The notes under the pieces are model-generated. The model saw nothing but the letters and a program-made list of their open reading frames with translations, was not told where the DNA came from and searched no databases. From contig NZ_QLTT01000006.1 in the NCBI RefSeq assembly GCF_003269295.1, forward strand, positions 372,001 to 436,000: DNA of 64,000 nt, given 5' to 3'. Within the stretch, counting starts at the first letter, position 1. Each line of letters starts with the position of its first letter. The position numbers and the translations under genes are program-made. The stretch is from Lentzea atacamensis. GTDB taxonomy: Bacteria; Actinomycetota; Actinomycetes; Mycobacteriales; Pseudonocardiaceae. Positions 1 through 64,000 of the stretch are shown here, piece by piece.

Positions 1-1526
1 GGACCAGTGGAAGTCTCCCTGTCGCGCAACGAGTCCCGGCGCTTGAGGTACTCGTCGATCCCGCCGGGCAGGTCGGTCAGCTTGCCGTCACCGAACAACG
101 CCACGACCTTGTCGCACACGCGCTCGACGAGGTAGCGGTCGTGCGAGATCACGACGAGCGTGCCGGGCCACGAGTCGAGCAGGTCTTCCAGCTGCTGCAA
201 CGTGTCGATGTCCAGGTCGTTCGTGGGCTCGTCGAGCAGCAGGACGTTCGGCTCTGCCATCAGCAACCGGCACAGCTGCAGCCGCCGCCGTTCGCCACCG
301 GACAGGTCCGACACCGGCGTCCACTGCTTCTGCGACGAGAACCCGAACCGCTCACCCAGCTGCGACGCCGACATCTCGTACTTGCCGAGGACGACGCGGC
401 GCGCGATCTCCTCGATCGCCTCCAGCACGCGCATCGACCCGTCGAGGTCGTGCAGCTCCTGCGAGAGGTGCGCGATCTTCACCGTCTGGCCCTGGATCCG
501 CTTGCCCGTCTCGGGTTCGCGCTCGCCCGCCAGCAGCTTCAGCAACGTCGTCTTGCCGGACCCGTTGACACCGACCAGACCGATCCGGTCGCCGGGCCCG
601 ATGCGCCACGTGAGGTCACGGACCAGCACCCGGTCCGGAATGGACAGTGTCGTGCCCTCGAGCTCGATCACCGTGCGGCCCAAGCGCTTCTTCGCGAACG
701 CGAGCAGCTCGACGTTGTCGCGCGGCGCCGGCACGTCCGCGATCAACGCCTCGGCCGCCTCGATCCGGTAGCGCGGCTTGGACGTACGAGCAGGCGCACC
801 ACGGCGCAGCCACGCGAGCTCCTTGCGCGCCAGGTTCTGCCGCTTCTCCTCCGCCGCGTCCGCGAGCCGCTGCCGCTCGGCGCGCGCGAAGATCCAGTCG
901 GCGTACCCGCCCTCGTACTGCTCGACCTTGCCCAGCACGACTTCCCACGTGCGGTTGCAGACCGTGTCGAGGAACCACCGGTCGTGCGTCACGACCACGA
1001 GCGCGCACTTGCGGGCCAGCAGGTGCTCCGCGAGCCACCGCACGCCCTCGACGTCCAGGTGGTTCGTCGGCTCGTCCAGCACGATCAGCTCGAGGTCCTG
1101 GATCAGCGCGGCCGCCAGCGCGACCCGCCGCCGCTCGCCACCGGACATCGTGGAGACCACGGAGTCCAGTCCCAGCGCCGTGATCCCGAGGCCGTCCAAA
1201 ATGGACCGCACCCGCGCGTCCGCGGCCCACTCGTGCTCGGCGTCGAAGCCGAGCGGGTCGATCACCGCGTTGCGCACGGTCGATCCCTCCGGCAGCTCGG
1301 TCCGCTGCGTCACGACGGCCATCCGCAGGTCGCGCGACCGCGAGACCCGGCCGTCGTCGGCGGGCTCCACTCCGGCCAGCACCTCGAGCAGCGTCGTCTT
1401 GCCGCCGCCGTTCAGCCCGACGACACCGATCCGATCGCCCTCGTTGACGCCGAGCGACACGCCGTCCAGCAGCGGCCGGACGCCGAACGACTTCGACACG
1501 GACTCCAGGTTGACCAGGTTGGCCAT
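1..1526 (-). CDS. ABC-F family ATP-binding protein (Uup/EttA type), C-terminal end missing
   Basis: This is a soluble protein with two ABC ATPase domains and no membrane segments, the layout of ABC-F proteins, which act on the ribosome rather than in transport. The ATG is at 1526 (protein start MANLVNLES). Domain 1 has Walker A GLNGGGKTT, signature MSGGERRR and Walker B LIVLDEPTNHLD. Domain 2 has GVNGSGKTT, LSGGERRR and VLLLDEPTNDLD. A basic linker lies between them near residues 230-290. The gene runs off the left edge, so about 508 codons are visible and the C-terminal extension typical of Uup is cut. It follows ispE on the same strand, as in many actinobacteria. The subfamily (translation factor or antibiotic resistance) cannot be decided from this sequence. 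Confidence 0.9.
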   Translation of the reverse strand, partial: MANLVNLESVSKSFGVRPLLDGVSLGVNEGDRIGVVGLNGGGKTTLLEVLAGVEPADDGRVSRSRDLRMAVVTQRTELPEGSTVRNAVIDPLGFDAEHEWAADARVRSILDGLGITALGLDSVVSTMSGGERRRVALAAALIQDLELIVLDEPTNHLDVEGVRWLAEHLLARKCALVVVTHDRWFLDTVCNRTWEVVLGKVEQYEGGYADWIFARAERQRLADAAEEKRQNLARKELAWLRRGAPARTSKPRYRIEAAEALIADVPAPRDNVELLAFAKKRLGRTVIELEGTTLSIPDRVLVRDLTWRIGPGDRIGLVGVNGSGKTTLLKLLAGEREPETGKRIQGQTVKIAHLSQELHDLDGSMRVLEAIEEIARRVVLGKYEMSASQLGERFGFSSQKQWTPVSDLSGGERRRLQLCRLLMAEPNVLLLDEPTNDLDIDTLQQLEDLLDSWPGTLVVISHDRYLVERVCDKVVALFGDGKLTDLPGGIDEYLKRRDSLRDRETSTG

Positions 1527-1569
1527 CAAAACCTCACGACTTCGGAAGAAACTGCCCGATGAAGGCTAC

Positions 1570-1677
1570 CTAGTGCCGTGACCGGCAACCTCCGCCGCGT
1601 CTTCCGGCGCTCAGCAGGGCGCCTCGCACCCGTCTGATCGTCGAATACGGGGCAAAGGCTGCCGGTCACGGCGCTAG
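1570..1677. mobile_element. 108-bp MITE-like inverted-repeat element
   Basis: Two 21-bp arms (1570-1590 and 1657-1677) are inverted copies differing at two positions; the shared core is GCCGTGACCGGCA. The arms enclose about 66 bp with no coding capacity. Both ends carry CTAG, so the element can be read as flanked by TA dinucleotides, which is the target duplication of IS630/Tc1-type elements. It sits between ispE and the downstream ABC-F gene. It could equally be a long intergenic hairpin acting as a terminator or processing signal. Confidence 0.5.
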
Positions 1678-1695
1678 CCCGCCCAAACGCCCTGG

Positions 1696-2658
1696 CTACG
1701 CGTGCACCTCGGGCGGCGTCGGCTTGGGCTCTTCGGTCGTGATCACGCGCGCACCGGGCACCGGCCCGTGCGCCACGCGGACGGTCCGGCACACCCCGGC
1801 ACCGGCGAGCTCCGCGGCCACGCGCACCGCCGTGTCGCCGTCCTCGCACAGGAACGCCGTCGTGGGGCCCGAGCCGGACACGATGCCGGCCAGCGCGCCC
1901 GCGTCGACACCCGCGCGCAACGTGCGGCGCAGGTTCGGCCGCAGCGAGACGGCGGCGGCCTGCAGGTCGTTGCCCAGCAACAGGGCCAGCTGCCGCGGGT
2001 CACCGGAGGACAGGCCCTCCAGCACCGCCTCGACCTGGCCGACGCGCGGCGGGTCACCCTCGGCGCGCAGGCGGTCCAGCTCGTCGAACACGTCCGGAGT
2101 GGACAGTCCGCGCCGGTCGAACGCGAGCACCCAGTGGAACTGGTGGCGTCCCAGCACCGGAACGATCCGCTCGCCGCGGCCGGTGCCGAGCGCGGTGGCG
2201 CCGTAGAGGGCGAAAGGCACGTCCGCGCCGAGCTTTCCGGCCAGCTCGGCCAGCTCGTCGCGGCTGATCTCCAGCCGCCACAACGACGACAGGCCCACGA
2301 GCGTCGCGGCCGCGTCGGCGCTGCCGCCCGCCATGCCGCCCGCGACCGGGATGGCCTTGCGGATGACGACGCGGACCTTCGGGTCGTCCGGGTCCTTGCC
2401 CACGTGCGTGGCGAGCAGCCGCACGGCGCGCCAGGCGAGGTTCGAAGCTCCCGTGGGGACCTGGTCGGCACCCTCGCCGTGGACCTCTACACCTGGTTCG
2501 TCCGCCACGGCGACGGTGACCTCGTCGACCAGCGACAGCGCCTGGAAGATCGTCACCAGGTCGTGGTAGCCGTCCGGTCGCACATCACCGACGGCCAGGT
2601 GCAGGTTGACCTTGGCCGGGACGCGGACCGTGACCGGGGGTGGAACGACTGCGAGCAC
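1696..2658 (-). CDS. ispE: 4-diphosphocytidyl-2-C-methyl-D-erythritol kinase
   Basis: IspE is a cytoplasmic GHMP kinase that phosphorylates the 2-hydroxyl of CDP-methylerythritol in the non-mevalonate isoprenoid pathway. The 320-residue product starts at a GTG (2658). It shows the N-terminal PAKVNLHL motif, the glycine-rich ATP loop [15 protein letters not shown] around residue 100, and a C-terminal GHMP motif [12 protein letters not shown]. The length fits the family. It lies downstream of rsmA, with the met importer in between, and upstream of the ABC-F gene; the rsmA-ispE-ABC-F association is common in actinobacteria. Confidence 0.95.
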
Positions 2659-2715
2659 GATGTCAGCCTACGGGCGTTCTGGCGTCGCGGACTCCTCCCC
2701 CGGCCACCGGCGATC

Positions 2716-3504
2716 TCACACCGGGATGACCGAACCGTTGTAGGTCTGCTTGATGTAGTCCTTGACCTGCTGCGATCCGAGCAGCTCCGCCAGGTCGCGG
2801 ATGCGCTTGTCGTCCTTCAGCTCGGTCCTCGTGACCAGGCCGTTGGCGTTCGGGTTGCCCTCCGCCTTCTCCAGCGCGAGCGAGTCGGTGGCGGGCTTGA
2901 GGCCCGCGTCGATCGCGTAGTTGCCGTTGATCACCGACGCGTCGGTGTCCTCCAGCGACCTGGGCAGCTGAGCGGCCTCCAGCGGCACGAACTGCAGGTT
3001 CTTGGGGTTCTCCGCGATGTCGCGCACAGTCGGTGCGTCGACGGCCTTGAGCTTGATCAGGCCGTTGGCCTCCAGCAGCTTCAGGCCGCGGGTCTCGTTC
3101 GTGGCGTCGTTCGCGAGCGCGACCTTGGCACCCGAGGGCAGCTCGTCGAGCTTCTTGACCTTCTTCGAGTACAGGCCGAGCGGCTCGACGTGGACGGGCT
3201 CGACCCACTCGACCTTGGCGCCGCTCTCCTGCGTGAACGTCTGCAGGTACGGGACGGTCTGGAAGTAGTTGGCGTCGAGCGAGCCGTCGACCAGCGCGGT
3301 GTTCGGCTGCACGTAGTCGGTGAACTCGACGACCTCGATCTTCAGACCCTTCTGCGCGGCGAGGTTGTCGGCCACGTACTTGAGGATCTGCGCGTGCGGG
3401 ACCGGCGAGACGCCGACCTTCAGCGTGTCGGAGGCGCTGCCACCGGACGAGCAAGCGGACAAAACGGTCAAAGCAGCCGCGATCAGGGCAGCACGAATAC
3501 GCAT
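2716..3504 (-). CDS. metQ: Methionine-binding lipoprotein of the MetNIQ importer
   Basis: This NlpA/MetQ-family substrate-binding protein captures methionine outside the membrane and delivers it to MetI. The 262-residue product begins at an ATG preceded by AAGGA. It has a lipoprotein signal with lipobox LSAC, lipidated Cys about residue 18, and the family signatures VGVSPVPHAQIL, EFTDYVQPN and DANYFQTVPYL. It is the last gene of metN-metI-metQ, about 30 bp after metI. Methionine as substrate is inferred from the family, the NIL domain on MetN and the SAM-type riboswitch in the leader. Confidence 0.93.
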   Translation of the reverse strand: MRIRAALIAAALTVLSACSSGGSASDTLKVGVSPVPHAQILKYVADNLAAQKGLKIEVVEFTDYVQPNTALVDGSLDANYFQTVPYLQTFTQESGAKVEWVEPVHVEPLGLYSKKVKKLDELPSGAKVALANDATNETRGLKLLEANGLIKLKAVDAPTVRDIAENPKNLQFVPLEAAQLPRSLEDTDASVINGNYAIDAGLKPATDSLALEKAEGNPNANGLVTRTELKDDKRIRDLAELLGSQQVKDYIKQTYNGSVIPV

Positions 3505-3533
3505 GACGTTCCTTTTGAGAAATTTCTGACGGG

Positions 3534-4217
3534 TCAGACTGAGGCGTGCCGGCGCCGGTCGGACGCACGAGCGGCACGGGTGAAGCCGAGCTGGATCAGC
3601 GTCGTGAGCACGGCGAGCCACGCCACGGTGCTCCACAGGATCCGGTCGTTGAAGCGCTGGTAGCCCTCGCGGATCGCCAGGTCGCCGAGGCCACCGCCGC
3701 CGATCACGCCCGCCATGGCGGAGTAGCCGATCAGGGCGATCACGGTGACGCCGATGGCGTTGATCAGCGCGGGCAGCGACTCGCGGATCAGCACCGAGCG
3801 AACGATCCTGAGCGTCGAGGCGCCCGTGGTCACCGCGGCCTCGACCACGGTCACGTGCACCTCGGACAGGATGTTCTGCACGAGCCGCCCGACGAACGGG
3901 ATCGCACCCACCGCCAACGGCACGATCACCGCTGTACTGCCGATGGATCCGCCGACGATCAGGCGGGTGACCGACGTGAGCGCGACGAGCAGCACGATGA
4001 ACGGCATCGAGCGGCCCAGGTCGGTGATGAAGCCGAGAACGCGGTGCACCGCGGGGTTCGGCCGCAGCCCGCCCTTGGCGGTGAGCTGCAGCCAAACCCC
4101 GAGGGGAACTCCGAAAGCTGTGGCGATCACGGTGGAGACGCCGACCATGTACAGCGTTTCCCCGGTGGCCTCGACGAGGTAGCTCAGCACGTCGGACCAG
4201 GGTGTAGCAGACCTCAC
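3534..4217 (-). CDS. metI: Methionine ABC transporter permease
   Basis: MetI is the membrane permease of the methionine importer. The product of about 227 residues has roughly five hydrophobic segments and a C-terminal part with EAAVTTGASTLRIV, the coupling (EAA) loop that contacts the ATPase. The GTG start at 4217 overlaps the metN stop as GTGA, indicating translational coupling. A longer reading frame upstream runs into metN and was not used. It lies in the metN-metI-metQ operon and is presumably controlled by the SAM riboswitch upstream of metN. Confidence 0.93.
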   Translation of the reverse strand: MRSATPWSDVLSYLVEATGETLYMVGVSTVIATAFGVPLGVWLQLTAKGGLRPNPAVHRVLGFITDLGRSMPFIVLLVALTSVTRLIVGGSIGSTAVIVPLAVGAIPFVGRLVQNILSEVHVTVVEAAVTTGASTLRIVRSVLIRESLPALINAIGVTVIALIGYSAMAGVIGGGGLGDLAIREGYQRFNDRILWSTVAWLAVLTTLIQLGFTRAARASDRRRHASV

Positions 4218-5212
4218 GCAGCTACTCCCTGCGGGCCCTTCAGGGACCTCTGCACAGCGCCACCGGCCTCGCTGATCCACTCCAGCGCGGAGTCGGACCG
4301 CTCACCGTTCAGGCCGAGGCGGAACCGCGCGACCGGCGTCTCGCCGAGACGCGTGAGACCGCCACCGACGATGTTCAGCTCGACGCCGAACCGGTGCGAG
4401 GCCTCTGGCAGCAGCGCGCCGACCGCGGCGAACCCGACGAGCACGACGTCCGCGACGCGGTCGTAGCTGCTCTCGTTGATCGGGTTGAGGTCCACGGCGG
4501 GCAGCAGCGCCCCGCTCGTGCGGCTGGCCGCATCGCTGACCAGGTCGAGCACCTTGCCGTGCTCGACGACGCGGCCCTGCTCCAGCACGGCGACGTCATC
4601 GCAGATCTTGCGGACCACGCCCATGTCGTGCGTGACGACGAGAACGGTCACACCCAGCTCAGCGCGCGCACGGTCGAGCACCGTCAGCACTGAACCGGTG
4701 GTCTCCGGGTCCAGGGCGCTGGTGGGCTCGTCGGCGAGCAGAACGCTCGGGTTCGCGGCGAGTGCGCGCGCCACGGCGATGCGCTGGCGCTGCCCGCCGG
4801 ACAGCTGGTCGGGGTAGGCGCCGGCCTTGTCGGTCAGGCCGACGAGGTCCAGCAGCTCCCCCACGCGGCTGCGACGCTGCGGTCCGGGGACACCGGCGCT
4901 TTCGAGCGGCAGCGCGATGTTGCCGGCCGCGGTGCGCTGCCGGAGGAGCGAGTCCCCTTGCGGCACAACGCCGATCTGCCGCCTGGCGGCCCGGAGGGCC
5001 GACCCGTCCAGCGCGGTGATGTCCGTGCCGTCGACGCGGATCGCCCCGGAGTCGGGACGCTCGAGCAGCGCCACGCACCGGGCGAGCGTCGACTTGCCGG
5101 CCCCGCTCGGGCCGACGACGCCGAGCACGGTGCCCGCCTCGACGTCGAGGGTCACGCCGTTCAGGGCGTTGACACCCTGGAAGGACTTGGTGAGGTTTTC
5201 GACAGTGATCAC
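4214..5212 (-). CDS. metN: Methionine ABC transporter ATP-binding protein with NIL domain
   Basis: This is the ATPase of the methionine importer. It has Walker A GPSGAGKST, signature LSGGQRQR, Walker B VLLADEPTSALD and a switch His in VTHDMG. Residues about 250-332 form the NIL domain, the regulatory methionine-binding domain of MetN. The GTG start at 5212 has GGAG five bases upstream; an in-frame start 30 bases earlier lacks a good ribosome site. The 3' end overlaps metI by 4 bp. The 220-bp leader contains a SAM-clan riboswitch and a leader peptide, so repression by S-adenosylmethionine is expected. Confidence 0.93.
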   Translation of the reverse strand: MITVENLTKSFQGVNALNGVTLDVEAGTVLGVVGPSGAGKSTLARCVALLERPDSGAIRVDGTDITALDGSALRAARRQIGVVPQGDSLLRQRTAAGNIALPLESAGVPGPQRRSRVGELLDLVGLTDKAGAYPDQLSGGQRQRIAVARALAANPSVLLADEPTSALDPETTGSVLTVLDRARAELGVTVLVVTHDMGVVRKICDDVAVLEQGRVVEHGKVLDLVSDAASRTSGALLPAVDLNPINESSYDRVADVVLVGFAAVGALLPEASHRFGVELNIVGGGLTRLGETPVARFRLGLNGERSDSALEWISEAGGAVQRSLKGPQGVAA

Positions 5213-5335
5213 ATCTGCTCCACGGCTGCGCGCGACGCACACTCGCCTCGTGGGCGGTGCGCGGTCGAAGTTCTGCTCAGGTGTGCGCCCCTCGTACTAC
5301 GGGAGGGCCGCGTCAAAGGACTTGAAGAAGGCGCC

Positions 5336-5422
5336 TTAGACGAGGTGGCGACGACATGCAGAAGCGGTGCGACGGCACTGGTCGACAACTCGACGGCGCG
5401 TCAGCATTCGCGTGGTACCCAT
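5336..5422 (-). CDS. 28-residue leader peptide upstream of metNIQ
   Basis: A short frame starts at ATG 5422 with GGAGG five bases upstream and reads MGTTRMLTRRRVVDQCRR followed by TASACRRHLV. It is Arg-rich with two Cys codons. The pattern LTRR-x-VD-x-x-R-x-x-SA-x-C resembles the short actinobacterial leader peptides seen ahead of sulfur-metabolism genes; that assignment is from memory of the family. It begins nine bases beyond the 3' strand of the riboswitch P1 helix, so its ribosome site is within reach of riboswitch control. The stop lies about 120 bp before metN. Confidence 0.6.
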   Translation of the reverse strand: MGTTRMLTRRRVVDQCRRTASACRRHLV

Positions 5423-5430
5423 GTGATCCT

Positions 5431-5518
5431 CCATCGGTCCTGGCGTTAGCACCTGCCCGCATCCAGCGGGTGGTTGCTGCGACGTCAAAGAGCCAGGTCT
5501 CTCGGTCGCTCCGGATGG
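5431..5518 (-). promoter_or_regulatory. SAM-clan riboswitch (SAM-I/IV type, no P4) controlling metNIQ
   Basis: On the minus strand the 88-nt element shows the SAM-I family core. P1 is CCATC/GATGG and P2 is GCGAC/GTCGC. An AGAG/CTCT stem closes the loop ACCTGG, which can form a pseudoknot with the downstream GCCAGG. The invariant CAGCAACC, a P3 hairpin CCCGC/GCGGG and AGGTGCTAA follow. The 3' P1 strand comes almost directly after the pseudoknot strand, leaving no room for an internal P4; that is typical of SAM-IV and SAM-I/IV variants. The 3' P1 strand overlaps the ribosome site of the leader peptide, suggesting translational control. Confidence 0.82.
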
Positions 5519-5609
5519 CATCTAGCAGTCAACCGGACACACGTTCGGTTGCGCAAGCCAGAATCCGGATCGTTCGACAGATCACACTGTTGGCCGATGG
5601 ATCTCCGGC

Positions 5610-6449
5610 CTAGACCTCCGCGATCCGGATGAAGTCGATCACGCTGAGTTGCTCGCCCCTGACCTGGGGGTCGATGCCCGCTTTCTCGAGCAGCTCGTCG
5701 ACGTTGACGCCGGCCGCCTCGGCCCAGCCCTTGAGGGCCGCGCGGAGGGTTTTCCGCCGCTGCGCGAAGGCCGCGTCGACGATCGCGAAGAGCCGCGTCT
5801 TGTCCACTGTGGACAGCGGCTTTTCGCGACGGTGGAAGGAAACCAGACCTGAGTCCACATTGGGAGCGGGCCAGAAGACGTTCCTGCCCACGGGGCCGGC
5901 CTTCTTCGCCTCCGCGTACCAGGCGAGCTTCACGCTGGGGACGCCGTAGATCTTGCTGCCCGGCTTCGCGGCCATCCTGTCCGCCACCTCGGCCTGGACC
6001 ATGACCAGGCCCTTCTCGAGGGTGGGGAGCTCGTTCAGGAGGTGGAGGACCACGGGGACGGCGACGTTGTACGGGAGGTTGGCCACGATCGCGGTCGGCT
6101 GGGCCGGCAGGTCGTCCCCGGTGACCCTCATGGCGTCCTTCAGGACGACGTACAGCTTGTCCGCGTTCTCCGGGTCCTGCTCGCGGACGGTCTGCGGGAG
6201 GCGTTCGGCCAGCGGGGGGTCGATCTCCACCGCGACGACCTGTTTGGCGTTGGGGAGCAGGGCGAGGGTCAGGGAGCCCAGGCCGGGGCCCACCTCCAGG
6301 ACGATGTCGTCCTCGGTCAGGTCTGCGGCGGCGACGATCTTGCGGACCGTGTTGGGGTCGTGCACGAAGTTCTGGCCCAGTTTCTTGGTTGGGCGGATGC
6401 CGAGTTCTTCGGCCAGTCTTCTGACTTCGGCGGGTCCCAGCAGGCTCAC
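5610..6449 (-). CDS. rsmA: 16S rRNA dimethyladenosine transferase
   Basis: RsmA (KsgA) dimethylates two adjacent adenines near the 3' end of 16S rRNA during small-subunit maturation. The 279-residue product carries the family motifs [10 protein letters not shown] at the N terminus, SAM-binding [10 protein letters not shown], acidic VEIDPPLA and catalytic NLPYNV. Length and motif order are normal. It lies between rpfB and the metNIQ leader on the minus strand, matching the rpfB-rsmA-ispE order of actinobacteria. Confidence 0.96.
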
Positions 6450-6581
6450 CGGAGCATTCTCGCAGGTTGGCCTGAGGGACGAAGGGCGGGTGCTCGCACC
6501 TCAACCCACCCCGGACACGACGAAGGCCGCCCCTGGCGAACCAGCAGCGGCCTCATCGAGCAAAACGGAAGTGGTGCGGGT

Positions 6582-8293
<1,712 letters not shown>

Positions 8294-9115
8294 TCAGTAG
8301 TCGAGGCCGAACACTCGTTGAGCATTACGGGTGACTGCGGCGCAGAGTTCAGAAAGATCTTCGCCACGCAGCGTGGCCAGATCGCGAACTGTGTAATTCA
8401 CACAATAGGGCTCATTTGGGCGGCCCCGGAACGGATGCGGCGTCAGGAACGGCGCGTCCGTCTCGACCAGGAGCTGATCCTGGGGCACCAGCTGCGCCGC
8501 CTCCCGCAGTGCGCGGGCGTTCCTGAACGTCACCGGGCCCGCGAACGACAGCACGTACCCCGCGTCGACGCACCGCCGGGCGAAGTCCGCGTCGCCGGAG
8601 AAGCAGTGGAAGACCACAGTGGACGGTGCGCCTTCCGAGGACAGCACCTTCAGGATGTCCTCGTGCGCGTCCCGGTCGTGGATCATCAACGGCTTCCCGA
8701 CGCGCTTGGAAAGGTCGATGTGCCAACGGAAAGCCTCGTGCTGGGCGGCCGGCGGCGAGTAGTCCCAGTAGTAGTCCAGACCGGTCTCGCCGATCGCGAC
8801 CACGCGGTCGAAAGCCGCGAGCCGCTCCAGCTCCGCCTTCTCCACGTCACCGAACGAGGACGTGCGCGTCGGGTGCACGGCCACCGCCGCGTAGACCCGC
8901 GGGTCCCAAGTGGACGCCTCCGCGGCCCACTGCGCCGCCTTCAGGTCGTCCGCCACGGTGATCACGTGCGAGACCCCGGCCGCCTCGGCCCGATCGAGCA
9001 GAGCGGCCACACCCGCGGCATCGACGGCTCCACACGCGTCGAGATGCGTGTGAGCGTCGATCACCGGTGCCGGAAGAGCTTCCGGCACCGGCGGTCGTTC
9101 CCGCTTGTCCGTCAC
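8294..9115 (-). CDS. tatD: TatD family metal-dependent hydrolase
   Basis: TatD proteins are cytosolic TIM-barrel metal hydrolases, reported as 3'-5' exonucleases. Metal ligands are visible: HTHLD near the N terminus, [22 protein letters not shown] and ETDAPFL. The GTG start at 9115 overlaps the metG stop by 4 bp (GTGA) and gives 273 residues, close to the usual 260. A longer frame starting inside metG is less likely. The metG-tatD-rpfB-rsmA order supports the call. Confidence 0.94.
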
Positions 9116-10905
9116 GACGTGACGATCGGGGCCCACTCCGGGCCGGTCTCGCCGAGCAACGGGTCGAGCTTCGCGAACAACGGCGACGGCTTCTGCAGCG
9201 GCCGGCCGACCTCGATCGGCGTCGACTCCCAGCGAGCCTGCTCACCGGCGTAGTCACCGGTCAGCACCGGGTACGTGCGGTCGGCGACGTCCAGGTCGGT
9301 GACTTCGGTCATCTCCGGCTGCGCGGCCCACACGCCCGTGCCGCCCAGCGCCTCGTGCACCTTCTGCGCCGAGTGCGGCAGGAACGGCGTCATCAGCGTG
9401 TTCGCGTCCTGCACGACCTGCAACGCGGTGTGCAGCACCGAGTCGCGGCGGTCCGGGTCGTCCTTGAGCTTCCACGGCTCCTGGTCGGACAGGTACTTGT
9501 TCGCCGCGGAGATCACGCGCATGGCCTCACCTGACGCCTGCTTGAACCGCGAGCGGCGCAGGTGCGCGCCGACCGTGTCGAACGCCGCCCGCGACTGCCG
9601 CAGCAGCTCGTGGTCGGCGTCCGTCAGCGCCGTGGCCTTCGGGATCGCGCCGACGTTCTTGTGCGCCATCGAGACCGAGCGGTTGACCAGGTTGCCCCAC
9701 TCGTTCGCCAGCTCGAAGTTCGTCCGGCGGACGAACTCCTCCCAGGTGAAGTCGGTGTCCTGGTTCTCGGGACCCGCGACGGAGATGAAGTACCGCAGCG
9801 CGTCCGGCCCGAACTCCTTCAGGAAGTCGCCGACGTAGATCACGGTGCCGCGCGACGTCGAGAACTTCGAGCCGCTCATCGTCAGGTACTCCGACGACAC
9901 GACCTCGGTCGGCAGGTTCAGCGTGCCGAACCGGCCGGGCTCGCCGCCCTTGTCGCCCGCGCCGTTCTGGCCCAGCAGCAGCGACGGCCAGATCAGCGAG
10001 TGGAAGACGATGTTGTCCTTGCCCATGAAGTAGTAGCCCTGGGCGTCACCCGTCCAGAACTCCTTCCAGGCGTCGTCGTTCCCGGAACGCCGCGCCCACT
10101 CGACCGAGGCGCTCAGGTACCCGATCACGGCGTCGAACCACACGTAGAACCGCTTCATCGGCTGGTCGCTCCAGCCGTCGAGCGGGATCGGCACACCCCA
10201 GTCGAGGTCGCGGGTGATCGCGCGCGGCCGCAGGTCCTTGATCAGGTTCTGCGAGAACTTGAGCACGTTCGGGCGCCACTCGGTGCGCGTGCCCATCCAG
10301 CTGCCCAGCGACTCGATGAACGAGGGCAGGTCCAGGAACAGGTGCTCGGTCTCGACGAACTTCGGCGTCTCCCCGTTGATCCGCGAGCGCGGGTTCTTCA
10401 GGTCGATCGGGTCGAGCTGGTTGCCGCAGTTGTCGCACTGGTCACCGCGCGCGCCGTCGTAACCGCAGATCGGGCAGGTGCCCTCGATGAAGCGGTCGGG
10501 CAGCGTCCTGCCGGTGGACGGGCTGATCGCGCCCATCTCGATCTTCGGGATGACATAGCCGTTCTTCCACAGCGCGGAGAACAGGTCCTGCACGACCTGG
10601 TAGTGGTTGCCGGTCGTCGTGCGGGTGAAGAGGTCGTACGAGAGGCCGAGGCCCTGGAGGTCGGAAGCGATCACACGGTTGTACTTGTCGGCGAGCTCGC
10701 GGGCGGTGAGCCCTTCCTTCTCGGCCTGCACCTGGATGGGTGTGCCGTGCTCGTCCGTGCCGCTGACCATGAGCACCCGGTGTCCGGACATTCGCATGTA
10801 GCGGGAGAAGACGTCGGACGGGACACCGAAACCGGAGACATGACCGATGTGCCGGGGGCCATTGGCGTAAGGCCAGGCCACCGCGGTCAGTACGGAGGCA
10901 CTCAT
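9112..10905 (-). CDS. metG: Methionyl-tRNA synthetase
   Basis: MetG charges initiator and elongator tRNA-Met. The product of about 597 residues is a class I synthetase with the HIGH motif in [12 protein letters not shown], a zinc knuckle with CPIC and CDNC pairs near residues 145-165, and KFSTS in [10 protein letters not shown] as the KMSKS equivalent. The C-terminal helical anticodon-binding domain is complete, with no extra C-terminal tRNA-binding domain. ATGs at 10905 and 10911 are both possible and neither has a strong ribosome site; 10905 was chosen because homologues begin [12 protein letters not shown]. It overlaps tatD. Confidence 0.95.
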
Positions 10906-10959
10906 GCACATAGCCTACGGAGGCGGTGCCAGCCGCTTTTCACTGCCTGGGAGGTCAGT

Positions 10960-11364
10960 TTGTCCGCGACCAGGATGCTGGTGCTCGGCGTGGTCAAGCT
11001 CGTCGGCGAGGCACACGGTTACGTGGTGCGCCGCGAGCTGAAGTCGTGGTCGGCGGACAGCTGGGCGAACGTGCAACCGGGTTCGATCTACCACGCGCTG
11101 AAGTCGCTGGCCAAGGACGGCCTGCTGTAGCCGGTCGGGACACGGGAGTCCGAGGAGGGTCCCGCCCGCACCACCTACCGGATCACCGCGGCCGGTGAGC
11201 ACGAGCTGCAGGACCTGCGCTGGCACGCGCTGGCCGACGCCCACGCCGGCAACGACGAGGTCTCCGCGGCCGTGGCGATGCTCAACCTCGTCCCGCGCAA
11301 GCAGGCGATCGTGCTGCTGAAGAACCGGCTGGCCGGGCTCGAGGGTCAGCTCGCGCCGACCAGG
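10960..11364 (+). pseudogene. PadR family transcriptional regulator, interrupted by a stop codon
   Basis: A TTG at 10960 with GGAGGT upstream opens a frame typical of PadR winged-helix repressors: RMLVLGVVKLVGEAHGYVV followed by PGSIYHALKSLAKDGLL. A TAG at 11128-11130 sits where homologues usually have Glu. The same frame then continues with TTYRITAAGEHELQDL and the C-terminal helices up to about 11364. This is the signature of a nonsense-mutated gene. PadR regulators usually sit next to the drug ABC transporter they control, and a remnant of one follows directly. Confidence 0.8.
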
Positions 11365-11371
11365 CACTCCC

Positions 11372-11717
11372 GGCGAGATCGTGCTCGGACTCGGCCTGGT
11401 GGCGCTGCTGGGCGTCGCGATCGGGTCGCTGTCGTACGCGATCGCGTTGAAGGTGAGGCTCGAGTACGTCTTCGCGTCCGTGCTGTCGTCGACGATCGTG
11501 CCGGTGATGCTGCTGGCCCGGCGTGCTGCTGCCGATGTCGAACGGCCCGCAGTGGCTCTACTGGCTGTCACGGGTGAACCCGTTGGCGCACGTCGTCGAC
11601 GCCGAACGGTCGATCTTCAGCACCGGTTCCGTCCTGCTCGGCCTGATCTCGGCGTCGGCGCTGGTGCTGGTCGGCGTCCTCTACGGGGTACGCACGTTCC
11701 ACCGCAGGTCAGCTTGA
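11372..11717 (+). pseudogene. ABC-2 type permease remnant (DrrB-like drug exporter C-terminus)
   Basis: Two frames encode the C-terminal end of an ABC-2 permease: one reads GEIVLGLGLVALLGVAIGS, and after a frame change near 11517 the other reads GVLLPMSNGPQWLYWLSRVN and ends in GVRTFHRRSA. About 115 of the roughly 250 residues of a full permease remain. The N-terminal half and the partner ATPase are missing. The remnant joins the interrupted PadR gene directly, so an internal deletion probably fused regulator and permease ends. Its tail overlaps the 3' end of rsmI. Confidence 0.75.
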
Positions 11718-12554
11718 TCTGATCGCGGCGTCGTAGAGGGCCTTCTTGCTGATCCCGGCCGCCTCCGCGACCTCGGCGGCGGCCGACTTCATCCGTTCCC
11801 CGTCGGCGACTCGCTGCTTCACCTCGGCGACGAGCGTGTCGAGGTCCGGCTTCTCCTCGGCGGGAGCCGGACCGAGCACGACGGTGATCTCGCCGCGGGC
11901 GCCCTCCACGGCCCACTCGGCGAGTTCCGCCAACGACCCGCGCACGACCTCTTCGTACTTCTTGGTCAGCTCGCGGCACACGGCGGCGCTGCGGTCCGGC
12001 CCGAGCACCTCGACGGCGTCCGCGAGCGTGTCCGCGAGCCGGTGAGGTGCCTCGAAGAAGACGACGGTGCGTTGTTCCGTGGCCAGAGGTGCGAACCAAC
12101 GCTTGCGCTCACCGGACTTGCGCGGCGGGAAGCCGTCGAACGCGAACCTGTCGCTCGGCAGGCCCGACACCGCGAGCGCGGTCGTCACGGCGGACGGACC
12201 CGGCAGGCAGGTGACCTTCAGGTCCTGCTCGACACACGCGGCGACGAGCCGGTATCCCGGATCGGACACGGACGGCATCCCGGCATCCGTCACGAGCAGC
12301 ACTGTCTCGCCGTTGTGCAGCGACTCGAGCAGCCCCGGCAGGCGCGCGGTCTCGACCTGGTCGTAGAAGCTCACGACCCGGCCGGACGGCTTGACCTGCA
12401 ACGCGGCCGCGAGACTGTGCAGCCGCCGGGTGTCCTCCGCGGCGATCACGTTGGCTGTCTCCAGCGCCTCGATCAGGCGGGGAGACGCGTCGCGGATGTC
12501 CCCGAGAGGGGTGGCTGCCAGGACAAGACGGCCTGAACCGGATACAGGACTCAC
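11709..12554 (-). CDS. rsmI: 16S rRNA (cytidine-2'-O)-methyltransferase
   Basis: RsmI 2'-O-methylates cytidine 1402 of 16S rRNA. The 281-residue product has the tetrapyrrole-methylase fold motifs LVLAATPLGD, AAEDTRR, VTDAGMPSVSDPG and LPGPSAVTTAL, and a short C-terminal helix-turn-helix-like tail. The GTG at 12554 has AGGG eight bases upstream; another GTG nine bases earlier is also possible. It is divergent from pmt with only 24 bp between starts, a conserved actinobacterial pair. Confidence 0.95.
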   Translation of the reverse strand: MSPVSGSGRLVLAATPLGDIRDASPRLIEALETANVIAAEDTRRLHSLAAALQVKPSGRVVSFYDQVETARLPGLLESLHNGETVLLVTDAGMPSVSDPGYRLVAACVEQDLKVTCLPGPSAVTTALAVSGLPSDRFAFDGFPPRKSGERKRWFAPLATEQRTVVFFEAPHRLADTLADAVEVLGPDRSAAVCRELTKKYEEVVRGSLAELAEWAVEGARGEITVVLGPAPAEEKPDLDTLVAEVKQRVADGERMKSAAAEVAEAAGISKKALYDAAIRSS

Positions 12555-12578
12555 ACCGTTCACCCTACGATCGGCGAC

Positions 12579-14117
12579 GTGACAGTCCTCGTGCAGCCAG
12601 GAGAGGCGCCCGTCGTAGTCGAGGAGCCGCGCACGGATCGTGCAGCCGCGCTCGACCCGCCGCCGTCCGGAGACCGCATGCGCGGCTGGCTCGTCACGAT
12701 CGTCGTGACGCTGATCGGCGCCGTCGTCCGGTTCTGGAACCTCGGGTATCCGACCGACAAGGGCACACCGATCTTCGACGAGAAGCACTACGTGCCGCAG
12801 TCGGCACAGGTGCTGCGCAACGGCGGCTACGAGGACAACCCCGGCTACGAGCTGATCGTCCACCCGCCGCTCGCGAAGCAGCTGATGGCGATCGGCCAGG
12901 ACCTCTTCGGCTACGACGGCATCGGCTGGCGGTTCGCCTCCGCGCTCGCGGGTGCGATCACGATCCTGCTGATCGTGCGGATCGCGCGCCGCCTGACCCG
13001 CTCGGACATGCTGGGTGCGCTGGCCGGCGTGCTGCTCATCGCGGACGGCGTCTCGCACGTCCAGTCGCGGATGGGCATGCTCGACATCTTCATGGCGCTG
13101 TTCGTCGTCGGCGCGTTCGGCTGTCTGGTCGTCGACCGCGAACAGGTTCGTGAGCGTCTTGCTGTCGCCGTGCGCGAGGGATTCGTCAACAACTCGGCGT
13201 TCGGACCGTGGCTCGGCTTCCGCTGGTGGCGCTTCGGTGCGGGCGTGTGCCTCGGTATGGCGTGCGGCGTCAAGTGGTCGGGCATCTGGTACATCGCCGC
13301 GTTCGGGCTGCTGACGGTCATCTGGAGCGCGTTGGCGCGCCGGGCGGCCGGTGTCGAGGAGCCGTGGCTCGGCGCGATCGCGAAGGACGTGCTGCCCTCG
13401 CTCGGCGGCCTGGTCGCGATCCCCGTGCTGGTGTACATCGCGACGTGGTTCCCGTGGATGGCCAGCGAGACCGGCATCGACCGGCACGTGGTCGGCGGCA
13501 AGGTCAAGGACATCTGGTACATCCCCGACGTCCTGCAGGCGCTCTGGTACAACGCCAAGAACGTCTACAAGTTCCACGTCGAGCTGGTCACCTCGGCGAC
13601 CAACCGGCACCCGTGGGAGTCGAAGCCGTGGACGTGGCCGATGGGCCTGCGTCCGATGCTCTACTACTACGAGAACTCCGTGACGGGCTGCGGTGCGGCG
13701 TCGTGCCTCGGCGCGATCATGCTGATCGGCACGCCCGCGATGTGGTGGCTCGCGTTCCCGGTGATCGGCTGGGCGGTCTGGCGCTCGATCGGCCGGATGG
13801 ACTGGCGCTACGCCGGCGTCCTGGTCGGCTACCTGGCGGGCCTGCTGCCGTGGTTCCTCAACCTCGACCGGCAGATGTACTTCTTCTACGTCACGCCGAT
13901 GGCGCCGTTCCTGGTGCTGCTGATCGTGCTGGCGCTGGGCGAGATCCTCGGCCGCCGCTCCGCCGGTTCCGAACGCCGCGGCACGGGTCTGCTGGTCGTG
14001 TCGCTGTACGTGGGCATCGTGGTGGCGAACTTCGTGTGGCTGTGGCCGATCCTCAACGGCAACCCGATCACACCGGAGATGTGGCAGCAGCAGTTGTGGC
14101 TGCCTAGCTGGCGCTGA
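12579..14117 (+). CDS. pmt: Polyprenyl-phosphate-mannose-protein mannosyltransferase
   Basis: This GT39-family membrane enzyme transfers mannose from polyprenyl-phosphate-mannose to Ser/Thr of exported proteins. The 512-residue product starts at GTG 12579, has a cytosolic N-terminal tail and about ten membrane segments. The first extracytoplasmic loop carries the acidic pair in IFDEKHYVPQ, and other family motifs include HPPLAKQL, GVSHVQSRMGMLDIFMA and CGVKWSG. It is divergent from rsmI, as in mycobacteria and streptomycetes, and its 3' end overlaps the convergent anti-sigma gene by 14 bp. Confidence 0.95.
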   Translation: MTVLVQPGEAPVVVEEPRTDRAAALDPPPSGDRMRGWLVTIVVTLIGAVVRFWNLGYPTDKGTPIFDEKHYVPQSAQVLRNGGYEDNPGYELIVHPPLAKQLMAIGQDLFGYDGIGWRFASALAGAITILLIVRIARRLTRSDMLGALAGVLLIADGVSHVQSRMGMLDIFMALFVVGAFGCLVVDREQVRERLAVAVREGFVNNSAFGPWLGFRWWRFGAGVCLGMACGVKWSGIWYIAAFGLLTVIWSALARRAAGVEEPWLGAIAKDVLPSLGGLVAIPVLVYIATWFPWMASETGIDRHVVGGKVKDIWYIPDVLQALWYNAKNVYKFHVELVTSATNRHPWESKPWTWPMGLRPMLYYYENSVTGCGAASCLGAIMLIGTPAMWWLAFPVIGWAVWRSIGRMDWRYAGVLVGYLAGLLPWFLNLDRQMYFFYVTPMAPFLVLLIVLALGEILGRRSAGSERRGTGLLVVSLYVGIVVANFVWLWPILNGNPITPEMWQQQLWLPSWR

Positions 14118-14763
14118 TCTCGAGGGCTCTTTCCTTGGTCAGGTCACCCTCCAGCCTCATGGTGACCTGACCTCGTTGCCAGATGAGGGTCTGCCCGGCG
14201 CCGTGGGGTTCCTCGTTGCGCCACTCGCCCTTGCGGTCGATGTAGAAGATGCGGTGCGGGTACGGGACCCACACCTTGTCGTCGATCTGCTCGACGCCCT
14301 CGCCGTGGATCAGCTTGCCGATCGCCGGCTGGACGGTGCCGTCGAACTGGTCGAGCCGCAGGTTCCCGTAGTGCAGGGTGACGAACCGTCCTTCGTGGAC
14401 GGTGATCTTGTCCGGCGTGCCCAGCAGCGCCGGCAGGTGGATCTCGAACGGCATCTGCTTCCTCGCCTCGTCCAGCGAGACTTCCTGGCTGGGCAACGGA
14501 GGCGCGATGCTCTTCGGCGCCTCGGTGTGGAACTCGACGCCCGCGAACTCCAGCAGGTCCTGGACGGCCGCGCGCACGGCCGGTGACACGGCGAAGGCGA
14601 TCGCGAAGGCCGTGACAGCCGCGACGAGTGCGGTGAGCCAGCGGTTTCGCCTGCGCGGAGCGTTGATGCGGGTGAGGACGCTCGCGGTGAGGTCCGGTGG
14701 TTCCGGCACCTGGATCTGCCGGCCGAGGTCGCGGAGGGCGGCCTCGACGTCGTCACCGGTCAT
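14104..14763 (-). CDS. Putative membrane anti-sigma factor
   Basis: The 219-residue protein has a cytosolic N-terminal part of about 40 residues, one membrane segment at roughly 43-65 (WLTALVAAVTAFAIAFAV) and a large extracytoplasmic part. It overlaps the preceding ECF sigma gene by 11 bp, so it is almost certainly the partner that holds the sigma factor at the membrane. The N-terminal region does not show a clear zinc-finger (HxxxCxxC) motif. The extracytoplasmic sensor domain was not recognised. Confidence 0.75.
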   Translation of the reverse strand: MTGDDVEAALRDLGRQIQVPEPPDLTASVLTRINAPRRRNRWLTALVAAVTAFAIAFAVSPAVRAAVQDLLEFAGVEFHTEAPKSIAPPLPSQEVSLDEARKQMPFEIHLPALLGTPDKITVHEGRFVTLHYGNLRLDQFDGTVQPAIGKLIHGEGVEQIDDKVWVPYPHRIFYIDRKGEWRNEEPHGAGQTLIWQRGQVTMRLEGDLTKERALEISAS

Positions 14764-15274
14764 GGGCCACCTCCTCCATCATCGGGCGCAGCTTGGCGAG
14801 CGCGCGGGACAGCCGTGACTTCACGGTTCCCTTGGCGATGTTCAGGGTCTGCGCGGTCTCGGCCTCGCTCAGGTCCAGCAGGTACCGGCAGGTGACGACC
14901 TGGCGGTCGTGCTCCGGCAGGCTCCCGACGGCTTCCAGCAGCTTCGTGCGGGAGTCGTCCACGAGCGTGCCGGGATCGTCGTGGTCGACGGTCTCGGTCA
15001 TCGCTCCGATCTTGAGTTCCATCAGGTTGCGGCGCCGTCTGCCGCGGTGCAGGTTCTTGGTCTCGTTGGCGACGATCTTCAGCAGCCACGGCTTGAAGTC
15101 GGCGTCCTCACGGAAGGTGCCGAGCTTGCGATACGCCTTCACGAACGCCTCCTGCACCACGTCACCGGCGTCCGCACCTGCCCCGAGCAGGTAGGCGGTC
15201 CGGTGCGCGAGCGCGGTGTACCGGGCGACCAGCTCGCCGTAGGCCGCCTGGTCACCTGCGATCGCCCGTGCCAC
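14753..15274 (-). CDS. ECF-type RNA polymerase sigma factor
   Basis: This is a small sigma-70 protein with region 2 (DQAAYGELVARY, DAGDVVQEAFVKAYRKL, FKPWLLKIVANE) and region 4 (LPEHDRQVVTCRYLLDLSE, GTVKSRLSRALAKLRP). The start is uncertain. The GTG at 15274 gives 173 residues. An ATG at 15340 would place the 33-bp palindrome inside the gene and abut the opposite gene's ATG. An ATC at 15289, behind AGGAAGG, aligns with the usual MTDE start of homologues. Together with the overlapping anti-sigma gene it forms an envelope-stress-type switch; its targets are unknown. Confidence 0.88.
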   Translation of the reverse strand: MARAIAGDQAAYGELVARYTALAHRTAYLLGAGADAGDVVQEAFVKAYRKLGTFREDADFKPWLLKIVANETKNLHRGRRRRNLMELKIGAMTETVDHDDPGTLVDDSRTKLLEAVGSLPEHDRQVVTCRYLLDLSEAETAQTLNIAKGTVKSRLSRALAKLRPMMEEVAHDR

Positions 15275-15297
15275 CGCTTCGTCCGTGATGCCCTTCC

Positions 15298-15330
15298 TAC
15301 ACCGGGAACCGCGCGTTGGTTCCCGGTGTA
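15298..15330. promoter_or_regulatory. 33-bp perfect palindrome between sigma factor and secreted protein genes
   Basis: The arms TACACCGGGAACC and GGTTCCCGGTGTA are perfect over 13 bp with a 7-bp centre. The element lies in the only space between the divergent sigma and secreted-protein genes. Each arm contains GGAAC, the -35 core of many ECF promoters, in opposite orientations. It could be an operator or a bidirectional autoregulated promoter. Confidence 0.55.
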
Positions 15331-15338
15331 TTCGCGTC

Positions 15339-15953
15339 ATGAGGATTCTCGCCTTGGTTTGCGCTTTCCTGCTGATCAGCGCGCCTTCAGCGCATGCGGG
15401 CGGCTGGGCGGTCACGTACCTGGACCCGGCGCCGTCGATCCAGCCCTCCGTGGCCCACACCGTCGGCTACTGGGTGCTGCAGCACGGCACCCACCCGTTC
15501 GTCGGAGGTGATCTCGGCAGGACCGGGCTGCGGTTCAAGTCGGGTGCGGACGAGCGCCTGTTCGTCGGCGTCCCGCTCGGCCAGCCCGCGCACTACGCCG
15601 TGACGTTCACCTTGCCCGCGGGGTCGTACGAGGTGTTCGGCACCCAGGGGGTGTTCCCGGACCACCAGCTGGGGACGCTGACCGTGCCCGGCACGTTCCT
15701 GATCAAGCCACCGGACAAGGACAAGGTCGCCTTCGGTTCCGACGGGACCTGGCCGTGGGAGGAGATCGCGCCGCCGATCAAGAACCTGGTGACCGCACCG
15801 TCGTCGTTGGCGCCCGCGCCTGCTGCCGCCGTGGTGCCGGAGGAGCCTGCTTCCGAGCCCGCGCCGGTGTGGCTCGTCGGACTCGTGGTGGCGGGCGCGG
15901 CCGGGCTGTTCCTGGCGCTGCGCAAGCGGTTGCGGCCTGCTGCGCGAAGGTGA
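15339..15953 (+). CDS. Secreted or C-terminally anchored protein of unknown function
   Basis: The 204-residue protein has a clear Sec signal peptide (MRILALVCAFLLISAPSAHA), a beta-rich extracellular domain, a Pro/Ala/Glu-rich linker, a C-terminal membrane segment (VGLVVAGAAGLFLAL) and a basic cytosolic tail. It is thus a type I membrane protein displayed outside. The ATG at 15339 was chosen because the signal peptide begins there; it leaves only 8 bp after the palindrome. No family was recognised. Adjacency to the ECF sigma gene suggests it may be one of its targets. Confidence 0.7.
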   Translation: MRILALVCAFLLISAPSAHAGGWAVTYLDPAPSIQPSVAHTVGYWVLQHGTHPFVGGDLGRTGLRFKSGADERLFVGVPLGQPAHYAVTFTLPAGSYEVFGTQGVFPDHQLGTLTVPGTFLIKPPDKDKVAFGSDGTWPWEEIAPPIKNLVTAPSSLAPAPAAAVVPEEPASEPAPVWLVGLVVAGAAGLFLALRKRLRPAARR

Positions 15954-15954
15954 A

Positions 15955-15988
15955 GTGGTGAGGCGATCGGCGGAAACCGCCTCACCAC
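15955..15988. terminator. Bidirectional hairpin terminator between convergent genes
   Basis: GTGGTGAGGCG (15955-15965) pairs perfectly with CGCCTCACCAC (15978-15988) across a 12-base loop. It starts just after the stop of the plus-strand secreted protein and upstream of the kinase stop on the other strand, so it can serve both. No long T-tract follows. Confidence 0.65.
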
Positions 15989-16097
15989 CCCTCGCGGGGC
16001 ATCGCCTCCGATGCCGAAGCTTTCCGGGTGATCACGGCTTAGGTCGTTGAACGGTGAATCACCGTTACGGCCGAACCGGGAGGTTCACCCGGATCGC

Positions 16098-18038
16098 CTA
16101 CATGGGCATGTGCTTGGTGGGGGGCGGAGCCGGCTTGCTGATGAACCGCGTGACCGGGCCTTCCTTGCTCATCCCCGCCTGGTCGAGGAACTGCGACAGC
16201 TGACCGCGCACCTGCGCCAGCGTCGGACGGCGGCTCGGTTCCGGGTCCATCGCCGCGAGCAGGAGCCGCGCGTGGGCGCTGTTCTGCGGGAGCTTGGTGA
16301 TCGGTTCGCCCTGGGCGGCGGCCATCAGCGAGGAGATCGGGTTCTCGCGGGAGCCGCGCGGCGGGTGGCCGGTCAGCGCGTAGGAGACCGTCGCGGCCAG
16401 CTGCCAGGAGTCGGACGCCGGGGAGGCCGTCTCACCGCGCGCGGTCTCCGGGGCGAGGAAGTCCGGGGTGCCGACCATCATGCCGGTCGCCGTGAGCGTG
16501 CTGTCGCCCTTGGAGCGGGCGATGCCGAAGTCGATCAGGTGCGCGGTGCCCTGGCCGTCGACGATCACGTTGGACGGCTTCACGTCGCGGTGCAGGACAC
16601 CGCGGTCGTGGGCGGCGGCCAGCGCGTCCGCCATGTTGAGCCACAGGCGGGCGGCGAGCTTGTCGTCGATCAGGCCGTTCTTCAGCACCGTCTCGGACAG
16701 CGACGCACCCTCGATGTACTCCATGACCAGCGCCAGGCCGTCCGGGTCCTGGACGATGTCGAACACGCGCACGCAGTTGGGATGACGGACCGCGGCCAGC
16801 GCACGGGCCTCGCGGAGCATGCGCGCCTCGGTCTCGTTGTCCGGGGCGTGCGCGAGCTTCACCGCCACGGTGCGGTCGAGCTGCTCGTCGACGGCCAGCC
16901 ACACCGTGCCGAACCCGCCGGAGCCGAGCTGGCGGACGCGGCGGAACCTGCCGTTGCCGGGGTTCCAGACCTTGCCCGACTTCTGCACCGGCGCTGGCGA
17001 GTCGGCGTTCGCGGCGCCCGGCCCGAACGGCAGCGGGCCCGGCGTGTCCGCGAGCACCGCCGGTTGCGACGGCTGTGACGGCTGCGGGGGCTTGGGCTGC
17101 GGCAGCACCTCGGCGACGCGCGTCGGCGGGTACTGCTTCTGCGGCGGCGGGGGCAGCGGCTGGTTCACCGGGCGCATCGGCCGGTTCATGGGCGCCGGCT
17201 GGTACGGCGGCACCTGTGCCGGCTGGTACGGCGGCGGCTGCTGGCCGGCGGCGTTGATCGGCTTGGTCGGCGTCTTCTTCTGCGCCTGGTTCTGGGGCAG
17301 CGCGGGCTGCGGCGTACGTGCCACCGGCTGCGGTGGCGGGTTCTGCGAGTTCCGGTCGGCAGACCGGTCGCGGCCGGGGCGGTTGAGCATGGCGGTAGTC
17401 AACCCGAAAATCCGTACGACGATTGAGCCGATTACCGCAATGGGCAGAAAACCGAGGAGCACGTGGCCCACCAGCGTCACGGGCAGTGCCGACGTCGCTG
17501 CGAGCAGCACCACGAACGGCGGCCAGAACACCCGGCGCGGCCAGTTCGGGCCCAGCCGGAACGCCGAGCCGGCCTGCAGCATCACGAACAGCAGGCACAG
17601 CAGAGCCAGCACCACGGTGATGCCTGCGGCGATCAGGAACACCGGCTGGTCGCCGGGCGCCCTGATCACGTCGATGATCGACGGGGTGTTGTCCACCAGG
17701 TAGTCGCCCTGCTGCAGCTGACCGAAGCAGGTGGAACCGTCGAGGGAGTCCGATCCGGGGATCGCGCGCCGGGACAGCCCCTGCACGGTCCCGCGCATGA
17801 TCAGCCACGGCAGCACCAGGCAGCTGGCGACGCCGAGCACGGCGAAGATGGCACCCGTCACCGCGCCGTAGGAGTTGCCCACGATCCGGCGCACCACGAT
17901 GGACAGCAGCGCCCCGATCGTGGGGAACAGGCCGAGCACCGCGCCGAGCGCCGTGGTGGTCCACACCCAGTCACCGGGGCAGACACTGATGCCCACGATG
18001 CCGTGCAGCCACGTGAGCAAGGACTCCGCGAGCCCCAC
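16098..18038 (-). CDS. Serine/threonine protein kinase with N-terminal membrane domain
   Basis: The 646-residue protein has an unusual order. The N terminus carries about five to six membrane segments with an extracytoplasmic loop (about residues 80-130) containing one Cys. A Pro/Gln-rich linker follows (about 230-345), and the kinase domain is at the C terminus (about 365-625). Kinase motifs are complete: glycine loop LGSGGFGTVW, lysine in TVAVKLA, catalytic HRDVKPSN, DFG in LIDFGIA and APE in LAPETA. Most actinobacterial PknB-type kinases have the kinase first and a single anchor after. A type VII-like pair of genes lies immediately upstream. Confidence 0.9.
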   Translation of the reverse strand: MGLAESLLTWLHGIVGISVCPGDWVWTTTALGAVLGLFPTIGALLSIVVRRIVGNSYGAVTGAIFAVLGVASCLVLPWLIMRGTVQGLSRRAIPGSDSLDGSTCFGQLQQGDYLVDNTPSIIDVIRAPGDQPVFLIAAGITVVLALLCLLFVMLQAGSAFRLGPNWPRRVFWPPFVVLLAATSALPVTLVGHVLLGFLPIAVIGSIVVRIFGLTTAMLNRPGRDRSADRNSQNPPPQPVARTPQPALPQNQAQKKTPTKPINAAGQQPPPYQPAQVPPYQPAPMNRPMRPVNQPLPPPPQKQYPPTRVAEVLPQPKPPQPSQPSQPAVLADTPGPLPFGPGAANADSPAPVQKSGKVWNPGNGRFRRVRQLGSGGFGTVWLAVDEQLDRTVAVKLAHAPDNETEARMLREARALAAVRHPNCVRVFDIVQDPDGLALVMEYIEGASLSETVLKNGLIDDKLAARLWLNMADALAAAHDRGVLHRDVKPSNVIVDGQGTAHLIDFGIARSKGDSTLTATGMMVGTPDFLAPETARGETASPASDSWQLAATVSYALTGHPPRGSRENPISSLMAAAQGEPITKLPQNSAHARLLLAAMDPEPSRRPTLAQVRGQLSQFLDQAGMSKEGPVTRFISKPAPPPTKHMPM

Positions 18039-18140
18039 GACTCACACCACCCCTTCCGCGATCACCCCCAGCCTAGGCGCCCTCTCAGCCTACGGTGCGT
18101 AATCGGTCTGCGGTTGACGCCACAGCAACCCTTTCCTTGA

Positions 18141-18805
18141 TCAGCGCGTTGTACCTCTTACAACGTGTCCGGGCACGATCCCGTTGACCCAGTCGCCGCG
18201 GCTGCTCCATTCGTTGTCGAGTGCGGCCGCCATTCGGCCGACGGGCACCCGATCTGACGCTGCCAACGCGTGTACCGCGCGGCGATGGCCGCCGTCGTGA
18301 GCACGAGCTCGACGTGCGGTGACGCCATGAAGTCCGCGGCGCGGGAGGGCTTGGGCGGGGGGACGGGTGGGTTGGTTCGCTGCGGACCGGGAGAAGGGGG
18401 TGGGACCGGCACCGCTGCCTGTTCGGGCAGTTCCGACCGGACGTGCCACAACTCCTCCGCCGCTCTGTCGACGGCGGCCACCGCGACGTGTTCCTCCTCG
18501 GCCAGCTGCCGCTGGAGCCGTTCGACCTGGGCAGGGTCCCCGAACTCCACCAGGCGGGCGACCTCGGCGTGGGTGTGCAGGTACGTTTCGACGGCGTCGA
18601 ACGCGGCACCGAACGAGTCGGACACGTCGAACCAGCGCATCCGGGCGCGGTGCCGGTACTCGTCGAACGCCGTGCTCGCGGCTCCCGTCCACGAGGGCGG
18701 CGTCGCCCTGGCGTAGGCGACACCGACGGAAGCGCTCTCCTCGCGCATCCGCTTCAGCCACTCCTGGACGCTCCGAAGGGAGTGGAACTCACCGGAGAGG
18801 ATCAC
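18141..18805 (-). CDS. Putative type VII secretion-associated protein, probable frameshift
   Basis: The N-terminal half contains a helical WXG-like segment (PPSWTGAASTAFDEYRHRAR) and a predicted coiled coil, followed by a Pro-rich linker. This frame, started by GTG 18805, continues to 18158 with an odd C terminus. Near 18255 another frame gives a natural-looking ending, DNEWSSRGDWVNGIVPGHVV, stopping at 18141. A single-base indel there would restore one protein. The GTG overlaps the previous gene's stop by 4 bp, so the two are coupled. Function is inferred only from shape and partner. Confidence 0.6.
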
Positions 18806-19065
18806 GCCGGGAAGTCGTCCGCCTGTTCGTAGTGCCGTGCGGTGTCCGCGAGCCGGGCCGCGGTCTCGCCCAGGTCCCTCATCAGTACACCGGTCGCGTG
18901 GTCAGCGGCTGCCCGGAACCGCGTGAGAGCTGCGAAGAGCGCGCCGCGGGTGGGGTCGGTGTGCCCGTCGGGATGACGTGCGAGACCGGCGACGTCCTCT
19001 GCGGCGAGCAGCAGCGGCCCGGCCAGTGCCCTCAGCTCCGCGATGTCGACTGCGAACCCGTTCAC
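18802..19065 (-). CDS. Small WXG100/ESX-like helical protein
   Basis: The 87-residue, Ala-rich protein is predicted to be almost entirely helical, with a central turn and the ending ARHYEQADDFPA. That fits the size and style of ESX-type small partner proteins, which form helical hairpins and heterodimers with the neighbouring gene product. There is no canonical WXG triplet. It is translationally coupled to the 18141-18805 gene. No secretion machinery (EccC-type ATPase) is present in the window. Confidence 0.6.
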   Translation of the reverse strand: MNGFAVDIAELRALAGPLLLAAEDVAGLARHPDGHTDPTRGALFAALTRFRAAADHATGVLMRDLGETAARLADTARHYEQADDFPA

Positions 19066-19110
19066 GGCACCTCCCCGGCCCGAAAGTTTGGTGAAGAACG
19101 ATACACAGCG

Positions 19111-19947
19111 TCAGCAGGTGAGATCACGAATTTCGCTCGCCGACACGAACACCATCTCGTCGAGCGGCGCCCCCGCGTCGACCACGACCCCCACGCCGAG
19201 CGGCGCCACGAACGGCAGCAGCTCCGCGCACTCGACCTCGAGCCACCGGTCCTCCCACGGCAGGCCCTTGAGCGTGCGGTAGGCCGCCAGCCGGTCGAGG
19301 CCGGTGAAGACGAGCACCGACTGCTCGTGCCCCTCGACCGCGGTGGCCATCAGCCCCGGCCTGCCGGGATCCGGCAGGTACACGGTGGTGGTGAGCAGCT
19401 CCGCGACGATCCCGGGATCACCCGCCCGCGCCAGTTCCCGCAGCCGCGGCTCCCCCACCACGGGCTTGCGGTACATCGGCTGCCCGAGCAACTGGTGCTC
19501 GAGGTCCAGCGCGGACGCGGGCACGGCGGGATCGACTACGAAGTGCGGCACGCAGTGCAACGACGGCGGGATGTCGCCGGTCGTGGCACCCGGCAGCACG
19601 ACGACGATCACCTTGCGCTGGAACAGCTCCGGCTCGCGCATCAGCAGCCCGCGCAGGTGCTTGAGCTCGTACTCGGCACCGCGGCTCAGCGGGTTGCGGC
19701 CGCTGAAGGCGAGCTTCCAGCCGGACGACACCGCCACCACGATGCGGTCGGCGTCCTCCATGCGCTGCAAGCAGAACGTCGACCAGTCAACGGGTTCGTG
19801 CTGGTGGTAGAGGTCGATGTCGGCATCCGCGCCGATGTGGTGCAGCAACTCTGCGAACCGGTGCACCGTGGCCCGCCAGGCCTGCGTGCGCACAGCGTCC
19901 CAGCCGGGACTGGTGTGCGCCCAGACCACGAAGACCTCGGGACGCAT
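19111..19947 (-). CDS. SEFIR-SseB two-domain protein
   Basis: The 278-residue protein begins with MRPEVFVVWAHTSPGWDAV, followed by DADIDLYHQHEP and MEDADRIVVAVSSGWK. This arrangement matches SEFIR domains, TIR-like modules first known from interleukin-17 receptors. The C-terminal part (about 165-278) resembles the SseB domain, with YLPDPGRPGLMATAVEGH and a final MVFVSASEIRDL. SEFIR domains mediate homotypic assembly; bacterial roles are poorly known. The gene lies directly upstream of the two type VII-like proteins, 45 bp away. A longer upstream frame overlaps the next gene and was not used. Confidence 0.72.
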   Translation of the reverse strand: MRPEVFVVWAHTSPGWDAVRTQAWRATVHRFAELLHHIGADADIDLYHQHEPVDWSTFCLQRMEDADRIVVAVSSGWKLAFSGRNPLSRGAEYELKHLRGLLMREPELFQRKVIVVVLPGATTGDIPPSLHCVPHFVVDPAVPASALDLEHQLLGQPMYRKPVVGEPRLRELARAGDPGIVAELLTTTVYLPDPGRPGLMATAVEGHEQSVLVFTGLDRLAAYRTLKGLPWEDRWLEVECAELLPFVAPLGVGVVVDAGAPLDEMVFVSASEIRDLTC

Positions 19948-19972
19948 CGGCACATCATGGCAGCCGGGCACC

Positions 19973-20527
19973 TCAGCCGTCGTAGACCTCGTGATCCGAC
20001 TGCGCCCGTGAAGCGCCCTCGCCCGCCGACCCGCTCGACGACCTCGCGGCCGGGTCCGGAGCCACCGGGAGGCTGCCGAGGCCCGCGACGTGTTCGACGG
20101 TCCACAGGTGCCGCGCGGCCGGGTTCTTCTCGACGAAGGAGTCGCCGAAGCCGTAGGTGGCGACGCGGGCGTCCTGCAGGCCGAACATCTCCACGGTGAT
20201 CTGTGAACCGAGCAGACCCTTCTCGCCGGGCGCACAGACCAGTTCCAGCCGGACGCGGATCCACTGCGGGACGTCCGCCGGATCGGCTTCGAGCTCTGAG
20301 GAGACCGCGGTGCAGAACGAGCCGTGGGCGCGTGCCACGAAAGCCGCGCGGAAGACGACGAGCTCACCGGCCGTGCAGCCGGTGAGAACGCGCGCTTCCA
20401 CAGCAGACTCCGTTGAGGTGACTACGGGGCGGGCGGCCGCGCACCTCGCGGCGGGGGCTGCGGACGAGGCCGCTGCTCCACCGGAGGTGACGGCCACGAG
20501 TAATAACGCGGCGGCCAGAGATCTCAT
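19973..20527 (-). CDS. Secreted protein of unknown function
   Basis: The 184-residue product has a Sec signal peptide (MRSLAAALLLVAVTSGGAAA) and a mature domain with four Cys that could form two disulfides. A disordered Ser/Gly/Ala-rich tail ends the protein. No family was recognised. It lies 25 bp upstream of the SEFIR-SseB gene on the same strand, so co-transcription is plausible. Confidence 0.65.
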   Translation of the reverse strand: MRSLAAALLLVAVTSGGAAASSAAPAARCAAARPVVTSTESAVEARVLTGCTAGELVVFRAAFVARAHGSFCTAVSSELEADPADVPQWIRVRLELVCAPGEKGLLGSQITVEMFGLQDARVATYGFGDSFVEKNPAARHLWTVEHVAGLGSLPVAPDPAARSSSGSAGEGASRAQSDHEVYDG

Positions 20528-20622
20528 GCGAGAAAGTTATTTGCGGACGCGGCCTTCCTCACCGAACTTCACCCCACAGATGGGTGAGGCTCCGCTCGCC
20601 GTCCGAAGTGGACCAGCGCGCG

Positions 20623-21000
20623 TCAGTGATCGCCGTGGCCGTGGTCGTGCTCTGGCGCGAACGGCTGGTAGATGTAGAACATCGTGACCGGCTCGTCTCC
20701 GGCCACCGTCTCGTAGTCGACGCCCGGCGGCACGAACGCGTACGAGCCCGCCCCCGCCTCGATGCCACCGATGCTGACCTTGCCGTCGATGATCCACGTG
20801 TGCTGCGTCGCCGACGGGTGGTTGTGGCCGACATCGCGCGCACCCGGAGCCATCTGGATCAGGCCCACGATGGTGTCGCCGTTGGGAGACTTCCACAGCA
20901 ACTTGTTCTGCAGCCGTTCGTCGCCGTGCAGCGGGAACGACTTCAACTGCTCGAGTGCTTCTGGCGAGATAACGGTGACTCTGTCCGGCGTTGCGGTCAT
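20623..21000 (-). CDS. Cupin domain protein
   Basis: The 125-residue cytosolic protein is a single cupin barrel. Metal ligands appear in HNHPSATQHTWIIDG (His-x-His, then His), with the second motif around PPGVDYETVAGDEPV. The tail is His/Asp-rich (EHDHGHGDH) and may bind metal. An ATG at 21000 was chosen; a longer frame upstream adds a basic, non-conserved leader. The substrate cannot be predicted. Confidence 0.8.
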   Translation of the reverse strand: MTATPDRVTVISPEALEQLKSFPLHGDERLQNKLLWKSPNGDTIVGLIQMAPGARDVGHNHPSATQHTWIIDGKVSIGGIEAGAGSYAFVPPGVDYETVAGDEPVTMFYIYQPFAPEHDHGHGDH

Positions 21001-21082
21001 GGTGCGGCGCCTTTCGAATTGCCTGCGGGATGGCGAAAGGCTAACCATGACCTGCCCACAGCACACCAGCACACGTGGTCGC

Positions 21083-21430
21083 TCACCTCTCCCGCGAATG
21101 CACCTCTTCCGGCCGCCTCGCCAGGACGATCGTCACGAGCAGCCCCGTCACGGCCAGCACACCGAGCGACTGCGCGAGGCGGGTGGTGCGCCCGAGCGAA
21201 CACTGGTGCAGGAAGGAGTCCCAGTACTGGCGTTCGACGTCGCTGCGGTCGTAGCCCTGCGGGTTGAAGTAGAGCGTGCTGCCGCAGTTGGTCGACTCGT
21301 GGTCGCCCGGCACGCGAAACGAGATCGGGAACATCAGCAGCAACGCGACGACGACACACCCTGCCAGCGCGATCCGGACCGGTGTGAACCAACCTCTCAG
21401 TTCGTCCCCCACCGGTCCGATGCCAGCCAC
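21083..21430 (-). CDS. Two-pass membrane protein of unknown function
   Basis: The 115-residue protein has membrane segments at about 18-38 and 85-104, with an external loop between them holding two Cys (TNCGS and HQCSL) that may be disulfide-bonded. It ends in a charged tail. It lies 5 bp after the lipoprotein gene stop on the same strand, so the two likely form one transcript. No family was recognised. Confidence 0.6.
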   Translation of the reverse strand: MAGIGPVGDELRGWFTPVRIALAGCVVVALLLMFPISFRVPGDHESTNCGSTLYFNPQGYDRSDVERQYWDSFLHQCSLGRTTRLAQSLGVLAVTGLLVTIVLARRPEEVHSRER

Positions 21431-21435
21431 TCAGA

Positions 21436-22175
21436 TCAGCTGCACTTGGCTTCCGCGTTGAACAACAGGAACGTCGTGAGCTTGCCGTCGGTGAAGAGGA
21501 AGCTCAGCACGACGCCCTGCTGACCGGGCACCGGCACGTCGAACGTCTTGTCGTCCTTCTGCTCGGCGTTGGGGAAGGCCGCCTTGAACTGGTCGACCGT
21601 GGCACCCTTGCCGACGTCCTTGGCCGCCGTGGCGCCGGGCGGCGGCAAGATCATCCGGATCTTGTCACCGGCGAACAGCACGCCACCGTTGGCCTCACGC
21701 GCCTCGGCACGCTCCGCGATGCGCTGCGTGGACTTCACGGACAGCTGGACCACCGCGTTGCTCGCCTCCGCGGAGGCAGCGAGCCGTTCCGCGTGCGCGG
21801 CGTAGTCAGCGGCACCCGCGTTCGCGCCAGGTGCCGGTCCGATCGCGGCCCTGGCCTCGTCGGCGGCTTTCTGCGCGGCCTCGTACTTCTGCTCGATCTC
21901 GGCGTCCTCGGCGAGCTGCTTCGGGTCCGGTGCCGGTGCGCCGTGATACCGGTAGTCCTCGCAGTTGCCGGACTTGCCCGCGCCCGTGGCGGCGAGATCG
22001 CCGGTGGCGAGCGCTTCCTGCTTGGACATTCCTGGCTTCAGCTTCCCGAAACCCTTGACGTCGAAGTACTTCTCTGCGTGGACGACTGCGGCTGCTGGTC
22101 CCCCGACGAGCAACCGACGGCGGCAAGTGCTGCCACCACGACGAATACCGCTTTGAATCCCCCAGAGTTCTTCAC
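21436..22175 (-). pseudogene. Secreted lipoprotein with a frameshift after the signal peptide
   Basis: A GTG at 22175 starts a lipoprotein signal (VKNSGGFKAVFVVVAALAAV, then lipobox Cys in VGCSSGDQQ). The mature part, from EKYFDVKGFGKLKPGMSKQE to the stop at 21436, lies in a different frame. The switch falls near 22075-22085, within the first residues after the lipid anchor. The mature part has a long helical region rich in Ala/Glu and a C-terminal domain ending FTDGKLTTFLLFNAEAKCS. Either one base is missing from the sequence or the gene is broken. Confidence 0.6.
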
Positions 22176-22297
22176 CGGCACAAACCATCCGGCAAGCAAC
22201 ACCAACCGAACCGAGTTTCAGACGACGTCCACATCGGACAGGGTGGAGAGAACCCTTGGGAGGGCCGCGATGCCGAAGGCGAGCCGGCCCGGGGTCC

Positions 22298-22337
22298 GGG
22301 GCGGAGCCCCGGCTGGGGTCTGGGGGCTCCGCCCCCA
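22298..22337. repeat. REP-like pair of GC hairpins
   Basis: Two short palindromes stand close together: GGGGCGGAGCCCC (22298-22310) and TGGGGGCTCCGCCCCCA (22321-22337). Such GGGGCTCCGCCCC units are scattered between genes in many actinomycete genomes. Here they fill the space between the broken lipoprotein gene and tRNA-Ala. They may act as a terminator or be simple repetitive DNA. Confidence 0.6.
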
Positions 22338-22396
22338 GAAGACACGCGGAACGCAAAATGGCGAGCGCTCTTTGCGAGCACTCGCCACCTATTGCG

Positions 22397-22469
22397 TGGA
22401 GCTGAGGGGAATCGAACCCCTGACCTTCTCGATGCGAACGAGACGCGCTACCAACTGTGCTACAGCCCC
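22397..22469 (-). tRNA. tRNA-Ala (anticodon CGC)
   Basis: The 73-nt cloverleaf folds fully. Acceptor GGGGCTG pairs with CAGCTCC, the D loop holds AGTTGGTAGC, the anticodon stem TCTCG/CGAGA presents loop TTCGCAT with anticodon CGC, and the T arm is CAGGGGTTCGATTCCCCT. The discriminator is A; CCA is not encoded. It reads GCG alanine codons. Confidence 0.95.
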
Positions 22470-22502
22470 TTGCGGTGTTACGAGAGAACTATAGCAGGGG
22501 TT

Positions 22503-22527
22503 GAGGGGGTGTTTTCACCACCCCCTC
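22503..22527 (-). terminator. Hairpin terminator after glpR
   Basis: GAGGGGGTG (22503-22511) and CACCCCCTC (22519-22527) form a 9-bp stem with a 7-base loop. It abuts the glpR stop codon, so it probably ends that transcript before tRNA-Ala. Confidence 0.6.
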
Positions 22528-23244
22528 CTATGCCCCGACAGCACCTCGGTACCGCAGCGACTCCAGTCCCTCTAACTCGACGAACACCGGATCTTCGTCG
22601 TCGGAGTCGACCGGGATCGTGCCCGGATGCACGTAGTACTCGTAGCGCGGCAACGGTGGCAGCGCCGGCATCTCGTCGACGACCTCGACCTGGATGGTCT
22701 CGGCCTCCTCGGCGACCGGGGCGGCAGCGGGCGCGGGAACCTCCGCGACCTGCTGAGCCTGCGGACCGGTCGCACGGCGGCGACGCACCTGCTGCAGCCT
22801 CGCGAGCCGGCGTGCGCGGATCTCCTCCTCGATCCGCACCTGCCGGCGCAGGTACGTCAGGTAGCCCACGAGCAGGAGGTCGACTCCGGCGTGGCCGTAC
22901 CAGAGCGGCTGGTAGAACACTCCCGCCACGACACCGGTGACGATGGCGGCGACCAGCAGGAACGCCACGACTCTGCGGCGGAACGCGTACTTGGCCTGTG
23001 CCACCAGTGCGGCGGATTCCGGGTCGTAGCCACCACGGCCGCGCCGGAACGGGCGTTCGACGTACTCCTCTTCGTCGAAGTAGTCGTCGTCCAGGTCGTG
23101 GATGTCGTCGTACTCGGCGTCGGGCATGGCGTCGTACTCCTCCCCCACGCTGCGCGCACTCTCCTGGCGCTTGCGGGCCAACATGGGGACGAGGACGACC
23201 AGCCAGGCCACGACCAGCGCAACGATGATCAGCGAGCTCGGCAT
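22528..23244 (-). CDS. glpR: Divisome membrane protein GlpR/SepX (gephyrin-like receptor)
   Basis: The 238-residue protein has an N-terminal membrane segment (SLIIVALVVAWLVVLVPML), an acidic linker with many Asp/Glu, a paired membrane hairpin around 90-135 and a Pro/Ala-rich acidic cytosolic tail. This architecture and the linkage to rimJ, glp and galU match GlpR of corynebacteria and SepX of Streptomyces, membrane proteins that organise cell division. In corynebacteria GlpR binds the MoeA-like protein Glp. The assignment rests mainly on synteny and topology, since the sequence is low in motifs. Confidence 0.8.
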   Translation of the reverse strand: MPSSLIIVALVVAWLVVLVPMLARKRQESARSVGEEYDAMPDAEYDDIHDLDDDYFDEEEYVERPFRRGRGGYDPESAALVAQAKYAFRRRVVAFLLVAAIVTGVVAGVFYQPLWYGHAGVDLLLVGYLTYLRRQVRIEEEIRARRLARLQQVRRRRATGPQAQQVAEVPAPAAAPVAEEAETIQVEVVDEMPALPPLPRYEYYVHPGTIPVDSDDEDPVFVELEGLESLRYRGAVGA

Positions 23245-23399
23245 TCCCCGTTCACCTCCCCCGGCCCACGCGTGGTGCTGTCACCACGCTAGTCACAACA
23301 GTCACACCAGTGTCGGAGGCTCGCCGAGCGCGGTGCGTACCAAAGTGTGGTGTATCACCCACTTTTGGGTGAAGCGATTACGACGAACGGAAGCAACTG

Positions 23400-24053
23400 T
23401 CAGGGAAGACGGCCCTCTCCGCGTGCAACCAAACGGCGCACTAGGCCATCCGGTATCTCTTCGGCCGTGAGCGCGAAGCAGAGGTGATCGCGCCACTGGC
23501 CGGCAACATCCAGATAACGCTTGAAGAGGCCTTCCTCGCGATAGCCGGACTTCTCGAGCACACGGATCGAGGCCGCGTTCTCGGGCCGGACCGTCGCTTC
23601 GAGGCGGTGCAGACCAGCCTCGCGGAAAGCGTGGTCGGTGAGCAACGCCACGGCCGCCGTTGCGACGCCTCCGCCCGCCCGATCAGCGGCTACCCAGTAG
23701 CCGATCCAGGCCGACAGCAGCGAGCCCCTGACGATGTTGCCGACGGTGATCTGACCGGCAACCTCGCCGTCCACCAAGATCATGAAAGGCAGCGTGGTGC
23801 CGCGCCTGGCCATGGCGCGCAGCGACGACCACTGGGCGGGCCAGGAGAGCGTCGCGTTGCGCTCGTCCCAGCCCTCCGGCGCGGTGGGTTCCCACTGCTC
23901 CAGGTAGTCGCGGTCACGGATCCGCAGCCGCGACCACTTGCCACCGTCGAAGAGCCGCGGCCCGCGCAGGACGACCGTTCCCGCGCGCACCTCGATGGGC
24001 CCCAGCCGGACTGGCCAGCCGGGGTGTCGGCCGAGATCCGCGAATACGCTCAT
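23400..24053 (-). CDS. GNAT family acetyltransferase, RimJ type
   Basis: The 217-residue cytosolic enzyme belongs to the RimJ/RimL group that acetylates N-terminal amines of proteins. Acetyl-CoA-binding features are WVAADRAGGGVATAAV and the C-terminal NAASIRVLEKSGYREEGLF. The ATG at 24053 overlaps the glp stop by one base (TGATG), indicating coupling. The 155 bp after the stop of glpR's start region (23245-23399) hold no gene. It sits inside the glp-glpR module, where a rimJ gene is regularly found. Confidence 0.85.
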   Translation of the reverse strand: MSVFADLGRHPGWPVRLGPIEVRAGTVVLRGPRLFDGGKWSRLRIRDRDYLEQWEPTAPEGWDERNATLSWPAQWSSLRAMARRGTTLPFMILVDGEVAGQITVGNIVRGSLLSAWIGYWVAADRAGGGVATAAVALLTDHAFREAGLHRLEATVRPENAASIRVLEKSGYREEGLFKRYLDVAGQWRDHLCFALTAEEIPDGLVRRLVARGEGRLP

Positions 24054-25276
24054 CAACCGCGCTGCGCGAGGAAGCTGACGAGCACCTCTTCGCCGACGGA
24101 GACCTCGGTGACGTCCTCCTCGACCATGATCAGGCAGTTGGCTTCCGCCAGTGACGCGAGCAGGTGCGCCCCTGACGTGCCGAGCGGCTGCACCAGGTAC
24201 TCGCCGTTGTCCGCGTCGCGCAGCAGCTGGCCGCGCAGGAAGCCGCGGCGGCCCTTCGTCGACGACAGCGGCGACAGCAGGCGAGCCGACACCGCGCGGC
24301 GGTACGGGTTCTTCTTGCCCAGCGCGGCCCTGATCAACGGCCTGACCAGCACCTCGAACACCACGAGCGCGCTCATCGGGTTCGCGGGCAGCAGGAAGGT
24401 CGGCACCGCGTCCGGGCCGAGCCGCCCGAAGCCCTGCGCTGAGCCGGGGTGCATGGCGATGCGGGTGACGTCCATGTCGCCGAGCTCGGCCAGCGCGGCC
24501 TTGACCTCGTCGCCGATCGAGCCGCCCACGCCACCGGCGATGACGACGATCTCGGAGAGCAGCAGCCGGCCCTCGACGACCTCGCGCAGCCGGCGCGGGT
24601 CGGCGGACATGATGCCGACCCGGCTGACCTCGGCCCCCGCGTCACGCGCGGCGGCGGCCAGCGCGTACGAGTTCACGTCGTAGACCTGCCCCTGACCGGG
24701 CGTGCGATCGACGTCGACGAGCTCCTCGCCGAGCGAGATCACCGACACCCGCGGGCGCGGGTGGACGAGCACCTTGTTGCGTCCGACCGCAGCCAGCAGA
24801 CCCACCTGAGCAGCACCGATGGACGAGCCACGACGCACGGCGACGTCGCCGGTCTGCACGTCCTCGCCGGTGCGGCGGACGAACCCGGCGGACGGCACGC
24901 TGCGGTTCACCGTGACCTTGGCGTGGTGTCCGTCGGTGTAGCCGAGCGGAACGACCGCGTCGGCCAGCGTGGGCAGCGGCGCACCGGTCGCGACCCGCAC
25001 CGCCTGGCCGGGCTGGAGCCGGCGCGGCTGCCGGGAGCCGGCCGGGATCTCGCCCACGACCGGCAGCTGCACGGGGTTCGCGTTCGCGCCGGAAACGTCG
25101 ACGCTGCGCACGGCATAGCCGTCCACCGCGGCCTGGTCGAAGCCGGGCAACGCGCGTTCCGCGACGACCTCCTCCGCGCAGAGCAGGCCCTGCGACTCCG
25201 AGATCGCCACCCGCACGGGTGCGGGCCGCACCGCGGCCGCGATCACCCGAGCGAGCTGCTCGTCCACTGACCTCAT
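24053..25276 (-). CDS. glp: Molybdotransferase-like divisome protein Glp
   Basis: The 407-residue MoeA/gephyrin homologue has the N-terminal FDQAAVDGYAVRS, the central TGAPLPTLADAVVPLGYTDG, the MogA-like domain and the C-terminal barrel. Several catalytic MoeA motifs are altered: SLGEELVD, GGVGGSIGDEV and LPANPMSALVVFE replace the usual TGDEL, GGVSxGDxD and LPGNPxS forms. This fits Glp, the MoeA paralogue that works with FtsZ and GlpR in division, rather than a molybdenum insertase. The ATG at 25276 matches homologues; the longer frame is spurious. No other molybdenum-cofactor genes adjoin. Confidence 0.85.
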   Translation of the reverse strand: MRSVDEQLARVIAAAVRPAPVRVAISESQGLLCAEEVVAERALPGFDQAAVDGYAVRSVDVSGANANPVQLPVVGEIPAGSRQPRRLQPGQAVRVATGAPLPTLADAVVPLGYTDGHHAKVTVNRSVPSAGFVRRTGEDVQTGDVAVRRGSSIGAAQVGLLAAVGRNKVLVHPRPRVSVISLGEELVDVDRTPGQGQVYDVNSYALAAAARDAGAEVSRVGIMSADPRRLREVVEGRLLLSEIVVIAGGVGGSIGDEVKAALAELGDMDVTRIAMHPGSAQGFGRLGPDAVPTFLLPANPMSALVVFEVLVRPLIRAALGKKNPYRRAVSARLLSPLSSTKGRRGFLRGQLLRDADNGEYLVQPLGTSGAHLLASLAEANCLIMVEEDVTEVSVGEEVLVSFLAQRG

Positions 25277-25292
25277 GTGTTGGTCCTCGCGC

Positions 25293-26177
25293 TCAGGAGT
25301 TGTCGAGGCGTTCCCGCAACCACTCACGCAGGTCGGGTCCGTACTCCGGGGTCTTGAGTGCGAAGTCAACCGCAGCGCGCAGGAATCCGGCGGGATTCCC
25401 AAGATCGTGTCGCCCACCGCGGTGGACCACGACGTGCACGGGGTGACCCTCCGCGATCAGCAGCGCGATGGCATCGGTGAGCTGCAGTTCACCGCCGGCA
25501 CCAGGCGTGATGCGCTTGAGGGCGTCGAAGATCGCGCGGTCGAGCAGGTAGCGCCCGGCGGCGGCGAACGTCGACGGCGCGTCCTCCGGCTTGGGCTTCT
25601 CCACCATGCCGACGACCTGCTTGACGTCGTCGTTCCCGGTGTCGCGGACGTCGAACACGCCGTACGCGGAGATCTGCTCACGCGGGATGTCGAACGCCAG
25701 CAGGACGCTGCCGCCCTTCTCCTCGCGAACCTTCGCCATCTTCTTGAGCGCGTCGGTCGGCAGGATGATGTCGTCCGGCAGAAGCACCGCGACGGCATCG
25801 TCCTCACCTGTCAGGTTGCCCTCGGCGCACCCGACGGCGTGACCGAGGCCGAGCGCCTGCTCCTGGATCGCGGTCTCCGCCTTGATCAGCTGCGGGGCGC
25901 GCTGGATCTTCTCGACGAGGTCGGACTTGCCGCGGGCGGCCAGCGTCTGCTCGAGCTCGGGGTTGGCGTCGAAGTAGTTCGCGACCGACGCCTTCTCCGG
26001 CGAGGTGACGATGACCAGCTTCGTCGCCCCCGCCTCGGCCGCTTCCCTGGCCACGTACTCGATGGCCGGGGTGTCGACCAGCGGCAGCAACTCCTTCGGC
26101 ACGGACTTGGTCGTGGGGAGGAAACGGGTGCCCAAGCCGGCCGCGGGCACGATAGCGGTGTGGAAGGCGCTGCTCAT
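25293..26177 (-). CDS. galU: UTP-glucose-1-phosphate uridylyltransferase
   Basis: GalU makes UDP-glucose from UTP and glucose-1-phosphate for cell-envelope glycans. The 294-residue product shows PAAGLGTRFLPTTKSVPKEL, LPLVDTPAIEYV, GLGHAVGCAE and VLLPDDII. It precedes glp by 16 bp on the same strand. It is divergent from the cyclo-ligase gene, with 38 bp between starts; this head-to-head pair is conserved in actinobacteria. Confidence 0.96.
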   Translation of the reverse strand: MSSAFHTAIVPAAGLGTRFLPTTKSVPKELLPLVDTPAIEYVAREAAEAGATKLVIVTSPEKASVANYFDANPELEQTLAARGKSDLVEKIQRAPQLIKAETAIQEQALGLGHAVGCAEGNLTGEDDAVAVLLPDDIILPTDALKKMAKVREEKGGSVLLAFDIPREQISAYGVFDVRDTGNDDVKQVVGMVEKPKPEDAPSTFAAAGRYLLDRAIFDALKRITPGAGGELQLTDAIALLIAEGHPVHVVVHRGGRHDLGNPAGFLRAAVDFALKTPEYGPDLREWLRERLDNS

Positions 26178-26215
26178 GGGCTGCGATGCTAACGACATAC
26201 CGAGGGATACCCCGC

Positions 26216-26782
26216 ATGACGTCCTATGTTCGTGACCGTAAGGCCACGCTGCGTTCACGGTTGCTGGCGGAAAGGCGCGCGGTTTCGCCCGAAGACCGCG
26301 CCGTGGAGGCCGCGGCGCTCGCGGCCCACGTGGCCGCGCTGGACGTTCGTCCTGATCAGACGGTGTGCGCGTTCCTGCCGGTCGGATCGGAGCCCGGTGA
26401 CGCGTCGTGGCTCGACGGGCTGCGGTGCCGGGTGCTGCTGCCGATCGTGACGGGCGAATCGCCGCTCGACTGGGCCGTCCACACCGGGCCGGCCGGGCTC
26501 GTTCCCGCCGCGTTCCGGTTGATGGAGCCGTCCGGTCCCCGGCTGGGGCCCTCGGCGATCGCTGAAGCCTCCCTGGTGCTGGTGCCCGCGCTGGCGGTGT
26601 CGCTGGACGGGGTGCGGCTCGGGAAGGGGCAGGGGCACTACGACAGGTCGTTGCCACTGGTCAAAGCCCCGTTGGTGGCCGTCGTGCGGGATTGCGAGGT
26701 GCTTGAGGAGGTGCCCGCGGAGCCTCACGACGTGCGGATGGACGGGATCCTGACGCCGTCTGCGGGCCTGCGGTGGCTGTGA
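26216..26782 (+). CDS. 5-formyltetrahydrofolate cyclo-ligase
   Basis: This cytosolic ATP-dependent enzyme converts 5-formyl-THF to 5,10-methenyl-THF. The 188-residue product has the C-terminal folate/ATP motif RLGKGQGHYDRSL and LVPALAVSLDGV. The ATG at 26216 follows GAGGGA; an upstream in-frame start would reach into the galU promoter. It is divergent from galU. Confidence 0.9.
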   Translation: MTSYVRDRKATLRSRLLAERRAVSPEDRAVEAAALAAHVAALDVRPDQTVCAFLPVGSEPGDASWLDGLRCRVLLPIVTGESPLDWAVHTGPAGLVPAAFRLMEPSGPRLGPSAIAEASLVLVPALAVSLDGVRLGKGQGHYDRSLPLVKAPLVAVVRDCEVLEEVPAEPHDVRMDGILTPSAGLRWL

Positions 26783-26876
26783 CGTTGACCTGTGGTGTTT
26801 GCGCTCCGGGAAGGTCCTGTCGCAAAATCGTGTTGGCACTCACAACGGTCGAGTGCCAGATCTAGGAGCGAACACA

Positions 26877-27173
26877 GTGCCTACGTACCAGTACGCCTGC
26901 ACCGCGTGTGAGCACCGGTTCGAGGCTGTGCAGTCGTTCAGCGACGCCTCCCTCACCGAGTGCCCGGAGTGCTCTGGCAAGCTGCGCAAGCTCTTCGGCG
27001 CCGTTGGTGTCGTCTTCAAGGGCAGCGGTTTCTACCGCACGGACAGCCGCTCCGGCTCGTCCAAGAGCACGTCGTCCACGACGTCCTCCACGCCCGCGGC
27101 GACCACCTCGTCGTCCTCGTCCTCCTCGGACTCGAAGCCCGCGAGCAGCGCTCCGGCGGCCGCGGCGAGCTGA
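26877..27173 (+). CDS. FmdB family zinc-ribbon protein
   Basis: The 98-residue protein has an N-terminal zinc ribbon: MPTYQYACTACEHRFE and CPECSGKLRK supply two CxxC pairs. A Phe-rich strand VFKGSGFYRTD follows, then a disordered Ser/Thr/Ala tail of about 40 residues. It starts at GTG 26877 behind AGGAGCG. The molecular function of FmdB-like proteins is unsettled. It follows the cyclo-ligase gene by about 95 bp. Confidence 0.88.
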   Translation: MPTYQYACTACEHRFEAVQSFSDASLTECPECSGKLRKLFGAVGVVFKGSGFYRTDSRSGSSKSTSSTTSSTPAATTSSSSSSSDSKPASSAPAAAAS

Positions 27174-27216
27174 AGATCGCGAGTTGTCCACAACTTGCGG
27201 CTGAGCCCCCATTGAC

Positions 27217-27247
27217 ATGCCCCCGACGGCCTTACCGTCGGGGGCAT
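27217..27247. terminator. 13-bp hairpin overlapping the SAF gene start codon
   Basis: ATGCCCCCGACGG (27217-27229) pairs perfectly with CCGTCGGGGGCAT (27235-27247) over a 5-base loop. It follows the FmdB gene by about 45 bp, as a terminator would. The 3' arm includes the first two bases of the next gene's ATG (27246) and the only purine-rich stretch before it. It could end fmdB transcription or mask the SAF start. Confidence 0.6.
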
Positions 27248-27800
27248 GACTCTTTCCAGCACCGGTTTCGACCGGGTCCGCACACTCCTGCGCCGCCGTC
27301 CTTCTGTTGCGTGGCGCCGGTTTCTCGCCATCAGCCTGGCTCTGCTAGCCGTGTTGCTGAACTTCTGGCCAGACGTGGGTCATCCGGCCGTTGTCGCGTC
27401 ACGTGACCTGCCCGCCGGGGTGTCGCTCTCGTCCGCCGACGTCCGGCTGGTGACGCTGGCCGCGCCGGTTTCCGGTTCGTTCCCCGGTGTCGACGCCGTG
27501 GTGGGCCGGACGCTGAACGGCGCGGCGCGGTCGGGCGTCCCGCTCACTGACTTCGATCTCGCCGGCGCGCCGGACGATCTGGTGTCGGTCGCGGTGCGGG
27601 TGCCTGACCAGGGGTTGGCCGGCGTGGTGCGGATGGGCGACCGGGTCGACGTGGTGTCGCCGTCGGCGGAAGTGCTCGCGGAGAACGCGTCCGTGCGAGA
27701 GACGCGGGGACAAGTCGTTGTGCTCACGTTGCCGAGACTTAATGCAAATCGGGTGGCCGCGATGTCACTGGATCATGCGTTAGCCGTTACTCTCCGCTGA
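27246..27800 (+). CDS. SAF domain protein (CpaB/RcpC-like)
   Basis: The 184-residue protein has a cytosolic basic N terminus, one membrane segment at about 25-42 (FLAISLALLAVLLNF) and an extracytoplasmic SAF/beta-clip domain. SAF motifs include VASRDLPAGVSLSSADVRLV, and a later MGDRVDVVSPS. CpaB/RcpC proteins serve tad-type pilus assembly, but no other pilus genes are in the window. It overlaps mscL by one base (TGATG). Confidence 0.8.
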   Translation: MTLSSTGFDRVRTLLRRRPSVAWRRFLAISLALLAVLLNFWPDVGHPAVVASRDLPAGVSLSSADVRLVTLAAPVSGSFPGVDAVVGRTLNGAARSGVPLTDFDLAGAPDDLVSVAVRVPDQGLAGVVRMGDRVDVVSPSAEVLAENASVRETRGQVVVLTLPRLNANRVAAMSLDHALAVTLR

Positions 27801-28237
27801 TGCTGAAGGGATTCAAGGACTTCCTGATGCGCGGGAACGTCGTCGACCTGGCTGTGGCCGTGGTCATCGGCACGGCGTTCACCGCGATCGTCACCGCATT
27901 CACCACGAGCCTGATCAAGCCGCTGATCGCCTCGCTCGGAAGCACCGAGACGAAGGGCCTGGGCTTCTACCTCCGACCGGGCAAGGAGGACACGTACCTC
28001 GACTTCAGCAACGTCATCAACGCCGCGATCAACTTCGCGATCGTCGCGGCCGTTGTGTACTTCGTCCTGGTGGTGCCGATCAAGAAGATCCAGGATCGCC
28101 GCAAGAGGGGCGAGGAGGCCGGCCCGGCCGAGCCGACCGAGGTCGAGGTGCTCAAGGAGATCCGCGACCTGCTCACGGCTCAGCAGAACCACCAGACGGT
28201 GGCGCAGTCAACCGACGTACGCGGTCCGAAGGTCTGA
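27800..28237 (+). CDS. mscL: Large-conductance mechanosensitive channel
   Basis: MscL opens under membrane tension to release solutes on hypo-osmotic shock. The 145-residue product has the N-terminal helix MLKGFKDFLMRGNVVDLAVA, pore helix VVIGTAFTAIVTAFTTSLI, second membrane segment FAIVAAVVYFVLVVPI and a cytosolic C-terminal helix LKEIRDLL. Its start is coupled to the SAF gene. A moaB-type gene and pepD lie nearby as in mycobacteria. Confidence 0.96.
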   Translation: MLKGFKDFLMRGNVVDLAVAVVIGTAFTAIVTAFTTSLIKPLIASLGSTETKGLGFYLRPGKEDTYLDFSNVINAAINFAIVAAVVYFVLVVPIKKIQDRRKRGEEAGPAEPTEVEVLKEIRDLLTAQQNHQTVAQSTDVRGPKV

Positions 28238-28293
28238 CAGGATCGCTCCGAACCCCGAGCCGACCCACCCCACCGGGACGAGGCGCGCGGCCC

Positions 28294-28586
28294 TCACCAG
28301 TGAGCGCCGCGCGTCTTCTCCTGGCTCGGCGGGTACACCCGCACGCGCCGCTCGTCGCCGCGGCACCGCGCCAGTGGGTGCTGAGCAGCTGGGGTTCTGG
28401 CACCTGCAGACGAATCTCGGGATCCCAGAGCAGGGCGGTGTGCTCGACCTCGAGAACGGAGTCGCGCACCGGCGGCCTGCAGGTGGTCCTGGCGGGCCAC
28501 CGCGCGCGCTGGCCGACCATGCGCACGCTCGGGTGCTCCGCGACGATGGCCACCTGCAGCGCGACCTCGTCCTCCGGCAACAACAA
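28294..28586 (-). CDS. Small hypothetical protein, possible frameshift near its 3' end
   Basis: A TTG at 28586, just after GCAGGA and 15 bp past the previous stop, opens MLLPEDEVALQVAIVAEHPS. This continues as a plausible globular protein up to PEPQLLSTHW. The same frame then becomes low-complexity and runs into mscL. A second frame at the same point gives RRVRVYPPSQEKTRGAHW and stops at 28294, which looks more natural. One indel near 28365 would join them. No family was recognised, and the gene may be real but mis-sequenced. Confidence 0.45.
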
Positions 28587-28601
28587 GTCCTGCGCTTCGG
28601 C

Positions 28602-28784
28602 TCAACCCTCGTGGTGAGGCGGCCGGTTCTCCACGTACCAGGCATCGCGCTCCTCCGCCGGAGCCGCGCCGCGCTCGTCCGACGTCGTCTCCGGGAGCAC
28701 GTCGCCGAACACCTCAGCCAGCCGGCGACGGCGCTTCAGAGCAGCGTCGTCGTCGGCCGGCTTGGGCTTGTCACTCTTCGTCAA
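28602..28784 (-). CDS. Small charged hypothetical protein
   Basis: The 60-residue protein is highly charged, with an internal basic run ALKRRRRLAEVFGDVLP and an acidic C-terminal half ending YVENRPPHHEG. It starts at TTG 28784, overlapping the MoaB gene stop by 14 bp. Position and overlap suggest it belongs to the same transcript. No family was recognised. Confidence 0.55.
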   Translation of the reverse strand: MTKSDKPKPADDDAALKRRRRLAEVFGDVLPETTSDERGAAPAEERDAWYVENRPPHHEG

Positions 28785-29271
28785 GACCGCTCAGCTGTTC
28801 GATGACGTAGGGCACCAACGCCGACAGCGTCGCCATGCCGTCGCGGACCGCGGAGCGCGAGCCCGCGAGGTTCACGACGAGCGTGCTGCCGGAGACGCCC
28901 ACGAGACCGCGCGAGATGCCCGCGTCGACCGCGCCCGCGGCGAGGCCGGAGGCGCGGAGTGCCTCGGCGATGCCGTGGATGGGACGGTCGAGCACGCCCT
29001 GCGTGGCGTCGGGGGTGACGTCGCGCGGCGACACACCGGTGCCGCCGACGGTGACCACCAGGTCGACGCCACCGATGACGGCCGTGTTGAGCGCGGCCCG
29101 GATGTCGACCACCTCACCCTCGACCGCGACGGTGCCGTCGACGATGAACCCCGCTTCTTCGAGCAGTTCGGTGACGAGAGGGCCGGAGTTGTCGTCCTGC
29201 TCGCCGTGCGCCACCCGGTCGTCCACGATCACGACCAAAGCGCGGCCAAGGCGCTGCGCGCTGCGTTCCAT
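28771..29271 (-). CDS. MoaB/MogA family molybdenum cofactor protein
   Basis: MoaB/Mog proteins adenylate molybdopterin. The 166-residue product has TVGGTGVSPRDVTPDAT, the conserved molybdopterin-binding signature, and SRGLVGVSGSTLVVNLAGS near the C terminus. The ATG at 29271 was preferred to a GTG nine bases earlier. It lies 5 bp after the histidine kinase gene. In mycobacteria the paralogue moaB2 sits in the same pepD-mscL setting, where a cofactor role is not certain. Confidence 0.9.
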   Translation of the reverse strand: MERSAQRLGRALVVIVDDRVAHGEQDDNSGPLVTELLEEAGFIVDGTVAVEGEVVDIRAALNTAVIGGVDLVVTVGGTGVSPRDVTPDATQGVLDRPIHGIAEALRASGLAAGAVDAGISRGLVGVSGSTLVVNLAGSRSAVRDGMATLSALVPYVIEQLSGLDEE

Positions 29272-29276
29272 ACCGA

Positions 29277-30176
29277 TCACCGTAGCGGGAGTCTGACTTC
29301 GAAGCGGCAGCCAGGACCGTGGTTCTGCGCGGAGATCCGGCCCGCGTGCGCGTCGACCAGCCCGCGAGCGATCGAGAGGCCCAGTCCGGCGCCTGTCGGG
29401 TTGCGGGCGGCGCTGCCCCGGAAACCCACGTCGAACACCTGTGGCAGCACGTCATCGGGTATGCCGCCGCACGCGTCGTCCACCCGCACCACCGCCTCGC
29501 CTCCGTCCACATCGACCTGGACGGCCACGGCGCCGCCCTGCGGTGTGTGGCGAATGGCGTTGGACACAAGGTTGCGCACGACACGCATCAGTTCCGGATC
29601 CGAGCCGCGCACGATCGGCCATTCACGAGCGTCCGCGCGCAGCTCGACGCCCTTGAGCTGAGCCACCGGCCGGGAAGCGGCGACCACGTCGCTGACCACG
29701 TCGGCCAGCCGCACGTCGTGCAACGTCAGCTTCAACGCCCCCGCCGTGATCCGCGACAGCTCGAACAGGTCGTCGACGAGCTTCGACAGGTGGTCGGCCT
29801 CCTGCGCGATCTGCTTCGCGTAGACGGCCACCTCACCCGGCTCGGAGACGACCCCGTCCTCCAGCGCCTCGGTCATCGCCCGAATGCCGGCCAGCGGCGT
29901 GCGCAGGTCGTGACTGATCCACGCCACCAGCTGCCGCCGCGCCGCCTCCGCCTCCCGCTCCCACATGGTGCGCCGCGCGATCGCACGGCCCAGCATGATC
30001 GAGAACGGCACGGTGACCAGGCCGACCAGCGCGCACGCCATGAGCGCGGCCCCCAGCATCGGCGTGAACATGAACCCGCTGACCACGAGCACGCCACCGA
30101 TGGTCGCCACCACCGGCACGATCACCATGACGGTCATCGCGCTGGTCAGCGACACCTTGCTCAGTCGATCGAACAT
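29277..30176 (-). CDS. Sensor histidine kinase
   Basis: This short 299-residue kinase has two closely spaced membrane segments at about 13-60, no sizeable external sensor domain, then phosphoacceptor [16 protein letters not shown] and the ATPase domain with [18 protein letters not shown] and [11 protein letters not shown]. Sensing is probably within the membrane or by a partner. It overlaps the response regulator gene by 16 bp and forms a two-component pair with it. Confidence 0.93.
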
Positions 30177-30847
30177 CTGTCGTACCTGTATCCCACGCCC
30201 CAGACAGTGCTGAGCCGCATCGGCTTGGCGGGGTCCTTCTCGATCTTCTCCCGCAACCGTCGCACGTGGACGGTCACCGTCGACTGATCCCCGAACTGCC
30301 AGCCCCACACCCGCTCCAGCAGCTCGGCCCGCCCGAAGGCGCGGCCCGCGTTCGCGATGAAGAACGCCAGCAGGTCGAACTCGCGAGTGGTCAGCTGCAA
30401 CGGCGTCCCGTCGAGCGTCGCGGTGTGCGCGGCCACGTCGAGCACCAGATCCCCGTCCCGCACCACCCGCGGCTCGTAGGTCTTGTTGGCCCGCCGCAGC
30501 ACCGAGGACACCCGCAACGCCAGCTCGCGCGGGCTGAACGGCTTCGTGACGTAGTCGTCCGCGCCGATCTGAAGCCCGGCGATGCGGTCCTCTTCCTCGC
30601 CCAGCGCCGTCAGCATCACCACGGGCGTGCTGCCGCGCTCCCGGACCCGCCGGCACACCTCGAGCCCGTCGATGCCGGGCAGCATCAGGTCCAGCACGAC
30701 GATGTCCGGCTCCCGCGCGGCCATCAACCGCAACGCCGTCTCCCCGTCGCCTGCGAGCTCGACCTCGTACCCGGCGTGTTCGAGGTAACGGCGCACCACG
30801 TCCCGCACCGTCGTGTCGTCGTCGACGACCAGCACTCGTTCCGCCAC
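30161..30847 (-). CDS. OmpR/PhoB family response regulator
   Basis: The 228-residue product has a receiver domain with acidic pocket LVVDDD, phospho-Asp in [10 protein letters not shown], Thr in VVMLTALG and Lys in VTKPF. A C-terminal winged helix follows ([33 protein letters not shown]). It starts at GTG 30847 and overlaps the kinase gene. The pair lies between pepD and the MoaB gene, but the sequence is less MprA-like than the regulator at 42119-42817. Targets are unknown. Confidence 0.93.
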
Positions 30848-30906
30848 GTCACCAAGCTAAGCCACGAGGACGCCGGCGGCTCGCATCCGTCACCAGCACG
30901 TAAGAA

Positions 30907-30951
30907 GGGGCCGTACCTGTGTGCGGGGCAGGTGCCCACAGGTACGGCCCC
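30907..30951. terminator. 15-bp hairpin terminator after pepD
   Basis: GGGGCCGTACCTGTG (30907-30921) and CACAGGTACGGCCCC (30937-30951) pair perfectly with a 15-base loop. It lies 60 bp downstream of the protease stop on the minus strand and upstream of the response regulator, separating the two transcripts. Confidence 0.75.
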
Positions 30952-31014
30952 TCCGGCGTCGTCACGCCTGGTTTCTGGCGGGCGGCGGATGCCAGAACCC
31001 AGACGTCCCCCGAC

Positions 31015-32523
31015 CTACTCCACCTCGACTCCGTCGAGGGTGGCTTCCACGGTCCTGTTGTCGGACAGCGTGATCGTGACCTTGTCGCCGGGAGCCTTGG
31101 ACCGGACCGCTGCGACCAGCGTGTCCGACTCGTCGATGCGGCGATCCCCGAACTTGGTGATCACGTCACCGGCCTTCAGCCCGGCCTTCTCCGCCGCGCC
31201 ACCCGGCGTGATCTCCGTGATCCTGGCGCCGCCCTCGGTCGACTCGACCTTCACGCCCAGCACGGTCTGCTTGGCCTTGCCGGTCTTCACGATCTCGTCG
31301 ATCGTGCGGCGCGCCTGGTCCATCGGGATCGCGAAGCCGATGCCGACGGAGCCTGCCTGGCCGCTGCCCGTGTTCGGGCTGTAGATCGCGGAGTTGATGC
31401 CGACGACCTGGCCCTGCATGTTGACCAGGGGCCCGCCGGAGTTGCCGGGGTTGATCGCGGCGTCGGTCTGGATCGCGTTCAGCACCGTCGCCTGCGAGTT
31501 GCGGGCGTCGCCGCCGGCCGAGACCGGGCGGTTCAGCGAGCTGACGATGCCCGACGTGACGGTGCCGGAGAGCTCGAACGGCGAGCCGATCGCGACGACG
31601 CCCTGGCCGATCTTCATGTCGCCGGAGTTGCCCAGCTGCACGACCGGGAGGTTCGAGACGCCGTCGGCCTGGATGACGGCGATGTCGGAGCTCGGGTCGC
31701 GGCCGAGGATCTTGGCCGTGGCGGTCTTGCCGTCCTGGAAGACGACCTTGATGTTGCCGCCCGCGGCCGCGCCTTCGATGACGTGGTTGTTCGTCACGAT
31801 CTGGCCGTTGCTCGAGATGATGAAGCCGGAGCCCTCGCCGGCGCCGGTCCGCGTCACGACCTGGATCTGGACGACGGACGGTAGCAGCTTGTTCGCCACG
31901 TCCTCGACCGAGCCGGCCGGGGCGTTGCTGGTCTGCGAGGCGGGGCGCGGTGTGTCGAGAGAGCTGACCGCGGACGAGTCGTTGGCGAACGTGTAGCCCA
32001 GGTAGCCGCCGAGGCCGCCGGAGAGTCCGCCGACCATCAGCACCAGCGCGGCCACGCCTGCGACGACCTTGCCGCGGCCCTTGGGACGCGGAGGAACGGG
32101 CGGAGGCTGGTAGCCGGGCGGCAGGTAGTACTGGCCCGTCGACGGCGGTTCCGCGCCGAACTGGGAGGTGGTGGCCCCCAGGCCGAGGGGGTGGCCTGGG
32201 GGAAGTTGGCCGGACCCGGAGGCTGGAAGCTGCTGGCCGGGTCCGGACCCGCCGAGCTGCGCCTGGCCCGCGTCAGGTGAGGGCACCTGCGGCTGGGCCG
32301 GAGTGAAGGAGGCAGGAACGCTGCCAAGACCGGCTGGTTGGCCGGTGGGGGCCTGATAGGCCCCAGCCTGGCCGGATCCCCCCTGCAAAGGATCCGGCTG
32401 GCCGGGATCCGGCAGCTGCGGGCCCTGCTCCCGCGCGCCGGAGTCGGTCTGACCGGCGGGCGGCGGCACGGAGTGGGGCTGGTCCGGCTGCTTCGCTGGC
32501 TCGTTGCTCTCGGTCATGGCCAT
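31015..32523 (-). CDS. pepD: HtrA/PepD-type trypsin-like serine protease with PDZ domain
   Basis: This envelope quality-control protease has about 502 residues: a long Pro/Gln/Gly-rich cytosolic N terminus (about 1-145), one membrane anchor (about 150-175), the protease domain and a C-terminal PDZ domain. The triad is visible: His in VTNNHVIEG, Asp in SSDIAVIQ and Ser in NPGNSGGPL. PDZ motifs include ITEITPGGAAEKAGLKAGDV. ATG 32523 or 32517 may be used; neither has a strong ribosome site. In mycobacteria pepD is a target of MprA, whose homologue lies 10 kb away here. Confidence 0.93.
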   Translation of the reverse strand: MAMTESNEPAKQPDQPHSVPPPAGQTDSGAREQGPQLPDPGQPDPLQGGSGQAGAYQAPTGQPAGLGSVPASFTPAQPQVPSPDAGQAQLGGSGPGQQLPASGSGQLPPGHPLGLGATTSQFGAEPPSTGQYYLPPGYQPPPVPPRPKGRGKVVAGVAALVLMVGGLSGGLGGYLGYTFANDSSAVSSLDTPRPASQTSNAPAGSVEDVANKLLPSVVQIQVVTRTGAGEGSGFIISSNGQIVTNNHVIEGAAAGGNIKVVFQDGKTATAKILGRDPSSDIAVIQADGVSNLPVVQLGNSGDMKIGQGVVAIGSPFELSGTVTSGIVSSLNRPVSAGGDARNSQATVLNAIQTDAAINPGNSGGPLVNMQGQVVGINSAIYSPNTGSGQAGSVGIGFAIPMDQARRTIDEIVKTGKAKQTVLGVKVESTEGGARITEITPGGAAEKAGLKAGDVITKFGDRRIDESDTLVAAVRSKAPGDKVTITLSDNRTVEATLDGVEVE

Positions 32524-32539
32524 AGTCTCGCGGCCCGTC

Positions 32540-32566
32540 CTGAGAGAACCCTTAGACCAGCCTGGG
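32540..32566 (-). promoter_or_regulatory. Three 11-bp-spaced CTGAG-like repeats upstream of pepD
   Basis: On the plus strand CTGAG (32540), CTTAG (32551) and CTGGG (32562) are spaced exactly 11 bp apart, immediately upstream of pepD. Helical-turn spacing is typical of OmpR/PhoB-family binding sites. Similar CTGAG repeats precede mprA. Binding by MprA is an inference. Confidence 0.35.
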
Positions 32567-32583
32567 AGCTCCGTGAGGGTATT

Positions 32584-33666
32584 TCAGCGGCTTCGGAGGC
32601 GCTCCGCGATCTGCTCCGGAGTGACGTCGTTGATCCACACGGCCTCGCCGGACTCGGAGCCCGCGAGGTACTTGAGCTTGTCGGCGGTCCGCAGCACCGA
32701 GAAGACCTGGAGGTGCAGCCACAGCTCGTCCCGGCCGACGTTCACCGGTGCCTGGTGCCACGCCGCGATGTACGGCAACGGCCTGTTGTACAACGCGTCC
32801 AGCCGGTGCAGCACGTTCAGGTACAACGAAGCGAAGTCGTCACGTTCCACAGAGGACAGACCGGCGAGATCCGCGATCTGACGGCGAGGCGCCAGCACTA
32901 CCTCGACGGGCCAGCGCGCCGCGGCCGGCACGAAGGCCACCCAGTGCGCGGACTCTTCCACCACGCGCGCGCCCGCGCGCAGTTCGGCCTCCAGCACGTC
33001 ACCGAACAACGGCCGGCCGTGCGCCGCGTAGTACTCCAGTGCGGCCTCGAGCATCCGTTCGGTACGAGGCGTCAAGAAGGGGTACGCGTAGATCTGACCG
33101 TGCGGGTGCGAGAGCGTCACGCCGATCTCTTCACCGCGGTTCTCGAACGGGAAGACCTGCTCGACACCGGGCAGCCCGGACAAGAACTCGACCCGGTCGG
33201 CCCACGCGTCGACGACGGTCCGCACGCGCGACGCCGAGAGCTCACCGAAGGACGTGTTGTGGTCGGACGTGAAGCACACGACTTCACAACGTCCACGGCC
33301 GGGCGCGCGCGCGAACAGCGGCTCGCCATCCACAGTGGACGGAACGTCGAGAACGTTCTGCGCCAGCGACGGAAACCGGTTCTCGAAGACGACGACGTCG
33401 TAGTCGGCCTCGGGAATCTCCGTGGGCCGGCCCGGCGTCGACGGGCACAGCGGGCACAGGTCCGCCGGCGGCTTGTACGTCCGGGTCTGACGATGGGCGG
33501 CGAGAGCCACCCATTCGCGGGTCAACGGATCCAGCCGCACTTCGGACATCGGCTGCGTCACGGGCAGATCCCGTGTGTCCACCGCGGTTCTCGGTGGCGC
33601 CTCAGCGCTGTCGTCGAAGTAGATGATCTCCCGGCCGTCCGCCAGTTTGCCCGCGGTACGCCTCAC
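32584..33666 (-). CDS. galT: Galactose-1-phosphate uridylyltransferase
   Basis: GalT exchanges uridylyl between UDP-glucose and galactose-1-phosphate in the Leloir pathway. The 360-residue product has the active-site HPHGQ (LSHPHGQIYAYPF), the zinc-binding pair in CPLCPS and the C-terminal half with WHQAPVN and LHLQVFSV. The GTG start overlaps the deoR stop by 4 bp (GTGA). It is the last gene of the beta-galactosidase-deoR-galT operon. No galK or galE is in the window. Confidence 0.95.
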   Translation of the reverse strand: MRRTAGKLADGREIIYFDDSAEAPPRTAVDTRDLPVTQPMSEVRLDPLTREWVALAAHRQTRTYKPPADLCPLCPSTPGRPTEIPEADYDVVVFENRFPSLAQNVLDVPSTVDGEPLFARAPGRGRCEVVCFTSDHNTSFGELSASRVRTVVDAWADRVEFLSGLPGVEQVFPFENRGEEIGVTLSHPHGQIYAYPFLTPRTERMLEAALEYYAAHGRPLFGDVLEAELRAGARVVEESAHWVAFVPAAARWPVEVVLAPRRQIADLAGLSSVERDDFASLYLNVLHRLDALYNRPLPYIAAWHQAPVNVGRDELWLHLQVFSVLRTADKLKYLAGSESGEAVWINDVTPEQIAERLRSR

Positions 33667-34460
33667 GCCAACTCCTCGCCGCTTCCTGGTACGTGCGCCA
33701 ACACCAACTCGCCCACCTGATCCGCGAGGATCGCGCGTGCGTCGTCCGGCAGACCCTCATCGGTCACCAGGACGTGCGCCTCGTCGAGGTCGGCGATCGT
33801 GGAAATGCCCACGGTGCCCCACTTCGTGTGGTCCGCGACCACGACCACCCGCCCGGCGGCGTCGACGAGCGCGCGGTCCGTTTCACTCTCGTTGAGGTTC
33901 GGGGTGGTGAAGCCGGAGCGCTCGGCCATGCCGTGCACGCCCAGGAACACCACGTCCAAGTGCAGCGATCGCAACGCCTGCACGGCCACGGGGCCCACCA
34001 ACGCGTCGGACGGCGTGCGTACACCGCCGGTCAGCACGACCGTGCGGTCTGTACGTCCGCTCTGCTGCAGCACGTCCGCGACGCGGATCGAGTTCGTGAC
34101 GACGGTCAGGTCCGGGATGTCGTCGAGGAACCGGGCCAACGTCCACGTCGTCGTCCCGGCCGACAGCCCGATGGCCGTGCCCGGACGCACGAGTCCCGCG
34201 GCGAGCGCCGCGATCGCTTCCTTCTCGGGCAGCTGCCGGACCGACTTGGCCTCGAAACCGGGCTCGTCGGTCGAGCGCCCGACGACGGACGTCGCGCCAC
34301 CGTAAACCTTTTCCACCAGTCCGCGTGAGGCGAGCACGTCGAGGTCGCGGCGCACGGTCATGTCCGAGACCCCGAGCCGGACGACCAGGTCGCTCACGCG
34401 CACCGCGCCGGTCCGCCGGACCTCTTCCAGGATCACCGCTTGCCGTTGACGTGCCAGCAC
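33663..34460 (-). CDS. DeoR/GlpR family sugar-operon repressor
   Basis: The 265-residue regulator has an N-terminal helix-turn-helix (RVSDLVVRLGVSDMTVRRDL) and a C-terminal sugar-phosphate sensor domain with GLSAGTTTWTLARFL and VVVADHTKWG. The GTG at 34460 lies 1 bp after the beta-galactosidase stop with GAGG upstream; the longer upstream frame is spurious. It likely represses this galactoside operon and the divergent transporter, with a phosphorylated sugar as inducer. Confidence 0.92.
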   Translation of the reverse strand: MLARQRQAVILEEVRRTGAVRVSDLVVRLGVSDMTVRRDLDVLASRGLVEKVYGGATSVVGRSTDEPGFEAKSVRQLPEKEAIAALAAGLVRPGTAIGLSAGTTTWTLARFLDDIPDLTVVTNSIRVADVLQQSGRTDRTVVLTGGVRTPSDALVGPVAVQALRSLHLDVVFLGVHGMAERSGFTTPNLNESETDRALVDAAGRVVVVADHTKWGTVGISTIADLDEAHVLVTDEGLPDDARAILADQVGELVLAHVPGSGEELA

Positions 34461-34461
34461 C

Positions 34462-36444
34462 TCACACCTCTTCCCTGAGGACCACGACGTCCCCGGCTCG
34501 CACGGTGAGGCGTCCGGAGACCTGCTCGCCGGACAACACGTCGACACCGGACGCCTCGATCTGCGCGTCGGTGTCGGTGTGGTTGACGGCGAAGAGCCAC
34601 GATACGTCGCCCTTGCGCCTCACAAGCTCAACTTGCGGACGCGACACCTCAACGCCCGCACTGGAAAGCGCGTTTTCCACCGTTCGGCCGAGACCGCTCT
34701 CGTCGAGATCGCACGCGACGTACCACGCGACGCCGTTGCCAAAGGCGTTTCGCGTCACCGCGGGCACGTCAGGCAGCGGGCCGTCGGCGTAGGAGGCAAC
34801 GATGTCAGCGCTCTTGACGTGCAGGTGTTCCGTCCACAGCGAGGCGGTCGACCCGTCGGTCAACGAAACCGTTTCGCCCTGCCGCAGCGGGTAGAACTCC
34901 TCCGACCACACGCCCAGGACGTCCCGGAACGCGCCGGGGTAGCCACCGAGCCGCACTCGCGTGTGCTCGTCGGCAACACCGGACAAGTACGTGACCACGA
35001 CATGACCGCCGCCTGCCACGTAGTCCGCGATCACCGCGGCATGCGCGTCGGACACGGCGTAGAACGCAGGCACGACGACCATCGAGTACGCCGAGAGGTT
35101 GGTGCCCGGCGCGACGAAGTCGACCGTCACCCCGGCCTGCCACAGCGCCTTGTAGTAGCCGAAGACGTGCTTGCGGTAGTCGAAGTCCGTCGTCGGATGC
35201 GAGTCCTGCCGCAGCGCCCAGCCGGACTGCCAGTCGAACAGGATCGCCACCGATGCGTCCACAGTGGATCCGGCAACATCGGACAGCTTCGCGTACTCGG
35301 ACCCGACCTGGCAGACCTCGCGGTACACCTTCGTGTCGGCACCCGCGTGCGGCACCATCGCCGAGTGGTAGCGCTCGCCGCCACCGCGCGACTGCCGCCA
35401 CTGGAAGAACAGGGTTCCGTCCGCGCCGCGCGCGATGTGCTGGAACGAGTTGCGCCGCATCTCGCCGGGCAGCTTGGCGATGTTGCGCGGCTGCCAGTTC
35501 ACCGCCGACGTCGAGTGCTCCATCAGCAGCCACGGCTTGCCGCCGGCGAGGCCGCGGGTGAGGTCGGCGGACATCGCGAGCTCGATGTGCCGGTCCGGTG
35601 ACTGGGCCTCGGTGTAGTGGTCGTTGGAGACGAAGTCGACCTCGCGCGCCCACTTCCAGTAGTCCAGCGCCTCCATCGTCCAGGTGACCATGAAGTTGGT
35701 GGTGATCGGCACGTCCGGCGTGATCATCCGGAGCACGTCGCGCTCGGCCTTGTACTGCGCCAGCAACGCGTCGTCGCAGAACCGGTCGTAGTCGAGCAGC
35801 TGACCGGGGTTCGAGTACGTCGGCGTGACGCGCGGCGGCAGGATCTGGGCGAAGTCCGTGTAGCCCTGGCTCCAGAACGCCGTGGACCACGCGTCGTTGA
35901 GCTGGTCGAGCGTGTAGCGGGCGGCGAGCCACTCGCGGAACGACGCGGCGCACGTGTCGCAGTAGCAGCGCGGCACGTGGCAGCCGTACTCGTTGCCGAC
36001 GTGCCAGGCGGCCAGCGCGGGGTGGTCCTTGTAGTGCGACGCCATCTCGGCGGCTAACGCGGTCGCCCGGTCGCGGTAGATCGGCGACGACGGGCAGTAG
36101 GCCTGGCGTGAGCCGTGGGAGAGCCGCACACCGTCCGCGCGGACGGGCAGCATCTCGGGGTACTGGGCGGTGAGCCACGGCGGGGGTGACGCGGTCGCGG
36201 TCGCCAGGTCGACGCGGATGCCACCTGCGTGCAGCAGGTCGAGCACCCGGTCGAGCCACTCGAACCGGTACTCACCCTTGCTGACCTCGATCTTCGCCCA
36301 GCTGAAGATCCCGACGCTGACCATGTTCACGCCGGCGCGGCGCATGAGCTCGACGTCTTCGGCCCACACGTGTTCGGGCCACTGCTCCGGGTTGTAGTCG
36401 GCACCCCAGGCGAGCCCCGGCATGCCTGTCGGCCAAGTCGTCAC
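34462..36444 (-). CDS. Beta-galactosidase, glycoside hydrolase family 42
   Basis: The enzyme of about 660 residues hydrolyses terminal beta-galactosides. The TIM barrel (about 10-380) contains acid/base Glu in AAWHVGNEYGCH, a zinc Cys cluster CHVPRCYCDTC, and the nucleophile Glu in WLLMEHSTSAVNWQPRN. A trimerisation domain and small C-terminal beta domain follow. There is no signal peptide, so it acts on imported substrate. The GTG at 36444 or a TTG 24 bp earlier may start it. The divergent ABC transporter probably supplies the galactoside. Confidence 0.94.
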   Translation of the reverse strand: MTTWPTGMPGLAWGADYNPEQWPEHVWAEDVELMRRAGVNMVSVGIFSWAKIEVSKGEYRFEWLDRVLDLLHAGGIRVDLATATASPPPWLTAQYPEMLPVRADGVRLSHGSRQAYCPSSPIYRDRATALAAEMASHYKDHPALAAWHVGNEYGCHVPRCYCDTCAASFREWLAARYTLDQLNDAWSTAFWSQGYTDFAQILPPRVTPTYSNPGQLLDYDRFCDDALLAQYKAERDVLRMITPDVPITTNFMVTWTMEALDYWKWAREVDFVSNDHYTEAQSPDRHIELAMSADLTRGLAGGKPWLLMEHSTSAVNWQPRNIAKLPGEMRRNSFQHIARGADGTLFFQWRQSRGGGERYHSAMVPHAGADTKVYREVCQVGSEYAKLSDVAGSTVDASVAILFDWQSGWALRQDSHPTTDFDYRKHVFGYYKALWQAGVTVDFVAPGTNLSAYSMVVVPAFYAVSDAHAAVIADYVAGGGHVVVTYLSGVADEHTRVRLGGYPGAFRDVLGVWSEEFYPLRQGETVSLTDGSTASLWTEHLHVKSADIVASYADGPLPDVPAVTRNAFGNGVAWYVACDLDESGLGRTVENALSSAGVEVSRPQVELVRRKGDVSWLFAVNHTDTDAQIEASGVDVLSGEQVSGRLTVRAGDVVVLREEV

Positions 36445-36480
36445 GGCGGCAAGAGTGGCCGACAACAACCCCCAACGTCA

Positions 36481-36496
36481 ACACAAGCAAACACAA
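36481..36496. promoter_or_regulatory. Candidate DeoR operator repeat
   Basis: ACACAA occurs at 36481-36486 and again at 36491-36496, a 10-bp-spaced direct repeat just upstream of the beta-galactosidase gene, in the only space shared with the divergent transporter. DeoR-family repressors often bind such short CA-rich direct repeats. The 36445-36686 intergenic region also has a TTGACA at 36593-36598 on the plus strand as a possible -35 for the transporter. Confidence 0.35.
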
Positions 36497-36686
36497 CTTC
36501 GCGTTTGGCTCTGTTCGGCGGTTGACCGGTACAAGTACCGGGATCGTGCTAGAAACGGGCTGTGCCTGGGTTTAACAGCTGCGTAACGGGACTTGACAGG
36601 ATGTGTGCCTGGGACCACATTGTGCGCAACTTTGTTTGAGTCCTGTTCGGTTCGCACACGAGCGAGTGTCACCTGTAGGAGCGACG

Positions 36687-37994
36687 ATGGTTCGGTACAC
36701 GCCCGGTTCCACTCCGTTACCGCATCTCGGCAGGCGCGCGATGCTGCGGATCATGCTGGCCGGCGCCGGCGTCGCCGCGACCGGCGGTCTCGCGGCGTGC
36801 GGCGGCGGCTCGGGCTCAGGTGGTGACTCCAAGGTCGTCACCTTCGGCAACAACCTGTCCGACCAGGTGCCGAAGGACGCGATCACGGCCGCGGTGAAGG
36901 CCTTCGAGGCCAACTCCGGCGGGCTCTCCGTCACGATCAACACCAAGCAGCACGAGCAGTACCAGGAGCAGATCAACAACTACCTGCAGGGCAAGCCGGA
37001 CGACGTGCTCGCCTGGTTCGCGGGCTACCGCATGCGGTTCTTCGCCAACCAGGGCCTCACCGGCGACCTCACGGACCTGTGGGGCAAGGTCGGCGGCAAC
37101 TACTCCGACGCGCTCAAGCAGGCGTCCACGGGCTCGGACAACAAGCAGTACTTCGTGCCGTTCACCCAGTACGCGTGGGGCATGTTCTACCGCAAGAGCG
37201 TGTGGCAGGAGCGCGGTTACGCGGTCCCGAAGACGCTCGACGAGCTCGTCGCGCTCGCCACGAAGATGAAGGCCGACGGCCTGATCCCGATCGCCTTCGC
37301 GCAGAAGCAGGGCTGGCCTGCCATGGGCACGTTCGACCAGCTGAACTTCCGCATCAACGGCTACCAGTTCCACGTCGACCTGCTGGCGGGTAAGGAGAAC
37401 TGGCAGGACAAGCGGGTCAAGGACGTGTTCGACACCTGGAAGCGGCTGCTGCCGTTCCACCAGGAGAACGCCCTCGGCCGCGAGTGGCAGGAAGCGGCGC
37501 AGACGCTGCAGCAGAAGAAGTCCGGCATGTACCTGCTGGGTGCGTTCGTGGGTCAGCAGTTCCCCGACGCGGAGAAGGCGGACCTGGACTTCTTCCCGTT
37601 CCCGGAGATCAACCCCGAGCACGGCACCGACACGGTCGAAGCGCCGATCGACGGCTACATGATGGCGAAGAAGCCGGCCAACCCCGAGGGCGCGCTGAAG
37701 CTGCTCGAGTACCTGTCGAGCGCCGAGCCGCAGCTCACCTACCTGAAGGCCGACCCGACCGCGGTCGCGACCAACCAGAAGGCGGACACCTCCGGCTACA
37801 GCCCGCTGCAGAAGAAGGTGGCGGACACCATCAAGAGCGCCAAGCACATCACGCAGTTCCTCGACCGCGACACCGACCCGGGCTTCGCGAGCGAGGCGGC
37901 CACCAACGGCCTCATCGAGTTCATCAAGGACCCGAACAACATCGACTCCGTGCTCAAGGGCATGGCTGATCAGGCGAAGAACATCTTCAAGTGA
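36687..37994 (+). CDS. Extracellular sugar-binding lipoprotein of an ABC importer
   Basis: The 435-residue product is a family 1 solute-binding protein. Its N terminus has a twin-arginine-like LGRRAMLRIMLAGAGVAATG followed by the lipobox Cys in LAACGGG. The mature protein has YLQGKPDDVLAWFAGYRM, TQYAWGMFYRKSVW and MGTFDQLNFRINGYQ, the cluster typical of sugar binders. ATG 36687 follows GTAGGAG. Galactosides are the likely ligand from the adjacent beta-galactosidase operon. Confidence 0.92.
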   Translation: MVRYTPGSTPLPHLGRRAMLRIMLAGAGVAATGGLAACGGGSGSGGDSKVVTFGNNLSDQVPKDAITAAVKAFEANSGGLSVTINTKQHEQYQEQINNYLQGKPDDVLAWFAGYRMRFFANQGLTGDLTDLWGKVGGNYSDALKQASTGSDNKQYFVPFTQYAWGMFYRKSVWQERGYAVPKTLDELVALATKMKADGLIPIAFAQKQGWPAMGTFDQLNFRINGYQFHVDLLAGKENWQDKRVKDVFDTWKRLLPFHQENALGREWQEAAQTLQQKKSGMYLLGAFVGQQFPDAEKADLDFFPFPEINPEHGTDTVEAPIDGYMMAKKPANPEGALKLLEYLSSAEPQLTYLKADPTAVATNQKADTSGYSPLQKKVADTIKSAKHITQFLDRDTDPGFASEAATNGLIEFIKDPNNIDSVLKGMADQAKNIFK

Positions 37995-38947
37995 CCGCGT
38001 TGCAGGAGAAGCCGAAGGCGGTGGCCCCCGTGGGGCCGCCGCCTCGTCGGCGTGGAAAGCGTGCCACCGCACTGGCAGGTACCGACAAGCTGGTGCTGGG
38101 GCTCATGCTCGGCATCCCCACGATCGTGCACCTGATGTTCGTGTGGGTCCCGACGCTGGGCTCGATCGCGTTGTCGTTCAGCAGATGGAACGGCATCGGC
38201 GGGTTCGAGGACATCGAGTGGATCGGTGTCGGCAACTACGTCGAGATCTTCACGGAGTACCCGCGGTTCTGGCCGGCGGTGCAGCACAACCTGATCTGGT
38301 TGGCGTTCCTGCTCGTCGTGCCGACCTGCGCCGGCCTGCTGCTGGCCGTGCTGCTCGACCGCGAGCTCAAGTTCAGCCGGATCTACCAAAGCGCGCTGTA
38401 CATGCCGATGGTGCTGTCGCTCGCGCTGATCGGCTTCATCTGGCAGCTGATCTACACACCGGACGGCGGCCTGCTGAACTCGCTGCTGGGTCTCAGCGAC
38501 AACCCCGTCGACTGGATCGGCGACTCCGACATCAACCTCTACGCGGTGCTCGTCGCGGCCGCGTGGCGGCACACCGGCTACATCATGCTGCTGTACTTGG
38601 CGGGCCTGAAGTCGGTCGACCCGGCGTTGAAGGAAGCGGCAGCCCTGGACGGCGCCTCGGCTACCCAGACGTTCTTCCGGGTCACCTTCCCGGTGATGAA
38701 GCCGGTCAACATCGTGGTCGCCGTCGTGACGGTGATCGAGGCGCTGCGCGCGTTCGACATCGTCTACGTCATCAACAAGGGCCGCAACGGTCTGGAGCTG
38801 TTGTCGGTGCTGGTGACCGACAACATCATCGGTGAGGCTTCGCGCATCGGCCGTGGTTCCGCGGTCGCGGTGATCCTGCTGACGATCTCGCTCGGCGTCA
38901 TCATCCCGTACCTGTACCAGACGTTCAGCAAGGAGAACCGGACGTGA
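37991..38947 (+). CDS. Sugar ABC transporter permease, MalF-type
   Basis: The 318-residue membrane protein has six predicted segments and the coupling motif EAAALDGASATQTFFRVTFP near residue 215. It starts at GTG overlapping the binding-protein stop by 4 bp. The first segment begins at about residue 35 after a Pro/Arg-rich tail. It pairs with the next gene as the heterodimeric membrane channel. Confidence 0.93.
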   Translation: MTALQEKPKAVAPVGPPPRRRGKRATALAGTDKLVLGLMLGIPTIVHLMFVWVPTLGSIALSFSRWNGIGGFEDIEWIGVGNYVEIFTEYPRFWPAVQHNLIWLAFLLVVPTCAGLLLAVLLDRELKFSRIYQSALYMPMVLSLALIGFIWQLIYTPDGGLLNSLLGLSDNPVDWIGDSDINLYAVLVAAAWRHTGYIMLLYLAGLKSVDPALKEAAALDGASATQTFFRVTFPVMKPVNIVVAVVTVIEALRAFDIVYVINKGRNGLELLSVLVTDNIIGEASRIGRGSAVAVILLTISLGVIIPYLYQTFSKENRT

Positions 38948-39849
38948 CGGCCACCTTGGAACGGCCTTCGGTGCCGGTGAAGAACAAGAGGCCGCCGATC
39001 ACCCCGGCTCGCGCCGCGCTGCACGTCTTCCTGGTCCTGACGTGCCTCGTGACCTTGGCGCCGCTGCTGTGGGCGGTCTACGCGTCGCTGCGCACGTACG
39101 ACGACACGTCGGTCAACGGCTACTTCTCCATCGCGAAGTCGCTCACGCTCGACAACTTCGCCAAGGCGTGGGAGATCGGCAACCTGCCGCACTTCTACTG
39201 GAACACGTTCCTGATCACCATCCCGGCGCTGATCATCACGCTGTTGCTCAGCTCGATGGTGGCGTTCGGCGTGTCCCGGTTCAGCTTCAAGTTCAACCTG
39301 CTGCTGCTCATGGTGTTCACCGCGGGCAACCTGTTGCCGCAGCAGGTGATCGTGACGCCGTTGTGGCGGTTGTACAGGCTGATCGAGCTGCCGGCGTGGA
39401 TGTCGGCGAGCGAGTCGCTGATCGACTCGGCGCTCGGTGTGATCCTGATCCACATCGCCTTCCAGATGGGCTTCTGCACCTTCGTGCTGTCCAACTACAT
39501 GAAGACGATCCCGTACGAGCTGACCGAGGCCGCCCGCGTGGACGGCGCGTCGGTGTTCCGGCAGTACTGGCAGCTGACGTTGCCGCTGTGCCGACCCGTG
39601 CTGGCCGCGCTGGCGACGCTGGAGTTCACCTGGATCTACAACGACTTCCTCTGGGCGTTGGTGCTGATCCAGGACGGCGACAAGATGCCGGTCACCTCGG
39701 CGTTGCAGAACCTCCGGGGCACGTTCTTCACCGACAACAACCTGATCGCGGCGGGGTCGCTGCTGGTGGCACTGCCCACGCTGGTGGTGTTCTTCGTGCT
39801 GCAGCGGCAGTTCGTCGGCGGGCTCACGCTGGGCTCGACGAAGGGCTGA
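38944..39849 (+). CDS. Sugar ABC transporter permease, MalG-type
   Basis: The 301-residue membrane protein has six segments and the coupling motif EAARVDGASVFRQYWQLTLP near residue 195. It overlaps the upstream permease by 4 bp. No ATPase gene follows; the cluster ends in a strong terminator. Such orphan sugar importers in actinobacteria are usually energised by a shared MsiK-type ATPase encoded elsewhere. Confidence 0.93.
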   Translation: MTATLERPSVPVKNKRPPITPARAALHVFLVLTCLVTLAPLLWAVYASLRTYDDTSVNGYFSIAKSLTLDNFAKAWEIGNLPHFYWNTFLITIPALIITLLLSSMVAFGVSRFSFKFNLLLLMVFTAGNLLPQQVIVTPLWRLYRLIELPAWMSASESLIDSALGVILIHIAFQMGFCTFVLSNYMKTIPYELTEAARVDGASVFRQYWQLTLPLCRPVLAALATLEFTWIYNDFLWALVLIQDGDKMPVTSALQNLRGTFFTDNNLIAAGSLLVALPTLVVFFVLQRQFVGGLTLGSTKG

Positions 39850-39862
39850 GAGGACACAGCGA

Positions 39863-39896
39863 GAAGGGGCGAGGGCCGGCTGGCCCTCGCCCCTTC
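39863..39896. terminator. Strong bidirectional terminator
   Basis: GAAGGGGCGAGGGCC (39863-39877) and GGCCCTCGCCCCTTC (39882-39896) pair perfectly over 15 bp with a 4-base loop, followed by TTCG. It lies between the convergent permease and lepB genes. Confidence 0.85.
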
Positions 39897-39910
39897 TTCG
39901 CGTCTGAAGC

Positions 39911-40717
39911 CTACTTGCCGCCGGTCTGCGGGTTGAAGTCGGAGATGGTGCCCCACCGCCCGACCGGAATCACGATCACCCGCGCCTTGCCCACGACGTT
40001 GTCGATCGGAATCGCACCGTCGGCAGGCGTCGGGTCGCCGTGCTTGCGCGAGTCCGACGAGTTGTTGCGGTTGTCGCCCATCACCCACAGCTTGCCCGCG
40101 GGGACGGTGACCTTCTCGAACGAGTCCTGCTGGCGCGGGCCGCCGCCGAAGTTCAGGTACGGCTCGTCCAGCGGCTTGCCGTCGACGAGGACGCGGCCCT
40201 GGTCGTCGCAGCACTCGACGGTCTGGCCACCGACGGCGATGACGCGCTTGATGAAGTCCGTGCCGCTGGGCTCGGACAGGTTCACCATCGAGCCGAGGTC
40301 CTGCAGCGTGCCCGTGACGAAGTTCGGGGGCTGCTTGCCGCCCGTCCAGTTCGGCGGGCCGCGGAAGACGATGACGTCGCCCGGCTGGGGGTCGCGGAAC
40401 AGGTACGTGATCTTCTCGACCAGCACCTTGTCGTTCACGCAGCCCGTGCAGCCGTGCAGGGTCGTCTCCATCGAGGCCGACGGGATGACGAACACGCGCG
40501 CGATGAACGTCTGGATGACGACGGTCAACAGCAGCGCCACGCTGAAGATGACCAGCAGCTCTTTCCAGAACGGCTGCTTCTTCTTCGCCTTCTTCTTGGA
40601 GAACCTGGGCGCCGGTTCGTCGTCGTAGGAGTACGACGAGGAGCGCGCAGCGCCGTCTCCGGCGGGAGGCGTCGTCTCCCAGGTCGACGAAGAATCGTCG
40701 TTCACGCGATGACTCAC
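39911..40717 (-). CDS. lepB: Signal peptidase I
   Basis: This membrane-bound protease removes Sec and Tat signal peptides. The 268-residue product has a disordered, Lys-rich cytosolic N terminus, one membrane segment (LLVIFSVALLLTVVIQTF), catalytic Ser in VIPSASMETTL and Lys in DFIKRVIAVGG, and box E VMGDNRNNSSDSR. The GTG at 40717 was chosen over a longer frame that overlaps mprB. Two Cys in HGCTGCVND form an unusual CxxC near the active site. Confidence 0.95.
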   Translation of the reverse strand: MSHRVNDDSSSTWETTPPAGDGAARSSSYSYDDEPAPRFSKKKAKKKQPFWKELLVIFSVALLLTVVIQTFIARVFVIPSASMETTLHGCTGCVNDKVLVEKITYLFRDPQPGDVIVFRGPPNWTGGKQPPNFVTGTLQDLGSMVNLSEPSGTDFIKRVIAVGGQTVECCDDQGRVLVDGKPLDEPYLNFGGGPRQQDSFEKVTVPAGKLWVMGDNRNNSSDSRKHGDPTPADGAIPIDNVVGKARVIVIPVGRWGTISDFNPQTGGK

Positions 40718-40727
40718 ACGCCCCACC

Positions 40728-42122
40728 TTACGGACGTCCGGGTAGGCGCAACGTGAACAGGGCACCACCCTCGGGCGCTCTGCCCGCCATGGCCGTACCA
40801 CCGTGCCGTTGTGCCACCTGCTTCACGATGGCGAGTCCCAGGCCGGAACCCGGCAGGGTCCTCGCCTCGGACGAGCGGTAGAACCGCTCGAAAACGTGAG
40901 GTAGATCGGCATCCGCGATGCCGGGGCCCGCGTCCGCCACCTCCACCACGGCGCTGCCGTCGCCCACCTGACGCAGGGTCAGCCGCACCGCTGAGCCCGA
41001 CGGGCTGAACTTCACCGCGTTGTCGAGGAGGTTCAGCACCGCGCGCTCGAGAGCACTTGAATCACCCAGAAGTGTCCACGGTTGCAGCTGCACGTCGAAC
41101 GTGACGTTCGAGGCGCGTCTGCGCGCGCGGTCCATCGCCCGTTCTATCACCTCGACGAGGTCGACGGGTTCGTGGATGACCTGCGGGGCGTCCTCACGGG
41201 CCAGTTCGACCAGGTCACCGATCAGCGTGGTCAGCTCGTCGAGCTGGGCGCGCACGTCGGACTGGATCTCCCGCTTGTCCTCTTCGGACAACGTGGGCGA
41301 ATCCGGACGTTCCGACGCGAGCAGCAGCTCCAGGTTGGTGCGCATCGAGGTCAACGGCGTGCGCAGCTCGTGGCCCGCGTCGGCGACCAGGCGCCGTTGC
41401 CGTTCCTGCGACTCGGCGACCGCGCCGAGCATCGCGTTGAAGCTGTGCGTCAGCCGCGCCAGCTCGTCGTCTCCCGACACCGGGATCGGCGTCAGGTCGC
41501 CGGTGTTCGCGACGCGTTCGGTGGCCTCGGTCAGCCGTTGCACCGGCCTGAGACCGGTGCGGGCGACAGCCGTGCCCGCGATGGCCGCGAGCAACACGCC
41601 GGCACCACCGATGAGCAGCAGAACGACACTGAGCTTGGCCAGCGTCGTGCGTTGCGGCTGCATCGACTGGGCGATGACGACCGCCTGGTCCGACCCCTCC
41701 GGCCCGTAGCGGACGGCGATCACCCGCGTCTCGGTCCTGTGGTCGGTCCAGATGTACTCGGGACGCTCGCCCTGCGCGACCTCCCAGGCCTCCTCGACGA
41801 CAGGCGGCGGCTCGCCGGTCTTCGGGTAGAGGATCTTCCCGGTGTCGGCCTGCAGCAGGCCCATCTTCACGTCGCCGGCGGCGAGGAACGCCGCCGGGTA
41901 GTTCTGGACCTCGTCCGGAGTGGTGACCTTGAAGCCGGTCGCGACCGTGGCGGCACGTGAGCGCAGGCCTTCCTCGAGCGCGTCGTACACGCTCTTGCGG
42001 ACGATCATGTATGCGCCGAACGACACCAACGCGACGGCCCCGGCGACGCAGAACGCCGCGAGCCAGGTGACCCGAGCCCGCAGCGACGCTCTCTGCAGCC
42101 GTCCCTGGGGTTCGATGATCAC
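40728..42122 (-). CDS. mprB: Envelope-stress sensor histidine kinase, MprB type
   Basis: The 464-residue kinase has two membrane segments (about 20-40 and 165-190) around an extracytoplasmic sensor of about 125 residues. A HAMP domain follows, then phosphoacceptor [16 protein letters not shown] and the ATPase domain ([34 protein letters not shown]). The GTG start overlaps the mprA stop by 4 bp. In mycobacteria MprB senses envelope stress and is checked by DnaK and PepD. Confidence 0.92.
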
Positions 42123-42817
42123 GGAGGCGTCTCCCGGAGGACATAGCCCACCCCGCGCACCGTGTGGATCAGCCTCGGCTCGCCATCCGCCTCCGTCTTG
42201 CGGCGCAGGTAGCCCACGTAGACCTCGAGTGCGTTGCCCGAGGTCGGGAAGTCGTATCCCCACACGTCCTCCAGGATGCGGCTGCGCGTCAGCACCTGTC
42301 GCGGGTGCGCCAGCAGGAGCTCGAGCAGCGCGAACTCGGTGCGGGTGAGGCTGATGGGCCGGTCACCGCGGCGGACGTCCCTGGTGGACGGGTCGAGCTC
42401 CAGGTCGGCGAACTTGAGCACGGCGGCGGACTGCTGCGCGGCGGCGTCGTTGTCCTGTGCGGCACGGCGCAGCAACGCGCGCAGCCGGGCCAGCAGCTCT
42501 TCCAGCGCGAACGGCTTGGGCAGGTAGTCGTCGGCCCCGGCGTCCAGCCCGGACACGCGGTCGCTCACGGCGTCCCGCGCGGTCAGCACGAGGATCGGCA
42601 GGTCGTCACCGGTGCTGCGAAGGCGCCGGCACACCTCCAGCCCGTCCAGCCGCGGCATCATCACGTCGAGCACCATGGCGTCCGGCCTGGCGGCAGTCAC
42701 CGACTCCAGGGCCTGCATGCCGTCTCCGGCAGTCTCGACCTGGTAGCCGTTGAACTGGAGCGAGCGGCGGAGTGACTCCCGGACCGCTCGATCGTCATCG
42801 ACAACGAGGATGCGCAT
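42119..42817 (-). CDS. mprA: Response regulator, MprA type
   Basis: The 232-residue OmpR-family regulator has receiver motifs [33 protein letters not shown] and [16 protein letters not shown]. Its winged helix ends with [18 protein letters not shown] and [15 protein letters not shown], which agree with mycobacterial MprA almost residue for residue as I recall it. It is coupled to mprB. CTGAG repeats upstream suggest autoregulation. Confidence 0.93.
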
Positions 42818-42830
42818 AGGGGCAGTGTTG

Positions 42831-42855
42831 CTGAGGGATCTGAGAGGCGCCTGAG
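42831..42855 (-). promoter_or_regulatory. Three CTGAG repeats upstream of mprA
   Basis: CTGAG occurs on the plus strand at 42831, 42840 and 42851 (CTCAG on the coding strand), 14 to 38 bp upstream of the mprA start. The 9-11 bp spacing suits an OmpR-family regulator, and MprA is known to autoregulate in mycobacteria. A comparable set lies ahead of pepD. Confidence 0.4.
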
Positions 42856-42886
42856 AAGGGCCCTAACTGCGGGTGTGAGTTCAGTG

Positions 42887-43498
42887 TTAACCCTCGAGGC
42901 CACGCGCGACGGGCGCATTCCACTTCCGCCACAGCGCAATCAGCCTGATGGTGATGATTATTGACGCACCGGTCAACGCGACCAGGTCTTTCGGCAGCCC
43001 GGCCAAGGTGCCCAGCGCGACGGCGACCGCGCCGGCCAGCGCCGCCACGGCGTAGATCTCCCTCCTGAGCACCAGCGGAATTTCACGGAGGAGGAGGTCA
43101 CGGACCGCACCACCACCGATGCCCGTCGTCATCCCGATGAGGCACGCGGCGTACGGAGTGGCGCCGAGAGCCAGCGCGGTGGTGGTGCCGGACGTGACGA
43201 ACAGACCGAGCCCCACGGCGTCCAGCAGCAGCACGGAACGGCGGAGCTTCGCGACCTGCGGGTGGAACCAGAAGACGATCAGGCCCGTACCGCCGGCGAC
43301 CAGCAGGTACGGCCAGGTCCTGAGGGTGGTCGGCGGGTGCACGCCCAGCAGCACGTCCCGGATGATGCCGCCGCCCAGCGCCGTGGTGAGCGCCAGCACG
43401 ATCACGCCGAACACGTCCAGGCGAGCACGGACGGCAGCCACCGCACCGGACGCGGCGAAGACCGCGATCCCGATCAGTTCCAGGACGATGAGCAGCAC
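42887..43498 (-). CDS. TRIC-type cation channel (UPF0126) membrane protein
   Basis: The protein of about 203 residues has seven hydrophobic segments in two repeats, each with the family motif: TALGGGIIRDVLLG and GIGGGAVRDLLLREIP. Bacterial TRIC homologues form trimeric monovalent-cation channels. The GTG at 43498 gives the usual N terminus (MLLIVLELIGIAVFAASGA); a start at 43576 would overlap the upstream gene by 47 bp, though a GGGAGG lies in that overlap. Confidence 0.88.
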   Translation of the reverse strand: MLLIVLELIGIAVFAASGAVAAVRARLDVFGVIVLALTTALGGGIIRDVLLGVHPPTTLRTWPYLLVAGGTGLIVFWFHPQVAKLRRSVLLLDAVGLGLFVTSGTTTALALGATPYAACLIGMTTGIGGGAVRDLLLREIPLVLRREIYAVAALAGAVAVALGTLAGLPKDLVALTGASIIITIRLIALWRKWNAPVARGLEG

Positions 43499-43529
43499 GA
43501 ACAGGAAGACTAGCGCCGCACTAACGGAT

Positions 43530-44516
43530 CTATCTGGGTAACGCCTCCCGGCGGTAGCCAGCCTCCAGCCGCCCACCCGCGGACGTCAGAACGTGCTCGA
43601 CGACCTCGATGAACCACTCTGCGCCCTCGCCCCGCACCAGCGCCCGGTAGGCGTCCACGAGCTCGTCGGCCTTGGCCTCCCGCAGACGGCGCAGCAACCA
43701 CTTCCCGTGGCCGAGCCACCGGTTCTGCACGACCAGCGCCAGCTCACCCGCGCAGGTCAGCAGCCTGGCCGCGACGAACAGCCGTTCGTCCTCGTCCCGT
43801 GCCCCGATCAGGTCCTCCAGCAGGTCGGTGGTCCCGTACCTGCGGTCTTCGAGTTCCGTGGCAGTCGGGTGCGGAGGACCGATGTCCAGCAGAGCGCGCG
43901 CCTCAGCCCGCATGCGCTGGCCGGTGCCGTTGGCATCGAGCATGAGGAAGCCCTCGGCGCACATGTGCAGCAACGGAGGCCGCCGGTCCTGGATGTCCCG
44001 CGCCACGAAGTCCTGGAACGACTCGATCGTGTGACAGAACAGCTCGACCGGCCAGCCGCGGTGCTCCAGCGTCTCGCGGAACGCACAGGCCAGGTCGTCG
44101 ACGATCACGATGATGTCCAGGTCCGAGTTCGCCGTGTAGTTCCCGGCCGCGACGCTGCCGCCGAGGAACGCCGCCGTCGCGAGCGGATAGCGTTCGTCGA
44201 TCAGGTCGCGGGCCACCTGCACGGGATCCTTGTCCCAGTCCAGCGGATGCCCGGTGACGTAGTAGTCCTGCGCGGGGTCGAGCGGGCCGAGCACCTGTTC
44301 GACGTGCTGCCGGATCTCCGGGCTCACCTCGTGCATGTCCACGAGCCACGGGTTGTCCTCGGCGTCGAACAGCGGCCGGATCTGCAGGAACTGCGCGCGC
44401 GAGATGTCCCGCACGCTGACCGGTGGCCCGCTGTGCCTCTTCGCGTAGCCCTTCAGGCGCCAACCCATGTTGTCGCCGTAGGCGTGCCTTGCGTCGTCCG
44501 CCGACATGCGTTCCAT
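43530..44516 (-). CDS. Nucleotidyltransferase-domain protein
   Basis: The 328-residue cytosolic protein has a central nucleotidyltransferase motif AAFLGGSVAAGNYTANSDLD with the Gly-Ser and Asp-x-Asp metal-binding pattern. N-terminal (about 1-110) and C-terminal helical regions surround it. This layout resembles aminoglycoside or tRNA-type nucleotidyltransferases, but the substrate cannot be named. ATG 44516 or 44507 may start it. It is 31 bp upstream of the TRIC gene on the same strand. Confidence 0.75.
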   Translation of the reverse strand: MERMSADDARHAYGDNMGWRLKGYAKRHSGPPVSVRDISRAQFLQIRPLFDAEDNPWLVDMHEVSPEIRQHVEQVLGPLDPAQDYYVTGHPLDWDKDPVQVARDLIDERYPLATAAFLGGSVAAGNYTANSDLDIIVIVDDLACAFRETLEHRGWPVELFCHTIESFQDFVARDIQDRRPPLLHMCAEGFLMLDANGTGQRMRAEARALLDIGPPHPTATELEDRRYGTTDLLEDLIGARDEDERLFVAARLLTCAGELALVVQNRWLGHGKWLLRRLREAKADELVDAYRALVRGEGAEWFIEVVEHVLTSAGGRLEAGYRREALPR

Positions 44517-44545
44517 TGTTACTTGGCTGAGCGGTGCGGACGAAT

Positions 44546-45330
44546 TCAGACTCTTGCCACCGCCAGCACGTATCCCAGCGACGACTCGCACGCGGCCGGC
44601 GACAACAGCTGGTCGAGGTACTGCTGCGCCGTTTCTCCGTGCGCCGCAACAAGAGCGTCGTAGTGCCGCCGGGCACCGTCGCGCATCCGCTGCAGGGTCC
44701 TGCGCGTCTCCGCGGTCAGGTCCAGCAGTTCGACGACCTGCAGGCCCGCCGCGGCCAGCAACTTCGGGTCGCCGGCGAACGTGGGCAGCTCGTCGATGTC
44801 GTAAGTGGTCAGAGCCGGCCGCAGCTCGTTCAGCTCACCTGCGAAACCGGCCGCCGCTGCACGAAGTCGGACACCACGACCACACCGGACGGCTTCACCA
44901 CGCGAGCCAGCTCGCGCAGGACGCCGGCCCTGTCCCCCAAGAGCGGCAACGTCTCCACGGCCCACGCCACGTCGAACGCGTCGCCGGAGAACGGCATCGC
45001 GTGCGGATCACATGCACGAACCGGACCTGGTCGTCGACGAACAACGCTTCCGCGCGAACGTTGGCCAGCCGAACCTGCTCAGCGCACGGAGATACCGACA
45101 CGATGTCGGCGTGCGACGCCTCCGCCAACCGGAAAGCCGAGGTGCCGACGCGGCGCCCCAGATCCAGCACGCGCCGGCCGTGGCGGGCGCCGAGCTTGTC
45201 GATGTGCAGGGCGGTCATGCGTTCGGCCGCGATCCGGTTCGAGGACTGGTCCTCTTCGGAGGTCCAGAGACCAAAGTGCAAGGTTGTGGTCCCTGATGGT
45301 GCGCATGACCTCGTGGTGGACGTCGGCCAT
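44546..45330 (-). pseudogene. Class I SAM-dependent methyltransferase with multiple frameshifts
   Basis: Pieces of one methyltransferase lie in sequence in different frames: MADVHHEVMRTIRDHN from ATG 45330; then LHFGLWTSEEDQSSNRIAAE to VDDQVRFVHVIR; then AMPFSGDAFDVAWAVETLPL to VVVVSDFVQRRPVS; then GELNELRPALTTYDIDELP to the stop at 44546. Motif I is also damaged, reading LDLGRRVGTSAF where a glycine-rich LDxGCGxG is expected. Three frame changes near 45285, 45000 and 44840 argue for a dead gene. The start overlaps the Eis gene stop by one base. Confidence 0.75.
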
Positions 45331-46493
45331 CAGAAGAAGTCCGCGAGCCGTGGCGCGCCGGACGCGCCGACGAGCTGGTCCAGCACCACCGCGTCCGCCG
45401 GGTCGCCCTCCAGCAAACCCGCGCGCCGCAACGCATGCGTGTTCTGCGCGCCGGAGAACCACGGGCCGAGCGCCCGCGCGTGCAGCCGGACGGCGCCGGT
45501 GCCACCGGGTTCGACTCGCACCGCGCCGTCCTCGGCGACGATGCGGTGCAGGCCCGCGTGCCACGGCGCGTGCTCGTCGACGATCTCCAGGTCCACCGCC
45601 GCGTTCGCCGGGCGCGGCCAGCCGCGGGCGGCCACCGCGGCGGGCAGGTCGACGACGCGGAGCATCCAGGTCGAGGTCCACACCGAGTACCGCACCGGCG
45701 TCGCCCCGAGCAGGTTGAGCGTCGCGGGGTCGGTGATCCGCAGGTCGATGGCGTCGAGCGTGCCCGCCCACGACCGCAGCGACGCGAGCAGGTTCAGCTG
45801 GGCCTCGACGTCGACGCCGATCAGGTCGTACACCTTGAGGCGGCCCATGTCACCGCCGGGCTCGCGCTGCGCCGTCAGGTACCCGCGCAGGCCGTTCGGG
45901 CCCGGCAGCACGCTCACCAGGTCCATCTCGAGCACCTTCGCGAGGTCGATCCTCGGCGGGCGGCGATCGGCCATGCCGTCGATCGTCCGCGCCACCTCGA
46001 GGTAGCAGTCGCGCAGCGCGCTGAGATCAGCCTCACCGGCCGGTCGCGACGCCATCAGCTCGGCGGGACGCGGAGTTGTCAGCAATCTGTCCATCGGCAA
46101 CTCGACCCACTCGAAGAGCCCGGCGCGTTCCCAGCCGCGTTTCCGGTACAGGGTCGGCACGGTCGCGTAGAGCACGGAGATGGGCTGACCGTGCTCCCGC
46201 ATCACCGGCAGAGCGGCGTCGAGCAGTGCGGCGGCCACGCCACGGCCACGCGTGGCACCGTCGACGGCGACGCCGCCGATCCCGCCCATGGGGACCGCGG
46301 CGCCACCGTAGAACTGCGCGTACTCACCGATGCCGAGCACACCGGCGACCTTGCCGTCGAGTTCCGCCACCAGCCCGTGTCTGCCCGGCTGGACCAGCCG
46401 CTCCGGCCGTTCGGTCGAGTTGAACGCGAGCCTGCGCAGGCGGAAAACCGCGTCGAGGTCGTCCTCGGTGTACTCCCGAATGTGCACCGACAA
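45330..46493 (-). CDS. eis: Eis-type GNAT N-acetyltransferase
   Basis: The 387-residue product has a GNAT domain with TRGRGVAAALLDAALP, a second GNAT-like domain (about 160-285) and a C-terminal sterol-carrier-like domain ending LADFF. In Eis the C-terminal carboxylate is part of the active site and the enzyme acetylates several amines of aminoglycosides or peptides. The aromatic C-terminal end is kept here. Native substrate is unknown. Confidence 0.9.
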   Translation of the reverse strand: MSVHIREYTEDDLDAVFRLRRLAFNSTERPERLVQPGRHGLVAELDGKVAGVLGIGEYAQFYGGAAVPMGGIGGVAVDGATRGRGVAAALLDAALPVMREHGQPISVLYATVPTLYRKRGWERAGLFEWVELPMDRLLTTPRPAELMASRPAGEADLSALRDCYLEVARTIDGMADRRPPRIDLAKVLEMDLVSVLPGPNGLRGYLTAQREPGGDMGRLKVYDLIGVDVEAQLNLLASLRSWAGTLDAIDLRITDPATLNLLGATPVRYSVWTSTWMLRVVDLPAAVAARGWPRPANAAVDLEIVDEHAPWHAGLHRIVAEDGAVRVEPGGTGAVRLHARALGPWFSGAQNTHALRRAGLLEGDPADAVVLDQLVGASGAPRLADFF

Positions 46494-46497
46494 CTAT

Positions 46498-47313
46498 CTA
46501 CCAGGAAAAGAAGCCCTGGCCCGACTTCTTTCCCAGCTCGCCGCGCGCGACCTTGTCCCGCAACAACTGCGGTGGCTCGAACCGGGGCCCCAGTTGCGCC
46601 GCGAGGTGCTCCGCGATCGCCAGCCGGACGTCGAGGCCGACCAGGTCGGTGAGCTCCAGCGGGCCCATCGGCCAGCGGTAACCGAGCTTCATGCCGGTGT
46701 CGATGTCCGCCGCGGAGGCCACGCCCTCCTCCAGCATGCGGATCGCTTCCACGCCAACGGCGACACCCAGCCGCGAGGTCGCGAAGCCCGGTGCGTCACG
46801 AACCTCGATGACGGTCTTCCCCCACTGTTCGGCCCAGGTTCGCGCCTTGGCCACGTTCGCGGGGTCGACGCCGTCGTGGTGGACGAGCTCGACGAGCTGC
46901 TGCACCGGGACGGGGTTGAAGAAGTGCATGCCCAGCACGCGTTCACCGGGAAGCCCTGCGGCGATCTCGGCGATCGACAGCGACGAGGTGTTGGTCGCGA
47001 GGATCGCCCGCGGGCACTTCTCGGCCGCGAACCCGAGGACCTTCTGCTTCAGCGGCACGTTCTCCGGCACGGCCTCGACGACGAGCTCCGCGTCCGCCGG
47101 CAGCTCACCGGTGCTCAGGTTCGCGAACACCGCCTCGGCATCGGCGAGCTTGCCCTTCTCCTGCGCCTTGTCGAGCGAGCGCTTGACGGCGAGCCTGCCC
47201 TGTTCGGCACGTTCGGCGTCGGCTTCCGACAGCGTGACCTCGTGGCCGTGGGCGAGCAGGACGTGGATGATGCCCGCGCCCATCGTGCCGCCGCCGATGA
47301 CGACGGCCTTCAC
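46498..47313 (-). CDS. 3-hydroxyacyl-CoA dehydrogenase
   Basis: The 271-residue NAD-dependent enzyme oxidises 3-hydroxyacyl-CoA. It has the Rossmann motif VIGGGTMGAGI, acidic EAD at the end of the second strand, catalytic region NTSSLSIAEIA with MHFFNPVPVQQL, and C-terminal helices with YRWPMGPLELTDLVGLD. The GTG start at 47313 overlaps the EthD gene stop by 4 bp. Substrate chain length is not predictable. Confidence 0.92.
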   Translation of the reverse strand: MKAVVIGGGTMGAGIIHVLLAHGHEVTLSEADAERAEQGRLAVKRSLDKAQEKGKLADAEAVFANLSTGELPADAELVVEAVPENVPLKQKVLGFAAEKCPRAILATNTSSLSIAEIAAGLPGERVLGMHFFNPVPVQQLVELVHHDGVDPANVAKARTWAEQWGKTVIEVRDAPGFATSRLGVAVGVEAIRMLEEGVASAADIDTGMKLGYRWPMGPLELTDLVGLDVRLAIAEHLAAQLGPRFEPPQLLRDKVARGELGKKSGQGFFSW

Positions 47314-47630
47314 GGCGCGACCACCTCGGCGCTGAACATCGCGACGAGCTCCATGCCACCGATCTCGGCGAGGTTCGCGCCGGACGAGGCCCACTCGGGC
47401 GTCTTGAAGGCGGCCTTCATCGACTCGGCCGACTCGAAGTACAGCTCGGCGATCAGGTACGGCTCGGTGTCGCCCAGGAACCCGGCCAGGAACACCCGCT
47501 GCACCTTGGCGACCTCGGCGCGCACGAGTCCCGGCACCGAGTCGGCGATCGGCATGTGCGTGCCGAAGTACTTCTCGTCGAAGCCAGCGGGATCTGCGGG
47601 CTTCTTGTACAGCGCGATGTACTTGATCAT
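47310..47630 (-). CDS. EthD family protein
   Basis: The 106-residue protein is a dimeric alpha-beta barrel of the EthD type: MIKYIALYKKPADPAGFDE, the conserved HMPIADSVPGL and a C-terminal AMFSAEVV. EthD-like proteins accompany degradation pathways, but their chemistry is usually unknown. It is translationally coupled to the downstream hydroxyacyl-CoA dehydrogenase, suggesting a shared catabolic role. Confidence 0.85.
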   Translation of the reverse strand: MIKYIALYKKPADPAGFDEKYFGTHMPIADSVPGLVRAEVAKVQRVFLAGFLGDTEPYLIAELYFESAESMKAAFKTPEWASSGANLAEIGGMELVAMFSAEVVAP

Positions 47631-47704
47631 GTGACGCCATCCTCCTCGACTCGCCCAGCACTGTAACGCCCTGGCGCACCGCCCGGCTGGGGCACGATGG
47701 AGGA

Positions 47705-48352
47705 GTGCGGATCATCCTGCTGCGCCACGGCCAGAGCCTCGGCAACGTCGACGAGCTCGCCTACTGCCGCATCCCCGACCACGCCCTCCCGCTCACCGAG
47801 CTGGGCGAACACCAGGCCCGCGAGGCCGGGCCGACGATCAAGGAGCTGATCGGCGAGGAACCGGTCGCGGCCTACGTCTCGCCGTACAAGCGGACGCGCC
47901 GCACGTTCGAGCTGCTCGGCATCAACGCCGAGCGCGTCGTGACCGAGCCGCGGGTGCGAGAACAGGACTGGGGCAACCTCCAGGACCCGGTGCAGCAGGA
48001 GATGCTCAAGCACCAGCGGCACGCGTTCGGGCACTTCTTCTTCCGGCTGCCCAACGGTGAGTCCGGCGCGGACGTGGACGACCGGGTGGCGGCGTTCCTG
48101 GACGGGCTGGAGGTCCGGCTGCACAAGGACGACGGGCACCCCAAGACGGCGCTGGTCGTGTCGCACGGTCTGACGATCAGGTTGCTGTGCCGCCGGTTGT
48201 TCGACTGGAGCATCGAGCTCTTCGAGTCGCTGTCCAACGTGGACACGTGTGAGAACCGCGTGCTCGACCACGACGGCACGGGGTGGAAGCTGGACCGCCC
48301 GTTCGCCCAGTGGCGCGACTCACCGGACGGGACGGTCCAGCTTCCTTTCTAG
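47705..48352 (+). CDS. Histidine phosphatase family protein
   Basis: The 215-residue protein starts at GTG 47705 and has the catalytic [10 protein letters not shown], Arg in [13 protein letters not shown], Glu in REQDWGNL and the second His in [11 protein letters not shown]. It is a phosphoglycerate-mutase-like phosphatase of unknown substrate. Its stop overlaps the convergent rpmF stop by 4 bp. Confidence 0.9.
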
Positions 48353-48510
48353 ATGAGCCCCCGCTTGTAGGCGGCGACAAGCCGACGCGGAACGAGGAGC
48401 TCCTTGCCGTCGAGAGTCCGGACACGCACGAGGTCCGGCGCGGTGGCCTTCCACTGCGAGCGCCGGTGGCGGGTGTTCGAGCGCGACGTCTTGCGCTTGG
48501 GGACGGCCAT
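48349..48510 (-). CDS. rpmF: 50S ribosomal protein L32, zinc-free paralogue
   Basis: The 53-residue protein begins [20 protein letters not shown], as L32 does, and has no Cys, so it lacks the zinc ribbon of the standard form. ATG 48510 overlaps the rpmE2 stop (TGATG). It is the last gene of the mrf-rpmE2-rpmF arm of the Zur-type cluster. Confidence 0.92.
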
Positions 48511-48761
48511 CAGCGCTCTCGCTTTCCGTAACGGCGGTTGAACTTCTCGACCCGGCCAGCGGTGTCGACGAGTCGTTGCGTGCCCGTCCAGAACGGGTGC
48601 GAGTCGGCGGTGATGTCGACGACGAGCAGCGGGTAGCTGTTGCCGTCCTCCCACTCGATCGTCCGGCTCGACGTCGCCGTCGAACGGGTCAGGAACGTCT
48701 TGCCGGTGGACGCGTCCTGGAAGACCACGGGGTGGTAGTCGGGGTGGATACCGGGCTTCAT
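48510..48761 (-). CDS. rpmE2: 50S ribosomal protein L31 type B
   Basis: The 83-residue product ([39 protein letters not shown]) is a type B L31. It lacks the Cys of zinc-binding L31, allowing it to replace the zinc form under zinc starvation. It overlaps mrf by 4 bp upstream and rpmF by 1 bp downstream. Confidence 0.95.
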
Positions 48762-49642
48762 ATCTCCAGCTTTCGGATCGAGTCCACGAAGGACAGTTCG
48801 TCGTCGGTCAGCAGCGCGCCTTCGAACGCCGCGGTGATGTCGTCCGGTTCACCGAGGGTGATCGCCACGATCTGCGTGGTCTTGCCCTCGCGCGGACCGC
48901 CCTGGCCGACGTGCAGCCCACCGCCCGCGGATTCCAGGTGCAGCGCGACCTCCGGCTCGTCCGCCACCCACAGCCGGCCGCGCGAACGCACCACCGTCCC
49001 GTCGAGCAACGCGTCGAGCGCGTCGTTCAGCCGCGCCGGGTGGAACGGCCGGTCAGCCGTGAAAACCGCTGTCGAGACACCGCATTCGGGCGTGAGCGGG
49101 ATCATCCGCGGCCTGGTGCTCCTGCTCACGACGACCGTGTCGGGCGTGCAGCGGTGCGCGCCGGGAGCCAGCCGGTCGAGCACGGCCAACGTCCGCTCGT
49201 CCGCATCTCCTTGCAACACCAGCACATCCGCGGCCTCGGCCTGCGCGACGACGACCTGCGCGACCGTGCGCTGGTCGCTGACCATCGAGGCGTCACCGAG
49301 TGCGTCGTCGAGCCAGCTCTCCGCGTCGAGCACGGTGATCACGCACTCCACGTCGACGCCGAGGTTGCGGCGCACCGCGTCCGGCTCCAGCAACGGGTCG
49401 AGGTGCAGCACGACCGTGTGCCCCGCGAACGTCCCGAGCAGTTCCCGCAGGTCTTCGCGCACGGTGCACGACACGCAACCGTGCAGCAGCTCGATCTCGG
49501 TCGAGATGCCGTCGACCCAGCGCCGCACGCACGTCTCCGTGGCGACGTGCCGCACCAGGACCGAGCCGGGCCGGTCCCGCCACACCCGCACGGCGACGTC
49601 GTGCTCGACCAGCCCCGCCACCATAACGACAACGGTTTCCAT
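48758..49642 (-). CDS. mrf: COG0523-like zinc-starvation protein (Mrf type)
   Basis: The 294-residue protein belongs to the actinobacterial COG0523 branch found with alternative ribosomal proteins. It keeps [18 protein letters not shown], the Cys motif of the family, and the C-terminal CobW-like domain ([23 protein letters not shown]). A Walker A P-loop is absent; the N terminus reads [20 protein letters not shown]. It diverges from rpmB across the Zur-type site. In mycobacteria the related Mrf helps hibernation of zinc-free ribosomes. Confidence 0.82.
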
Positions 49643-49660
49643 GTAGGCTACCGTAGATGA

Positions 49661-49675
49661 AAACGAATGTCGTTT
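49661..49675. promoter_or_regulatory. Zur-type palindrome between mrf and rpmB
   Basis: AAACGA-ATG-TCGTTT is a perfect 6-bp-arm palindrome embedded in GATGAAAACGAATGTCGTTT, similar to actinobacterial Zur boxes (TGAAAA...TTTTCA). It sits 19 bp from both divergent starts. The genes on both sides are the classic Zur regulon of zinc-free ribosomal proteins. Confidence 0.75.
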
Positions 49676-49694
49676 CAAATGGGAGGTCGCGCAC

Positions 49695-49925
49695 ATGCGC
49701 TGCCAGTTGACGGGCCGTGAGCCCGGCTTCGGCAACCGCGTCTCGCACTCGCAACGCAAGACGCGGCGCCGGTGGAACCCGAACGTCCAGCGCAAGCGGT
49801 ACTGGGTGCCGTCGCTGAACCGGTTCGTGACGCTGACGCTGTCCACGAAGGGCATCAAGACGGTCGACAAGCTCGGCATCGAGGCCGTCGTGGCCCGGCT
49901 GCGCGCACAAGGGGTGAAGGTCTGA
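49695..49925 (+). CDS. rpmB: 50S ribosomal protein L28, zinc-free paralogue
   Basis: The 76-residue product has [20 protein letters not shown] and [20 protein letters not shown]. Only one Cys remains, so the four-Cys zinc site of the standard L28 is lost. First gene of the plus-strand arm of the Zur-type cluster; it overlaps rpmG by one base. Confidence 0.93.
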
Positions 49926-50092
49926 TGGCCAAGGGGAACGACGTCCGGCCGATCATCAAGATGAGGTCGACCGCCGGCACGGGCTACACCTACGTGACCC
50001 GCAAGAACCGCCGCAACGACCCGGACCGCATGGTGCTGCGCAAGTACGACCCGGTGGCGCGCAAGCACGTCGACTTCCGAGAGGAGCGCTGA
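49925..50092 (+). CDS. rpmG: 50S ribosomal protein L33, zinc-free paralogue
   Basis: The 55-residue product reads [20 protein letters not shown] and ends [17 protein letters not shown], the L33 pattern without any Cys. It starts at the TGATG overlap with rpmB and is followed one base later by rpsN. Confidence 0.94.
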
Positions 50093-50093
50093 C

Positions 50094-50387
50094 GTGGCGA
50101 AGAAGTCGAAGATCGCCGCGGACAAGCGCCGACGCGAAATCGTTGCGCGTTATGCGGAACGTCGTGCGGAGCTGAAGGAAATGCTGCGGCACCCGGAGAC
50201 GCGTGAAGAGGCGTTGCGCGGCCTGCAGAAGCTGCCCAGGGACGCGTCGCCGACCCGGTTGCGCAACCGGGACGCGGTGGACGGACGGCCGCGGGCGTTC
50301 AACCGCGCGTTCGGGTTGTCGCGCATCCGGTTGAGGGAAATGGCCCACCGCGGTGAGCTTCCCGGCGTCTCGAAGGCGAGCTGGTGA
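50094..50387 (+). CDS. rpsN: 30S ribosomal protein S14, long zinc-free type
   Basis: The 97-residue product ([60 protein letters not shown]) is the long Cys-free S14, unlike the short zinc-binding form encoded in the main ribosomal operon. It starts at GTG and overlaps rpsR by one base. Confidence 0.95.
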
Positions 50388-50620
50388 TGCGCGACAGCAA
50401 GAGGCCGGTGAAGCGCAGGCAGAACCTCCTCAACAAGGAGGGCGTGACCGTCGTCGACTGGAAGGACGTCACGCTGCTGCGCAAGTTCATCTCGGACCGG
50501 GGCAAGATCCGGTCCCGCCGCGTGACCGGCCTGACGCCGCAACAGCAGCGGCAGGTCGCCACGGCCATCAAGAACGCACGGGAGATGGCCCTGTTGCCGT
50601 ACCCGTCACAAGGGCGATGA
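50387..50620 (+). CDS. rpsR: 30S ribosomal protein S18, zinc-free paralogue
   Basis: The 77-residue product has [40 protein letters not shown] and a basic helix ending LLPYPSQGR. It has no Cys. ATG 50387 overlaps the rpsN stop. Its 3' end overlaps the convergent membrane-protein gene by 53 bp, which is long for this compact cluster. Confidence 0.94.
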
Positions 50621-50924
50621 CGCGGATCGCCGTGCTGGCCACGAACGCCAGCACGGCGAGCTGCACCAGCAACGCGAGCACCCAGGTCGTGTGTTCGTCG
50701 ACCGTCAGATCACCACGAACACCGACCAAGAAGGTCGCGTAGAGGCCCCAGCACTGCAGTGCGGCCAGCCCGGCACCGACGATCGTCGTGCGCAGCGAGA
50801 CGATCACGACGACGGCGGCGAGCAGGACGAGGGCCAGCAGCGGCCAGGCACCGGTGAACGCGGTCACGCCGACTCCACCACCGAATCCGAGCGCGGAGCC
50901 GTAACCGCCTTTCATTCTTCGCAT
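50568..50924 (-). CDS. Small membrane protein of unknown function
   Basis: The product of about 118 residues has three to four hydrophobic segments ([52 protein letters not shown]) and a Gly-rich N terminus. It converges on rpsR with an overlap. ATGs at 50924 and 50915 are both possible. No family was recognised. Confidence 0.6.
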
Positions 50925-51008
50925 CCGATCGGTCTATCGCCTCAGATGAGATCAGCGCCACCTCTCAAGCGTGAAGTTGGTGCTTTCGAGTGAGGCACGA
51001 TCGCACGA

Positions 51009-51641
51009 ATGAGCCTGTACGAAGTAGTGCACCGGCGCCGCGACACCCGTGCCGAGTTCACCGGTGCGGAAATCCCGCCAGACGTTCTGCGACGTGTGTT
51101 GACCGCGGCTCACGCGGCTCCCAGCGTCGGCCTCTCCCAGCCGTGGGACTTCGTGCTCGTGCGTGATGAATCGATTCGGCGCGCGTTTCGCGACCACGTC
51201 CAGGCCGAACGCAGTGTCTTCGCAGCTCAGCTCGATCATGAACGAGCAGAGGCCTTCTCCCGTATCAAGGTCGAGGGAGTCATGGAGTCGTCGCTCGGCA
51301 TCGTCGTCACGTACGACCCCGACCGGGGCTCGCCGGCGGTGCTGGGCAGGCACGCGATCGCGGACGCGGGCCTCTACTCCGTGTGTCTGGCCATCCAGAA
51401 CCTGTGGCTCGCCGCGACGGAAGAGGGCCTGGGTGTTGGGTGGGTGAGCTTTTACCGAGAAGATGTGCTGCGCCGCATGCTGGACATCCCCACAAGGGTC
51501 CGCCCGGTGGCGTGGCTGTGCGTAGGACCGGTTCGATCCCTGCCCGATACGCCCGATCTGGAACGTCACGGTTGGCGCAACCGACTACCCCTCGATGACG
51601 TCCTGCACCACGATCGGTACGGGGCGCGACCGTCCCGGTAG
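51009..51641 (+). CDS. bluB: 5,6-dimethylbenzimidazole synthase
   Basis: BluB converts reduced FMN to dimethylbenzimidazole, the lower ligand of vitamin B12. The 210-residue product has the nitroreductase-like FMN-binding RRRDTRAEF, the BluB segments HAAPSVGLSQPWDFVLVRD and GRHAIADAGLYSVCLAIQNL, and GLGVGWVSFY. No cobalamin riboswitch was found in the short upstream region and no other cobalamin genes are near. Confidence 0.9.
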   Translation: MSLYEVVHRRRDTRAEFTGAEIPPDVLRRVLTAAHAAPSVGLSQPWDFVLVRDESIRRAFRDHVQAERSVFAAQLDHERAEAFSRIKVEGVMESSLGIVVTYDPDRGSPAVLGRHAIADAGLYSVCLAIQNLWLAATEEGLGVGWVSFYREDVLRRMLDIPTRVRPVAWLCVGPVRSLPDTPDLERHGWRNRLPLDDVLHHDRYGARPSR

Positions 51642-51685
51642 CCTGTGCAGGCCGCTCGGCGAGTCGGAACGGAGTCGATGAACGA

Positions 51686-53185
51686 GTGGAGCAGCGTGAT
51701 CCGCTGGTAGCGGGCCAGATTCCGCGGTTGGACCGAGAGGTCCGCGCGTTGCTCAACGCTGGCCGCCTGCCGGAGGCGAACAGTCTCTTCGACGAGGTGG
51801 TCACCAAGGTGTCCCCCGGCGCCGACCGCTGGGTCCGGTCGGCCGTGCTGGTGAACCGCGCCGTCATGGCGTGGCGCCTCGGACGTATTCCTCTCGCCCT
51901 GGAATTGGCTGCCGAGGGGTGGACGGATCTCGACGCCGACCGCACGGACAGCCCTGCCGTGGCCCAGACGATGGGCTCGCTCGGCTACCTCATGGAGGGC
52001 ATCGGCAACCGGCGCGCGGCGCTGGACATGCTGCGGCTGTCGGTGCAGGTGGCTCGCCGTGCGGGCAACACCGACACGTTGGCCCACTGCCTGCAGCGCC
52101 TCGGCGGTTCGCTGAACTTCCGCGCCTGCTCGGGGCCTCCCGCGGCGGCGCCTGCGATCTTCGAGGAAGCGCTGGCGTACCTCGACGAGGGCCTGGGCAT
52201 CGTCAAGGACGAGACGCACCGGCGCGCGCTCCTCGGTGCGTACGGCCGGTCCCTGGCGGGCGTCGGCCAGCTGGACAAGGCCGAGGAGGTCGGCGAGGAG
52301 ACCCTGCGGCTGGCGACGGACGCGGGAGATCTGTGGGGCATCTCGGTCGGGAACTGGGTTCTCGCTGTCGTGCGCCGTGAGCAGGGTGATCTGGACGAAG
52401 CGCGCACACTCGCGGCGCGTGCGGTGTGCAACGCCGAACGCATCAACGACACGTCGCTGCTGCTGCGGTTCTCCACGGAGCTGGCGGACATCTGCCACGC
52501 ACTGGGTGACGCGGTGGGCGAGGCCGAGGCGTTGCGGCGGTCGATGACGGCGTCGCGCACGGCGACGGAGACGTTGCAGGAAGGCCTCGGCCAGGCGCTG
52601 GAGCAGCGCCGCGTGGCCGTTCAGGCACAACGGCTCGCGGTGGCGGCGCAGGAGGCCGCGGCGCGTGATCCGCTGACGGGCCTCGCGAACCGGCTGGGGC
52701 TGGAACGTGCCGCGCAGTCGTTGCTCGAGTCGACGGCGGCGCGCGGCCGGGTGCCGTGGCTGGTGCTGGTCGACGTGGACTGGTTCAAGGGCGTGAACGA
52801 CGACGCCGGCCACGCGGCGGGCGATGCGGCGTTGCGCGAGATCGCCGCCTTGCTGCGGCGCGAGTGCCGGGCGGACGACCTGGTGGCGCGCTGGGCCGGT
52901 GACGAGTTCGTGGTGCTGCTCGGTGACACCGGGCCGAACATGGACGTGGGCCCGAACGTGGCCGAGCGGATCCGCGCGGCCGTCGACGGCCACGACTGGA
53001 CGATGGTGCTCGGCGCGGTCCGCCGCCCGACCGTGAGCATCGGTGTCGCGGCGGGACCGGCCAAGCTGGACCAGCTGTTCGCGGCCGCGGACATGGCGCT
53101 GTACCGCGCCAAGCGGCACGGCCGGAACAGGGTCGAGGTCGAACCTTCCGTGGACGAGATCCCCGAGATCGTCTCGGGGAACTAG
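51686..53185 (+). CDS. TPR-GGDEF diguanylate cyclase candidate
   Basis: The 499-residue cytosolic protein has tandem TPR-like helical repeats (about 1-300), a coiled-coil linker (about 300-330) and a C-terminal GGDEF domain (about 335-490). Key residues are DPLTGLANR, LVDVDWFKGVND and the active-site variant ARWAGDEFVVLL, where AGDEF is a functional-looking form of GGDEF. No EAL domain or membrane segment is present. The TPR part probably links cyclic-di-GMP synthesis to a partner protein. The start is GTG 51686. Confidence 0.88.
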   Translation: MEQRDPLVAGQIPRLDREVRALLNAGRLPEANSLFDEVVTKVSPGADRWVRSAVLVNRAVMAWRLGRIPLALELAAEGWTDLDADRTDSPAVAQTMGSLGYLMEGIGNRRAALDMLRLSVQVARRAGNTDTLAHCLQRLGGSLNFRACSGPPAAAPAIFEEALAYLDEGLGIVKDETHRRALLGAYGRSLAGVGQLDKAEEVGEETLRLATDAGDLWGISVGNWVLAVVRREQGDLDEARTLAARAVCNAERINDTSLLLRFSTELADICHALGDAVGEAEALRRSMTASRTATETLQEGLGQALEQRRVAVQAQRLAVAAQEAAARDPLTGLANRLGLERAAQSLLESTAARGRVPWLVLVDVDWFKGVNDDAGHAAGDAALREIAALLRRECRADDLVARWAGDEFVVLLGDTGPNMDVGPNVAERIRAAVDGHDWTMVLGAVRRPTVSIGVAAGPAKLDQLFAAADMALYRAKRHGRNRVEVEPSVDEIPEIVSGN

Positions 53186-53188
53186 TTC

Positions 53189-53836
53189 CTACGCGATCAG
53201 ACCACCGCGGTAGGCCACCAGCGCGGCCTGCACGCGGTTGACCGCGCCGATCTTGCCGAGCACCGACGAGACATAGCCCTTCACCGTCGCCTCCGACAGG
53301 TGCAGGGTGCCGCCGATCTCGGCGTTGGACATGCCCTGTCCGATCAGCACGAGCACCTCGCGCTCGCGCTCGGACAGACTCGCGAGGAGTCTGCGGGCCG
53401 GCTCGGCCATCCGCTCGCCGTCCGCTACGGCCGCGAGCACCCGTGCCGCTACACCGGGGTCGAGAACCGCTCCCCCGCGCGCGAGATCACGCACGGCCTT
53501 GACGAGCTGTTCCGGTTCGGTGTCCTTCAGAAGGAAGCCCGCCGCACCCAGCCGCAGAGCTTCCGAAACGTACTCGTCGACGTCGAACGTGGTCAGGATG
53601 CAGACCCGTGGTGGGTCGGGCAGGGTCCGCAGCCTCCGCAGTGCCACGAGCCCGTCCGAGGTGCGCATCCGGATGTCGAGCAGGACCACGTGAGGACGGT
53701 GCTGGCGGGCCAGGTCGGCCACCAGATGCCCGTCATCGCATTCGGCGACGACTTCGATGTCCCCGACGCTGCTCAGGATCATGCGAAGGCCAGAACGGAC
53801 GAGGTCCTCGTCGTCGGCCAGCAGAACCTTGATCAC
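53189..53836 (-). CDS. NarL/LuxR family response regulator
   Basis: The 215-residue product has a receiver domain (LLADDEDLVRSGLRMIL, phospho-Asp in VVLLDIRMR, Lys in FLLKDTEPEQLV) and a LuxR-type helix-turn-helix (LSEREREVLVLIGQGMSNAE, LSEATVKGYVSSVLGKI). No kinase gene adjoins, so it is an orphan here. It converges on the GGDEF gene with 3 bp between stops. Confidence 0.92.
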   Translation of the reverse strand: MIKVLLADDEDLVRSGLRMILSSVGDIEVVAECDDGHLVADLARQHRPHVVLLDIRMRTSDGLVALRRLRTLPDPPRVCILTTFDVDEYVSEALRLGAAGFLLKDTEPEQLVKAVRDLARGGAVLDPGVAARVLAAVADGERMAEPARRLLASLSEREREVLVLIGQGMSNAEIGGTLHLSEATVKGYVSSVLGKIGAVNRVQAALVAYRGGLIA

Positions 53837-54027
53837 GACGCCTCCCGCATTGGCGTTCCGTGCTCCCTCATGTTCGTGATCTTCGCGTACAGACGTCGAA
53901 GGTCACGTTAATTCTCAGTTATCTCATCATGTGGTAACGGTTTTTCGAGAAGGCGAGCGACGTTCACAGTTACCGGAATAGCGCGCCGACTTCGCTGCGT
54001 AGGCATGCCACCAGGACTTGAAGTGCA

Positions 54028-54237
54028 TCATCGAGACCCTGAGTAACCAAACATGGAAATCCCACTGAGTGGAATGTCGTACCAGAAACACAGATACGGG
54101 CCGCGGAATCGGAAACCGCTCGTCGTTTCTGCCCATACGGCTTCCTGATGACCGTCGGGATCGATGCAGATGGTCACAGGACCGACACGGCAAACGCGAA
54201 GGTCTTTCGCGATAGTCTTACCGAAAGTAACCTGCAT
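54028..54237 (-). CDS. Small hypothetical ORF upstream of the acylase gene
   Basis: A 69-residue frame starts at ATG 54237, behind AGGGATG, and reads MQVTFGKTIAKDLRVCRVGP with later ICIDPDGHQEAVWAETTSGF and a hydrophobic aromatic end PYLCFWYDIPLSGISMFG. Amino-acid composition is protein-like. The surrounding 53.84-54.24 kb DNA is less GC-rich than the rest of the window. It is divergent from the acylase gene. No family was recognised, and it may be spurious. Confidence 0.4.
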   Translation of the reverse strand: MQVTFGKTIAKDLRVCRVGPVTICIDPDGHQEAVWAETTSGFRFRGPYLCFWYDIPLSGISMFGYSGSR

Positions 54238-54276
54238 CACAACATCCCTGCACTCCTCGGAGAGGAGCTTCGCGCC

Positions 54277-57200
54277 ATGCGGAGAGCCAATCCGGTGACG
54301 TCCCTGTTGGCCACCGCCGCCGTCACCGCCTCCCTCATGATCGTTCCGTCTGCCAACGCCGAGGAGCCTCGCGCGGTCGCGTTCGCCGCCGACGACTACT
54401 GCCTCGGCCAGTGCGGTGACGTCCTGCCGCCCGGCAACAACGGCAACGCGACACTGGCCGAGATCCTCGGTCACAAGGCGTTCGGCACCAGGCCCGCGCA
54501 CTCGGCCGACCAGCTCGGCAAGTACGACGCCCTGGTCTCCGGGTACGGCGGCCTCACCAACGCCCAGCTCACGAACTTCTTCAACGACGCGTCGTTCGGC
54601 GTGGCGGCCGACCAGGTGGAAAGCACCATCCGGCCGCGCTCGGACGTGACGATCGTGCGAGACAAGAAGATCGGCATGCCGCACATCACCGGCACCACGC
54701 GGTCCGGCACGATGTTCGGCGCCGGCTTCGCGGCCGCGCAGGACCGCCTGTGGCTGATGGACCTGTTCCGCCACCTCGGCCGCGGGCAGCTCTCCGGTTT
54801 CGCCGGTGGGGCGCCGGGCAACCGCGTGCTGGAGCAGAGCTTCTACAACCAGATCCCGTACACCGAGGCCGACCTGCAGAAGCAGATCGACACCGCGGCG
54901 GCGAAGAACGGTGAGCGCGGGCGTCAGGCCATGGCTGACGTCAACGACTACATCTCCGGCATCAACGCGTACCTGACGCAGTCGATCGCGGCGCGGAACT
55001 TCCCCGGTGAGTACGTGCTGACCGGGCACGCCGACTCGATCACGAACTGGAACGACATCCAGCCGTTCAAGGCGACCGACATGGTGGCGATCGCCGCGGT
55101 CGTCGGTGGCCTGTTCGGTGCCGGTGGTGGCGGTGAGGTGCAGTCGGCGCTGGTGAAGCTGGCCGCGCAGAACAAGTACGGCGCTGCCGCCGGTGAGCGG
55201 GTGTGGCAGGCGTTCCGGGCTCAGAACGACCCGGAAGCCGTCCTGACTCTCCACAACGGACAGTCGTTCCCGTACGCGGCTTCCCCTGCCTCGCCGGTCG
55301 GCGTTGCCATGCCCGACGCCGGCAGCATCACGCCGGAGCGGATGGTCTACGACGAGACGGGCGGCACGGGTGCGGCCGTTTCAGTACCTGCTTCCGGTGA
55401 CCTGGCGAAGGCTTCCGGCATCTTCTCCGACGGCGTTCTGCCTGCTGATCTGCTGAACAAGAAGCACGGCATGTCCAACGCCCTTTCCGTTTCCGGTGCT
55501 CACACCGACACGGGCAACCCGATCGCCGTGTGGGGCCCGCAGACCGGTTACTTCGCGCCGCAGCTGCTGTTGCTGCAGGAGCTCAACGGTCCTGGCATCC
55601 GTTCGCGCGGTGTCTCGTTCGCGGGCGTCTCGATGTACGTGCAGCTCGGTCGCGGCATCGACTACTCGTGGAGCGCGACCTCGTCCGGGCAGGACATCGT
55701 CGACACGTACGCCGTGGAGCTGTGCAACCCGGACGGTTCGCCGGCCACGAAGGCGTCGCAGCACTACCTGTTCCACGGCGCCTGCCTGCCGATGGAACGC
55801 CTTGAGCGCAAGAACGCGTGGAAGCCGACCGTCGCCGACGGCACGCCGGCGGGCTCCTACACGTTGGTGATGTGGCGAACCAAGTACGGCCTGGTGACGA
55901 GCCGTGCGACCGTCGGCGGCAAGGTCGTGGCGTACACGACGCTGCGCTCGACGTACATGCACGAGGTCGACTCGATCATCGGCTTCCAGGAGTTCAACGA
56001 CCCGACCGCGATCCGTTCGGCCGCCGACTTCCAACGCGCCGCCAACAAGATCGGCTATGCGTTCAACTGGTTCTACGTCGACTCGCGCGACGCGGCCTAC
56101 TTCAACTCGGGCCTCAACCCGGTGCGCCGGTCCAATGTGGACCCGAATTTGCCGACGTGGGGCCGCGCCGAGTACGAGTGGGTCGGCTGGGACGGCAACG
56201 AGAACGTGGCGTCGTACATGCCGTTCGAGGGCCACCCGAACTCGATCAACCAGGACTACTACATCTCGTGGAACAACAAGCAGGCCAAGGACTTCACCTT
56301 CGGCGGCTTCGGCCACAGCGCCGTGCACCGCGGTGACCTGCTGGACGACCGCGTCCGCGCGCTGATCTCGTCGGGCCAGAAGGTGACTCGCGCGTCGCTG
56401 ACCCGCGTGATGGCCGAGGCCGCGGTGGCCGACCTCCGCGCCGAGCAGGTGCTGCCCGAACTGCTGCGCGTGGTGGAGTCCGCCCCTGTCGACCCCACCC
56501 TCGCCCCGGCCGTGCAGAAGCTGAAGGACTGGCAGCGCTCCGGCTCGTTGCGCAAGGAAACCTCGAAGGGCAGCAAGGCCTACGCCCACGCCGAGGCGAT
56601 CAGGATCCTTGATGCCTGGTGGCCGCTGCTGGTCGAAGCCCAGTTCAAACCATCGCTGGGTGATGGTTTGTACAACGCCCTGGTGAGCGCGCAGCAGGTC
56701 GACGAGGCCCCGTCCGACGCGCACGGCTCCGCACCGCACAAGGGTTCCTCGTTCCAGTACGGCTGGTGGGGCTACGTGGACAAGGACCTGCGCAAGGTCC
56801 TGGGCGACCCGGTCCAGGGCGCCTTCCCGCAGACCTACTGCGGCGGCGGCACGCTGTCAGGCTGCCGGACCGCCCTGGTGACGTCGCTTTCCCAGGCCGT
56901 GGCCAAGCCCGCCAACCAGGTCTACCCGGGCGACGCGGACTGCGCGGCAGGCGACCAGTGGTGCGCCGACACGATCATCCACCGCGCCATGGGCGGCATC
57001 ACCCAGGACAAGATCCACTGGCAGAACCGCCCGACCTACCAGCAGGTCGTGCAGTTCCCGTCCCGCAGGAGCCAGAACATCACCAACCTGGCCTCGAAGG
57101 CCGTCGCCACCGCGTCGTCCCACGAAACCGGCTGGAACAGCCTCCCGCCGTCGCACGTGCTGGACGGCAACGCGTCGACCCGCTGGGCCAGCGACTGGAG

Positions 57201-57474
57201 CGACAACCAGTGGATCCAGGTGGACCTTGGCTCTGTGCAACGAATCGGTCGCGCAGTGTTGCACTGGGAGTCGGCCTTCGCCAGTGGCTACCGCATCGAA
57301 CTTTCCAATGACGGCACGAACTGGCGGAACGTTTTCTCCACAAGTGCTGGCGACGGCGGCGATGATGTCGTAGCGTTCTCGCCACAGGACGCGAGATACC
57401 TCCGAATGACGGGTACCCAACGGGCCACGCGTTACGGATACTCCCTGTACGAGCTTGAGGTCTACAGCTTGTAG
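54277..57474 (+). CDS. Secreted penicillin acylase family protein with C-terminal discoidin domain
   Basis: The 1065-residue product has a Sec signal peptide (PVTSLLATAAVTASLMIVPS), an S45 Ntn-hydrolase core and a C-terminal F5/8-type (discoidin) domain from about residue 930. The alpha part has HITGTTRSGTMFGAGFAAAQ and DRLWLMDLFRHLGRGQLSGF. The catalytic Ser is probably in KHGMSNALSVSGAHTDTGNP, where autocleavage frees the beta chain. The discoidin part has TRWASDWSDNQWIQVDLGS. S45 enzymes cleave amides such as beta-lactams or acyl-homoserine lactones. ATG 54277 follows a GGAGAGGAG stretch. Confidence 0.9.
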   Translation: MRRANPVTSLLATAAVTASLMIVPSANAEEPRAVAFAADDYCLGQCGDVLPPGNNGNATLAEILGHKAFGTRPAHSADQLGKYDALVSGYGGLTNAQLTNFFNDASFGVAADQVESTIRPRSDVTIVRDKKIGMPHITGTTRSGTMFGAGFAAAQDRLWLMDLFRHLGRGQLSGFAGGAPGNRVLEQSFYNQIPYTEADLQKQIDTAAAKNGERGRQAMADVNDYISGINAYLTQSIAARNFPGEYVLTGHADSITNWNDIQPFKATDMVAIAAVVGGLFGAGGGGEVQSALVKLAAQNKYGAAAGERVWQAFRAQNDPEAVLTLHNGQSFPYAASPASPVGVAMPDAGSITPERMVYDETGGTGAAVSVPASGDLAKASGIFSDGVLPADLLNKKHGMSNALSVSGAHTDTGNPIAVWGPQTGYFAPQLLLLQELNGPGIRSRGVSFAGVSMYVQLGRGIDYSWSATSSGQDIVDTYAVELCNPDGSPATKASQHYLFHGACLPMERLERKNAWKPTVADGTPAGSYTLVMWRTKYGLVTSRATVGGKVVAYTTLRSTYMHEVDSIIGFQEFNDPTAIRSAADFQRAANKIGYAFNWFYVDSRDAAYFNSGLNPVRRSNVDPNLPTWGRAEYEWVGWDGNENVASYMPFEGHPNSINQDYYISWNNKQAKDFTFGGFGHSAVHRGDLLDDRVRALISSGQKVTRASLTRVMAEAAVADLRAEQVLPELLRVVESAPVDPTLAPAVQKLKDWQRSGSLRKETSKGSKAYAHAEAIRILDAWWPLLVEAQFKPSLGDGLYNALVSAQQVDEAPSDAHGSAPHKGSSFQYGWWGYVDKDLRKVLGDPVQGAFPQTYCGGGTLSGCRTALVTSLSQAVAKPANQVYPGDADCAAGDQWCADTIIHRAMGGITQDKIHWQNRPTYQQVVQFPSRRSQNITNLASKAVATASSHETGWNSLPPSHVLDGNASTRWASDWSDNQWIQVDLGSVQRIGRAVLHWESAFASGYRIELSNDGTNWRNVFSTSAGDGGDDVVAFSPQDARYLRMTGTQRATRYGYSLYELEVYSL

Positions 57475-57485
57475 ACCTTCGAGAT

Positions 57486-57521
57486 GAGGACGCCGATCCA
57501 CCCCCAGGGGTCGGCGTCCTC
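57486..57521 (+). terminator. Intrinsic terminator after the acylase gene
   Basis: GAGGACGCCGA (57486-57496) and TCGGCGTCCTC (57511-57521) form an 11-bp stem followed by TACTTTTCT. It lies 12 bp past the acylase stop. Confidence 0.8.
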
Positions 57522-57538
57522 TACTTTTCTCAGGCCTC

Positions 57539-58273
57539 TCACGCTCGGAACAGGTAGTTCCTCGTGGCGTCGCCGATGTCGTTCGCCGGCACCCACTCAC
57601 TCCCGTGCCATGTGCTCATCCGATACCCGCGCTCAGTCAGGAAGTCCGCCACGTCCCGCGCCCGGTACCCGAACCGCTCGACGTGCCGTTCCTCGATCTC
57701 CAGCAGGAATGCCGGCTTGAACCGCGCGATGGTCTCCTCGGCGCCCTCGAGCACCCGCAGCTCGGCCCCCTCGACGTCCGCCTTGACGAAGTCGAGCCGC
57801 GTGATCCCGTTCTCCTCGACGAAGTGGTCCAACGTGTCGGTCCTGACCAGCACGTCGAGGTGCTCCTCGAACTCCTCGTTGGACCCGAGCCCGTTGGCTC
57901 CCACCGTGAGGAACGACCGCCCGGTGACAGGACTCCCGTGCCGCACCGGCACGCTCATGACCTCGCGCCCCTGGCTGTTCCCCAACGCCACCGAGTGCCT
58001 GCGAATGTTGCGCCCTTCCCGAGGCCTCAGCGCGTAGGAAAGGGCCGGATGCGCGAACACCAGCGGCTCAACGCTGTGCACAGTCCCTTGTGGACCAACC
58101 AGTCTGGACAACGTGACCGTGTACAACCCCAAAGCCGCCCCGACGTCAACACAGACGTCACCGGCCTTCACGATCTTCCGGAGCCCGATCAGCTCCGGCT
58201 CGGCATAAGGCGTGAGCCGGGCGAGCGCCCGCAAACCGGCCACCACCGCGGCACTGCGAAGTTCGGTCAACAC
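57539..58273 (-). CDS. FkbM family methyltransferase
   Basis: The 244-residue SAM-dependent methyltransferase has motif I CVDVGAALGLYTVTLSRL, an acidic SVEPLVFAHP, and the FkbM signature RLDFVKADVEGAELRVLEG with FLLEIEERH. GTG 58273 was chosen because it begins just after the upstream gene's stop. FkbM-type enzymes methylate sugars or polyketides; the substrate is unknown. Confidence 0.88.
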   Translation of the reverse strand: MLTELRSAAVVAGLRALARLTPYAEPELIGLRKIVKAGDVCVDVGAALGLYTVTLSRLVGPQGTVHSVEPLVFAHPALSYALRPREGRNIRRHSVALGNSQGREVMSVPVRHGSPVTGRSFLTVGANGLGSNEEFEEHLDVLVRTDTLDHFVEENGITRLDFVKADVEGAELRVLEGAEETIARFKPAFLLEIEERHVERFGYRARDVADFLTERGYRMSTWHGSEWVPANDIGDATRNYLFRA

Positions 58274-58283
58274 CCTCGCCAGC

Positions 58284-59051
58284 CTAGACGTGTCCGTTCG
58301 TGTGCTGTTCGCCCGCGGGCAGCCCGATCTGATCAGCGAACTCAGCCGCCACCCGCGACCCGCCGTAAACACTGAGCGCCTTGGCCAGATGCTGCCGCAG
58401 ATCCTTCCGGTGCGAGTCCTCAAGCTCAGGCATCGCCCGCTCAACACTGCTGACCAACGACTCGGCCCAGTGCGTGGCCGGCTGCCGTTGAGCGATCTTG
58501 ACCAGCTCAGCGAGGTGGTTCGACAACTTCACCGCCTCCTCGACCTGGTACCCGTTGCGCTGCAACCACCAGATCGTGGCCGTACCGACGTCCGTCAACA
58601 CCTCGTCCCGCAAGTACCGGATCTCGGCCCGCTCAACGTCCCGCTCAGCCAGCTTGAACGTGGAGTTCCGCAACAGCTCGATGTGCTTGCGAGCCATCTC
58701 CAGGTCTTCCTCCTGCACGCTGACCTTGACCTGCTCGGCCCGCGCCCACACATGCGTACCCGGCACCTGCCGTTCGGTGGCGAGCTCATCCCCCAACTGA
58801 TGCTGCAACGCCGCATGATGCACCAGCATCGCCTTGCCGCTGATCTCCTTGGCCCGCTGCAAAACGTGATGAATCGCAGCACTCCGCGGCGAGTTGTGCC
58901 GAAGCCCGGTAGCCAGATCGAGCCGCCACACGATCGTCAGCTTGACCTGAAAGTCCAGCCCGTACACCGCACTGGGCAACGGCGTCTCGAACTCCTGCTG
59001 ATGACTGCTCGCCGGCGGCACAAAGGTGAAGTCCTCGGCACGCCGAGGCAC
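58284..59051 (-). CDS. Helical protein of unknown function
   Basis: The 255-residue protein has an N-terminal beta-rich part (SAVYGLDFQVKLTIVWRLDL) and a long helical, charged region (VSVQEEDLEMARKHIELLRN), with a faint look of band-7/SPFH proteins that could not be confirmed. It is 10 bp upstream of the FkbM gene. GTG 59051 is the only standard start; 30 codons further up, a strong GGGAGAGG precedes a GTA codon in frame, so the true N terminus may be longer. The 59052-59270 stretch up to tRNA-Arg has no other gene. Confidence 0.6.
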   Translation of the reverse strand: MPRRAEDFTFVPPASSHQQEFETPLPSAVYGLDFQVKLTIVWRLDLATGLRHNSPRSAAIHHVLQRAKEISGKAMLVHHAALQHQLGDELATERQVPGTHVWARAEQVKVSVQEEDLEMARKHIELLRNSTFKLAERDVERAEIRYLRDEVLTDVGTATIWWLQRNGYQVEEAVKLSNHLAELVKIAQRQPATHWAESLVSSVERAMPELEDSHRKDLRQHLAKALSVYGGSRVAAEFADQIGLPAGEQHTNGHV

Positions 59052-59270
59052 CCGCCGCCGCCACCAAGCCTTGAGGGCGCCAAGCGGTCCAGGACGGAAG
59101 TCGGGCCAGGGTCTGCTTACGCCCTCTCCCTACCTGACGTTTCTCCACCGCAGAAGGTGGCCTGCCTCACTTCCCTCCAACGGCCGCAGGGTTGCCGTCT
59201 GACCCTCACGGTGCGTGAGCGGGGGCGCTGGTCAACTCGGTGGCGGCACCCCGGTAGACTGCTGTCGCCA

Positions 59271-59346
59271 GCCCTAGTAGCTCAGGGGATAGAGCATCGG
59301 TTTCCTAAACCGTGTGTCGCAGGTTCGAATCCTGCCTGGGGCACCA
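59271..59346 (+). tRNA. tRNA-Arg (anticodon CCU)
   Basis: The 76-nt cloverleaf is complete. Acceptor GCCCTAG pairs with CTGGGGC including one G-U pair, the D arm is GCTCAGGGGATAGAGC, the anticodon stem CGGTT/AACCG presents TTCCTAA with anticodon CCT, and the T arm is GCAGGTTCGAATCCTGC. CCA is encoded (59344-59346). It reads AGG arginine codons. tRNA-Arg(CCU) is a frequent integration site for mobile elements. Confidence 0.96.
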
Positions 59347-59362
59347 CCTTTCGCCGGGTGAA

Positions 59363-59407
59363 ATCAAGCTCTGACCAGCGGCAACGCGGTCGGAGCTTGA
59401 TCTTTTT
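59363..59407 (+). terminator. Intrinsic terminator of tRNA-Arg
   Basis: ATCAAGCTCTGACC (59363-59376) and GGTCGGAGCTTGAT (59388-59401) form a 14-bp stem with one U-G pair and an 11-base loop, followed by CTTTTT. Its 3' half recurs 2 kb downstream. Confidence 0.88.
59377..59407 (+). repeat. 31-bp direct repeat, left copy
   Basis: This copy is the loop and 3' half of the tRNA-Arg terminator. It matches 61397-61427 at 30 of 31 positions (one A/G difference). The sequence from here to about 59596 carries no recognisable gene. Confidence 0.8.
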
Positions 59408-59596
59408 GTCAGTACGTGGAGACGTTCGACCGGCTGATGTTGGCGGGGCTTCCGGCCGCCGTGACGACCGGACACCTCCACCGAGCGGCGCAGCATCTCA
59501 AGGACACCGCACCACCCTCCAATAGCGAGGTTGTACTGAGGGGTGTGGCGGCTCGTGACGGCTCGGAAGATCTCCACGCGCTCCGGCTGAGCCCGA

Positions 59597-60031
59597 TCAT
59601 GGCCTGCTCGTGCTCGCGGGCTGCTTCGACGGGTTCTGCGGGGCTTCGCCGAGCACGACGTACCAGCGGTCGTCCGTGCGGGTCAGCGTCAGACGCTCGC
59701 TGTAGTCGCCGGTCGAACTGGTGCCGGTGAGCCGCGCCGCTGCCACGTCCGGGACCAACTCGCTGGAGATGTCGGCATTCGTGAGGCGGATGTCCTTGCC
59801 GCCGTTCGCTTCGATTCGCCGGCTGATGTCGTCGGTCGCGTCGTTGCCCGGTGGCGCGAGGCGGGACAAGGCCTGTGAGTCGCGAGCGTTGAGCGCCTGG
59901 ATGTAGGCGTCGACCGCGGCACGCGGAGCGTCCGCGCCGGTGTCCGGTGTGGTGGAGCAGGCTGCGAGCAGGCCGAGGCCGGCGAGGGTGATGAAAAGCC
60001 CTCGCCGGCCTCGGTGAAGTGGGAAGCGCAA
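59597..60031 (-). CDS. Small secreted lipoprotein of unknown function
   Basis: The 144-residue product has a lipoprotein signal with lipobox LAACST and a mature domain (AVDAYIQALNARDSQALSRL, YSERLTLTRTDDRWYVVLGE) shaped like NTF2-type or DUF4878-like lipoproteins. TTG 60031 has GAGGAA four bases upstream. It follows the amidase gene by 8 bp and is probably co-transcribed with it. Confidence 0.75.
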   Translation of the reverse strand: MRFPLHRGRRGLFITLAGLGLLAACSTTPDTGADAPRAAVDAYIQALNARDSQALSRLAPPGNDATDDISRRIEANGGKDIRLTNADISSELVPDVAAARLTGTSSTGDYSERLTLTRTDDRWYVVLGEAPQNPSKQPASTSRP

Positions 60032-60039
60032 TGGTTTCC

Positions 60040-61246
60040 TCAGGTCCGGTGGGCGTAGTACCAGGCGTCAGGGTGCGTCGCGATGAAGCTGGACAGCGGT
60101 CTGTTGTGCTTGTTGTCCTCGCGGCCGCTGTGGTACGTCAAGTACACCTCTGACGCCCGCTCACCGCTGCCCACCCGGTCGGTCACGAACATCGAGTGGC
60201 TGATGTTGTCATTGCGGTCGAAGTCGACCTGGAGGACGTCGGTCACCCACAGCTTCCACACGTTGTCGATGTAGCTGGTGCGGCCGGACTCGTGTGCGGC
60301 GAACCAGTACCAGTTCTCCGCCGCGGCCCACGAGTAGCTGGTCGTCCAGGTGTAGTCGCCGTAGAACCAGTTCTTGTTGTCGGTTCGGTCCTCCCACGGC
60401 CACGAACCCACGGTGGTCCAGCCACCCGCGCCGACGATCTGGGAGAGGAAGTTGGTGCAGTCGCCGCCCTCGCCTGCGCCTGCGTAGGACCGGTACGCGT
60501 GGTTGTACTGTGCCTCGGTGGCCCCCAGTACCTGTTCGCGTAGTTCAGCATCGCAACGTAGTCATACGCCGCAGAAGACGCATCGGTGCCTTTCAGACCC
60601 GGCTTGATCGCATTCTTGGTGGCGTCGTTGAGCTGAGCGTCCGTGGGCCTGGTCGTCGCGGCCGATGGCCTGGACGGGCTCGCGGCCTTCATCGACGCCG
60701 GTGTGGCGGCCGCAGGATCGGTGTCCGGAGCCATGACGGAGTCGCCGAGGTCCGCGACGTCGCCGGCCAACAGCCAGCCGGAGGCCGTCGAGGTGAACGA
60801 GAGCCTGCGCTGCAGGCCGTACTCCTCGAACGTTGGCGCGCCGGGGTAAGTCCGGACGAAATACAGCTTTGTGTGCTCGGTGAACGCCACGTCCACGGTG
60901 CTCCCACGCGCTTCGAACGTGACATCGAGGAGTGCGACCTCGGCGCGGTGGTGCCCGCCGTTCACCTTGCGCAGCAGGGATCGCCGCGCATCGATGGCGG
61001 TGCGGTCCTTTGCCAGCTTGGCCTCGACGGAGGTGCCGGTCGGGACCGTGGTGAGTCGTTGGGTCGTCAGGCCGTCGCCATCGGTGAGCCGGTCGGCGCG
61101 GTCCTGCAGGTACCGCTGGGCGAGGGACGTGAGCCGTGCGCGGTCGTCGGCTGTGATTTCACCGGAATCGGCCGCAGCCGGCGACGCACCCAATGCGGTG
61201 GCCATAGCCGTGGTCAGGACAGCAGAAAGCAAGATCGGTCTTCGCA
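60040..61246 (-). CDS. Secreted amidase-domain protein, frameshifted
   Basis: GTG 61246, behind GGGGGGC, starts a signal peptide (PILLSAVLTTAMATALGASP) and an N-terminal domain of about 150 residues. The C-terminal amidase domain (PF12671-like) begins YDYVAMLNYANRYW and continues in another frame as GEGGDCTNFLSQIVGAGGW, with the catalytic Cys in GDCTNF, to the stop at 60040. The frame change falls in a run of five G at about 60530, where six would restore the frame. Such enzymes act on cell-wall peptides. Whether this is decay or a homopolymer error is unclear. Confidence 0.75.
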
Positions 61247-61396
61247 CAAGAGCCCCCCAGGCAAAGTGTGCTGAAAGTATTTCCCCAGCCACCAGAGTTG
61301 CAGCGGACCACGTGGCCGATCAATCGGACATTTAGCGCATTACACCCGCCGGGTTGTTGGAGCCCTGCTGGATGATCTTCCGATGCAGGTTCTCGG

Positions 61397-61427
61397 AGCG
61401 GCAGCGCGGTCGGAGCTTGATCTTTTT
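61397..61427 (+). repeat. 31-bp direct repeat, right copy
   Basis: This copy of 59377-59407 has one mismatch and ends in CTTTTT like the tRNA-Arg terminator. Just upstream, GCAGGTTC (61385-61392) matches eight bases of the tRNA T arm, as if a partial tRNA end had been joined to the terminator with an internal deletion. Confidence 0.8.
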
Positions 61428-61439
61428 AGCCATTCACCG

Positions 61440-62168
61440 TCACCGAACAATGAGGGCGGCGTTCGCGACGGCCGCCTCCGCGAACGCCCGCACGATCGGA
61501 TGGCACGTGTCGCCGTCCCCTGCCAGTTCCGGCTGGAAGAGCGTCACCAGGTAGAACGGGTGTGCCGGCAGTTCCGCGATGCGGATCGCGCCTTCGTCGT
61601 CGTGGCCGGTGAAGCGCAGTCTGTGCGCGGTCAGCATTTCGGCGTAGGAAGGGTTCAGGCCGTAGGCGCAGTGGTAGCGCTCGATGGAGCGCTCGGCGCC
61701 CAGGGCTCGTGCCGCGAGTGAACCCGGCTCTACCCGCACCGCTCCCTCGTGGCCGACCAGCGAGCAGGTCAGGGGGACGACTACCTGCTGCTCGGCGGTC
61801 GGTGCGGTCTCGGCGTGGCTGGCATCGGCTACGCCGCACACGTTGCGGGCGTACTCCAGCAGGGCGTGCTGGAAGCCGCCGCAGGTGTCCAGGAAGGGGA
61901 TGCCGTGCTCGCGGGCGGTTCGGATTGCTGAGAGTGCTCCTGCTTCGCTGCGATATGGGCTGCCGGGCAGGACCCACACGCCGTCGAAGTCTTCGAGGCG
62001 GGTGTCGGGCACGTCCTCTGTGGCCACCCAGTACGCGTCCAGGGTCAGGCCGTCGTGGACGCGCAGGGCTTCCAGCAGGCGCGGGATTCGAGTGTGTGAG
62101 CGAACTAGCGGCGAGCGGTCGCCGATCAAGGCCACGCGTGCGGTGCGAGTACCAACCATGGTTTCCAT
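61440..62168 (-). CDS. CTP synthase C-terminal region-related protein (glutaminase-like)
   Basis: The 242-residue protein resembles only the class I glutamine-amidotransferase half of CTP synthase. It has VALIGDRSPLVRSHTRIPR, VWVLPGSPYRSEAGALSAI and the nucleophile region FLDTCGGFQHALLEYARNV, with His in ERYHCAYGLNP. The synthetase domain is absent. In some lineages this family has selenocysteine at the nucleophile; here it is ordinary Cys (TGC). ATG 62168 or 62159 may be used. It is divergent from a LysR gene. The reaction is unknown. Confidence 0.85.
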   Translation of the reverse strand: METMVGTRTARVALIGDRSPLVRSHTRIPRLLEALRVHDGLTLDAYWVATEDVPDTRLEDFDGVWVLPGSPYRSEAGALSAIRTAREHGIPFLDTCGGFQHALLEYARNVCGVADASHAETAPTAEQQVVVPLTCSLVGHEGAVRVEPGSLAARALGAERSIERYHCAYGLNPSYAEMLTAHRLRFTGHDDEGAIRIAELPAHPFYLVTLFQPELAGDGDTCHPIVRAFAEAAVANAALIVR

Positions 62169-62234
62169 CGTGGTGGCGCGTTCCACATAAGACCAACGAC
62201 TCCTTCTGCTGGGTGCATTAGTGACACTGATGCT

Positions 62235-63110
62235 GTGGACCCACATCTGCTCCGGACCTTTGTGACCGTGGCGCGCCACGAGTCGTTCTCCGTCGCCGCC
62301 CACGAGCTGGGGTACACCCAGTCCGCTGTCTCCCAGCAGATCGCTGCGCTCGAGGCCGACCTCGACGTGCTGCTGTTGCGACGGCGGCCGGTGGTGCCCA
62401 CCGATGCTGGTCGGCGGTTGCTTGAGCACGCTGGGGCGATCCTGTTGCGGTTGGACGCGGCGCGCGCCGATGTTCGCAGGGTTTCCGGTGGGCAACCGGT
62501 TGAGCTGCGTGTGGGCATCTCGCCGATGGCGGACAGCGGCCGGTTGGTGGAGCGGCTCGTTGAGGTTCAGCGGTCGATGCCGCGGGTGACGGTGACGGTG
62601 TCGGCGTGCGGGGCGGACGAGGTTGCGGCTGGAGTGGCGCGGGGCGAGTTGGAGATCGGGCTGGTTGACGGGGTGACCGCGCCCAGCGATCCGCTGCGCG
62701 TTGTCGAGCTCGGCACGTTCACCACCGTCGTGGTCAGCGAGAGTCCGCTTGTGGTGGCGCTTCCGCGCGACCACCCGCTGGCCGCTCGGGGTGTGCTGCG
62801 TCTCGGCGACCTCGCGGACGCGCGGTGGATCGACGCACCGGGCGCCGCTGTCCCGCTTGCCCGGCTGCGGGTGGTGGCCGACGGCTTTCGGTCCGGCCTG
62901 CGGTACGACGGCGCGGAACGGTCCGTGCTGCTGGCGATGGTGGCGGCCGGCGGTGGGCTTGCGGTCCTGCCTGCGCCGGTTGTGCGGGAAGGGGTGGCCG
63001 CGGTGCCGCTTGCCGCCCCGGCTCCCGTGCACCGCACGGAGCTGGTGCACGGGAGCCTCACCGGGCCCGCCGCCGCCATCGTCGCGGGACTCGGCTTCGG
63101 TGTGCGGTAG
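62235..63110 (+). CDS. LysR family transcriptional regulator
   Basis: The 291-residue product starts at GTG 62235 and has the N-terminal winged helix (LLRTFVTVARHESFSVAAHE, LGYTQSAVSQQIAALE) and a periplasmic-binding-like effector domain. It is divergent from the CTP-synthase-related gene with 66 bp between starts, the standard arrangement for a LysR regulator and its target. Confidence 0.93.
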   Translation: MDPHLLRTFVTVARHESFSVAAHELGYTQSAVSQQIAALEADLDVLLLRRRPVVPTDAGRRLLEHAGAILLRLDAARADVRRVSGGQPVELRVGISPMADSGRLVERLVEVQRSMPRVTVTVSACGADEVAAGVARGELEIGLVDGVTAPSDPLRVVELGTFTTVVVSESPLVVALPRDHPLAARGVLRLGDLADARWIDAPGAAVPLARLRVVADGFRSGLRYDGAERSVLLAMVAAGGGLAVLPAPVVREGVAAVPLAAPAPVHRTELVHGSLTGPAAAIVAGLGFGVR

Positions 63111-63123
63111 CGGCTGTGAGGTC

Positions 63124-63585
63124 TCAGGTGTGCGGGCCGAGTACGGGCTGGCCACCCCGGACGCCGCGGTAGCCGGGCTCCCACGGCCAGTGGCCGCGCT
63201 CGTCGGCGTGCACCAGCTGGACTGCCGACACCGTGGTGCCGTACAGCGCTGTGGCGGTGTTCAGATGTGCAGCTGGGTCCGCCACTGGCACGGCCTCCAC
63301 CAGCGGGCCGTCGCGAAGCCGGAATCGTTGCCCGGCAATGGGATCGTTGAAGAAGAGCTGGTACGCCGCCTCGGCGCCCAGCAGGTCGGCGGCGGGGTCC
63401 AGCGGCATGCCGGTGAGCACCAGCTCCGGACGCGAGTGTTCGGTGAGGCCGACGGTGTACGCCCAGGGTGGGTGCACACGGTCCCCTTCGACGCCTTGGA
63501 CGTACCAGCCGTAGTCGTGGATCTTGCCGCGGACCAGCTCCAGGTACGCCGCCGTGCTGCCCTTGTTGTCGCATTTCCAGCACAT
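63124..63585 (-). CDS. DUF4262 family protein
   Basis: The 153-residue cytosolic protein has an N-terminal MCWKCDNKGS with a CxxC pair, then the DUF4262 features HDYGWYVQGVEGD, PPWAYTVGLTEHSRPELVLT and a final PWEPGYRGVRGGQPVLG. Function is unknown. It ends 13 bp from the LysR gene stop, converging on it. Confidence 0.85.
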   Translation of the reverse strand: MCWKCDNKGSTAAYLELVRGKIHDYGWYVQGVEGDRVHPPWAYTVGLTEHSRPELVLTGMPLDPAADLLGAEAAYQLFFNDPIAGQRFRLRDGPLVEAVPVADPAAHLNTATALYGTTVSAVQLVHADERGHWPWEPGYRGVRGGQPVLGPHT

Positions 63586-63685
63586 GACTTCCTCCTCGTG
63601 GTGAGGGCTCCAGTGTGCTGACGGGGTCTGACAAGATCGTTTACGACGACCCCGCGGCCGAAGCCTGCCCCAACGATCATTGACG

Positions 63686-63706
63686 TTAGTAAAGAAGGTT
63701 TCCTAA
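63686..63706. promoter_or_regulatory. 21-bp imperfect palindrome upstream of the phosphatase gene
   Basis: The sequence begins TTAGTAAAG and ends GTTTCCTAA, so the outer bases TTAG-x-AAA and TTT-x-CTAA are inverted. It lies 10 bp before the start codon, where it could be an operator or overlap the promoter. The regulator is unknown. Confidence 0.45.
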
Positions 63707-63716
63707 TTTCGGAACC

Positions 63717-64000
63717 ATGAGTGAGCCTCCGCGACGCAGGTCACAGAACGGTCCACGCCTTCAGGAGCTGTACGAGGACGCCAAGCGGAGGTACTCGCGG
63801 CGCAGCCTGTTCCGGGTCGGAGCGGGAGCCGCGCTGGCCACCGGGCTGGGCACCGGGACCGCGGCGGCGTCCAGCAGCTTCCAGGTGCCGACGGTGCTGC
63901 TCGACGAGAGCGTCACGGACGGCGGGGCGCTGAGGCCGTTCGGGCGGCATCTGGCGTTCGGGGCGGATCCGGCGAGGCAGGTCGTGGTGTCCTGGCAGGT
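63717..64000 (+). CDS. Tat-exported metallophosphoesterase (purple acid phosphatase type), 3' end missing
   Basis: ATG 63717 opens a twin-arginine signal (YSRRSLFRVGAGAALATGLG) followed by HLAFGADPARQVVVSWQV, the N-terminal fibronectin-like domain of purple acid phosphatases. About 94 residues are visible before the window ends, so the metal-binding phosphatase domain cannot be checked. Folded export by Tat suits a metalloenzyme. Confidence 0.75.
   Translation, partial: MSEPPRRRSQNGPRLQELYEDAKRRYSRRSLFRVGAGAALATGLGTGTAAASSSFQVPTVLLDESVTDGGALRPFGRHLAFGADPARQVVVSWQ

Follow-up and report, generated by a model that had tools for sequence, protein, structure and literature searches.

In Salmonella, the mgtL-mgtA leader combines two signals via a short ORF and Rho; its ligands and the arrangement of its leader ORF and sensor differ from those of the metN leader described here. 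Actinobacterial cysteine (Cys) leader peptides are reportedly treated by Canestrari in 2020. Both Cys leader peptides and riboswitch-controlled upstream ORFs (uORFs) are already known, the latter from the B12 and Mbox riboswitches of Mycobacterium tuberculosis. The B12 riboswitch of the uPPE2-ppe2 locus is a translational OFF switch on the uORF, translation of which is essential for ppe2, and ppe2 itself is translated via termination-reinitiation at an AUGA overlap (PMC11260477). In the Mbox-rv1805A-pe20 locus, a conserved uORF is under the direct control of the riboswitch through its translational platform, and termination depends on Rho (PMC12810186). For mycobacterial Cys leaders, Rho-dependent attenuation was suggested by Seliverstov in 2005 with the caveat that the motifs are not conserved (PMC1262725). 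In Streptomyces lividans, a leader peptide reported as leaderless, metL, is found upstream of metNIQ (PMC8079986).

Here we analysed a stretch of 64,000 nucleotides from Lentzea atacamensis (hereafter, the window), in which a SAM-I (S-box) riboswitch, a short leader ORF and metNIQ follow each other on the reverse strand. The aptamer spans 5428..5521 (-), with rsmA (6449-5610, (-)) upstream of it, and gave a full-length match to the Rfam covariance model RF00162 in cmscan (model positions 1-108, 58.0 bits vs. a gathering threshold of 44.4). By this score the aptamer at 5521-5428 belongs to a SAM-I riboswitch; SAM binding itself is predicted. In the cmscan alignment, the 5' strand of P1 (AUGCCAUC) is located at 5521-5514 (-) and the 3' strand (GAUGGAGG) at 5435-5428 (-), and the latter contains the Shine-Dalgarno sequence GGAGG (5432-5428) of the leader. 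Watson-Crick pairs in P1 are confined to CCAUC/GAUGG, followed by A.G, G-U and A.G; after GAUGG, the bases AGG complete the leader ribosome site, so that of GGAGG the first two G alone lie within regular P1 pairs. An overlap between the 3' strand of P1 and this ribosome site had been claimed in the initial annotation and is confirmed by the alignment and the checked coordinates, with the pairing covering these two G.

The leader ORF (5336..5422, (-)) comprises 28 codons and a UAA stop codon (5338-5336), is conserved and shows coding constraint. Its AUG (5422-5420) is placed 5 nt past GGAGG, and the encoded peptide of 28 residues, MGTTRMLTRRRVVDQCRRTASACRRHLV, contains 8 Arg and 2 Cys. Residues 7-24 (5351..5404, (-)) form a conserved core, LTRRRVVDQCRRTASACR, in which R6, D10, R14 and C19 (core numbering) are invariant. 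The terminal Cys codon UGU, codon 23 (5354..5356, (-)), is the proposed arrest or sensing codon, and the untranslated spacer of 123 nt between the leader stop and metN (5213..5335, (-)) is the proposed region of Rho entry and termination. The annotated Arg- and Cys-rich ORF of 28 codons, said to end about 120 bp before metN, is thus found as described. The metN gene (4214..5212, (-), start GTG at 5212), coding for the ATPase of a methionine ABC transporter, starts more than 200 nt from P1; its best NCBIfam match is TIGR02314 MetN (9.3e-80, 268.2 bits, below the equivalog cut-off of 499.7). The longest ORF for the permease gene metI (3534..4280, (-)) matches PRK10782 (2.3e-51, 174.6 bits, cut-off 212), while metQ (2716..3477, (-)), encoding the substrate-binding lipoprotein, matches PF03180, NlpA lipoprotein (1.4e-87), and the MetQ subfamily model (4.2e-57, below its cut-off).

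With uPPE2, as far as the available text of PMC11260477 describes it, the metN leader shares the presence of a riboswitch on a uORF and the proposed sign, as translation of the uORF would help the downstream gene. It differs in that the riboswitch is of the SAM rather than the B12 type, and in that a Cys-type leader is separated from metN by a gap of 60-227 nt (125 loci retrieved by regular expression), which we consider too long for simple reinitiation, instead of overlapping it at AUGA. The Mbox is a Mg2+ sensor, and the accessible portion of PMC12810186 gives no link to cysteine. The metN leader resembles the actinobacterial Cys leaders of the families NF042933 (Ms5788A), NF042936 (Ms4527A) and NF042934 in being a short ORF with a Cys near its stop codon upstream of sulfur genes. 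The Cys leaders of PMC1262725 contain runs of Cys codons and are presented, in the part of that paper at hand, with no mention of a riboswitch, whereas the metN leader often contains a single Cys, a fixed core and a SAM-I riboswitch. The metL peptide of S. lividans likewise precedes metNIQ, but the peptide as printed in the accessible part of PMC8079986 does not contain the RRxVD core. Searches of open-licence PMC papers turned up no case in which a SAM riboswitch sits on a leader of the Cys type, which is weak as evidence of absence.

To follow the arrangement through the family Pseudonocardiaceae, 120 genomes were searched for MetN at 1e-75, which yielded 108 places in 105 genomes from 41 of 46 genera and none in the remaining 15 genomes. 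Except for two weak second copies (G133:C49 and G121:C1:4120468), all places were taken in, and these 106 family loci (L078-L183) together with 23 loci of the genus gave, after removal of 5 duplicates, 124 distinct loci. Aptamer and leader were present, by motif search or cmscan, in 123 of them, from 123 genomes and 41 genera. A riboswitch that is retained without the ORF had been named in the initial annotation as speaking against its reading; instead, the ORF is kept along with the riboswitch throughout these loci. Only L137 deviates; it holds the second metN of genome G032, and neither motif search nor cmscan detected an aptamer there. The regular expression found 125 entries with aptamer and leader, 120 of them distinct. 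Three loci that it missed (L177, L178 and L179) were added from cmscan and reading, by which the position of their leader after the aptamer was also established, and are absent from most leader and spacer statistics; L092, L181 and L182, missed by the core expression, were added later. All 16 regex loci that were tested by cmscan scored above gathering. Within Lentzea, a SAM-I match was obtained for 24 of 24 genomes and a second match of the metN type for 23 (G017 has only one).

In the 125 regex entries (120 distinct) the leader starts with ATG, GTG or TTG, 2-11 nt past GATGGAG, a motif that was part of the family search pattern, and the expression platform lies on the ribosome site of the leader, not on that of metN. 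The P1 5' partner CCATC occurs in all 30 flank types listed, with 6 loci not parsed; as CCATC/GATGG is invariant in the parsed loci, P1 is not amenable to a covariation test. Outside the family set, 68 of 111 metN places listed (67 from other families and one additional copy from a genome of Pseudonocardiaceae) were inspected, and none had both SAM-I motifs; 20 of the 68 were tested against Rfam and gave no match. One of the 68, L276 of the family f19, has a leader-like ORF, MSRNFGFTRRLAIDLRRHSSALCRWAALTN, before metN with no SAM-I motifs, possibly a riboswitch-free state.

The leader is nearly identical at the DNA level across most of Lentzea. Its mode of evolution was analysed on 100 distinct 18-codon cores connected in a minimum spanning tree. 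Single-base codon changes were synonymous or nonsynonymous in a ratio of 360:74 in frame, compared to 62:358 and 28:381 out of frame, and stop codons arise in the two other frames. Judged by these substitutions, the leader ORF evolves as a coding sequence. The peptide core reads LTxRRV[VI]Dx[CG]RRTxx[AG]C, with R6, D10, R14 and C19 identical in 97 distinct peptides; the regular expression demanded most of the invariant core residues, yet the core could be identified at every metN locus that has an aptamer. Cys-responsive leaders typically are short ORFs that precede sulfur genes and carry a Cys near their stop codon, and C19 is found in all 97 of these regex-selected peptides. While the number of residues before C19 (19-86) and after it (1-10) varies, the distance between core and Cys is fixed, as would be expected if the nascent chain or the codon at this position matters. 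At core position 12, 42 of the 97 peptides have Gly and 50 have Cys, and in 30 the terminal Cys is the only one; hence one Cys alone is always kept.

All 100 distinct cores encode this terminal Cys by TGT, and none of the 99 tree edges alters the codon; the remaining core codons underwent 7-36 third-base changes each. The metN frames at these loci, partial in many cases, use TGC for Cys 154 times and TGT 8 times. The constancy of UGU does not extend to the wider leader family, since the terminal Cys codon is TGC in 15 and TGT in 15 of 30 NF042934 loci; among the leaders of the small genomes of f27, the last Cys is encoded by TGC in 9 of 12. One possible reason for UGU in the metN leader is that wobble pairing slows the decoding of the sensing codon.

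The second SAM-I riboswitch of the L. atacamensis genome precedes thrC (TIGR00260, 266.9 bits, cut-off 167.1) and provides an internal control. It belongs to the same aptamer class, and the 3' strand of its P1, GATGAGGA (L001 1619-1626), also covers a ribosome site, in this case that of thrC itself, on which it would act directly. In all 54 thrC-type loci, the aptamer is followed by GATGAGG and immediately by a thrC-like frame with no leader core. These loci consist of 24 from the genus and the 30 best-scoring SAM-I matches of the family, which is not an even sample, and the identity of thrC was determined by family search for L001 alone and by reading for the rest. Five of five further thrC loci from a genus, g5, that is probably Pseudonocardia (an identical leader is present in P. 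oroxyli) agree with the direct layout. Comparison of the two layouts indicates that the same device is used within one family directly on one gene and via a leader on the other. The sequences thus strongly support that the riboswitch before metN controls the leader rather than metN, as the initial annotation had proposed: the arrangement recurs in nearly every metN locus of the family, the leader is under coding constraint, and the thrC loci without exception show the direct alternative.

At the level of profiles, the leader peptide shows some similarity to known leaders. On NF042933 (Ms5788A Cys-rich leader), residues 6-24 of the window peptide align with positions 6-24 (E = 0.0061, 16.2 bits, cut-off 45), so that it is not a formal member, and of 30 A1 members scanned, 10 gave weak matches (best E = 0.0021). 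NF042934 (cis_reg_atten, cut-off 27 bits) gave no match with the window peptide and matched 2 of the 30 A1 members (best E = 0.0017). The resemblance to sulfur-gene leader peptides of actinobacteria that had been noted from the sequence therefore holds for the profile comparison but does not reach the curated cut-offs. Leaders associated with SAM-I elsewhere come closer to NF042934, with L304 (29.8 bits), L324 (34.5), L341 (28.6) and L383 (29.3) passing and L300 (23.8), L313 (23.3) and L347 (26.8) remaining below the cut-off. This model exceeded its cut-off in 55 of 60 genomes of the family and in none of 14 control genomes. In the genome of the window, leaders without a SAM-I match in cmscan precede a sulfite/nitrite reductase gene (L465) and an SDF symporter gene (L185); among such leaders in the small genomes of f27 (L200-L218), the one at L200 precedes a cysteine synthase A gene (TIGR01139, 456.4 bits, cut-off 350.95) and the one at L202 a rhodanese-domain gene. 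These relatives place the leader in a cysteine and sulfur context and suggest that it may sense cysteine. A further NF042934 match over cut-off is located at G000:C2:482787-482843 of the same L. atacamensis genome.

The combination of SAM-I and leader is also found before other genes. From six g5 genomes chosen for their many matches, 19 non-thrC SAM-I loci (L298-L316) were analysed, 15 of which score above and 4 below the Rfam gathering threshold. A leader core is located just past P1 and the ribosome site in 16 of the 19, including L302; in L316 the leader frame runs on with no nearby stop, and the leader of L311 has no terminal Cys. The remaining three loci (L298, L301 and L307) have no leader core, and for L301 and L307 the layout suggests direct control of a gene for an FAD-dependent oxidoreductase (PF01266) by the riboswitch. 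Behind the g5 leaders we found genes for SBP_bac_5, luciferase-like monooxygenase, OsmC and GNAT proteins and, in L305, an FAD oxidoreductase. The several SAM-I and leader units per g5 genome may thus represent an unexplored SAM-leader regulon that takes in transporter, monooxygenase, OsmC and oxidoreductase genes. At L307, SAM-I (1501-1597, (-)) and SAM-IV (1804-1923, (+)) riboswitches are arranged divergently, about 200 nt apart.

Beyond these genera, a pattern scan that covered at least 117 stretches with at least 80 loci revealed, among the matches listed, SAM-I with a leader in Rhodococcus (three loci) and in two Actinomycetales MAGs, with the aptamers confirmed by cmscan; the MAG leaders precede a sulfite/nitrite reductase gene in one case and a flavin reductase gene in the other. 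The aptamer motif was present in 49 of 80 loci among the matches listed, as judged by a loose pattern with some clear chance matches, and a leader core was recognised by reading in 11 of these 49. As many of the other listed aptamers open directly onto genes, SAM-I is not generally accompanied by the leader.

We consider it fairly probable that the metN locus works as a two-step relay, in which SAM-I would gate the leader and the leader would in turn gate metNIQ; its cysteine and Rho steps we infer from the leader relatives and the spacer. Binding of SAM would stabilise P1 and block the Shine-Dalgarno sequence of the leader, and it is the leader rather than metN whose translation would accordingly cease at high SAM. 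For this step the architecture is observed, and the function would be that of the riboswitch family. At low SAM the leader, being of the actinobacterial Cys type, would be translated. With cysteine or Cys-tRNA scarce, the ribosome would be held at the terminal UGU, the RNA behind it would be shielded and Rho kept off, and transcription would reach metN. If the leader is not translated (high SAM) or is completed and released fast (ample cysteine), the spacer would be exposed and transcription would end before metN, so that full expression of metNIQ would require SAM and cysteine to be low at the same time. The direction of this effect follows from the expectation that methionine import should be shut down when SAM is high, for which leader translation would have to favour and not repress metN.

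Conservation of the spacer, which the initial annotation had proposed to examine, did not extend to detail: in most loci the spacer has a C-rich and G-poor start, which is hardly the case in the window, with 21 C and 18 G in the first 60 nt. On average, the first 60 nt past the leader stop contain 41% C and 24% G, and C-G exceeds 0.1 in 90 of 119 distinct spacers, the window not among them, and stays under this threshold in 29, whereas the leader, metN and the stretch just ahead of metN have values close to zero. At other places in the loci, a C-G bubble as large as that observed was reached by a median of 5% and a mean of 15% of control windows, and by at most 5% in 60 of the 119 loci. A U-run terminator-like site was not detected in the window spacer, a weak negative since shuffled sequences give a mean of 0.2 such sites. 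The rho gene is present in the genome of the window. Besides this main rho, the genome has a second Rho-like gene (G000:C1:983568-984530, 472.8 bits, under the cut-off of 509.45).

If the ribosome is also held at the terminal Cys codon, the relay would be an AND gate, in which SAM-I licenses a cysteine-sensing arrest peptide (core RRxVDxxRRTxxxC) that stalls at the invariant UGU and keeps Rho off, the cassette being reused before several actinobacterial sulfur operons; if it is not, SAM alone would be sensed. The AND gate in this form we put forward tentatively, as less likely than not. The fixed core residues and terminal Cys codon are not needed for a simple shielding of the RNA, and leader relatives without a SAM-I match precede cysteine and sulfur genes, both of which argue against SAM as the only signal. 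In that simpler case, which seems rather doubtful, translation of the leader would merely shield the mRNA from Rho or maintain the coupling of ribosome and polymerase, and a sensing role of the peptide would be lost or never have existed. It would be consistent with the variable position 12, and has a precedent in the riboswitch-controlled uORF with Rho-dependent termination of M. tuberculosis, for which the available text of PMC12810186 names no second signal. The few Cys codons per leader, often one, count against the two-step relay, being weak for classical starvation attenuation.

An unlikely alternative to Rho is attenuation by refolding, in which the position of the leader ribosome would decide between hairpins, with either an intrinsic terminator poor in U or occlusion of the metN ribosome site as the outcome. 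The spacers do hold stable predicted hairpins, and one of them, CCGTC[CT]...[AG]GACGG, occurs in 23 of 119 distinct spacers, a median of 33 nt past the leader stop, compared to none of 595 mononucleotide shuffles; the hairpins differ, however, among the genera folded, and the window spacer offers no terminator-like site, weak as this negative is. In an RNAalifold analysis of 22 distinct Lentzea spacers, the pairs were mostly invariant and one variable helix showed some compensatory change along with mismatches, which did not make a convincing case for a conserved spacer switch in the genus. Control of the metN ribosome site by refolding was rejected, as its predicted openness was independent of the ribosome position (0.277 for naked RNA, 0.280 with a ribosome stalled at the Cys codon and 0.290 at the stop codon; n = 119). 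It is highly improbable that the leader encodes a small protein which acts after its synthesis, with metN under separate control. The conserved small ORF rv1805A of M. tuberculosis, which is riboswitch-controlled and has a homolog outside the riboswitch context according to the accessible part of PMC12810186, would be a parallel, but the termini of the metN leader vary widely in length, its core ends 1-10 residues before the stop and its relatives lie directly upstream of sulfur genes. Hardly any weight can be given to an incidental ORF, conserved on account of RNA structure only, with the riboswitch acting directly on metN: the near identity of the leader DNA within most of Lentzea would fit, but across the family the frame is kept despite free synonymous change, changes in length and a shifting start spacing, and in the window the start of metN itself is far from P1. 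For the second step of the relay, Rho-dependent attenuation of metN is hence the preferred, though unproven, mechanism, in view of the lack of a visible terminator in the window, the C-rich start of most spacers, the presence of rho, the constant openness of the metN site and the suggestion made in 2005.

If the relay is true, a SAM riboswitch can act one step away from its gene, through a second sensor that is encoded in a peptide. With thrC under direct control and metN under control via the leader, one family would offer a naturally controlled pair of the two layouts. The question of how actinobacterial Cys leaders without terminators work, raised in 2005 at the latest, would become directly testable, and the assignment of such a riboswitch to the nearest annotated gene can miss its true first target.
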